DNA of 35,076 bases, from contig JAOAPR010000228.1 of assembly GCA_025463005.1 (NCBI GenBank), positions 1 to 35,076 of the forward strand, written 5' to 3'. Shown here piece after piece: positions 1 to 35,076 of this stretch. This DNA is from Bryobacterales bacterium. GTDB taxonomy: Bacteria > Acidobacteriota > Terriglobia > Bryobacterales > Bryobacteraceae. The position numbers were made by a program, and so were the translations under genes. Each line of letters opens with the position of its first letter. The stretch's first letter is position 1. Below the pieces are notes generated by a model, which worked only from the letters and a program-made list of their open reading frames with translations, ran no database searches and had not been told where the DNA came from.

Positions 1-1365
1 GTGGCGCCCACCGCCATGGAGACTAAAGAGGCGGAGCCTGCTGGTCCCCAGCCCGGCGGGCGGCTGTTCGATAACCGGCGCCGCGCCCAGGGCAACCAGG
101 GCAAGAACGGCAGCGCGCTCGACCTAGTGGAACTCAAGGACATGAGCATCCAGAAGCTCAACCAGATCGCCAAAGATCTGGGGGTCCAGGGCTTCGCGGG
201 ACTGCGCAAACAGGAATTGATCTTCAAGATTCTGCAGGTGCAGGCCGAAAAGAGCGGCCTGATCTTCTCCGAGGGCGTACTCGAATGCCTGCCGGACGGC
301 TTCGGATTCCTGCGTGCGCCCGAGTACAACTATCTGCCCGGCCCCGACGACGTCTACGTCTCGCCCTCGCAGATCCGTCGCTTCGACCTCCGCACCGGCG
401 ACACCGTCAGCGGTCAGATCCGCCCGCCCAAGGAAGGCGAGCGGTACTTCGCGCTGATCAAGGTCGACGCAATCAACTTCGAGCCGCCGGAGGAAGCGCG
501 CAACAAGATCTTCTTCGACAACCTCACCCCTCTGTATCCGCAGGCCAGGTTGAAGATGGAGACCGCTAAGGACAATTTCTCAGGACGCGTAATGGACCTG
601 CTGACTCCCATCGGCAAGGGCCAGCGCGGTCTGATCGTGGCGGCGCCTCGCACCGGCAAGACCATGCTGCTGCAGTCGATCGCCAATTCCATCACCGCCA
701 ACCATCCGGAAGTCACGCTGATCGTGCTCCTGATCGACGAACGGCCGGAGGAAGTCACCGACATGCAGCGATCGGTCAAGGGCGAGGTGATCAGTTCCAC
801 CTTCGACGAACCGGCCTCCAGGCACGTGCAGGTGGCCGAAATGGTGATCGAGAAGGCCAAGCGCCTGATCGAGCACAAGAAAGACGTGGTGATTCTGCTC
901 GATTCGATCACCCGCCTGGCGCGCGCCTACAACACCGTGGTGCCGCCTTCGGGCAAGGTGCTCTCGGGCGGCGTCGATTCGAACGCGTTACAGCGTCCCA
1001 AGCGCTTCTTCGGCGCGGCGCGCAACATCGAAGAGGGCGGATCGCTGACCATCGTCGCTTCGGCGCTGGTCGATACCGGCAGCCGCATGGACGACGTGAT
1101 TTTCGAAGAGTTCAAGGGTACCGGCAACATGGAAATCCATCTGGATCGCAAGCTGATGGACAAGCGCGTGTTCCCGGCCATTGATATCAGCAAGTCCGGC
1201 ACCCGCAAGGAAGAGCTGCTGCTGCCGCGCGAGGAACTCAACCGCGTGTGGGTGCTGCGCAAGGTGCTCAATCCGTTGTCGCCCACGGAGAGCATGGAAC
1301 TGCTGATCGACAAGCTGTCGAAGACCGGGAGCAACGCGCAGTTCCTCTCGGCCATGAGCGGATAA
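1..1365 (+). CDS. rho: Transcription termination factor Rho
   Basis: Rho is the hexameric RNA-dependent ATPase/helicase that ends transcription at many bacterial sites. The visible protein has an N-terminal helical Rho domain ([14 protein letters not shown]), then a cold-shock-like primary RNA-binding domain (roughly residues 90-160, with the aromatic GFGFLR strand), then a RecA-type ATPase domain. Walker A is APRTGKTM near residue 215, Walker B is [14 protein letters not shown] near 298, and the Q/R-loop region follows ([21 protein letters not shown]). The C-terminal end ([11 protein letters not shown]) matches the family. Length (454 residues) is slightly above that of the E. coli protein because of a charged, Pro/Gly-rich N-terminus. 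The first in-frame GTG lies at base 1 and an ATG at base 16, so the true start may be either of these or outside the window. No ribosome-binding site can be judged. A hairpin follows the stop. Confidence 0.96.
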
Positions 1366-1379
1366 GACCCGCGTTAAGA

Positions 1380-1402
1380 GGCAGGCGATCAGATCGCCTG
1401 CC
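1380..1402. terminator. Strong hairpin between convergent rho and TonB receptor genes
   Basis: Two perfect 11-base arms (GGCAGGCGATC and GATCGCCTGCC) are separated by one base. In practice this gives a 9-base-pair GC-rich stem with a 5-base loop. It sits 15 bases after the rho stop and 22 bases before the receptor stop, so it can serve both strands. No clear U-run follows on either side, so it may be a bidirectional or Rho-assisted terminator rather than a textbook intrinsic one. Confidence 0.65.
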
Positions 1403-1424
1403 CCACCTCTATTCAGATCTCTAG

Positions 1425-4400
1425 TTAGAACGAGAAGCGTCCCACGACCACGCCCTGCCGCGGCGACAGGTTCGCAGCATTGCCGAACTGGGTTGCGCCG
1501 GTCGTGAGCACTCGTCCGAACCCGGCGGATGTATTGCCATTGGTGGCGCCGCTGGTGAAATACACCTGCTTCAGCGCGGCGTTCGTGAGCGACGCACCGC
1601 TCGGATCGCCCCAGTATCCGCGATTAAACACGTTGGTGAATTCGATTCGAAGATTGAATTCGAACCGTTCCTTCACCTTAAACGTGCGGCCCAGGTTCAT
1701 GTTTTCGCGGGGACGGCGCTGCGTCCGGTAGTCGTTGTAGTAAGCCGCTGAAGTGCCGAACTGGCCCGGAGCCGGGTCCACCCAAGCGTTCGGATTTAAT
1801 ACGAACGTCTTGTTGGGATCGTAGCAGTGGCAGTTCAGATCCAGCGGATCGGTGTGCGTAACGCCCTTATTGTCGACCCAGTTCGTGGTGAACAGAGGCT
1901 GGCCCGGAACGCGGTTCGCGAAGCTCTGGCCCTGGAACAGGTAGCTGTTCAGGTTGCTGTTCGCCAAGGGCACCTGCAAGGGGAAACCGCTGGCGTACTG
2001 CAAGGCCGCGGCATAGGTCCAATCCCGGAAGGCCCACGACAAAACCTTGTTCCCGCCAAGTCTGGGTGTGGTGTACGTCGCCGAGAGGTTGAACACGAAT
2101 GGCTGATCGTAGATGGAAATGTACTTGTTGGAATTGCGGTTGAAAATGTCGTTACCAACCGCGCCGCCAGTCGTGCCGGGGTTAGGCTCGCCGATCTCCG
2201 TGCCCAGGGATTGCGCTTTGGACCAGGCAAACGTGCCGAAGAACGTCAGCCCATGGGAAAACCGCTTCGTAGCCTTAACCTGGAGTGAATCGTACCAGCT
2301 CTTGCCAAGCGGATCCCAGTAGATGGGGATGTTGGTGAACTGCGGGAACGGCCGCAAAGCTTGCGCCACTTGCTGACCAAGCGGGAAGCCCGGGTAGGGC
2401 GGCGTGTTGAATCCGCGTGCAATTGCTGTCTGCGAGCTCAACAATGAGGTCAACAGCGTCCGATCCGCGGCGTTATTGATGTCCAGGCCAAATGCTCTCA
2501 GCCGATCCGGCGTGATTGCGTTCAGGTTCAGGAGTACGGGCGCCTGCCACCACACGCCGCGGTTGGCAACGTAGCTGGCTTCGACCACCAGGTCTTTGGA
2601 GATTTCACGCTGGATTCCGATACTCCACTGGTACTGCCGTGCAGGCCGGCCTGCGTTCGGATCCATCAACACCGGACCGGTTCCCGGAACCGGGGCCTGG
2701 GTGGGGAACTGGCCCGCGTCGAAGTTCGGCCAAGTCGGGGGGTAACCATTCGCAGGGTAGCCTTGGGCCAGGGTGGTAACCGGAGAGCCAAAGGTCGTCT
2801 GAGCATTGCTGGCAGAGGAGCCGGCTAATCCTCCGGCCGCGTTGTTGTTTACTGCCGTGCCGCCATAGACGATTCCAAAGCCGGCCCGGAACACCGTCTT
2901 CGAGGTGATCTGGTAAGCGACTCCCAGCCGCGGTCCAAACGCGAAGGGATAATTATGCGCGATGTTGCAGTTGCAATGGCCAGGTCCCGTGCCTTCGTAC
3001 ATAGTTGCACCCAGAAGGTTGCCCGCTTTCGGATTCGGCGTGGTGGCAGAGAACTCCGGTGCACGCCCGTATTGCTCCTTCAGGTAGGTCGAATAGTCGT
3101 AGCGGAGACCGTAATCGAGCGTAAGTTTCCGCGTCACCTTCCAGGAATCCTGGGCGTAAATTCCGAGCTGCTTCTTGCCCATGCGAGGATGTGTCGGGTT
3201 ATTGATATTGGTGCTATCCGCCAGTCCTAGCAGGAAACTGGCGTAAGGGAATCCGACGTTCGACCCGCCGACAGCCGTGTTCTGAAATGGCTGGCCCGTT
3301 TCGTTGGCGGCGAAGCCGTACGTCCCGAGTGTGTTCCCGTCGACAATCGGCGGATATCCCTGAATGAGAAACTCCGCGCCAAATTTGAAGGTGTGGTTGC
3401 TCTTGACCCAGCTTAGATTGCTGTTGAACGAGGGGCTCTGTGTGATCTGGTTCGTGCCTGCTTCCGAGCCGATTGTTTTCATGCCGCCGGCACCGCTGTT
3501 GGAAATCAATCCCGTTCCGGCCCCCGGTGTGTTCGTTATTACCGGGAACCATTTGTACTCGATGCCGCCCTTCAGGCCGAGCTCGGTCAAAGCGTTGTAA
3601 TTCGTGATTTGCCCCGTCGTGGTAACGGAAGGAACAAAGAAGTAATTGCTCCGGTAGCCGCCACCGAAATGGAGCAGCATGGTGGGCGTCAGGGTGTAGT
3701 CGTAGTTCAGCCGGTACAGAGGAGCTTGCTGGAAGGTGCCCAGGGCTTCGGTGATCGGGTCCGGCAAACCGTCGGAGCGGCCGAAGATGGTGTTGCCGTT
3801 GGGATTCGCTGTCTTGGTGCGCTGCCAGAAAAACGACAGTCTGCCTTTGGGTCCGACGGTCTGGTCGATCTTGAGGGAGGGGACTTGGGTGGTTCTTGAA
3901 CTCCCGTAAACGTTCAGGTAATTATTCGTCAGCGCGTTCGGCGTAGGCCCGCTGGGCTGCGGGAACAGCGCCTGGATTTTCGCCGCCACCGGGTCAAAAC
4001 TGGTGATCGGAATCTTGTTGCCGACGAACTGATCCCTGACCAGGCCGCTCACCCCCGGCACCGCTCGTCCTGTACTGGGATCGTAAATCATACCTTCGAG
4101 CATCTGACGTCCGAGCGCATCCGTCCCGATTACCTTGGCGTTCGGAAGAATCGCAGCGCTGAAGTCGCCCACTCGATAAGCGGCGGTGGGGATAGTTTGA
4201 AACTGGTTGTTGATCTTGGTGGTCTCGCGGAACTGTTCCCAGTTAAAGAAGAAGAACGTCTTGTCGTGGCCGTCATACACCTTGGGAATCCACACGGGAC
4301 CGCCACCGGTGAAGCCGTAATCGTTCCGGCGGGCGCGCGGCCGGGGATTGCCGGCCGGATTGCCTGTGACGTACGGGTTGCCGGCGTTAAAGATTTCGTT

Positions 4401-5174
4401 CACGAAGTAGTCGTATGCGCTTCCATGAAACTGGTTGGCGCCCGACCGCATGGTCACGTTGAACATGCCGCCGCCCACCTGGCCATATTCCGCCGCGTAG
4501 TTACTGGTTTGAATCGCGACCTCCTGGATCGCGTCCACGCTGGGCTGGGTCTGCGCCGGAACGCCGGGGGTGCCGGTATTCGACGCATCCTGGCCCTCGA
4601 TGCGGAACGCCTGGGAATTGGCGGGCGTGCCGTTAATCCGCACCAGCGCATTGGGCACGAACGTCGAGCCCGGAATCAGCGTGACCATGGACATCGGATT
4701 CCGAATGCCCGCGCTGCCGGAAAGCGTGCCGCCGATACCCATAATAGGAAGGTCGTCCATTTTCTTGACGTCGACGTTATGGCTCAGCTCGCCGCTCTCG
4801 GTCTTCAGCAGCGTAGCCGATTCAGACACCGTGACGGTCTCCGTCGCCGCCCCGACTTCGAGGTTTATATCGACACGCAGGGTCTGCGCTACTTCGACCG
4901 TCAGCCCCGAGCGAGAGTATTTCTTGAACCCCGGGACCGCAACCGTGAGTTGATAGTCGCCGGCAGGCAACTGCAGTAGTGTGTAGTTGCCGGTGGTGGA
5001 AGTCGCACTGTCATAGACCACGCCGGTTCCGATATTCTTGGCCTGGATCGGCGCATTGGCTACCACGGCTCCGACTGGATCGGAAACGGTGCCGGTAATC
5101 GTTCCGCGGTCGCTCTGGGCGAACGCGCACACAGCAAGCAAGGCAGTACAAATAGAAAGAGACCAAAACCTCAT
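1425..5174 (-). CDS. Oar-like TonB-dependent outer-membrane receptor
   Basis: This is a very large outer-membrane beta-barrel protein (1249 residues) of the Oar/TonB-receptor type that is abundant in Acidobacteria. It starts with a signal peptide (about residues 1-20, cleavage near AFAQ). A carboxypeptidase-regulatory-like domain follows (about 24-105: GTITGTVSDPVGAVV, then LPAGDYQLTV). A plug-like region with VRINGTPANSQAFRIEGQDA comes next, then a long barrel. The chain ends in phenylalanine (GRFSF), as outer-membrane barrels usually do. The start is the ATG at 5174: AGGGGG lies 6 bases upstream, whereas the TTG two codons earlier has no such spacing. The substrate cannot be told from sequence; large saccharides or peptides are the usual guess for this family. 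It lies 234 bases downstream of the MBL-fold gene on the same strand. That gap contains a small inverted repeat (GGGTG and CACCC arms, 5253-5269), so it may have its own promoter. Confidence 0.9.
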   Translation of the reverse strand: MRFWSLSICTALLAVCAFAQSDRGTITGTVSDPVGAVVANAPIQAKNIGTGVVYDSATSTTGNYTLLQLPAGDYQLTVAVPGFKKYSRSGLTVEVAQTLRVDINLEVGAATETVTVSESATLLKTESGELSHNVDVKKMDDLPIMGIGGTLSGSAGIRNPMSMVTLIPGSTFVPNALVRINGTPANSQAFRIEGQDASNTGTPGVPAQTQPSVDAIQEVAIQTSNYAAEYGQVGGGMFNVTMRSGANQFHGSAYDYFVNEIFNAGNPYVTGNPAGNPRPRARRNDYGFTGGGPVWIPKVYDGHDKTFFFFNWEQFRETTKINNQFQTIPTAAYRVGDFSAAILPNAKVIGTDALGRQMLEGMIYDPSTGRAVPGVSGLVRDQFVGNKIPITSFDPVAAKIQALFPQPSGPTPNALTNNYLNVYGSSRTTQVPSLKIDQTVGPKGRLSFFWQRTKTANPNGNTIFGRSDGLPDPITEALGTFQQAPLYRLNYDYTLTPTMLLHFGGGYRSNYFFVPSVTTTGQITNYNALTELGLKGGIEYKWFPVITNTPGAGTGLISNSGAGGMKTIGSEAGTNQITQSPSFNSNLSWVKSNHTFKFGAEFLIQGYPPIVDGNTLGTYGFAANETGQPFQNTAVGGSNVGFPYASFLLGLADSTNINNPTHPRMGKKQLGIYAQDSWKVTRKLTLDYGLRYDYSTYLKEQYGRAPEFSATTPNPKAGNLLGATMYEGTGPGHCNCNIAHNYPFAFGPRLGVAYQITSKTVFRAGFGIVYGGTAVNNNAAGGLAGSSASNAQTTFGSPVTTLAQGYPANGYPPTWPNFDAGQFPTQAPVPGTGPVLMDPNAGRPARQYQWSIGIQREISKDLVVEASYVANRGVWWQAPVLLNLNAITPDRLRAFGLDINNAADRTLLTSLLSSQTAIARGFNTPPYPGFPLGQQVAQALRPFPQFTNIPIYWDPLGKSWYDSLQVKATKRFSHGLTFFGTFAWSKAQSLGTEIGEPNPGTTGGAVGNDIFNRNSNKYISIYDQPFVFNLSATYTTPRLGGNKVLSWAFRDWTYAAALQYASGFPLQVPLANSNLNSYLFQGQSFANRVPGQPLFTTNWVDNKGVTHTDPLDLNCHCYDPNKTFVLNPNAWVDPAPGQFGTSAAYYNDYRTQRRPRENMNLGRTFKVKERFEFNLRIEFTNVFNRGYWGDPSGASLTNAALKQVYFTSGATNGNTSAGFGRVLTTGATQFGNAANLSPRQGVVVGRFSF

Positions 5175-5408
5175 AACCAACCCCCTAAAGCGCGAGACGA
5201 AAGATAGCGTAAGGAATGGACGGAATCACCCATTTCCCTTTTTAAACCACTGGGGTGCAGTTTACACCCGCGCGATGCCGGGGTCAAGGCGACCCCTTCT
5301 AGCGTTATCGATTCCGGAGAGTGAACCAGGCGAACGAGCCCGCGCCACGAAGCAGCCAATAATGGCGGCCCTCCACGGCCGTTGGTTGTTGGTACAGGAT
5401 TAGCTTTC

Positions 5409-6884
5409 TTATTTCCCTACTGCTTTCCACACATCCGCCTTGGTCTGCGGAGCGGCGGAGGTGTGCACGTTTATATAGCGGTCAAAGTCCAGATTGAGCT
5501 TCTCGAGAATCGGGACCAGGGCTTTGACGTGATCGTTAGCCGGTTGCCCGGGAGTCACCGAGAAGTCGCCCTGGAACAGGATCTTCTCCTTGGGGATGTA
5601 AGCGATCAGCAAGCCGTTTGAGTGAGGAACCGGAGAGACGTGGTACAGCTCAACTGTTCGCGTTCCATCCGAGTAGACCTTCTTCTCCGAAACGGTTTCG
5701 ATTTTGGCTTTCTTGGGATTCTTGGCGAGAGTGTCGTTCAGCAGCGTTCTTGGAGTGTTGAGTGCTTTCTCCAAAAACTCCTCGTTGTTCTTCTGCGTGA
5801 TAATCGTCGCGCCTTCGGCCACCAGCGGCGGCAGCCCTCCCGTGTGATCGGAGTGGGGATGCGTGTTCATGACGTAACGAATCGGCTTGTTGGGGATCAG
5901 CTTCTTAGTTTCGGCGATGTACGCGAGACCGCGGGCCTCGGATTGTCCGGCCTCGAGCATCATGATGTAGTCCTTGAACTCCACGATCACCGAATCATAA
6001 CTGCCGGGTCCTGTGGTGAGCCTGTAGAGGCCGTCGCCGAGCTTTTCGGAAGTGACTACGAGAGGAGCCGGAGCGCCGCCAGCAGGAGCACCGCCGCCAC
6101 CACGACCTCCAGCGGGTGCAGGTGCGGGAACCAGCGTTGCGACATCGGGAGGATTCGCCTTCGCCGCCGTTACATTGACCTCAAAAAAGGGCCATCCGCC
6201 GCGCGTCTGCACGATCTTCGAAGGAGCCATTACTCCGCCGAAGTCCTTCCAACCGGTGTAGGTGGCGAGGATGTGCATGTCGCCCATAATGTTTTCACCC
6301 AGCCATGTCTCGACCCGATCGACGAGGTTCTGATCATTTACATAGCCGTTGATCACGTAGCTCTTGCCGGAAGGCGCCTTAACCGAAGGGCTCCAGGTCA
6401 GGACAGTGTAGTTCTTGCCGTCGACCTTGCGGCGGCTCGCGGTGGCGTTGTTCGCCGCAGCGCCTTTCAGGAAGCCCCACGGCGTGATGTAAAACTCCAG
6501 GGAGTTGCCCCAGGGTTGCGACACGTCGGCCTGCTGGGCCGTGACCTGCTGAAAGAACGTCCCCGGCATCGGCTGCGTTGCGCCGCCACCCGCAGGATTG
6601 TTCGTCGCTCCTGTCTGACGCGACGCCGGGGCCGTCAGATCGATCACGCGGACGTAGTTGTTAATCGGCCGCATCGGATCATGCGTTCCCCTGCAGTTCA
6701 TATCGGCGGCGCTGGATCCACACTGCTGGAATGCAACATCCTTTGCCGATCCCGAATACGTGATGGATTTCACATCGCCCAATGCTTTTTGCGCATTGGC
6801 GATTACGGTTTTTGAATCCTGCGCCATCGCGCTCCCACACAGGAACGCCAGGCAGATTGCGACTACAGCAAATTTTTTCAACAC
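5409..6884 (-). CDS. Exported MBL-fold metallo-hydrolase with N-terminal extra domain
   Basis: The 491-residue protein begins with a signal peptide (LKKFAVVAICLAFLCGSAMAQ, cleavage after AMA). About 250 residues of a domain I do not recognise follow, then a Gly/Pro/Ala-rich linker (GGRGGGGAPAGGAPAP), then a metallo-beta-lactamase fold. The zinc motif HPHSDHTGG lies near residue 341, LFQGDFS supplies the further metal aspartate, and VHTSAAP is the likely last histidine region. It probably hydrolyses a small molecule or ester in the periplasm; the substrate is unknown. The start is the GTG at 6884: AGGAG lies 5 bases upstream and the signal peptide begins directly after it. A TTG 18 bases earlier would put the ribosome-binding site inside the gene. 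It is divergent from mutL and precedes the TonB receptor on the same strand. Confidence 0.85.
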   Translation of the reverse strand: MLKKFAVVAICLAFLCGSAMAQDSKTVIANAQKALGDVKSITYSGSAKDVAFQQCGSSAADMNCRGTHDPMRPINNYVRVIDLTAPASRQTGATNNPAGGGATQPMPGTFFQQVTAQQADVSQPWGNSLEFYITPWGFLKGAAANNATASRRKVDGKNYTVLTWSPSVKAPSGKSYVINGYVNDQNLVDRVETWLGENIMGDMHILATYTGWKDFGGVMAPSKIVQTRGGWPFFEVNVTAAKANPPDVATLVPAPAPAGGRGGGGAPAGGAPAPLVVTSEKLGDGLYRLTTGPGSYDSVIVEFKDYIMMLEAGQSEARGLAYIAETKKLIPNKPIRYVMNTHPHSDHTGGLPPLVAEGATIITQKNNEEFLEKALNTPRTLLNDTLAKNPKKAKIETVSEKKVYSDGTRTVELYHVSPVPHSNGLLIAYIPKEKILFQGDFSVTPGQPANDHVKALVPILEKLNLDFDRYINVHTSAAPQTKADVWKAVGK

Positions 6885-7043
6885 AGCTTCTCCTCTTATC
6901 AACGTCTGCTACCAGCGTCTGTTGACCGGTAGAACCCACCCCGTCCTGAATATTCTATATCCACTCGGTCTCCCGTGGACCGACCCACTACCTCAAGCAT
7001 CGGTAGATCAAGTTAAACCGTACGATAATGAAGACACCTTTCG

Positions 7044-8990
7044 ATGGGCCGCATCCGCATTCTTTCCGACACTGTGGCGAACAAGATCGCGGCCGGAGAG
7101 GTCGTAGAACGGCCGGCCAGCGTGGTCAAGGAGCTGCTCGAAAACTCGCTGGACGCCGGGGCGAACGAGTTTCGCATCGAAATCGAAGCGGGCGGTCGAA
7201 GGCTGATCCGCCTGGCCGACGACGGCTGCGGAATGCTGCGCGACGACGCCATGCTCGCCTTCGAGCGCCACGCCACCAGCAAGCTGGCCGACGTGAAAGA
7301 TCTGCTCTCGATCGCCACGTTGGGATTCCGCGGCGAAGCGCTGCCCTCCATCGCGTCGGTGTCGCGGCTGCTGCTCGAAACGCGCTCCCCCGAGGAACAA
7401 TCCGGAACCGCGGTCGAATTCGCCGGCGGAAAATTGCTGCGGTGCGACGAAGCGGCGTTTGCCGCCGGGACCGTCATCACCATTCGCGATCTGTTCTTCA
7501 ATGTTCCGGCCCGCAAGAAATTCCTGCGATCGGAGCAAACCGAGATCGCCCATATCGCCTCGCTGGTGACGCACTACAGCCTGGCGCATCCCGGCAAGAC
7601 GTTCCTGCTGCGGCATAACAACGCCGAACTGCTGAGCGTCAGTCCTGTCGCATCCCTGCGCGAGCGCGTTTTTCAGGTGTTCGGCAGCCAGATCCTGGAC
7701 GACCTGGTAGACCTGGGTGATCGCAACCGGGATTTGAATATGCCGCTCGATCATGACGCGCCGCCGGATGAGCCCGCACGAACGCGGCGTTTCCGGCTGC
7801 GGGGATTCGTTAGCGGCCCGCAGGTCCAGAAGCTCAATCGCAACTCGATCTACCTGTTCGTAAACGGGCGCTTGATTCGCGACCGCCTGCTGCTGCACGC
7901 GATCTCCGCTGCGTATCACAACCTGATGCCCGCGGCGTGTTATCCGTTCGCGCTGCTCTTTCTGGATTGCGACGCGGAAGAGGTCGACGTGAACGTGCAT
8001 CCTTCGAAAACCGAAGTGCGGTTCCGGCACGGATCGGTGGTCCATGATTTCGTCCGCGATACCGTTCGCGAAATCCTGATGGCGCAGCGGCCGGCGTCGA
8101 ATATTCCCGCGCCCACGCCTCCGCAGCCGGGAGCAGGGCTGCCGTACTCGGAGTTCAGCCAGCGGATCGAGAGCATGAGCTTTGCGGCCGCCGCCATTCC
8201 TTCCGCCCCGATTCCGGGCGACGTAATGTTGGATGCCCCGGATCCGGCGAGCTTGCCGGAATTCGTTCTGCGGCGGCCTATTTCGCCAGAGCCACGTTTT
8301 GACTTTGAGCCTGCTCCGCCGGCTGCGTCGAACTCGAAGGCTCCGATACCTGACACGCATGGACCGCTGTTTCCGGACGCTCAAATTCTCGATCCCGAAA
8401 GTCTGGACGCGCTCACGGACCTGCGGCCTCTGGGACAGATCCACGATAGCTTCATCATCGCCGCGGGGCGCGACGGATTGTGGATCATCGACCAGCATGT
8501 AGCGCACGAGAGGATTCTGTTCGAACAAGTGTTGGCCCAGCGCGCCAACGGTGGCACCGAAAGCCAGCGGCTCCTGGTGCCGATGGTGATCGGCCTGAGT
8601 GCTGCGCAGCAGATCGAATATGCGCGCATCGCCGAGGAAATGGACGCCCTGGGATTCGAGACCGAACCGTTCGGCAACCGCACCGTCGCGGTGAAATCGG
8701 CGCCGGCCGGCGTACCTGCTGGCGAGATCGAAAAAGTGCTGTTCGAAATTCTGGAGATTGCCGAGCGGGAGCTTCGGCGGGCTTCGCTGGATGACGTTCG
8801 CCGCGCTATGGCGGCCTCGATCGCCTGCCGCGCCGCGATTAAGATCAATACGCGCCTGGAGCCGGCCAAAATCGATTGGCTGCTGCGAAGCCTGGCGGCA
8901 ACTTCCTGTCCCATGAGCTGCCCGCATGGTCGTCCCATCGCGCTGCGGTACCCGACGCGCGACATCCTGAAGAGCTTCCATCGCATCTAG
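7044..8990 (+). CDS. mutL: DNA mismatch repair protein MutL
   Basis: MutL links MutS mismatch recognition to strand cutting and excision. The N-terminal GHKL ATPase half shows NKIAAGEVVERPASVVKEL, DDGCGM, TLGFRGEAL and HPSKTEVRF. A Pro/Ala-rich linker spans about residues 345-450, and a C-terminal dimerisation/endonuclease half follows. The metal-binding endonuclease motif is present near residue 483 as DQHVAHERILFE, one change (Ala to Val) from the usual DQHA(x2)E(x4)E. The supporting ACR and CPHGRP (about residue 626) motifs are also there, so this is the nicking type of MutL, as in bacteria without MutH. Length (648) is normal. No clear Shine-Dalgarno precedes the ATG, but the conserved N-terminus begins at it (MGRIRILSDTVANKIAAGE). 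mutS is not in the window. A GATAAT box at 7024-7029 could be a -10 element, but I see no good -35. Confidence 0.97.
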   Translation: MGRIRILSDTVANKIAAGEVVERPASVVKELLENSLDAGANEFRIEIEAGGRRLIRLADDGCGMLRDDAMLAFERHATSKLADVKDLLSIATLGFRGEALPSIASVSRLLLETRSPEEQSGTAVEFAGGKLLRCDEAAFAAGTVITIRDLFFNVPARKKFLRSEQTEIAHIASLVTHYSLAHPGKTFLLRHNNAELLSVSPVASLRERVFQVFGSQILDDLVDLGDRNRDLNMPLDHDAPPDEPARTRRFRLRGFVSGPQVQKLNRNSIYLFVNGRLIRDRLLLHAISAAYHNLMPAACYPFALLFLDCDAEEVDVNVHPSKTEVRFRHGSVVHDFVRDTVREILMAQRPASNIPAPTPPQPGAGLPYSEFSQRIESMSFAAAAIPSAPIPGDVMLDAPDPASLPEFVLRRPISPEPRFDFEPAPPAASNSKAPIPDTHGPLFPDAQILDPESLDALTDLRPLGQIHDSFIIAAGRDGLWIIDQHVAHERILFEQVLAQRANGGTESQRLLVPMVIGLSAAQQIEYARIAEEMDALGFETEPFGNRTVAVKSAPAGVPAGEIEKVLFEILEIAERELRRASLDDVRRAMAASIACRAAIKINTRLEPAKIDWLLRSLAATSCPMSCPHGRPIALRYPTRDILKSFHRI

Positions 8991-9032
8991 AGCATTGCGA
9001 CAGAAATCTGCTAACGTGACTGGATAGCGTTC

Positions 9033-12000
9033 ATGCCGCGGAAAAAGACGTTGGCCGCGCCCAAGCGATCCCGGGCCGCCCCCGGCCAGGCAATTCAGGA
9101 TCGAAAGACCTTTCCCATCGTGGGGGTGGGAGCATCTGCCGGAGGACTGGAAGCCTTCCGGAGCCTGCTGCAGACACTCCCCCACAACACCGGCATGGCT
9201 TTTGTGTTCGTCCAGCATCTGGACCCGGAGCATGAGAGCCTGCTCACCAAATTGCTCTCCCATGCCACCCGTATGCCGGTGACGGAAGTCACCCAAGGCG
9301 TGGCGGTCCGGCCGGACCACATTTATGTGATTCCGCCCAACACGGCTCTGGGAATCCGTCACGGGATTCTCCATCTCCAGGCCCGCAAGAAACAGGACGG
9401 CAGGCACATGCCCATCGACCATTTCTTCCAGTCGCTGGCCGAAAACGAAGGCAGCCGGGCTATCGGCGTGATCCTTTCCGGGGTGGCTACCGACGGAACG
9501 CTGGGCCTGACGGCCATAAAAGCCGCAGGCGGAATCACCTTCGCCCAGGACGCGAGATCCGCGAAGTATGATGGCATGCCGCGCAGCGCCATCGGCGCCG
9601 GATGTGTGGATTTTGTGTTTTCTCCGGAAGGCATCGGCAGGGAGCTCAAGCGCATCGGTCTTCATCCCTATCTGGCTACGCCGGATCACCCGGACGTGGG
9701 GGACCGCCCTCCCTATCGTGAAGAAGGCCTGCGCACAATTTTCGCGCTGCTGCGCAATGCCTCCGGAGTTGACTTCACCCACTACAAGCGCTCGACCATC
9801 AACCGGCGGATCGCCCGCCGCATGGTGCTGCACAAAGTTTCGAACCTCCGCCAGTACATCAAGCATCTGGGCGAAAACCGCGCCGAGCTCACGGCGCTTT
9901 ACGAAGACATCCTGATCCACGTCACCGGATTCTTTCGCGAGCCGGATACCTTCCGCGCGCTCAAAGAAACGATTCTGCCCCGGATTTTTCGCACCAAGGA
10001 ACGCGGCGAGCCCCTTCGTATTTGGGTGGCGGGCTGCTCGACGGGCGAGGAAGTGTACTCGATCGCCATTACCGTGCTCGAGTACCTGCGAGGTCAGGCC
10101 GGTTCCACCCAGATTCAAATCTTCGCCACGGACGTCAGCGACACGGCTCTTGAAAGAGCCCGGGCAGGAATTTATTCCGAAAGCGTCATGTCGGGCGTAT
10201 CGCGGGAACGGATGCGCCAGTTTTTCGTCCGTGCCGACGGCGGGTATCAGATCACGAAATCGGTTCGCGAAATGTGTATATTCGCGCGCCAGGACCTGGC
10301 CAAGGATCCTCCTTACTCGCGGCTGGACCTTTTAACCTGCCGCAATGTCCTGATCTACATGGAGCCGGTGCTTCAGAAGAAGGTCATGACGATTTTCCAT
10401 TACGCGTTGAAACCGACTGGATTCTTGGTTCTCGGAAAGTCCGAATCCATCAGCGGCTTTTCGGAGTTATTTACACCAGTGGGACGCAAGCGAAAGATCT
10501 ATTCCAAGAAGTCTTCCAGCAATCGCCCGGGGGTCGATTTGCCCGCGGCGCATCCCAAGCACGTAACCGCTGAGCCGTCGGATAGGCAGGACGTACCCGC
10601 CCGTTTCGACGTTCAAAAGGAAGCAGACCGAATCATCATGAACCACTACGCGCCCGCGGGCCTGGTGGCTAGTGACGATCTTCAGATCCTGCACTTTCGA
10701 GGGAACGTCGCGCCGTATCTGTCGCCTTCCCCGGGGCAGGCCAGCCTCAGCCTGCTCAGAATGGTCCGGCCAGAATTTGGCGTGGAGTTGCGAACCGCCA
10801 TCCACCGCGCCGGGAAGCAGGAAGTTCCCATCCGGAAAGCCGGCGTGCTGATCAAGCGGAACGGACGGCTGAAGGAAGTGAGCCTGGAAGTGCTGCCGCT
10901 GAAGGGATCGGCAGGTGAGCGGTTTTTCCTGGTGCTGTTCCACGAAACCCGCGTCCCGGCTTCGGAAGCGTCGGAGACCCCGGCTTCAAAGACCAAGTCG
11001 ACGCGCGCCGGGGACCTGGAAGAGACCAGACTCCAGCGGGAATTGCAGACCACCAAGGAGCATCTGCAATCCATCATCGAAGAACATGAGGCCATCAACG
11101 AAGAACTGAAATCGGCCAACGAGGAAGTCCTTTCGAGTAACGAGGAACTTCAGAGCACCAACGAAGAGCTGGAGACCGCGCAGGAAGAGTTGCAATCCAG
11201 CAACGAAGAGCTGGTTACCATCAACGAACAGCTTCAGAATCGCAACCAGGAACTGAGCCAGCTCAGCGACGACTGGTCGAATCTTCTCGGTGGACTCAAC
11301 ATTCCGATCGTCATGCTCGGCAACGACCGGCGGATCCGGCGCTTTACCTCACCGGCCGAAAAGCTGCTTAACCTGCTTCCGAGCGACATCGGCCGGCCGA
11401 TCGGCAATATCCGGCCAAACCTCAAGGTCCCTGACCTGGACGGGCTGATCACCGATGTGATCGACAAGGTAAGCCAGCGGGAAATCGAGATTCAAGACCG
11501 CGACGAACGGTGGTACTCGATGCGCCTGAGGCCGTACCGGACGGCGGACAACCGGATTGACGGCGTCCTCATGATTTTTGTCGACGTTCACGCCGTCAAG
11601 ACCACACAGGACGCTTTACGCGACCAGAACAGTTTCTCGACAGCGGTAATGGAATCCTCCGGAGCTTTGGTAATGGTGACCGACACGGAGGGGCGGGTGG
11701 TCGCCTTCAATCGCGCCTGTCAGATTGCCAGCGGATACAAGCTGGAGGAAATGGCGGGCAAAGTAATTTGGGATCGATCGCTGGTTCCCAAGGAAGAAAT
11801 CGACCGCGAGCGAACCATCTATCGGCGGCTGGTGGCCGGCCGCGCTCCCATCCAGCATGAGGGTCATTGGATCGGCAAGAAAGGAAGCCGGCGATTGATC
11901 TCCTGGAATAGCGCGGCCATACCGCTCGCGACCGGTCGCCCTCGCCACCTGGTCCGCATCGGTACGGATATTACCGAGCGCCGGGAGATTGAGACCGCGC

Positions 12001-12725
12001 TACAGAAAAGTGAAGCGGCGCTCCGCCAGAGCCAGGCCCAACTGCAAGCGCTTACCGCTGGTCTGCTCTCCGCGCAGGAAGAGGAACGCGCGCGCGTCGC
12101 TCGTGAACTTCATGACGACATCAGCCAGAAACTGGCGATGCTCAATCTCGAGGCCGAAAGCGTGCTCCGGAAGCAACCGCAGAGCGACGGCAAGCTTCGC
12201 ACCGAATTGACCCGGCTGTCTCATCGGCTGCGCGGAATCCTGCGCGACGTGGAGCGAACCGCCTACCGTCTGCATCCTTCTTCGCTCGACCACCTCGGGT
12301 TGTCCGTGGCGCTGAAGTCGTATTGCACGGACTTCTCCACGCAGAATGGCATCGCCCTGCGCTGCACGGACCGGAATCTGCCTCGCGGCATCCAGCCTAC
12401 GCTGGCCCTAACCATTTACCGCGTCGTGCAGGAAGCGCTGCGCAACGTCGTCAAGCACTCCGGCGCCCGCCGGGCGATGATTTCGGTGGCCGGCAAAAAT
12501 GGCGCGATCAACTTGACGGTAAGGGATTTCGGCCGAGGGTTCGATGTTTCCCGATCCAAGAAACGCGGGCTCGGGCTGATCAGCATGGAGGAACGTGTTC
12601 GCCAGGCGGGAGGCGTCTTCACACTGAAGACAACGCCCGGGAAGGGCGTCCGCATCGATGTAATCCTTCCGATCCCTTCGCGGAAAGCGCAGTCGTCCCA
12701 GCTAACACTCGCGCACGCAAAGTGA
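9033..12725 (+). CDS. CheB-CheR-PAS hybrid sensor histidine kinase
   Basis: This is a 1230-residue multidomain sensor. Residues about 25-210 form a CheB-type methylesterase domain with the likely triad Ser35 (GASAGG), His62 (VQHLDPEH) and Asp154 (SGVATDG), but with no receiver domain in front. Residues about 230-500 form a CheR-type methyltransferase with the SAM motif GCSTGEE at 334-340 and a TCRNVLIYM segment. A PAS-like region follows. Then comes a long Glu/Asn-rich coiled coil (about 660-750, repeated SNEELQ/TNEEL units), two PAS domains, a HisKA_3 dimerisation domain with the phospho-acceptor His1027 (ARVARELHDDIS), and a HATPase_c domain (DFGRGF, then GLGLISMEER). The NarL-type response regulator 32 bases downstream is the obvious partner. 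No transmembrane segment or signal peptide is seen, so it is probably cytoplasmic. No chemotaxis genes lie nearby, so methylation and demethylation of some protein feeding into gene control is an inference. Confidence 0.93.
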   Translation: MPRKKTLAAPKRSRAAPGQAIQDRKTFPIVGVGASAGGLEAFRSLLQTLPHNTGMAFVFVQHLDPEHESLLTKLLSHATRMPVTEVTQGVAVRPDHIYVIPPNTALGIRHGILHLQARKKQDGRHMPIDHFFQSLAENEGSRAIGVILSGVATDGTLGLTAIKAAGGITFAQDARSAKYDGMPRSAIGAGCVDFVFSPEGIGRELKRIGLHPYLATPDHPDVGDRPPYREEGLRTIFALLRNASGVDFTHYKRSTINRRIARRMVLHKVSNLRQYIKHLGENRAELTALYEDILIHVTGFFREPDTFRALKETILPRIFRTKERGEPLRIWVAGCSTGEEVYSIAITVLEYLRGQAGSTQIQIFATDVSDTALERARAGIYSESVMSGVSRERMRQFFVRADGGYQITKSVREMCIFARQDLAKDPPYSRLDLLTCRNVLIYMEPVLQKKVMTIFHYALKPTGFLVLGKSESISGFSELFTPVGRKRKIYSKKSSSNRPGVDLPAAHPKHVTAEPSDRQDVPARFDVQKEADRIIMNHYAPAGLVASDDLQILHFRGNVAPYLSPSPGQASLSLLRMVRPEFGVELRTAIHRAGKQEVPIRKAGVLIKRNGRLKEVSLEVLPLKGSAGERFFLVLFHETRVPASEASETPASKTKSTRAGDLEETRLQRELQTTKEHLQSIIEEHEAINEELKSANEEVLSSNEELQSTNEELETAQEELQSSNEELVTINEQLQNRNQELSQLSDDWSNLLGGLNIPIVMLGNDRRIRRFTSPAEKLLNLLPSDIGRPIGNIRPNLKVPDLDGLITDVIDKVSQREIEIQDRDERWYSMRLRPYRTADNRIDGVLMIFVDVHAVKTTQDALRDQNSFSTAVMESSGALVMVTDTEGRVVAFNRACQIASGYKLEEMAGKVIWDRSLVPKEEIDRERTIYRRLVAGRAPIQHEGHWIGKKGSRRLISWNSAAIPLATGRPRHLVRIGTDITERREIETALQKSEAALRQSQAQLQALTAGLLSAQEEERARVARELHDDISQKLAMLNLEAESVLRKQPQSDGKLRTELTRLSHRLRGILRDVERTAYRLHPSSLDHLGLSVALKSYCTDFSTQNGIALRCTDRNLPRGIQPTLALTIYRVVQEALRNVVKHSGARRAMISVAGKNGAINLTVRDFGRGFDVSRSKKRGLGLISMEERVRQAGGVFTLKTTPGKGVRIDVILPIPSRKAQSSQLTLAHAK

Positions 12726-12757
12726 CCGGAGCCGGAAGGCGCTAGAATCGAGGGTAT

Positions 12758-13378
12758 ATGACGCGCCGTCCAAGACTTCTCCTGGCGGACGATCATCCCT
12801 TATTTCTCGAAGGCGTTCGCCGTTTCCTCGAAAACAAGTATGAGGTGGTGGGAACCGTGGCCGACGGCCAGGCGCTCATTACCGCCGCGCAACAGCTTCG
12901 GCCGGATGTCATCGTGGTGGACATCTCCATGCCTGAAATGAATGGTCTGGCCGCAGCACAAATCCTCGGAAAGACGGTGCCATCGGCGAAATTCATCGTT
13001 CTATCCGTCCATTCCGACCAGGCTTACGTCAGCGAGGCATTCCGGGTGGGAGTAAAAGGCTACGTCTCCAAGCGCGCCGCCGCCGCGGAACTGCTCACCG
13101 CGATCAAGCAGGTGCTGGAAGGACGCACGTACGTCACCCCGCTGGTCGCCCTGAATACGCCTGTAGCCGCCAAGGACGCAAAGCGGCTCACGTTGCGGCA
13201 ACTGGAAATCTTGCGGCTGGTGGCCGAGGGCTATCAAAACAAGGAAATCGCACAACTTCTCAAGATTTCCGTAAAAACCGTGGAATTTCACAAAACCCGC
13301 ATTATGAGCGAGCTGGATATCCACACGCCGGCGGGCCTTACGCGCTACGCCATCGACCACGGCATCGCCGCGGCCTAG
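12758..13378 (+). CDS. NarL/FixJ-type response regulator
   Basis: This is a 206-residue two-domain regulator. The receiver domain (about residues 5-120) carries the acidic pair in LLLADDHPLF, the phospho-acceptor Asp55 (VVDISMPEMNG), a switch serine in FIVLSVHSD, and the lysine of GYVSKRAAA. The C-terminal LuxR-type helix-turn-helix (about 143-200) reads LTLRQLEILRLVAEGYQNKEI, then ISVKTVEFHKTRIM. It should bind DNA when phosphorylated by the HisKA_3 kinase encoded just upstream; this pairing is typical of NarL-type systems. GAGGG lies 3 bases before the ATG, tighter than ideal. A short hairpin (CTAGG and CCTAG arms, 13375-13390) overlaps the stop, too weak to call a terminator. The targets are unknown. 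Confidence 0.93.
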   Translation: MTRRPRLLLADDHPLFLEGVRRFLENKYEVVGTVADGQALITAAQQLRPDVIVVDISMPEMNGLAAAQILGKTVPSAKFIVLSVHSDQAYVSEAFRVGVKGYVSKRAAAAELLTAIKQVLEGRTYVTPLVALNTPVAAKDAKRLTLRQLEILRLVAEGYQNKEIAQLLKISVKTVEFHKTRIMSELDIHTPAGLTRYAIDHGIAAA

Positions 13379-13426
13379 GGTTCAACCTAGTTCTCATCGG
13401 CACGCGAAGGTGGCCATACTAACTGC

Positions 13427-13756
13427 GTGCCACTCCCGCGCACGGGTTCCCGTCGAAAACGCCTGCTGGTGCATTTGTCCCAGGCGGTGGAGACGCTCGG
13501 CCTTAAAAAAGCGCCGATCACTCACGTCGTGCCGTTTGAGGGCGCCTTACACGGGAATGTGAAGATTCAGTTCTTCGACGTGAGCCGCCACGAGTTCGGG
13601 CATTTCGAGAGCATTTCCAAGGCGCTGATCCGGCTTGACCAGGGCACCTACGGACGGTGCACATACTGCAGAAAGCGAATCGAGTCGGAGGTCCTGGCAG
13701 AGACGCCCTGGGCTACCCTGTGTCTCGAATGCGGGGATCAGGAATCCCAACCCTAG
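13427..13756 (+). CDS. Short DksA/TraR-like zinc-finger protein
   Basis: This is a 109-residue protein whose C-terminal half matches the DksA/TraR zinc-finger family. The helix ESISKALIRLDQGTYGRC leads into a four-cysteine finger (Cys78, Cys81, Cys99, Cys102: CTYC and CLEC). Family members act on RNA polymerase through its secondary channel, often with ppGpp. This one is shorter than DksA and lacks a recognisable acidic coiled-coil tip, so its effect on polymerase cannot be assumed. The N-terminus is basic (TGSRRKRLL), with no signal peptide. The start is a GTG at 13427 with no obvious ribosome-binding site. It lies 48 bases after the response regulator and ends 7 bases from the convergent debranching-enzyme gene. 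Confidence 0.75.
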   Translation: MPLPRTGSRRKRLLVHLSQAVETLGLKKAPITHVVPFEGALHGNVKIQFFDVSRHEFGHFESISKALIRLDQGTYGRCTYCRKRIESEVLAETPWATLCLECGDQESQP

Positions 13757-13763
13757 TTTGCTT

Positions 13764-15602
13764 TTATCCAAATAGGCCCGCTTTTACCCGTGCGACCTCC
13801 GCCACACTCCAGGCCTGCGCCGGGCAACCGCGCGGATAGCGGGGCTCTTCAGCATCATAGATCTCCGCGATGGACCCGATGCAGCCGCTTTGAGCCGCTT
13901 CCGACTCCAGTGTCACGACTAGATCCCGGCAGTGGGCCAGGTTCGCTTCCGTTTTTCCGAATGCGACCAGATAGGCGTCGACGAACGGGCCCAACAGCCA
14001 GGGCCACACCGTGCCCTGATGATACGCTCCGTCGCGTTCGACCGGCGACCCTTCATAGCGCGGCTTGTAATCGGGATCGGCGCGCTCGAGCGTCCGCAGA
14101 CCGACCGGCGTAAGTAGTTCGCGCTCGACAATGCGGACAACAGCCTGCTGCTGACCCAGCTCCAGGAGCCCAAAAGGGAGGCTGACCGCGAAGATCTGGT
14201 TGGGGCGGAGCTGGGCGATCGAGCCTTCGGGAGCCAGCACGTCATACAAACACTTCCGATGCGGATTCCAGAAGAGCGCGCGAAAACTGTCGCGGACGCG
14301 GTCTGCCTCGGCGCGGTAATCCTCCGCGGCCGGATCGTGCAGCATTTTTCCCCAATCCGCCATGAGCGACAGCGCCGCGTGCCATAGAGCATTGATCTCG
14401 ACCGGCTTCCCGTAGCGCGGCGTGACTTTGGTGTCCATCCACGTTAACTGCACGCCTGGAGCGCCGGCGCTTAGCAGATGATCCTGGGGATCGACGCCGA
14501 TGTTATACCAGGTGCCGCGCCGGTGCCAGTAAATGATTTCCTTGGCGGCGGGATAGAACACGTCCCGAAGAAATGCGGGGTCGCCACCGGCCTGGAGCCA
14601 GGCTCGGACGGCTTGGAACATCCACAGAGTGGCATCGGCCGTGTTGTACTCAGGTGTTTCGCCGGCATCGGGAAAACGGTTTGGAATGATGCCCTGGTTG
14701 CGAAACTGGAGAAAGCCTTCGATGATCTCCCGCGCGGTATCCAGGCGGCGAGGGGCGATCAGCAGGCCGGGCAGGCTGATCATGGTGTCGCGGCCCCAGT
14801 CGGTGAACCAGGGATAGCCGGCGATAATGGTGGGCTTTCCGTCGGCGCGGCGCACGATGAAGGGATCGCGCTTAGCGAGTGGCGGTTCGACAGCCTCCGT
14901 GCCGTCAATTGACGCGCACACCGGAGTCCATTCGCCGGGTTGGAGATCGATCGTGAGAATGCCGGGCGTAAAGAGATCCTCGCGGAAATCGAGTCCCCGT
15001 TCGAGCTCGGTCAAGTACTCGATGTTGTAGTACCAGTGCGGATCGTGAGTAAACGTGCCCTTCGATCGAAATTCGAGCGGCGGCAATCCTCGGTACGGCG
15101 CCACGCGAACCACGCCCGGCGATTGTTCGGCGCCCTGGTCGAGATACGAGTTGGCATGCGCTAGCGCGTGATAATCGCGATACGCCAGGAAAGGCCGTAG
15201 GCGCAGAGTCAGCGGAGCATCCGAACGATAGCGCACGACCACGGCCTGCCGGTCCGGAACCAGGTACACCTGCTTCTCTAATTTGACGCCCCCGAGATCA
15301 TAGCGCCAGGTTGCGCAGGGTTCCGCGCGAAACTCGTCCAGCCACTTGTGGCCGCCGTTCACCAGCGTGCTGGGATACTGGCAGGAACTCAGCGCGAATA
15401 CACGGTCTCCAATTACGGCCTCTTCTTCGAAGCGCGAGAGCATTACGTAGCGTTCTGCGGGCGGCTTCAGCGAGGCTACCAGCAGGGCGTGATACCGCCG
15501 CGTGTTGAGTCCGGCGACGGTGCCCATGGCGAATGCGCCGGTGCCGTTCGTTTCCAGCCATTCGCGGTCGGGCGAGGCGTAGCTGGCCCCTGCGAACGTC
15601 AT
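13764..15602 (-). CDS. Glycogen debranching enzyme (amylo-alpha-1,6-glucosidase)
   Basis: This 612-residue cytoplasmic enzyme should cleave alpha-1,6 branch points in glycogen or limit dextrins. The N-terminal beta-sandwich domain opens with REWLETNGTGAFAMGTVAG and LNTRRYHALLVA, the hallmark of bacterial and archaeal amylo-alpha-1,6-glucosidases. The C-terminal (alpha/alpha)6 barrel carries WFTDWGRDTMISLPGLL (about residue 267), EYNTADATLW (about 319) and VERDGAYHQGTVWPWL (about 525), which hold the acidic active-site residues. Its ATG overlaps the rapZ stop by 4 bases (ATGA), so the two are almost certainly co-transcribed and translationally coupled. It is the last gene of the rpoN-hpf-rapZ run. 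No glycogen synthase or phosphorylase gene is in the window. Confidence 0.93.
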   Translation of the reverse strand: MTFAGASYASPDREWLETNGTGAFAMGTVAGLNTRRYHALLVASLKPPAERYVMLSRFEEEAVIGDRVFALSSCQYPSTLVNGGHKWLDEFRAEPCATWRYDLGGVKLEKQVYLVPDRQAVVVRYRSDAPLTLRLRPFLAYRDYHALAHANSYLDQGAEQSPGVVRVAPYRGLPPLEFRSKGTFTHDPHWYYNIEYLTELERGLDFREDLFTPGILTIDLQPGEWTPVCASIDGTEAVEPPLAKRDPFIVRRADGKPTIIAGYPWFTDWGRDTMISLPGLLIAPRRLDTAREIIEGFLQFRNQGIIPNRFPDAGETPEYNTADATLWMFQAVRAWLQAGGDPAFLRDVFYPAAKEIIYWHRRGTWYNIGVDPQDHLLSAGAPGVQLTWMDTKVTPRYGKPVEINALWHAALSLMADWGKMLHDPAAEDYRAEADRVRDSFRALFWNPHRKCLYDVLAPEGSIAQLRPNQIFAVSLPFGLLELGQQQAVVRIVERELLTPVGLRTLERADPDYKPRYEGSPVERDGAYHQGTVWPWLLGPFVDAYLVAFGKTEANLAHCRDLVVTLESEAAQSGCIGSIAEIYDAEEPRYPRGCPAQAWSVAEVARVKAGLFG

Positions 15603-16492
15603 TTGGCTATATCGCGATGAGTTTCCTTGACGCGATACCCGGCTTGGCCGAGCCGCTTGCGAAGCTCGTTGGCGATCATCACGCTGCGATGGTGCCCGCC
15701 GGTGCAGCCGAACGAAATGGTGAGGTAGCTCTTGCCTTCCTCGATGTAATGCGGCAGCAGGTACACCAGCAGATCGGAGATACGCTCGATGAACTCCTGG
15801 GTCTGCGGGAACGACCGGATGTAGCGCGCCACACTCGGGTTCTTGCCGGTCAGTTTCTTGAACGCCGGAATGTAGTTGGGATTCGGCAGGAAGCGCACGT
15901 CGAACACCAGGTCGCTCTCCGGCGGAACTCCGTGGCGGTACCCGAAACTGGTGACGTGCACCAGGATGCCGGACGGGCCCGCGCGTTTTCCGCCGAAGGT
16001 GGAATGAATGGTCTCGCGCAGCTCGTGTACATTGAACTTGCTGGTGTTGATGATGGGCTCCGCCAATGCCCGGATGGGCTCCAGGCGCTCACGCTCGCGG
16101 CGGATGCTGGCTGCGACGCTTTGCCCGGTTCCCAGCGGGTGGGGACGGCGAGTTTCGCTGAAGCGGCGAATCAGGGCGGAGTCGTCAGCATCCAGGAAGA
16201 CGAGCTTGGTGGGCACCTGGCGGCGGATGCGCTTGAATAGCGCTGGAAACTTCTCGAGCGCCGTGCCCTCGCGAATATCGACCACCAAAGCCGCGCTGCG
16301 GATGTTCTGCGCGTTCTTGGCGAGCTCGGCGAATTTCGGAATCAGGTCGATGGGCAGGTTGTCCACCGAGTAATAGCCCAGATCCTCCAGAGCCTTGAGC
16401 ACCGTGCCTTTGCCCGACCCGCTCAGACCGGTGATGATCACCAGCTCGGTCTTATGCGCCGGTCGCGGAGGGCGCGGAGAGGATGCCGGCAT
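15599..16492 (-). CDS. rapZ: RapZ/YvcJ-family nucleotide-binding protein
   Basis: This 297-residue P-loop protein has the Walker A motif GLSGSGKG near residues 22-29. It also has YYSVDNLPIDLIP, a second conserved region FLDADDSALIRRFSETRRPHPL, and the C-terminal signature SFGCTGGHHRSVMIANEL. In E. coli, RapZ is an RNase E adapter that senses glucosamine-6-phosphate and controls the GlmZ small RNA. In Gram-positives, YvcJ binds nucleotides with less clear roles. Whether the RNA-adapter function exists here is unknown. The gene lies 17 bases downstream of hpf and overlaps the debranching-enzyme gene by 4 bases. ptsN, which normally sits between hpf and rapZ in proteobacteria, is absent. The Pro/Arg-rich first 12 residues are unusual but keep the natural start next to the conserved core. 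Confidence 0.94.
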   Translation of the reverse strand: MPASSPRPPRPAHKTELVIITGLSGSGKGTVLKALEDLGYYSVDNLPIDLIPKFAELAKNAQNIRSAALVVDIREGTALEKFPALFKRIRRQVPTKLVFLDADDSALIRRFSETRRPHPLGTGQSVAASIRRERERLEPIRALAEPIINTSKFNVHELRETIHSTFGGKRAGPSGILVHVTSFGYRHGVPPESDLVFDVRFLPNPNYIPAFKKLTGKNPSVARYIRSFPQTQEFIERISDLLVYLLPHYIEEGKSYLTISFGCTGGHHRSVMIANELRKRLGQAGYRVKETHRDIAK

Positions 16493-16509
16493 TGTGGAGG
16501 ATTAAGTGT

Positions 16510-17052
16510 TCAGGATTCGATCAGGTCGAAGTGCCCGTCGCGCCGGCGTACCAGCACGGACAGTCCCTCGCGTTGCGCGTCGCGATATACCAGGTAGTCG
16601 CGATCGTCCATTTCAAGCAGGGCCTCGTCGAGAGTCATGGGCTTGCGCCGCCCCAAACCGTTCACGCGGAAAACCCGTTTCGCGGCGGTGTCGCCTTCAC
16701 CGGAAGCGCCGGGCTCCGGCGCGGTCTCCGGGAGTTTGGCACCCGTTCCCTTGCGGCGGTGCGTTTCGCGCCACTTGCCCCGGGTCTTCACAGCCTGCGT
16801 GTCCAGCTTCTCCATGGCCACTGTCAGGGCGGTCAACAGGTCGGTGTCGGAACCCTTGCCCACCAGTTGATGATCGTAAAACTGGATGGTGACTTCGGAG
16901 CAGTACAGATGCCGTTCCTGGCACACCATTACGTGAGCTTCGCGCTCGCCTCGCCCGTCCAGAAGCTTGGCAAGCTTGCCGAATTTGCCATCCAGTTTCT
17001 CCTGGATCTTGGAAAGCATGGGATGGGGAATTCCCTTGTAGGTGACTTTCAT
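16510..17052 (-). CDS. hpf: Ribosome hibernation promoting factor, long form
   Basis: HPF binds the 30S decoding region in resting cells; the long form also pairs ribosomes into 100S dimers. The N-terminal half (about 1-100: MKVTYKGIPHPMLSKIQEKL, then VTIQFYDHQLVGKG) is the beta-alpha ribosome-binding domain. The C-terminal about 60 residues (MTLDEALLEMDDRDYLVYRD, ending SVLVRRRDGHFDLIES) match the dimerisation domain of long HPF. A charged, low-complexity linker joins them (about 105-135). Length (180 residues) fits the long class. It starts 16 bases after the rpoN stop. GGGAG lies about 10 bases upstream of the ATG, inside the end of rpoN. The rpoN-hpf-rapZ order is widely conserved. Confidence 0.94.
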   Translation of the reverse strand: MKVTYKGIPHPMLSKIQEKLDGKFGKLAKLLDGRGEREAHVMVCQERHLYCSEVTIQFYDHQLVGKGSDTDLLTALTVAMEKLDTQAVKTRGKWRETHRRKGTGAKLPETAPEPGASGEGDTAAKRVFRVNGLGRRKPMTLDEALLEMDDRDYLVYRDAQREGLSVLVRRRDGHFDLIES

Positions 17053-17068
17053 AGGCCGAATGCTCCCT

Positions 17069-18682
17069 TTAGGAGCGCACTCGCCGCTGATGTGTGGACG
17101 GGATACGCATGTCTTCGCGGTATTTGGCGACCGTACGGCGCGTAACTTCTATTCCTTCCGCCTGCAGGCGCTCGGTGATCTGTTCGTCGGTCAGCGGATG
17201 CATGGGATCCTCCTCCTCAATCATCTTCTTGACCCTACGCTTCAGAATCAGCAGCGGTGTGGCACCGCCGCCGGGGCCTTGAACGGCCTCAGAGAAAAAA
17301 TATCTTAGCTCATAGACGCCCTGAGGTGTGTGGGCGTACTTATTGGAAACCGCGCGGCTCACCGTGGACGGATGCACGCCGATCTCCTCGGCGATTTCCT
17401 TGATCATCATCGGCTTCAGATAATCGATGCCGTATTCCAGGAAATCCAACTGGCGGCGCACTACCGACTGGCAGACTTTGAGAATGGTCTGCTTGCGCTG
17501 CTCGATATTCTTCATGAGCTGGATGGCCGACGCGTAGCGTTCCTTAATGTAGCTGCGAACCTCGCGGTTGGGCTCCTGCTCGCGGTCGAGCATCCGGCGG
17601 TATTGCGGATTCAGGCGAAGCTGCGGAATGTCGTCATCGCTGACCTGGATGAGATAATCCTCGCCGTCCTTGGAAATGTAGACGTCGGGCTCCACCTGCC
17701 GTGCTCCGGGGCCGGAATAACGCAGACCAGGCCTGGGGTCCAGGTGCTTGATAACATCGAGCGCGACCTGGATGTGCTCCAACGGGCGCCGCAGCAACCG
17801 CGCGAGCTCCTTAGGTTGCCGGGTCTCCACCAGCTTCAGGTGGTCGAAAAGGATCTGCCACGCCAGGCCGTCTTTAGCGCCGCGGCTTTCAAGCTGCAGC
17901 AGCAGGCACTCCCGCAAATCGGATGCGGCAACACCCGCGGGATCGAGCGTCTGCACCACGCGAATGGCTTCCTTGACGTCCTCGAGCGAGTGACCACCCT
18001 CGGCAGCCATCTCGTCCGGGCTCGAAAGCAGATAACCGTTTTCATCCAGGTTGCCGACCACTCCGTCGGCGGCGTCCCGAACTTCTTCGCTGAGAGCCAC
18101 CAGCGCTAATTGCGAATGCAGGTGATCGGACAACGTGACGGGCGAGGAAAGGAAAGTTTCGAAGGACGGCTTTTCGACGTTCTCGGAAGCGGGACTCTTG
18201 TAGCCGGGATCGAGATAGTCATCGAAGTAGGATCCGAAGTCGATTTCGTCGAAGGGATCGGCTTGCGCGGGCGCCTCCGGATTTTCGGGAACAGTCGTGG
18301 TCGCGGCTGCTTCGATGGCAGGGCCCAGCGAAGCTTCCACAAATTCGGCGGCAGCAGCGACTGCCGGCTCGATACCTTCCGTGGCGTACGCGCCATCTGA
18401 CACGTCCACTTCGACTGGACCGGAGGTCACATCGAGGATCGATTGGTCGGCCGGATCGGCTACGCGCTCGGCCTCGAGCAGCGGCTGCAATTCTTCAGGC
18501 GTGAGCTCCTCGCCAGTCTCTCCCGATTCTTCGAGGACCGGGTTCTGCGAGATCTCTGCCTGAATCATGTCTTTCAGCTCGAGACGGTTCAGCTGGAGCA
18601 GGCTGACCATCTGCACCAGCCCTGGCGTAAGGATCTGCTTTTGCTGGACCCGTACCTGCAGTCTGGGGGAGAGCGAACTCAT
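17069..18682 (-). CDS. rpoN: RNA polymerase sigma-54 factor RpoN
   Basis: Sigma-54 directs polymerase to -24/-12 promoters and needs AAA+ enhancer-binding activators. Region I is at the N-terminus (QKQILTPGLVQMVSLLQLNR), followed by the acidic region II. The core-binding domain and a helix-turn-helix (IKEIAEEIGVHPSTVSRAVS) come next, and the invariant RpoN box is near the end (RRTVAKYRE). I place the start at the ATG at 18682 (537 residues). The frame stays open upstream for 55 more codons, but those residues look unlike any sigma-54 N-terminus, and region I normally begins close to the start. No clear ribosome-binding site is seen. The gene heads the rpoN-hpf-rapZ-debranching run. An inverted repeat lies 58 bases upstream, between rpoN and the divergent M15-like gene. 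No ptsN or activator gene is present. Confidence 0.95.
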   Translation of the reverse strand: MSSLSPRLQVRVQQKQILTPGLVQMVSLLQLNRLELKDMIQAEISQNPVLEESGETGEELTPEELQPLLEAERVADPADQSILDVTSGPVEVDVSDGAYATEGIEPAVAAAAEFVEASLGPAIEAAATTTVPENPEAPAQADPFDEIDFGSYFDDYLDPGYKSPASENVEKPSFETFLSSPVTLSDHLHSQLALVALSEEVRDAADGVVGNLDENGYLLSSPDEMAAEGGHSLEDVKEAIRVVQTLDPAGVAASDLRECLLLQLESRGAKDGLAWQILFDHLKLVETRQPKELARLLRRPLEHIQVALDVIKHLDPRPGLRYSGPGARQVEPDVYISKDGEDYLIQVSDDDIPQLRLNPQYRRMLDREQEPNREVRSYIKERYASAIQLMKNIEQRKQTILKVCQSVVRRQLDFLEYGIDYLKPMMIKEIAEEIGVHPSTVSRAVSNKYAHTPQGVYELRYFFSEAVQGPGGGATPLLILKRRVKKMIEEEDPMHPLTDEQITERLQAEGIEVTRRTVAKYREDMRIPSTHQRRVRS

Positions 18683-18739
18683 GACTCGCTTCAAGTTTAT
18701 CACTGGGCGTCGGACGTTCGTGGTGTCAATTTTCGGGGG

Positions 18740-18757
18740 GTCAAATAGCCGTTTGAC
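18740..18757. promoter_or_regulatory. Inverted repeat in rpoN/M15 divergent intergenic region
   Basis: GTCAAA and TTTGAC form a perfect 6-base inverted repeat with a 6-base spacer. A third related half-site (GTCAAT) starts at 18725, so TGTCAA and TTGACA also form a wider nested repeat. The site is placed as an operator for either divergent gene. On the minus strand, TTGACA and TTTGAC elements could also serve as -35 boxes for rpoN, but I find no convincing -10 at the right spacing. Confidence 0.35.
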
Positions 18758-18822
18758 ATCTATCACATGCGCGGCCGGGCGGACCGGGACAGCCAGGTGC
18801 GTCGGTGACAATCTCCAGTGGA

Positions 18823-19332
18823 ATGAGCACGAAATCGACAACATCACCGCCGCAAGAGCCGGTTCTCGAAGGAGTTGCGCTGCCCGATCCAGCCGCGCGG
18901 ATTCTGAAGCAGATCCTGCAAGTTTCTGGACTCGCGCGGGTCACCGTGACCAGCGCGCACCGGGATCCAGGCGAGCAGGCGCGCGTGATGTATGAAAATT
19001 GCGTCTCGAAGGGCGCGGCGTACAACAAGACGATGTATTGTCCGGCGGGCGATCAGGTGGTGGACGTGTTCGAGACGAATCGCGACAAGCCGCGCGATGC
19101 GGTGATTCAGCTCATGACGGAGAAGATCCTGGAAGTCGGCCCGAGTAGCGTCTCCATGCACCTGAGCGAAACGCATTACACGTTCGATGTTGCGCCCAGC
19201 TCGATTCCTGAGCACAAGCGCGCGGCCTTCGTCGCGGCAGTGCTCGGCAACAAGGCGGTATCACGATTGATACAGCCGCCGAAGGATCCGGCGTTCCACG
19301 TGGAGATTCCGAAAGGCCAGAATGCAGCTTAG
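18823..19332 (+). CDS. M15-type (D-Ala-D-Ala peptidase fold) zinc-binding protein
   Basis: This 169-residue protein resembles the M15/VanY/hedgehog-like zinc peptidase fold. It has TSAHRDPGEQA (the usual SgyRs..Q region) near the middle, SMHLSE with His113, a metal aspartate at FDV (Asp122), and the closing FHVEI motif (His159). These are the three expected zinc ligands. Known relatives trim peptidoglycan cross-bridges or act as phage endolysins. No signal peptide is present, so if it acts on cell wall it must leave by another route, or it has a different cytoplasmic role. A GTG 18 bases upstream is an alternative start; I prefer the ATG. Two residues of the stop overlap the convergent BON gene. 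It is divergent from rpoN. I cannot name the substrate. Confidence 0.6.
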   Translation: MSTKSTTSPPQEPVLEGVALPDPAARILKQILQVSGLARVTVTSAHRDPGEQARVMYENCVSKGAAYNKTMYCPAGDQVVDVFETNRDKPRDAVIQLMTEKILEVGPSSVSMHLSETHYTFDVAPSSIPEHKRAAFVAAVLGNKAVSRLIQPPKDPAFHVEIPKGQNAA

Positions 19333-19688
19333 CGCAACTGGCTGCGCTTGATCTGTGCTCGGCGGCGGCCCTGTTCCAGGTTCCCGGCTGCCTTCTCCTT
19401 GGCGGCGTCGCCGACCTTGATGTGATTCACCACCTTTTGCGCGCCTGCCGACTTGGCCATGCGCGTAGCTGATCCCTTGTGCTGGACCACGTCCGTGGTT
19501 CCATCCCAATAAGCCACGCCGCCCTGCACGCGCACAGTGAATCCGTCCTTGCCTATGACGGATTTAGCCAAGCGCGCCCGGATTTCCTTTTCAATCTGAG
19601 CATCCTGCGGAGCCGTAGCGCCTTGAGATTTCGTTTGCGCGGGAGCACCACAAATCGCGAGTAGCAGCACCAAGATAATTTTCAGCAC
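19329..19688 (-). CDS. Small exported BON-domain protein
   Basis: This 119-residue protein has a signal peptide (MLKIILVLLLAICGAPAQ). A single BON-type domain follows (about 30-90: IEKEIRARLAKSVIGKDGFTV, GGVAYWDGTTDVVQHKGSA, then GAQKVVNHIKV). The tail is basic and rich in Arg/Lys/Gln. BON domains occur in OsmY and in outer-membrane or secretin-linked proteins and are thought to bind phospholipid or to support the envelope under stress. The gene starts 6 bases after the heptose-kinase stop, so it is probably in the same transcript. It ends on the convergent M15-like gene with a 4-base overlap. No catalytic residues are expected. Confidence 0.8.
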   Translation of the reverse strand: MLKIILVLLLAICGAPAQTKSQGATAPQDAQIEKEIRARLAKSVIGKDGFTVRVQGGVAYWDGTTDVVQHKGSATRMAKSAGAQKVVNHIKVGDAAKEKAAGNLEQGRRRAQIKRSQLR

Positions 19689-19694
19689 GCTGAA

Positions 19695-20669
19695 TTAGTC
19701 GTGCAGGTCCGCCAAGACTCTCAGAGATTTTAGGCTGACGGCGACGCTGCCCATCTGGCCGATCGCGATTCCGGCTGCCTCGGCAGCCAGCTGCATGGCC
19801 TGGCTCCAGGAAGCACCGGCGGTGATCGCCATGGCGACCACGGCCAGCACGGTATCGCCCGCTCCGGTGACGTCGAACACCTGGCGGGGAGTGGGGGCGA
19901 CGTGCTCGGGCGGCTGGGATTGGGAAAAGAGAGTCATGCCCTCGGACCCTTCGGTGACCAGGACATGCGTCCCCGCCATGCTCTTCGCCAAGCAGCTTCC
20001 AGCGGCGAGAACCTCAGCGTGAGTTGTTGCCGGCAGACCGGTCAACAAACCCAGCTCCAGACGGTTCGGCTTCAACAGGAAAACTCCCCGGTAGCGGGAC
20101 AGGTCGGCTCCCTTGGGATCCGCAAACACGCGCTTCCCGGCGCGGCTGGCCTCGCCGATCACCGCTTCGAGAAGCGAGGGCGTGAGGAACCCCTTGGCGT
20201 AGTCGGAAATGACGATAGCCTCCGCGTCTCCCAGATACTTTTTGACGGCTTTTAGGACATCGGCAACGATGTCCTCAGAAATTGGTTCGGTGGTTTCCTC
20301 GTCCACGCGAACGATCTGCTGATGGGCGGCGATCACCCGAGTCTTCGTGGTGGTGGGACGCCCGCCGTCGGCGATCAGGCCGCTTGTTTCGACGCCATGG
20401 ACGCTCAGCGCACCCCGCAGCTCATCCGCGTGGGAATCTGTACCGATAACGCCAAAAAGGCTCACGTGGGCGCCCAGGGCCGCCAGGTTCGCGGCGGTAT
20501 TCCCTGCCCCGCCCGGCTGAAGGCTGGTACGCTGCTTGCGGACGACGGGCACCGGCGCTTCGGGCGATAAGCGCGAGGCTTGACCCCACCAATACCAGTC
20601 CAGAATAACGTCCCCTAGAACGAGAATTCGCTGTCCGGGAAACCTTTTGAATATGTCGGGAAGCCCCAT
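19695..20669 (-). CDS. rfaE1: D-glycero-beta-D-manno-heptose-7-phosphate kinase (HldE kinase part)
   Basis: This PfkB-family kinase should phosphorylate heptose-7-phosphate at C1 on the way to ADP-heptose for lipopolysaccharide inner core. The protein is 324 residues long and covers only the kinase half of E. coli HldE. Motifs are ILVLGDVILDWYWWG near the start, GGAGNTAANLAALGAHV (first PfkB signature), and DVTGAGDTVLAVVAMAI (second signature with the catalytic aspartate). It is encoded divergently from the fused adenylyltransferase-phosphatase gene, with start codons 43 bases apart. It is followed by a BON-domain gene 6 bases away. The separate kinase differs from the fused enzyme of enterobacteria but is known in other bacteria. 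I see no strong Shine-Dalgarno. Confidence 0.92.
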   Translation of the reverse strand: MGLPDIFKRFPGQRILVLGDVILDWYWWGQASRLSPEAPVPVVRKQRTSLQPGGAGNTAANLAALGAHVSLFGVIGTDSHADELRGALSVHGVETSGLIADGGRPTTTKTRVIAAHQQIVRVDEETTEPISEDIVADVLKAVKKYLGDAEAIVISDYAKGFLTPSLLEAVIGEASRAGKRVFADPKGADLSRYRGVFLLKPNRLELGLLTGLPATTHAEVLAAGSCLAKSMAGTHVLVTEGSEGMTLFSQSQPPEHVAPTPRQVFDVTGAGDTVLAVVAMAITAGASWSQAMQLAAEAAGIAIGQMGSVAVSLKSLRVLADLHD

Positions 20670-20678
20670 TTCGGCTTA

Positions 20679-20691
20679 CTCTAACATAGAG
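20679..20691. promoter_or_regulatory. Small palindrome between divergent heptose genes
   Basis: CTCTA and TAGAG arms with a 3-base spacer form a 13-base palindrome. It sits almost midway in the 43-base gap between the start codons of the heptose kinase and the adenylyltransferase-phosphatase fusion. Any promoters for both genes must overlap this gap or extend into the opposing gene, so the site is well placed as a shared operator. This is inference only; a 5-base arm is easily found by chance. Confidence 0.25.
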
Positions 20692-20712
20692 AGTCTCTTT
20701 CTCCTGCACGAC

Positions 20713-21738
20713 ATGTATCCCGGCGAAAAAATCCTGTCCCTGGAACAGATGGATGAATGGGTCGCTGCCGAGAAGGCTGCCGGCCGGAGGATCGGCTTCA
20801 CCTGCGGCAGTTTCGACCTGCTGCACGCCGGTCACGTCCAGTATCTGGGAGCGGCGCGCGATCTATGCGACCGCCTGATGGTGGCCGTGAACTCGGACGC
20901 GTCCGTGGGACGGTATAAGAATCCGCTGCGGCCGATCGTTGGGGAGCGCGAGCGGATGTACGTCGTCGCGGGCCTGGCAGCAGTTGACGTCGTGACGCTG
21001 ATGGAAGATGACCGGCCCCTCGCCCTATTGCTCCGCTGGAAGCCCGATCTATACATCAAGGGCGGGGATTACTCAGAAGACGGGTTGCGCTCGGCCGAAG
21101 CGGTGCGGGCGTACGGGGGCAAGGTCGAGGTCATCCGGTCCCGCTTCGAGACCAGCAGCTCGAAGCTCGTTGAAAGGATTGGAGCGCTAAACGGACACGC
21201 GGAGCCAGAAACGGCGGGGGCGCATAGCTACAACGGGTTGGTGCTGCTCGATCGCGACGGGACGCTCATCCGAAACGTGCCGTTCCTGCACGATCCGGCG
21301 AAGATGGAGCTGCTACCGGGCGTGATCGACGGCTTGCTGAAGCTTCAGGCGGCGGGCCTGCGGCTGGCAATCGTATCCAACCAGCAGGGCATCGGTCTGG
21401 GCTACTACACGGTCCAGGATTTCATCGCCGTGAATCAACGGATGCTGCGTGAGCTGGGCGCAAGTGGAGTCCGGATTTCGAAGATTTACTTCTGCCCGCA
21501 TTCGATGGCGGAACAGTGCTCCTGCCGCAAGCCGGCGACGGGGATGATCATGCGTGCGATGCAGGACTTCGGGGCCGCGCAGGAACAAACCTTTCTGGTG
21601 GGCGATTCCGACGACGATATGCAGGCGGGAAAAGATGCCGGCTGCGAGACGGTGCGGGTAGATGAGAAGGGATTCGGGCCGGCGGCGGAACGCATCCTGG
21701 CGCTGCTACAACGCGCATCTGGTAATTTGAAGGTATGA
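20713..21738 (+). CDS. Fused heptose-1-phosphate adenylyltransferase and heptose-1,7-bisphosphate phosphatase
   Basis: This 341-residue protein joins two steps of ADP-heptose synthesis. Residues about 10-145 are the nucleotidyltransferase (HldE C-terminal part, RfaE2): CGSFDLLHAGHVQYL is the HxGH nucleotide-binding motif, and LYIKGGDY is typical of the family. Residues about 175-330 are a GmhB-like HAD phosphatase: LLDRDGTLI carries the nucleophile aspartates, VSNQQGIG is motif II, CPHSMAEQCSCRKP is the zinc loop, and VGDSDDDMQAG is motif IV. The ATG at 20713 is chosen because homology begins right after it. In-frame TTG and ATG codons further up would run into the divergent kinase gene. The ADP-heptose epimerase (HldD) and isomerase (GmhA) genes are not here. 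The stop overlaps the next gene (ATGA). Confidence 0.9.
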   Translation: MYPGEKILSLEQMDEWVAAEKAAGRRIGFTCGSFDLLHAGHVQYLGAARDLCDRLMVAVNSDASVGRYKNPLRPIVGERERMYVVAGLAAVDVVTLMEDDRPLALLLRWKPDLYIKGGDYSEDGLRSAEAVRAYGGKVEVIRSRFETSSSKLVERIGALNGHAEPETAGAHSYNGLVLLDRDGTLIRNVPFLHDPAKMELLPGVIDGLLKLQAAGLRLAIVSNQQGIGLGYYTVQDFIAVNQRMLRELGASGVRISKIYFCPHSMAEQCSCRKPATGMIMRAMQDFGAAQEQTFLVGDSDDDMQAGKDAGCETVRVDEKGFGPAAERILALLQRASGNLKV

Positions 21739-22574
21739 AGTCGCTGTTGTCCGCTGCCTCCCTTACACTACTGGGCTTTCTGGTCCTGGCCGCCCGTCCC
21801 GGAAATCTTCCGAACCTCCCCAATCTCGATTCCCTGCCGGCGGCCGATACGATTTCGATTGCCTCACTGAACCTGGCGCACGAGACCAGTTTCGAAAAAG
21901 TTCTGCGCGACGTGGAGGCGGCGCCCCGGCTGCGCCAGGCCGATGTTCTTCTTCTGCAAGAAGTGGCCAATGTAGAAGGAGGTCCCAGCATCGCCAGCCA
22001 ATTGGCCGACCGGCTGGGCTATTCGGTGGCTTTTTCGGCTGAAGGGCCGAAGGTTTACGATCGGGGCCTGGCGGTGGTGAGCAAGTTCCCGATTGAAGAC
22101 TCAAAGGTGGAATGGCTGACGCCCTACAACCTTCATTTCAAAACCCGCCACCGGTTTGCGCTCGCGGTGAAGCTGCGCGTGCCGGCAGGCGAGCTGCGCA
22201 TCTGGAACGCCCACCTGGATACCCGCATCAATCCTGATCAGCGGTTGGGCCAGCTCCAGCCGGTGATGGATGAGGCTGCTAAGCTAACGGGTCCACGGCT
22301 CATCGGCGGCGATTTCAACACCAACGACTTTTATTGGATCGACCACGTGCTGCCGATTCCCCACGGTGGCGGGTACCGGTCAACGGTGCGCCGCGCGATG
22401 GCGCAATATGGATTCAAGACGCCCTTCGCAGACCAGCTAGTCACGCTGCCGGTTATACGCCAGCATCTGGACTGGATGTTCGTGAACGGGCTGGAACCGC
22501 TGAGCTCGAGCGCAGAGCCCATCCCCTTTTCAGATCATCACGCGATCTGGGCAGCCTTCCGCGTGGCGCGCTAG
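21735..22574 (+). CDS. Exported endonuclease/exonuclease/phosphatase-family protein
   Basis: This 279-residue protein has an N-terminal hydrophobic segment (SLLSAASLTLLGFLVLAA) that is probably a signal peptide. An EEP-fold domain follows: SLNLA (metal Asn), VLLLQEVAN (metal Glu), WNAHLDTR (His/Asp), GGDFNTN (catalytic Asp and Asn), HLDWMFV, and the closing SDHHAIW. The fold includes DNases, sphingomyelinases and inositol phosphatases, and the motif set does not tell the substrate. Export argues for a phosphodiester or phosphomonoester in the envelope. The gene overlaps the heptose fusion gene by 4 bases (ATGA) and is translationally coupled to it, hinting at an envelope-lipid role. It ends on the convergent flgM gene with a 4-base overlap. 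Confidence 0.87.
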   Translation: MKSLLSAASLTLLGFLVLAARPGNLPNLPNLDSLPAADTISIASLNLAHETSFEKVLRDVEAAPRLRQADVLLLQEVANVEGGPSIASQLADRLGYSVAFSAEGPKVYDRGLAVVSKFPIEDSKVEWLTPYNLHFKTRHRFALAVKLRVPAGELRIWNAHLDTRINPDQRLGQLQPVMDEAAKLTGPRLIGGDFNTNDFYWIDHVLPIPHGGGYRSTVRRAMAQYGFKTPFADQLVTLPVIRQHLDWMFVNGLEPLSSSAEPIPFSDHHAIWAAFRVAR

Positions 22575-22846
22575 ACCGGACTCCACGGATACTGCCGTGC
22601 GTCGTCGACGATTTTGGCGGCCGTGGCCTCGGCGTCTACCTGGTAGGTGCCGTTGGCGCACGCTCGCGCGATCTGCTCGAGGCGCTCCTGGCGTTCTGGA
22701 TCCGCAGCCAGCGAACGCAGACTCCTGACTAGCTCGGAAAGATGAAAATCATCGCCGGACGCATCCGAGCCGGCCCGAGAGGCCTGCTTCCTGATCGATT
22801 GGTCCGTCCCGTTCAGAGGCGAGACGTTGGCATTTTGAACTTTCAT
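22571..22846 (-). CDS. flgM: Anti-sigma-28 factor FlgM
   Basis: This is a 91-residue protein with a C-terminal FlgM-type helical segment (ERLEQIARACANGTYQVDAEATAAKIVDDA) that matches the sigma-28-binding region of the family. The N-terminal half is polar and probably disordered, as is usual. FlgM holds sigma-28 inactive until the flagellar hook is complete and FlgM is exported. No flagellar gene lies in the window, so this is a stand-alone copy. Its 3' end overlaps the EEP-family gene by 4 bases, and it is divergent from the ABC permease. I saw no sigma-28 promoter ahead of it. Confidence 0.85.
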   Translation of the reverse strand: MKVQNANVSPLNGTDQSIRKQASRAGSDASGDDFHLSELVRSLRSLAADPERQERLEQIARACANGTYQVDAEATAAKIVDDARQYPWSPV

Positions 22847-22946
22847 GTTTTGGACCGCGATTGCTTAAAGTTACTTAACCAGTGTCGCTCATTTTTGGGG
22901 CGAAGGTCTACAAGTATTTCGCATAAGCCAGGAGGCATAGCGAGCT

Positions 22947-22973
22947 GCCCGATCGCGGGCCGCATTGTATACT
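22947..22973 (+). promoter_or_regulatory. Candidate promoter/hairpin ahead of the ABC permease
   Basis: A GC-rich inverted repeat (GCCCG and CGGGC with a 4-base spacer, 22947-22960) is followed by TATACT at 22968-22973, a near-consensus -10 box. The permease ATG is only 10 bases after the box and lacks a Shine-Dalgarno sequence, so the message could be almost leaderless. No good -35 is visible, and the hairpin occupies part of its place. Confidence 0.3.
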
Positions 22974-22982
22974 GATGCTCGA

Positions 22983-23759
22983 ATGATCCAACGAAAATGG
23001 AAGGGAGACTACCTCTTTCTCCTTGAGAACCTGGTGCTTAAGGACTTCCGAATCCGCTACCGGAACATGAGCCTGGGTATCCTGTGGTCGCTGATCAACC
23101 CGCTGGTAATGATGGCGGTCCTGACTTTCGTTTTCGGGCGCGTATTTGGCAAGCAGAACGAGCCTGCCTTCCCCCTTTTCGTCCTGTGCGGCCTGGTTCC
23201 ATTTAACTTCTTCACCGGCGCGTGGCTGAGCGGGACCGGGTCGATTGTGGCCAACGCCCAACTGGTGAAACGCGTGCCGGTGCCGCGCGAAGTGGTTCCG
23301 ATTGCGGCAGTTATTTCCAATTGCGTTCACCTGGTGATCCAGATGGCGCTGCTGTTGGTCCTGACGTTTTATTTCGGCTTAGGCGCCAACCGATTCTGGT
23401 TATGGCTGCTGCCGCTATGGCTGCTGTATATTGCGTTCGTGTGCGGCATCTCCCTCATATCGAGCGCGGTGAGCGTGTTCATCCGGGATACCCAGTACGT
23501 GGTGGAATCATTCAACCTGGTGCTGATGTACCTGGTGCCGATCTTCTACTCGTTTGAGATTATTCCGGCGAAGTATGCGGCCGTTTATCGCTTCAACCCG
23601 GTGGCGGCATTGGTGCTGGCGATGCGCAACATCCTGCTTGAACACCAGCCCCCTCCCACCACGCTGATCGTAAATATGGTGATTGCGGCGGCGGTGGCGC
23701 TCGGTGTAGGACTGCTCCTGTTCGGCAGATTGAAACGGAGTTTTTATGAGTATATTTGA
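22983..23759 (+). CDS. Wzm/TagG-type ABC transporter permease (polysaccharide export)
   Basis: This 258-residue integral membrane protein is of the ABC-2 family that exports O-antigen, teichoic acid or capsule chains. The amphipathic start (LVLKDFRIRYRNMSLGILWSL) is typical of Wzm/TagG. About six membrane segments follow (LVMMAVLTFVFGRVFG, FPLFVLCGLVPFNFF, an AVISNCVHLVIQMALLLVLT region, LWLLPLWLLYIAFVCGISL, FNLVLMYLVPIFYSFEIIP, and a last C-terminal one). RDTQYVVE and the proline-rich LVPIFYS loop are hallmark positions. Such permeases need an ATPase (Wzt/TagH), normally the next gene. None follows here: the next full gene is on the other strand. A TTG six codons upstream is the only other start. 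A short coupled reading frame overlaps the 3' end. Confidence 0.9.
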   Translation: MIQRKWKGDYLFLLENLVLKDFRIRYRNMSLGILWSLINPLVMMAVLTFVFGRVFGKQNEPAFPLFVLCGLVPFNFFTGAWLSGTGSIVANAQLVKRVPVPREVVPIAAVISNCVHLVIQMALLLVLTFYFGLGANRFWLWLLPLWLLYIAFVCGISLISSAVSVFIRDTQYVVESFNLVLMYLVPIFYSFEIIPAKYAAVYRFNPVAALVLAMRNILLEHQPPPTTLIVNMVIAAAVALGVGLLLFGRLKRSFYEYI

Positions 23760-23838
23760 GAAGTTCATTTCCCCCGCCCGTGACGGTGGAGGCTACGTGC
23801 GGGCCATTTCATCCGCCCACGGAAGCGCTTCCCGATAG
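23746..23838 (+). other. 30-codon reading frame coupled to the permease end (possible stub of a lost gene)
   Basis: An ATG inside the last codons of the permease gene is preceded by GGAG at an ideal 5-base distance. It opens a 30-codon frame (MSIFEKFISPARDGGGYV, then 12 more residues) that ends at TAG 23838 inside the tail of the convergent EAL-HDOD gene. The start looks like a normal translationally coupled start of a following operon gene, yet nothing substantial follows. It may be the stub of a deleted gene such as the missing ATPase, a real small protein, or chance. I do not recognise the peptide. Confidence 0.25.
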
Positions 23839-25019
23839 GCCGCGCCGACCAGCTCTGCAGGTGTCCCCAACCGGCCCGCCAGGCGCTCCACTTCGTCCCA
23901 GTCCGCCATTTCATAGCGCCGGACCAGGTTGTAGATCGTATTGAGAACGCATTCTTCGGGCGCCTGTCCGCGCAACACGGAGTCGAGCCGAGCAGCCAGT
24001 CCCAGCTCATCAAGCGCGTCTTCGAGCGGACGATCCAGAAGCGCGTCCAGCAATGAAAACAGCCCGACCAGGAATGCCTGGTCTTCGACGCCTTCGCCGG
24101 TGGCTTGAGCTAACAGTTCGCAGAAGCGGCCGCGCACCAGAGATTGTGTGATCAGCTCGCCGGGCTTCTCTTCGGCGATGGCCGGCAGCGCGGCAATCGA
24201 GATCCATTTGCGAATGCCGTACTCGCCCAACACCACCAGCGCCCGGTGGATGGAATGTACTCTGCTTTGCCGCCCGAAGTGGGCTGAATTTGCGTAGCGC
24301 ATCAGCTTGTAGGAGAGCGCGACGTCTTGCGAGATCAGGGCCGCCAGCCGCGTGAAATCCAGCTCGGGACGGTGCGCCTCTTGAATCATCCGCAAGCAGT
24401 GCAGCTTCAGAGCCGGGATTTGCGTGCCCTGCATCACGACCGGCCGCGCAAAGAAATTTCCCTGGAAATAGTCGTATCCCGCGCGCAGAGCCCAACGGAA
24501 ATCCGAATCCGTCTCCACCTTTTCGGAAAGCATGCGGATTCCACGCGCCTGGAAGTCCCGCAGCATGACTTCCTGTTGCGGCTTCGGCGTATGCATTTCG
24601 AGCTTGATCATGTTGGCGAGATCGATCAGAGAATCCATCCTCGGGCCGGGCCGGAAATCGTCCAGCGCGATCCGATACCCTTCCTTGCGCATGCGGCTCA
24701 CCGCTGCTAATACCTCCGGATCGGGCTCGATGTCTTCGGTCAGCTCGATGACCGTGCACTCTTTGGGAAGGGTGGAATACCACTCGTGGAGCAGCATGTC
24801 ACGTCCAAAATTGATACAAGCCTGCTTTCCACGCAGCAGCTTGTCGAAGCCGATGGACAGCATGCTATTGGAAATCACCTGACGGGTGGCCGAGCTGGCA
24901 TCCGACCCATCGAAGTGCATGGCAGAGGCACTCGATCGGAACAGGAGCTCGTAACCCCATACCTTGCGGTTGCGGTCGAAAATGGGTTGGCGCGCGACGA
25001 ACACTTCCACGCTTTCCAT
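23793..25019 (-). CDS. EAL-HDOD (YuxH-type) signalling protein
   Basis: This is a 408-residue cytoplasmic protein. Residues about 1-200 are an EAL-like domain, the fold of cyclic-di-GMP phosphodiesterases. The signature reads ELL instead of EAL (VWGYELLFR), followed by CINFGRDML, CTVIELTEDI, IALDDFRPG, IKLEM, LSEKVE and FQGNFF. Most metal-ligand positions (Glu, Asn, Glu, Asp-Asp, Lys, Glu, Gln) appear kept, but the loop-6 and IKxD positions differ from active enzymes, so activity is uncertain. Residues about 205-400 are an HDOD domain (LDFTRLAALISQDVALSYKL, then RALVVLGEYGIRKWISIAAL), a non-catalytic relative of HD phosphohydrolases. EAL-HDOD proteins act in motility or signalling. The ATG at 25019 is chosen over an upstream TTG. 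It begins 35 bases after the der stop and is probably in the same transcript. Confidence 0.88.
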   Translation of the reverse strand: MESVEVFVARQPIFDRNRKVWGYELLFRSSASAMHFDGSDASSATRQVISNSMLSIGFDKLLRGKQACINFGRDMLLHEWYSTLPKECTVIELTEDIEPDPEVLAAVSRMRKEGYRIALDDFRPGPRMDSLIDLANMIKLEMHTPKPQQEVMLRDFQARGIRMLSEKVETDSDFRWALRAGYDYFQGNFFARPVVMQGTQIPALKLHCLRMIQEAHRPELDFTRLAALISQDVALSYKLMRYANSAHFGRQSRVHSIHRALVVLGEYGIRKWISIAALPAIAEEKPGELITQSLVRGRFCELLAQATGEGVEDQAFLVGLFSLLDALLDRPLEDALDELGLAARLDSVLRGQAPEECVLNTIYNLVRRYEMADWDEVERLAGRLGTPAELVGAAYREALPWADEMART

Positions 25020-25054
25020 ATCGACCAAAAGTGGCAGGATTTCAGGAATTTTCG

Positions 25055-26338
25055 TCAGCCGTGCTTGGTTTTCACCACCACGGGCGTCCCTGCGAAGCCG
25101 AACTTCTCCCGCAGACGGTTCGCCAGAAACCGCTCGGCCGAAAAATGCAGCTTTCCGCGATCGGTAAAAACGACGAATGTGGGCGGACGGATGGACGCTT
25201 GAGTCAGGTACTTAATCTTGGGATGGTACTCCCAACGCAGCAGCTCTACGAAGCGGTTGAGCTCCCCTGTGCCGATGCGATGGGAGGCCGACTCGAAACC
25301 CTTGCGGATCAGAGAAAAGAGCGCTGAGGTGCCCTGTCCCTTGAGCGCCGATACGAACACTACAGGGGCGTAATCCAGGAACTTCAGGCGTTCGTGAATT
25401 TGCTCCAGGAACTTCTTCCTGTTCCGTTCGGTTACCGCGTCCCATTTGTTCACGCACAGCACCACCGCCCGGCCTTCTTCGTGGGCGTATCCGGCGATGG
25501 TGGCATCGAGCGCCAGTACGCCCTCGGTAGCGTCCATGACCAGCACAGCGACGTGGGCCATACGCAGATGACGGCGCGCCATGACGACGCTGAGCTTTTC
25601 CGCCATCAGATGGGTTTTACCCTTGCGGCGGATCCCAGCGGTATCGACGAACACATATTCGACGCCATCGCGGGTGACGGATTCATCCACGGCGTCGCGC
25701 GTTGTCCCGGCGATGGGGGAGACGATGGCCCGGTCGGAGCCGGTCAGCGTGTTCAGCAGCGTGGATTTCCCTACGTTGGGCCGGCCCAGGATCGCGACCT
25801 TGATCTGCTTGGCGGGCGCATCCGGCTCCAGGGTCGATTCCGCAAATCCCGCCGTAACGTGTTCCAGGAGCTCGTCGATACCGAGGTGATGCTCGGCAGA
25901 AACCGGGAAGAGGTGCTCGAAGCCAAGCTCGTGAAATTCGTGGGCCAAGTCGGCGCGGCGGGGGCTATCGATCTTGTTGACGGCCAGCGCGACCGGCTTG
26001 CCCAGGCGGCGAAGCATGCGCGCCAGGTCGCGATCCGCGGCCGTCAGCTCGCTGCGGCCGTCGATCAGGAAGATGACGTGATCGGCTGTATCCAGAGCTA
26101 CGCGGGCCTGCCGCAGGATCTCGCTGGGGATCAGATCGTCGTCATCCTGGATGATGCCGCCGGTATCGATCAGGTCGAATTTGCGGGCGCGATGCTCAGC
26201 CTGCCCATAGATGCGGTCGCGCGTAATGCCGGGCTCGTCGCCGACGATGGAGCGGCGGGAACGCAGGATCGCGTTGAATAGAGTCGACTTACCGACGTTG
26301 GGCCGGCCGACGATCACGACTGAGGGCTGTGCGGGCAC
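25055..26338 (-). CDS. der: Ribosome-assembly GTPase Der (EngA)
   Basis: Der has two GTPase domains in tandem and works in 50S ribosome maturation. The first domain shows [14 protein letters not shown], the switch segment [15 protein letters not shown] and NKID. The second shows [28 protein letters not shown] and NKWD. A C-terminal KH-like domain ends the protein. Length (427 residues) is slightly under the E. coli protein, fitting the usual bacterial range. It is divergent from typA, with 57 bases between the usual start codons, and is followed by the EAL-HDOD gene. No strong ribosome-binding site is visible ahead of the ATG, but the conserved G1 motif begins within the first 11 residues, so the start is secure. 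Confidence 0.97.
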
Positions 26339-26395
26339 GTACCCTCATCATCGCACTCGTGCTGCATTAGGTCGTTATCCGGCGCGCATGAGACC

Positions 26396-28204
26396 ATGAG
26401 AGTTCCCATGCCTTCCAACGATTCTATTCGCAATGTGGCGATCATCGCCCACGTAGACCACGGTAAAACCACGCTTGTTGACGCCATGCTTACCCAAAGC
26501 GGCCTTTTCCGCGCAAACGAGGAGGTGGCCGAGCGGATGATGGATTCGAATGAGCTGGAGCGCGAACGCGGCATCACCATCCTCGCCAAGGCCACCGGCT
26601 TGCGGTATCACGACATCAAGATCAATATCGTCGACACGCCCGGTCACAGCGATTTCGGCGGCGAAGTAGAGCGCGCGCTCAAGATCGTGGACGGCGTCAT
26701 GCTGCTGGTGGACGCGAGCGAAGGTCCCTTGCCCCAGACCCGCTACGTACTGATGAAAGCGCTGGAAGCCCGCCTGCCGCCCATCGTGGTGATCAACAAG
26801 ATCGATCGGCCGGACGCGCGCATTCAGGAAGTGCTCAACGAAGTCTACGATTTGTTCATCGACCTGGATGCGGCCGAAGATCAGCTTGATTTTCCAGTAA
26901 TTTACACGAATGCGCGGTTGGGAATCGCGAAATCAGATCCAGAGGCGGAAGCCACCGATCTGCGGCTGCTGTTCGACACGATCCTTAAGCACATCCCTCC
27001 GCCAAAGGGGGATCCGGAGGGAATTTTGCAAATGCTGGTCGCGAATCTGGATTACAGCGACTACCTGGGGCGCCTGGCAATCGGGCGAGTCTTCAACGGG
27101 ACGCTGCGCCATGGCGATGAGGTGTCGATTGCCAAGCTGGACGGATCGTTTCAGAAAACCAAGATCACCAAGCTGTATTCGTTTGAAGGCCTGAAGCGCG
27201 TCGACGAGACGGTCGGCCGGCCGGGAGATATTCTGGCCATCGCGGGCGTGGAGGGGATCACCATCGGCGAAACGTTGACGCACGTAGACACACCCGCGCC
27301 TCTGCCGCACATCCTGATCGACGAGCCGACCATCGCGATGACGTTCACCATCAACACCTCGCCGTTTTCGGGCCGCGAAGGCACCTACGTCACCTCGCGC
27401 AATCTGCGCGACCGCCTGGATAAAGAGCTGCTCACCAACGTCTCGATTCGCGTGGAAGAAGCGGGTGGTCCGGATTCGTTCAAGGTAATGGGTCGCGGGG
27501 AGCTGCAGCTCGCCATTCTGATCGAGATGATGCGGCGCGAAGGGTTCGAGCTGGCGGTGGGCAAGCCTGAAATCCTGACAAAAACCATTAGTGGGAAGCT
27601 GTGCGAGCCGCAAGAGCTGCTGGTGATCGATTGTCCGGAGGCCTACACCGGCGTAGTCATGGAGAAGATGGGCACTCGCAAGGGCAAGATGCAGAAGATG
27701 ATCAACCATGGGTCGGGGCGCGTGCGCCTGGAATTTCTGGTGCCTTCGCGCGGGTTGATCGGGCTGCGCAGCGAGATGATGACGGACACCAAGGGCACCG
27801 CGATCATGAATTCGCTGTTCAACGGGTACATCGAATGGCAGGGTGACATTCCTTCCCGACCCACGGGATCGCTGGTGGCCGACCGTTCGGGCAAGACCAC
27901 CGGCTACGCGATCTTCAATTTGCAGGAAAGAGGCGAAATGTTTGTGTCGCCGACGACCGAAGTCTACGAAGGCATGATCGTAGGTGAGAACGCGCGTGAT
28001 ACCGATCTGAATGTGAACATCGTCAAGGAAAAAAAGCTCACCAACATGCGCGCATCCTCGGCCGACGAGGCCATTCGGCTGGTCCCGCCGCGCCTGCTGA
28101 ACCTAGAGCAGGCCATCGAGTTCATCCGGGAAGACGAACTGGTGGAGGTGACGCCCCAATCCATCCGCCTCCGAAAAAAGGTACTTAAGGCAAATCAACG
28201 ATAG
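26396..28204 (+). CDS. typA: Ribosome-associated GTPase TypA/BipA
   Basis: TypA/BipA is a translational GTPase related to EF-G that helps ribosome assembly and stress adaptation. The G domain has [15 protein letters not shown] (G1), RGITILAK (G2), [14 protein letters not shown] (G3) and NKIDRPDAR (G4). Domains II, III and V follow, and the family-specific C-terminal domain contains [20 protein letters not shown]. Length (602 residues, or 598 from the second ATG at 26408) is typical. The second ATG is an equal candidate; neither has a clear Shine-Dalgarno. It is divergent from der. A weak hairpin overlaps the stop. Confidence 0.97.
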
Positions 28205-28225
28205 AGTATTTTGTTTTACCTTAAG
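28184..28225 (+). terminator. Weak terminator-like hairpin after typA
   Basis: CTTAAGG (28184-28190) and CCTTAAG (28219-28225) pair, extended by an AAA/TTT step after one mismatch. The loop is about 20 bases and contains the typA stop. A T-rich stretch (CTTTATTTTC) follows within a few bases. The stem is AT-rich and the loop long, so this is a weak candidate. Confidence 0.3.
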
Positions 28226-28254
28226 CGCCTTTATTTTCAGCGATTTAGATGTGA

Positions 28255-28313
28255 TTATTGAGGTTCCTATACTTTGCAAATGCCCCCGGCTCTGCGATAC
28301 TAAACCTCAATAA
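28255..28313. repeat. 11-base inverted repeat flanking the promoter of the ATP-grasp-like gene
   Basis: TTATTGAGGTT at 28255-28265 and its exact reverse complement AACCTCAATAA at 28303-28313 are 37 bases apart. The right arm ends two bases before the ATG at 28316, and the left arm lies upstream of the putative -35 box. The two arms therefore bracket the promoter, with centres 48 bases apart. This looks like a two-site operator, or an RNA stem that could hide the start codon if transcription begins upstream. Confidence 0.5.
28274..28301 (+). promoter_or_regulatory. Candidate sigma-70-type promoter for the ATP-grasp-like gene
   Basis: TTGCAA (28274-28279) and GATACT (28296-28301) are spaced by 16 bases, matching the -35 and -10 consensus at most positions. 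The predicted start of transcription, near 28308, leaves a leader of about 8 bases and falls inside the right arm of the inverted repeat. No Shine-Dalgarno sequence is visible before the ATG. Confidence 0.4.
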
Positions 28314-28315
28314 CG

Positions 28316-29665
28316 ATGACTCTGGTGAGTGAGGCAATTGCCCGCTATCACAAACTCATCGAGAGCGAACCCTACATCGACCTGGCATGGGCGCATGCGC
28401 TCCAGGAGCGCATAAAGTCCGAAAAACTGGACGGAAGGCCCGTCTCGCCGGTGTTGCGGCCGCACTTGATTACGCAGAAGGACTACGCCGCCCTGGCGCG
28501 TGCCTCGGAGACCGTGCTCTCGGCGATCGCCCGTGTGGAGAAGCTGGCTCTGGAGACGCCCGCGCTGCTGGCGCGGATGCAGCTCCTGCCCGCAGAAAAA
28601 ATGCTGGCGGCGGTGGATCCGGGGTATTCCTCAGTCGGAATCACGTCGCTGCTGGATGCATCGGTCAACAATGGTTCGCTGCGCTTCACCGGCTTCAGCG
28701 CGGAGGCGCCCGCGGGCGTCCTGTACGGAGACCCGCTGGCCGATCTGTATTACGAATCACCGCCGGTCAAGCAATTTCGGAAGAAATACAAGCTGCAGAA
28801 ACTGGGCGGGGCCAAACACCTGCTGACCGGCTTGCTGAAGGCGTACAAGGAATTCGGCGGAAAACAAAAGAAACCGAATATCGCCATTGTCGAGTTCCGG
28901 GCGCCCTTCGCGGCCGCATCCAGCGATCACGCTCTGCTGGCCCAATTCTTCGCGCGCGAGGGATATCCGACCGAAGTGGTTTCGCCGGAGCAGCTCGAGT
29001 ACCGCAATAATGTTTTGCGGAAGGGCGATTTCACCATCGACATTCTGTACCGGCGCATCAAGGTGCAGGAGTTCCTGGTGCGCTTCGATCTCAACCATCC
29101 GCTGGTGCGAGCGTACAAAGAGCGAGCTGTGTGCATGGTCAACAGCTTCCGCGCCGATATCGGATCCAAGCGCGTGATCTTCGACCTGCTTACCGACGAA
29201 AAAATCACCGGCAAGTTTCCAGTAGCCGAGCGCCGCGCGATCAAGGACTACGTGCCGTGGACCCGGCTGGTGCAGGCGACCAGAACGTCGCACAACGGCC
29301 GCATGGTGGACCTTCCCGAGTTCGTTATGAAGCATCGAGCCAAACTGGTGCTCAAACCCAACGACGATTCCACCGATCTGCATCCGGTGCGGGGGTCGGA
29401 CGTAGACGACATGGCGTGGGAGAAGGCGCTGCGGCAGGCCATGCGAAGTCCCTTCGTGGTGCAGGAGACCGTGGAACCGACGCACGCCGTGTTCCCGCTG
29501 ATGCAGTATGGCAGCCTGATGATGAAAGACATGGTGGTGCACCTGCATCCGCACGCTTTCCTGGGCAAGGTTTACGGCGCGTCAAGCTGGCTCAGCGTCG
29601 CGGGCTCGTCCGGTTTCTCGACGCTCACCGGGCTCGCACCAACCTTTCTGCTGGAAGGCAAGTAA
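28316..29665 (+). CDS. Circularly permuted ATP-grasp-like protein, function unknown
   Basis: This is a 449-residue protein without signal peptide or membrane segments. The N-terminal 200 residues are not recognisable by eye. The second half resembles circularly permuted ATP-grasp / glutathionylspermidine-synthase-like proteins: the strand IDILYRRI (about residue 241), a following MVNSFRADIGSKRVIFDLL segment, LVLKPNDDSTDLHPV (about residue 343, the ATP-lysine region), and a closing FVVQETVEPTH. The usual glycine-rich loop after KP is replaced by a charged, Gly-poor one. ATP-grasp enzymes make amide or peptide bonds from a carboxylate and an amine, and the acceptor here is unknown. The usual companions of the permuted type (alpha-E, transglutaminase, N-terminal hydrolase genes) are absent. 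It lies 111 bases after typA with its own promoter candidate. Confidence 0.6.
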   Translation: MTLVSEAIARYHKLIESEPYIDLAWAHALQERIKSEKLDGRPVSPVLRPHLITQKDYAALARASETVLSAIARVEKLALETPALLARMQLLPAEKMLAAVDPGYSSVGITSLLDASVNNGSLRFTGFSAEAPAGVLYGDPLADLYYESPPVKQFRKKYKLQKLGGAKHLLTGLLKAYKEFGGKQKKPNIAIVEFRAPFAAASSDHALLAQFFAREGYPTEVVSPEQLEYRNNVLRKGDFTIDILYRRIKVQEFLVRFDLNHPLVRAYKERAVCMVNSFRADIGSKRVIFDLLTDEKITGKFPVAERRAIKDYVPWTRLVQATRTSHNGRMVDLPEFVMKHRAKLVLKPNDDSTDLHPVRGSDVDDMAWEKALRQAMRSPFVVQETVEPTHAVFPLMQYGSLMMKDMVVHLHPHAFLGKVYGASSWLSVAGSSGFSTLTGLAPTFLLEGK

Positions 29666-29677
29666 AGCCAGACATAT

Positions 29678-29694
29678 TCTTACCTATGGTAAGA
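29678..29694. promoter_or_regulatory. Palindromic operator ahead of the vapBC-like pair
   Basis: TCTTACC and GGTAAGA form a perfect 7-base inverted repeat with a 3-base spacer, ending 7 bases before the antitoxin ATG. AbrB-type antitoxins bind such palindromes and repress their own operon. A TAAGAT box inside the right arm (29690-29695) could be the -10 element, which would make the message nearly leaderless. Confidence 0.6.
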
Positions 29695-29701
29695 TTTTGG
29701 T

Positions 29702-29932
29702 ATGGTCACCGTCTCCTCCAAAGGCCAGATCGCGATTCCTAAGGCGGTCCGCGACGCGCTGAATCTCTCGGAAGGCGCCAAGCTCCGGGTCGAACTGCGC
29801 GGGCAACAAATCATCCTGTCGAAAGAGCCCGGCTGGAAGAAGCTTGAAGGCGCCGCGGCTGGAACCGATCTGATCAAAGCGTTTGCAGCCCATAAAAAGC
29901 GGGAGCGCGCGCGTGAAGACTCGCGTCCTTGA
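29702..29932 (+). CDS. AbrB/SpoVT-type antitoxin (VapB-like)
   Basis: This 76-residue protein has the swapped-hairpin AbrB fold at its N-terminus (MVTVSSKGQIAIPKAVRDAL, then SEGAKLRVELRGQQIIL). Its basic C-terminal tail (AAHKKRERAREDSRP) should be the toxin-binding part. It is expected to neutralise the PIN-domain toxin encoded next and to repress the operon through the palindrome just upstream. The toxin GTG lies 20 bases before this gene's stop, so the two are translationally coupled. No Shine-Dalgarno precedes the ATG. The family call is firm; the VapB name is by pairing. Confidence 0.88.
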   Translation: MVTVSSKGQIAIPKAVRDALNLSEGAKLRVELRGQQIILSKEPGWKKLEGAAAGTDLIKAFAAHKKRERAREDSRP

Positions 29933-30320
29933 TTCGTGGGCGATCCTGGAATGGATCAATGCCAGGCAACCCGCCGGCAAGCTGGTAGCGGATGTACTGG
30001 CGCAGGCGGAAGCCGGCAAGATCCGGCTGCTGATGAGCGCGATCAATGCGGGCGAGATCTACTATTTTCTTCGCAAACATCATACCGTCACGCTTGCGGA
30101 AGACTGGCGTGCACTGTCGCAGACCCTTCCGGCGACCGTGGAAGTTCCTACCATGGCTGAGATTTGGGATGCCGCTGCACTAAAAGGACAGTTTCCGATT
30201 TCTTACGCGGACGCCTTCGCAGCGGCCTTGGCTCGGAAATACGATTGCGCGCTGATCACCGGAGACCGTGAGTTCCGGTCCGTGGCAAATCTGGAACTGC
30301 ACTGGATTGGGCGACCCTGA
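29913..30320 (+). CDS. PIN-domain toxin (VapC-like ribonuclease)
   Basis: This 135-residue PIN-domain protein is a probable Mg-dependent RNase that cuts tRNA or rRNA when its antitoxin is lost. The acidic active-site residues are in place: Asp7 (RVLDSWAILEW), Glu48 (NAGEIYY), Asp100 (SYADAFAAALA) and Asp118 (LITGDREF). I choose the GTG at 29913: GGGAG lies 7 bases upstream and the conserved VLDSWA strand begins right after it. An ATG 30 bases earlier lies deep inside the antitoxin gene and adds residues foreign to the family. It forms a typical coupled toxin-antitoxin pair with the AbrB-type gene. The RNA target cannot be told from sequence. Confidence 0.9.
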   Translation: MKTRVLDSWAILEWINARQPAGKLVADVLAQAEAGKIRLLMSAINAGEIYYFLRKHHTVTLAEDWRALSQTLPATVEVPTMAEIWDAAALKGQFPISYADAFAAALARKYDCALITGDREFRSVANLELHWIGRP

Positions 30321-30742
30321 CCGAAGTGTCATTGGCGACTGCACCGCGTTAGGCGTACACTAAGGCCGGATAATCCAAATCCGCTAACGCACATTGCTTC
30401 CCGCAGTGCAGCTAACCGCGTACATTGGCCTCACTTGGTTCGGATGCCCACACCGGCAGACTTGGGAATCTTGGCGGTCTTCCGACGCGAAAGGATTCGA
30501 ATTCTCCTGGATGGATGGTCCACTCTCACCTCTGGAACAGCTGGCGTCTGGTATCAACTTCCCCGTCGTGACGGTTTTGATGCCTGCAGTCAATCTAATT
30601 GAGGGGGATCTGGTCGGATCGCAGCGGGAGCTTCTTAGGCACCTACTGTAGCTTTTGCGATCCCATTACGCTGGATCGACGGCGTGCGAGGACCCGCACC
30701 ATTATGCGAGCTAGGGCTTTGGATCGCTGACGACTCTCATCG
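30321..30742. other. 422-base stretch with no recognisable gene
   Basis: This gap separates the vapC-like gene from the convergent Wzt-like gene. The best open frame (plus strand, 30394-30651) starts with TTG, has no ribosome-binding site and codes for nothing I recognise. Small hairpins occur (CGATCC/GGATCG at 30658-30678; GTGCG/CGCAC near 30685-30700) but none is followed by a T-run. There is a T-arm-like TTCGAAT at 30496-30502, but no tRNA fold around it. It may be gene debris left beside a mobile toxin-antitoxin pair. Confidence 0.5.
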
Positions 30743-31681
30743 TTACTCCGCCTTCTCGACCGTCACCTTAGCCCGAAGATTCGCCACGCCTGCAGTCGCG
30801 CGATCGTCGGTGACTGTGACCGCGATGGCATCATCGAGCCAATCGTGGATCGTGCCGTCGGGGTCATGCGACGCCAACGTAAGCGTGTAGGCGCGAGGAC
30901 ACAGATCGCACAAGAATGAGAACACTACCGTGACGGAATCTCCGACGGCCCGGGGACCCAGCTTGATCCGCTCCAGCTCCGTATTAGTGCCGTAGACCTC
31001 GAAGCCCACCTGCGTGCGAATCAGCAGCCCGAGTACAGGATTCTCCACGGCGTCGTTATAGCGCACGGTAGCGCGCACGGTCGCCATTTCGCCGCTCTTC
31101 CAAACGATGGTGGGCTTTCCTTCGGGACCAAGCGTCTCAATTGACATGAGCTCGGCACGTCCGTCGCCGTGCCGGAACGTCGGAGCCAGACGGGCCGGAA
31201 GCGTTTCGCCCCAACTGCGGACGCGCTCGGCGACATGTCTCCGGTACTTGGCAAGCGTCTCTTTAGGATCGCCCTTCGCCGCGATCCGTCCGCCGTCCAG
31301 CCACCAGACTTCGTCGCACAGCAGTTCCAGCAGGCTGTCTTCGTGCGAGGCCAGCAGCACTGTCGCCCCGCCGCGCCGCAGCCGATCGAGCCCTGTAAGC
31401 GTCCGCGCGCGCACCACCGCGTCCTGAGTAGCCAGTGCATGATCGAGCGCGATCACCGCGGCGGGCGCGAGGTTCAGCCCATCGCCCAAGGCCACGAAAC
31501 GTCGCTCCGGACCGGCGCGAACTTCTCCACTTTCGGGTTGCGCTGCGCCGCCGGCGAGCTTCAGCAGTTCGCTCACACCTGAGCCTTTTTCGCCGATCAC
31601 TCCGATGATGACGCCGGCCGGAGCTACCACCGAAATCCCGCTCAGGGGCGCCAAGGCCGCATTCCGAAACTCAAGCGACAT
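30743..31681 (-). CDS. Wzt-like protein with degenerate ABC ATPase domain and intact glycan-binding domain
   Basis: The 312-residue protein resembles Wzt, the ATPase of O-antigen ABC exporters, in its last parts. Residues about 1-155 are a shrunken ABC domain. Walker A reads GEKGSGVS (30-37) with Val36 in place of the essential lysine (GTG codon at 31574-31576). Walker B is AVIALDHALATQD (Asp80 kept, catalytic Glu replaced by His81). Only about 25 residues join SGEV to the Walker B strand, so the Q-loop, helical subdomain and LSGGQ signature are missing. The H-loop (LASHEDS, His113) and the C-terminal strand WWLDGGRIAAKGDP are normal. Residues about 170-310 match the Wzt C-terminal beta-sandwich that binds O-chain ends (VWKSGEMATVRATVRY, then GFEVYGTNTEL). 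The frame is fully open, so it looks like a maintained pseudo-ATPase rather than a pseudogene. It starts 16 bases after the beta-helix gene. Confidence 0.75.
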   Translation of the reverse strand: MSLEFRNAALAPLSGISVVAPAGVIIGVIGEKGSGVSELLKLAGGAAQPESGEVRAGPERRFVALGDGLNLAPAAVIALDHALATQDAVVRARTLTGLDRLRRGGATVLLASHEDSLLELLCDEVWWLDGGRIAAKGDPKETLAKYRRHVAERVRSWGETLPARLAPTFRHGDGRAELMSIETLGPEGKPTIVWKSGEMATVRATVRYNDAVENPVLGLLIRTQVGFEVYGTNTELERIKLGPRAVGDSVTVVFSFLCDLCPRAYTLTLASHDPDGTIHDWLDDAIAVTVTDDRATAGVANLRAKVTVEKAE

Positions 31682-31697
31682 TAAGAATCAGGATACG

Positions 31698-33077
31698 TCA
31701 CCGGACGGGCTTGTCGTCAGAACAAGTATTTCTGTCCACGGTGTTCACCGAGGCTGTCACGCCGGGGCCGAATGAAATACAGCGGCGCTTCATCTGATGG
31801 CCTGAAATTTCGTTTTCGCGAATCACGTTTCCGCGCACCTGTTCCAGGCGCGAGCCCACGCCCCGCCCCAGATAGATTCCGCTTTGAAGCATCTCCGGCT
31901 CATCGGCTTTGTAGACACATGCAAATTCCCTGGCGCTTTCGTTGCAACCCGCCAGGTTCAGGTTTACGAAGCGATTCCCGATGACACGGTTGCCGCTGCC
32001 CATCAGGAACAATCCGCCGAACTTGGATCCATCGATCACATTGCCGCTGATCTCGATGTTGTTCGAATGCGTGTCGGGATGGGCATTGTTCATGGCGATG
32101 CCGAAGCTCCCGAACGGATAATCCGTAGCGCCTTTCCGATTCGTGCAGCGGTTGTCCCGCACGGCGCCGTCATGGAAGCCGTCCAGATTGATGCATTGGC
32201 CGTTGACCTCTTCAAATGAGTTGCCCACATATTCGGACTGATCCACGTTGCCGGCGGTATCGATGGCGATGGGTATGCCCTGATTTTCTATATCAACGAC
32301 GTCGGCGGGAAAGCCGATGCGAGCTCCGGTGTTCTGCTCGATCCGCACCCTCGTGGCATGACCGAGCTGAAGGGCATCCCGGCCGATGGTGTCGAACTTA
32401 TTTCGCGCGAAGATGCCGTCCTGCTGACGCGGCGCGCGAAAATTGGAATGCGTCCACAGTCCGTTTCCGAGTATTCCTTGGAAGGTCGATTCAGTCACCT
32501 CAAACTTCGAAGATCCTTCTTCGAACAAGATTCCTCCGCTCAAGTTGTTTCGCCCGCGCGCGTCCCTTGAACCCGAATCTTTCACTGTCGCGCCCGAGAT
32601 GCGGACGCTGCGGGATTGGCTGACCAGGATCGGGAAATTGACCACATTGCTCAAGGTCAAGCGTTCGATCTGGAGACCCGTCACCTTGTTCGCCAACACA
32701 CCGTTATCCGGATACCAGACGCGGAAAGCGTTCTCCGGCGGAGCCATCTCAAGCGGCTTGGCGAGTTTGTCGCGATTGCCGTCGATATCGAAATCGTGGA
32801 GGTGGATGCGCTCCGCGTTCTCGAGCACCAGCACAGCCCTGCCCTTGAAATTGTCCGCTGCTTTCAGGCGAGTTCCGTTGCCAACGATTTCCAGGTCGTG
32901 CGCGCCGGGAGCCAGCGTCAGTTCAGAGGAAATTTCCACCTGACCTTGCGGTAGGCGAATCACGCCAGTGGTTTGCGATGTGAGGGCCGCGCGTATACGC
33001 GCTTCGGGGGAATTCCCGCAGCCCAGCGCCAGTGTACAAAGCAGAAGCGCTAGACGCGCTACTGCTTGCTGGTCCAC
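31698..33077 (-). CDS. Parallel beta-helix lipoprotein
   Basis: This is a 459-residue protein with a lipoprotein signal peptide (RLALLLCTLALGC, lipobox cysteine followed by GNS). A right-handed beta-helix follows, shown by repeated N-x-I/V/F strands such as GNGTRLKAADNF, HLHDFDIDGNRDKL, NNIEISGNVIDGS, NRVIGNRFVNLNL and GNVIRENEISGH. Such folds occur in pectate-lyase-like enzymes, epimerases and surface adhesins that handle polysaccharide. No catalytic set is evident to me. I start it at the GTG at 33077, which overlaps the end of the S9 peptidase gene; a GTG 33 bases earlier would add residues before the signal peptide. There is no other suitable start before the hydrophobic stretch. The Wzt-like gene follows within 16 bases. 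Role: probably outer-membrane anchored and facing a glycan, by inference. Confidence 0.75.
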   Translation of the reverse strand: MDQQAVARLALLLCTLALGCGNSPEARIRAALTSQTTGVIRLPQGQVEISSELTLAPGAHDLEIVGNGTRLKAADNFKGRAVLVLENAERIHLHDFDIDGNRDKLAKPLEMAPPENAFRVWYPDNGVLANKVTGLQIERLTLSNVVNFPILVSQSRSVRISGATVKDSGSRDARGRNNLSGGILFEEGSSKFEVTESTFQGILGNGLWTHSNFRAPRQQDGIFARNKFDTIGRDALQLGHATRVRIEQNTGARIGFPADVVDIENQGIPIAIDTAGNVDQSEYVGNSFEEVNGQCINLDGFHDGAVRDNRCTNRKGATDYPFGSFGIAMNNAHPDTHSNNIEISGNVIDGSKFGGLFLMGSGNRVIGNRFVNLNLAGCNESAREFACVYKADEPEMLQSGIYLGRGVGSRLEQVRGNVIRENEISGHQMKRRCISFGPGVTASVNTVDRNTCSDDKPVR

Positions 33078-35076
33078 TGGCCGATCCAATCCAGGAACTG
33101 GGAATACCACAACACCGTGTTTTGCGGCTTCACGACCCAGTGGCCCTCATCCGGAAACAGAAGCAGCTTCGAAGGCACTTTCTCCGACTTCAGCGCGGTG
33201 AACAACTGCATCCCCTGGCTCACTGGAACGCGATAATCCTGCTCGCCGTGAATCACCAGGGTAGGCGTCTTGAATTCCTTGACGAAATAACTCGGAGACC
33301 ACTTCGAATAAATCTCCGGGTTGTCCCAGGGCATGCCTTTGAACTCCCATTGGACGAACCAAAGTTCTTCGGTCTCGGCCGCCATACTGCGCAGATCGAA
33401 CACACCGGCATGCGTCACGAACGCCTTGAATCGATCCGTATGACCGAGCATCCAGTCGACCATATACCCTCCATACGACCCTCCTGCGGCCGCCATACGG
33501 GCGGAATCGGCATAAGGCAATGCCGCCACGCTGTCCACCACCGCCATGATGTCCTCGTAAGCTTTGCCGCCCCAATCGCCGCTGATTTCCTCGGTATATT
33601 TTTGGCCGTAGCCGGTCGAGCCGCGCGGATTCGGCATCACGACCAGATACCCGGCGCCGGCGAACACCTGGGCGTTCCAGCGATAGGTCCACGATTCACC
33701 CCATGATCCCTGCGGACCGCCGTGAATCAGGAACAGCACCGGATATTTTTTCGTGGGGGAGAAATCGGGCGGTTTCACGACGAAGGCGTGCACGCGAGTC
33801 CGATCCGCGCTATCTGCATACATCTCTTCGAGCGGCGCGATCGCCGCACTCGACAACACGGCGTCGTTCAAGTGTGTAAGCGCCACCCCAGTGCCGCCAT
33901 TCGACGTCGCACGATAAATCTCGGTGGGATGCGAACCGCTGACCTCGGTGTAAATCATCGTCCGCCCGTCAGAGGTGAACTGTACGTCATCCAGGGTCGA
34001 TGCGCCCGCGATGATGTTGCGCGAGCCGCCGCCGGATGCCTGGATCATTTGCAGGCCGGTGCGTCCCCGATCCTCCACCGTGAAGAACAAGCGGGTGGAA
34101 TCTGGCGACCACGTGACGGTTCCCACCCAGCGGTCCAGGTTTTCGGTCAGGCTGGTCGCGCGGCCGGTGGTCCGATCGAGCACCATGAGGCGCCACCGAT
34201 CGCTTTCATACCCACCGCGCGCCTGCGACCGGAACGCGAGGAGTTTTCCATCCGGCGAGTACAGCGGCGTGTTTTCCGCCCCGGGGCCGCTGGTGATTTT
34301 CTTGACGTCGCCGCCGCCGATCGGCACCACATAGATATCCGAGTTGGTACTGGTGGCGGGATCCGGGTCTGCGTTCATGGCGAACGCAACCTCATTCGAA
34401 TCGGGTGAAATCGCATAATCGTCCTGCCCGCCAAGAGAGAACGGCGGAACATCATTGGGTCCGGGTGTCAGATCTTTGATACCGGATCCATCCGAATCGA
34501 CCACCATCAGGTGCCTGCGGCGCGCTCCCTGCCACTGATTCCAGTGCCGGTACAGCAGCGAAGTATAGATGCGAGCCTTGACCTTGCTTTTGGCTTCATC
34601 GTCGAGCTTGCGCTGGTTACACGCGTCGTCGGCGCTGCACTCCGGGTAGACGCTCGAAAGGAACACAAGCTTCTTGCCGTCCGGCGAAACCAGGATGCCT
34701 TCGGCCTCGGCCGCGAACTTGGTGACTTGATGGGGATTCGAACCGTCGGCATTCATTACCCAGATTTGAGAAGAACCGCCTCGGTTCGAAATAAAGAAGA
34801 TCTGCTTGGAATCGGGCGACCAGCGGGGGCGTTCATTCACGCTTCCGTCAAAGGTGAGCTGGCGCGGAGTGCCTCCTTGCGTCGGGACCACGTAAACCGA
34901 GGTCGGCTTGGCGTTCTTGTCGAGATCAACCCTTTGCACGGTGAAAGCAACCTGGGCCCCGTCGGGAGAGAGTACCGGTTCGCTCATCCGCGCGAGCTTC
35001 AGCATCGTATCTACAGTAAACGGCTGCTTTTGCGCGACCAGCGCTGGGACGCAGATCGACGCACACAGAAGGACTA
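33059..35076 (-). CDS. Exported S9-family peptidase (prolyl oligopeptidase/acylaminoacyl-peptidase type), 5' end outside window
   Basis: The visible 671 codons run off the window edge. The first residues seen (VLLCASICVPALVA, then QKQPFTVDTMLKLARM) are the hydrophobic core and cleavage site of a signal peptide, so the true start lies beyond 35076. The ATG at 35005 is internal. A beta-propeller of PD40 repeats follows (VLSPDGAQVAFTV, RWSPDSKQIFFIS, LVSPDGKKLVFLS), then an alpha/beta-hydrolase domain. The triad is the Ser in GGSYGGYM (codon 33476-33478), the Asp in HGEQDYRVP (33236-33238) and the His in DEGHWV (33140-33142). It probably degrades peptides in the periplasm for nutrition. Its stop overlaps the beta-helix lipoprotein start, so the two are translationally coupled. 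Confidence 0.92.
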   Translation of the reverse strand, partial: VLLCASICVPALVAQKQPFTVDTMLKLARMSEPVLSPDGAQVAFTVQRVDLDKNAKPTSVYVVPTQGGTPRQLTFDGSVNERPRWSPDSKQIFFISNRGGSSQIWVMNADGSNPHQVTKFAAEAEGILVSPDGKKLVFLSSVYPECSADDACNQRKLDDEAKSKVKARIYTSLLYRHWNQWQGARRRHLMVVDSDGSGIKDLTPGPNDVPPFSLGGQDDYAISPDSNEVAFAMNADPDPATSTNSDIYVVPIGGGDVKKITSGPGAENTPLYSPDGKLLAFRSQARGGYESDRWRLMVLDRTTGRATSLTENLDRWVGTVTWSPDSTRLFFTVEDRGRTGLQMIQASGGGSRNIIAGASTLDDVQFTSDGRTMIYTEVSGSHPTEIYRATSNGGTGVALTHLNDAVLSSAAIAPLEEMYADSADRTRVHAFVVKPPDFSPTKKYPVLFLIHGGPQGSWGESWTYRWNAQVFAGAGYLVVMPNPRGSTGYGQKYTEEISGDWGGKAYEDIMAVVDSVAALPYADSARMAAAGGSYGGYMVDWMLGHTDRFKAFVTHAGVFDLRSMAAETEELWFVQWEFKGMPWDNPEIYSKWSPSYFVKEFKTPTLVIHGEQDYRVPVSQGMQLFTALKSEKVPSKLLLFPDEGHWVVKPQNTVLWYSQFLDWIGQWTSKQ

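Follow-up and report, generated by a model that had tools for sequence, protein, structure and literature searches.

In known systems, Wzt is encoded beside the Wzm permease, and the helical subdomain of ABC transporters faces that permease. The described protein closest to the one analysed here, both in sequence and in fold, is the Wzt of Aquifex aeolicus (PDB IDs: 7k2t and 8dku; CBD: 6o14 and 8dky), in which, according to PMC9445017, the methylated cap is contacted by Ile299 (through its backbone), Leu300, Asn313, Thr346, Ala348, His350 and Trp362, and three NBD helices (174-189, 201-207 and 226-240) lie at the interface with the CBD (chain numbering is one higher than that of the paper). 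Cap-dependent export is described with the reader and the motor fused in one protein; that the two can also work in trans was learned by engineering them apart: according to the introduction of PMC9445017, WzmWzt lacking its CBD regains transport when a CBD is expressed separately. This rescue makes a trans-acting reader mechanically possible, as the CBD works apart from the ATPase; that split was made in the laboratory, whereas the protein described below keeps a dead NBD attached. Among the titles and abstracts listed in searches of open full text, a scope that lies mostly outside subscription journals, none was found to describe an ATPase-dead Wzt paralogue or the gene set reported here.

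The window, i.e. the whole stretch of 35,076 nucleotides that was analysed, is an entire contig of a Bryobacteraceae genome in 342 contigs. It encodes an ATPase-dead, shortened paralogue of Wzt, hereafter PSW (Table 1). Its Walker A motif reads GEKGSGVS from Gly30, with Val36 replacing the Lys, its Walker B motif reads L-D80-H81, with His81 replacing the catalytic Glu, and the helical/signature subdomain is absent from the NBD remnant in both the alignment and the model. The core strands, a helix at residues 88-103, the H-loop helix (115-121) and a hinge-type helix (139-158) are kept, as judged from the alignment and from DSSP of the model. The ABC_tran profile scores 21.2 bits on this protein, under the Pfam cut-off of 25, and no NCBIfam equivalog fits it, the best 25 of 73 matching families being far under their cut-offs.

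Table 1. Features of the window at and around the PSW gene.
Feature	Coordinates	Strand	Evidence
PSW, ATPase-dead shortened Wzt paralogue, 312 aa	30743..31681	-	ATG start, Pfam, family-wide conservation, AlphaFold model
NBD remnant, PSW residues 1-158	31208..31681	-	DSSP of the model and alignment
Val36 codon (Walker A Lys position)	31574..31576	-	Alignment
His81 codon (Walker B catalytic Glu position)	31439..31441	-	Alignment
Wzt_C glycan-binding domain, residues 170-301	30779..31174	-	Pfam PF14524, E=2e-27; Foldseek 8dky_A, TMt 0.79
Predicted methyl-cap pocket span, N233/T268/A270/H272/W281 (L219 and L220 just upstream)	30839..30985	-	HMMER alignment to A. aeolicus Wzt and pocket residues of PMC9445017; conservation
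Exported right-handed beta-helix lipoprotein, polysaccharide-lyase-like	31698..33110	-	Pfam Beta_helix, lipobox-like N-terminus, model, co-occurrence
S9-family peptidase (upstream; overlaps the beta-helix ORF as listed)	33059..35005	-	Pfam, neighbour clustering
Wzm-like permease, not assigned to the module	22965..23759	+	Pfam ABC2_membrane; no association with PSW

The family was sampled in 200 genomes drawn from the Bryobacteraceae (Acidobacteriota), to which the window belongs. The window PSW has matches at E<=1e-30 in 158 of them; the best match is a PSW in 122 genomes (E<=3.5e-62), and in the other 36 the scores resemble those of full-length Wzt (E>=2.9e-56). The dividing line between the two lies between E 3.5e-62 and 2.4e-58, the region below it being checked in part only (seven loci, nine genomes); since truncated or frame-split PSW genes were found there in four genomes (G006, G087, G102 and G191), 122 is a lower bound. 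We aligned 129 PSW sequences (those of the 122 genomes, all fetched, and seven named relatives) with nine full-length Wzt. In every PSW, the Q-loop columns are gapped and the helical/signature segment is missing; the spacing between the Walker A Lys and the Walker B Asp positions is 44 in 80 of the 129, including the window; most others have a shorter one, whereas all nine full-length Wzt have 106. Some lineages are shortened further, with 249-aa frames in G070, G110 and G133. The catalytic Glu is present in a single PSW (128/129 non-Glu, six of them gaps); His is the commonest residue at this position family-wide (70/129) and is unique to the window within its own clade of 18 rows, the other 17 having Gln. 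Of the PSW, 34 retain the Walker A Lys and 95 have lost it; the H-loop His is present in 100/129.

The ages of these losses differ. The deletion is fixed and the loss of the Glu nearly so, which agrees with the fixation that the original prediction had proposed to look for; the loss of the Lys falls short of it, with 14 changes on the tree, of which at least five are forced by well-supported branches. Homologues with a normal Walker A and signature, which that prediction had taken as the mark of a recent pseudogene, are encountered only as to the first motif: the signature occurs in 0/129 PSW, and none of the copies with a Walker A Lys belongs to the window's clade. As the helical/signature segment is absent throughout and the Glu in all but one sequence, no usual ATPase activity is expected of PSW, which, judging from its motifs, can probably no longer burn ATP. 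The 17 closest other copies (10 from the same genus by handle and the seven named relatives, all in one clade with the window) have the deletion too, and none of them has Lys at the Walker A position or Glu at the Walker B position, so the losses are not a sequencing error, the other objection anticipated at the outset. Near-copies of the window PSW at 90-93% identity come from MAGs labelled Terriglobia or Bryobacteraceae. One record labelled Bordetella parapertussis (CALQCC020000033.1, locus L042) holds a PSW locus of the Bryobacteraceae type and is probably a mislabelled MAG.

In a quick tree of 68 representatives, rooted on one long-branched row, PSW forms one clade (SH-aLRT 99) apart from full-length Wzt, and the family is apparently of single origin. 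A draw of 396 genomes across the phylum contained PSW in three only, all of the window's genus, and none outside the Bryobacteraceae, the fourth match (G395) being a full-length Wzt. Conservation is highest in the C-terminal part: the mean frequency of the top residue is 0.71 at residues 171-312 versus 0.39-0.64 in the preceding blocks. When the window is paired with each of its three nearest copies, dN/dS is 0.034-0.074 for residues 1-78, 0.024-0.067 for 79-150 and 0.031-0.047 for 170-305, with dS values (0.68-1.44) partly near saturation. Across 18 pairs spanning the family, the NBD pieces reach 0.25-0.48 in five comparisons, two of them on very few sites, and Wzt_C stays at or below 0.11. 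The ABC-domain motif losses, and the copies in G087 and G102 that look frame-split, could be read as signs of a pseudogene or of an assembly artefact. That explanation is extremely unlikely, given that 119 of the 122 matches are free of internal stops (one each in G049, G009 and G132), that dN/dS is low (0.024-0.074) over the whole protein, and that two motifs are near-invariant, D-E-x-W-W (residues 123-127) and C-x-L-C (258-261); a recent pseudogene, specifically, is ruled out by the family-wide motif pattern together with dN/dS. By this sequence record, PSW is old and selected rather than decaying, and the original description of a maintained pseudo-ATPase of the Wzt family is upheld by motif losses across 129 sequences, low dN/dS and a single clade.

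The nearest PSW paralogue in the window's genome is a full-length Wzt of 395 aa encoded on another contig (C16), with 36% identity over residues 64-307; we refer to it and its orthologues as L095-type Wzt. Its sequence retains the ABC motifs. In eight L095-type Wzt that were examined, neither of the two near-invariant PSW motifs is present in this form.

The AlphaFold2 monomer of PSW, built from 60 aligned family sequences, has a pLDDT of 92.3 and a pTM of 0.81. Its top Foldseek match in the PDB is the A. aeolicus WzmWzt (7k2t_C, E 2.5e-23), and the A. aeolicus CBD with bound 3-O-methyl-D-mannose (8dky_A) aligns to it with a TM of 0.79 of target at 2.8 A; 2r5o and 5hno are further matches of the Wzt_C fold. 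In the HMMER alignment, the seven cap contacts correspond, in the order given above, to L219, L220, N233, T268, A270, H272 and W281 of the window, and the five pocket residues Asn/Thr/Ala/His/Trp are all kept in 126 of the 129 PSW, which bears out the earlier suggestion of an intact glycan-binding domain. Two other Aquifex glycan contacts are changed, Tyr233 to Arg147 and His355 to Pro274. Overall, PSW shares with the A. aeolicus protein the Wzt_C fold, the pocket residues, the NBD core strands, the H-loop helix and the hinge-type helix, its helices 88-103, 115-121 and 139-158 aligning with the three NBD helices at the CBD interface; it differs in having no Q-loop, helical subdomain, signature or catalytic Glu, and mostly no Walker A Lys. 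L095-type Wzt has four of the five pocket residues, with Gln in place of the His in 8/8 examined. The E. coli O9a Wzt (CBD: 2r5o) has a Wzt_C fold like that of PSW, whereas, in a gapped alignment, the pocket Trp and His are missing from it, the Trp being matched by Arg and the His by Pro; E. coli O9a has another cap. A candidate zinc site in PSW (C258/C261/H272/H279) was rejected: by the secondary structure of the model, the 249-258/263-272 hairpin separates C258 and C261 from H272 and H279, the two pairs being at opposite ends of it, and C258 (8/8) and H279 (7/8) are present in L095-type Wzt too.

Taken with the sequence and the model, this pocket makes it quite possible, if not yet probable, that PSW is a duplicated Wzt whose ATPase and helical (permease-facing) parts were lost and which has been retained to read, in trans, the methylated end of a polysaccharide. 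Kept pockets would also suit a free-standing lectin unrelated to export, which only binds a methylated glycan in the cytoplasm, and such a role fits with the 17 of 122 PSW genomes in which no L095-type Wzt was found at E<=1e-100. We consider it improbable, as export is indicated by the ancestry shared with Wzt, by the NBD face that PSW retains and by its joint decay with the Wzt pathway (described below).

Clustering of neighbouring ORFs at 54 loci and the window yielded two recurrent neighbours of PSW: at 32 loci the beta-helix protein, and at 22 a class I SAM methyltransferase whose C-terminal half has no assignment. The beta-helix gene of the window lies directly upstream of PSW, co-directional and with a gap of 16 nt; its true start may be downstream of the listed GTG. 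The overlapping S9-family peptidase is a neighbour mainly in the window's genus and probably stands outside the module. By profile, the beta-helix was found in the fetched stretch at 84/129 PSW loci (79/112 where the stretch included 2.5 kb or more upstream; 75 by the adjacency cut) and the methyltransferase at 68/129. The beta-helix gene is upstream on the same strand at 13/18 loci of the window's clade and on the opposite strand at the other 71 loci that have it. In counts that leave out the four truncated or frame-split PSW, PSW and the beta-helix occur together in 111 of the 200 genomes, PSW alone in 11, the beta-helix alone in 10 and neither in 68 (Fisher p=1.6e-30); with one genome per genus, the corresponding numbers are 47/3/4/22 (p~4e-12). 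For PSW and the methyltransferase (E<=1e-70), they are 115/7/13/65 and, per genus, 49/1/6/20 (p~4e-12). All these comparisons ignore phylogeny, and the cut-offs of 1e-70 for the methyltransferase and 1e-100 for L095-type Wzt were picked after the score lists were seen. Nine of the ten genomes with the beta-helix only were fetched: four are those with a truncated or frame-split PSW, in four (G016, G039, G115 and G129) the genes are at or near contig ends, and in G040 no PSW was found in the 9 kb read. The beta-helix neighbour, already pointed to as a potential partner, is thus a real partner gene by co-occurrence.

The model of the beta-helix protein has a pLDDT of 95.5, and its best PDB match is the Vibrio cholerae lyase RbmB (9ozd; E 3.4e-9, TM ~0.5; weak sequence match, E 2.7e-4). 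Both are right-handed beta-helices with 12-15% identity, the likeness being one of fold and not of catalytic residues. The N-termini are lipobox-like or hydrophobic in many copies; a regular expression classed 26/81 as lipobox-like, a few of them doubtful. In the window's genome, the methyltransferase is encoded on another contig (C88), and no glycan genes were found among those of its neighbours named by Pfam. The C-terminal half of the methyltransferase was considered as a second Wzt_C domain and rejected at the sensitivity of hhalign (probability 0.6%, E 0.099). In genus g41, a methyltransferase and a shortened beta-helix share one stop-free frame at three loci (L185 4294-6915, L186 4421-6859 and L187 4168-6798), with a signal-peptide-like stretch between the two parts; either the two are fused or translation starts within the frame.

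Other features were seen near PSW. An ATP-grasp-like protein under the Pfam cut-off (window 28316-29665, + strand) is found at 43/129 fetched loci, downstream of PSW and on the opposite strand. Just downstream of this gene in the window are an ORF for a MazE-type antitoxin (29702-29932, +) and a PIN-domain ORF (29883-30320, +), likely a VapBC-type pair.

L095-type Wzt co-occurs with PSW in 105 of the 200 genomes (PSW only 17, Wzt only 36, neither 42; p=3e-9, ignoring phylogeny), the association being weaker with one genome per genus (43/7/16/10, p=0.02). This difference, together with the loss of the helical subdomain and with the per-genus co-occurrence of PSW being strongest with the methyltransferase, would suit a PSW that works with the methyltransferase and not with the exporter: as a cap sensor, it would bind the methylated end and thereby determine how long the chain becomes, end its elongation or regulate the methyltransferase, with no need of Wzm-Wzt contact. 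We regard this as rather unlikely: it leaves unexplained why L095-type Wzt (E<=1e-100) is absent from all four genomes in which the methyltransferase has diverged (see below) and from only 13 of the 118 other PSW genomes. In these 13 the PSW pocket is intact (e.g. G010 and G110), so L095-type Wzt is no strict requirement; G010, an assembly of about 50 contigs, has kept both the methyltransferase and the beta-helix.

L095-type Wzt being the nearest paralogue, PSW might instead act as an inhibitor or decoy, forming a heterodimer with the full-length protein through an exchanged C-terminal strand and poisoning or gating its ATPase. The residues of this strand are conserved (R294, G298, V299 and L302), and O antigen binding lowers the hydrolytic activity in A. 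aeolicus (PMC9445017, abstract). A pure inhibitor, however, needs neither a complete sugar pocket, as kept in nearly all PSW, nor a methyltransferase or an exported beta-helix protein, and we give this role little probability.

Docking on the Wzm-like permease of the window, which the original prediction had put forward, finds no support. In the 200 genomes, the ortholog of this permease and PSW show no association (81/41/48/30, Fisher p=0.55; 0.44 with one genome per genus; the ortholog set of 129 genomes drops 15 with E between 1e-30 and 1e-36), it was not found in 41 of the 122 PSW genomes, and the pair served as the negative control for the co-occurrence of PSW with other genes. Apart from the window, no PSW locus that was fetched (128, of 3.1-19.5 kb) contains the ortholog; by coordinates, it lies 7 kb from PSW in the window and 7-9 kb away in three close relatives (G119, G186 and G162). 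No Wzt was found near the three Wzm of the genome, within the window, 16 kb of C174 and 10 kb of C128, and no Wzm in nine loci with full-length Wzt. The ORF directly upstream of the full-length Wzt (L095 28-2280, +) matches the Pfam family 'Non-contractile tail sheath protein TIM barrel' (E=5e-14).

The pocket is broken in only three of the 129 PSW, namely those of G089 (NTYEW), G064 and G107 (both TTTQW). The beta-helix (E<=1e-30) is missing from all three genomes and from 8 of the 119 with an intact pocket (p=5.6e-4, two of the three being of one genus). Among the 91 PSW genomes whose methyltransferase was scored, it reaches at least 564 bits with the exception of six, in which it is present in pieces (G063 and G096) or diverged (G064, G107, G089 and G193); in G107 a contig end truncates it as well. 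G064 and G107 have lost SAM motif I, whereas G089 keeps most of it but has lost conserved stretches elsewhere. Profile scores, in which a gap is plainly visible, were used for this purpose because a test of integrity by motif regular expression proved too strict and was dropped, as it flagged 19/91 sequences, i.e. the four diverged, the two in pieces and 13 conservative variants. All four genomes with a diverged methyltransferase lack the beta-helix as well as L095-type Wzt. Among them, G193, the sister of G089 (SH-aLRT 92), has its PSW pocket intact. As only two lineages are involved, the joint decay is suggestive and not proof. At two loci, L059 (8219-9310, -) and L119 (2546-3607, +), a methyltransferase homologue without SAM motif I but with its C-terminal half kept adjoins a pocket-broken PSW; as read from its motifs, this homologue is a second pseudo-enzyme in the module.

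With these results, PSW may still be the carrier or the regulatory partner of an active Wzt that was suggested at first, but the evidence on its role leans towards cap reading. The SAM fold and the co-occurrence suggest that the methyltransferase of the module would act in the cytoplasm, capping a lipid-linked polysaccharide at its non-reducing end. The Wzt_C pocket of PSW, for which residues and fold are matched in silico, could then bind this cap, aided by the hinge-type helix of the NBD remnant. Dimerising through its C-terminal strand, either with itself or with L095-type Wzt, PSW might present or certify the capped chain to Wzm-Wzt, which would hydrolyse the ATP. Outside the cytoplasm, the exported beta-helix protein may act on the polysaccharide in a lyase- or epimerase-like manner, as its fold suggests. 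Besides the two changed Aquifex contacts, the 13 intact-pocket genomes without L095-type Wzt, the intact pocket of G193 and the higher dN/dS of some NBD pieces, two further points count against a trans-acting reader: L095-type Wzt already has a Wzt_C of its own with four of the five pocket residues, and PSW persists where the rest of the module has decayed.

We further propose, with marked reservation, that this is a natural split of the cap reader from the export motor, in which the ATPase-dead paralogue would provide ABC-type polysaccharide export with a second, methyl-specific check of the cap in trans and be inherited with the cap-making methyltransferase and the exported lyase-like protein. 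What had originally been noticed at this locus did not include the methyltransferase, the methyl type of the pocket or the coordinated decay. If true, the family-wide occurrence of a natural pseudo-ATPase whose methyl-cap pocket is intact would show that evolution has made the same split as the engineered one. The three specific genes named here offer a handle on how soil Acidobacteriota build and certify their surface polysaccharide.
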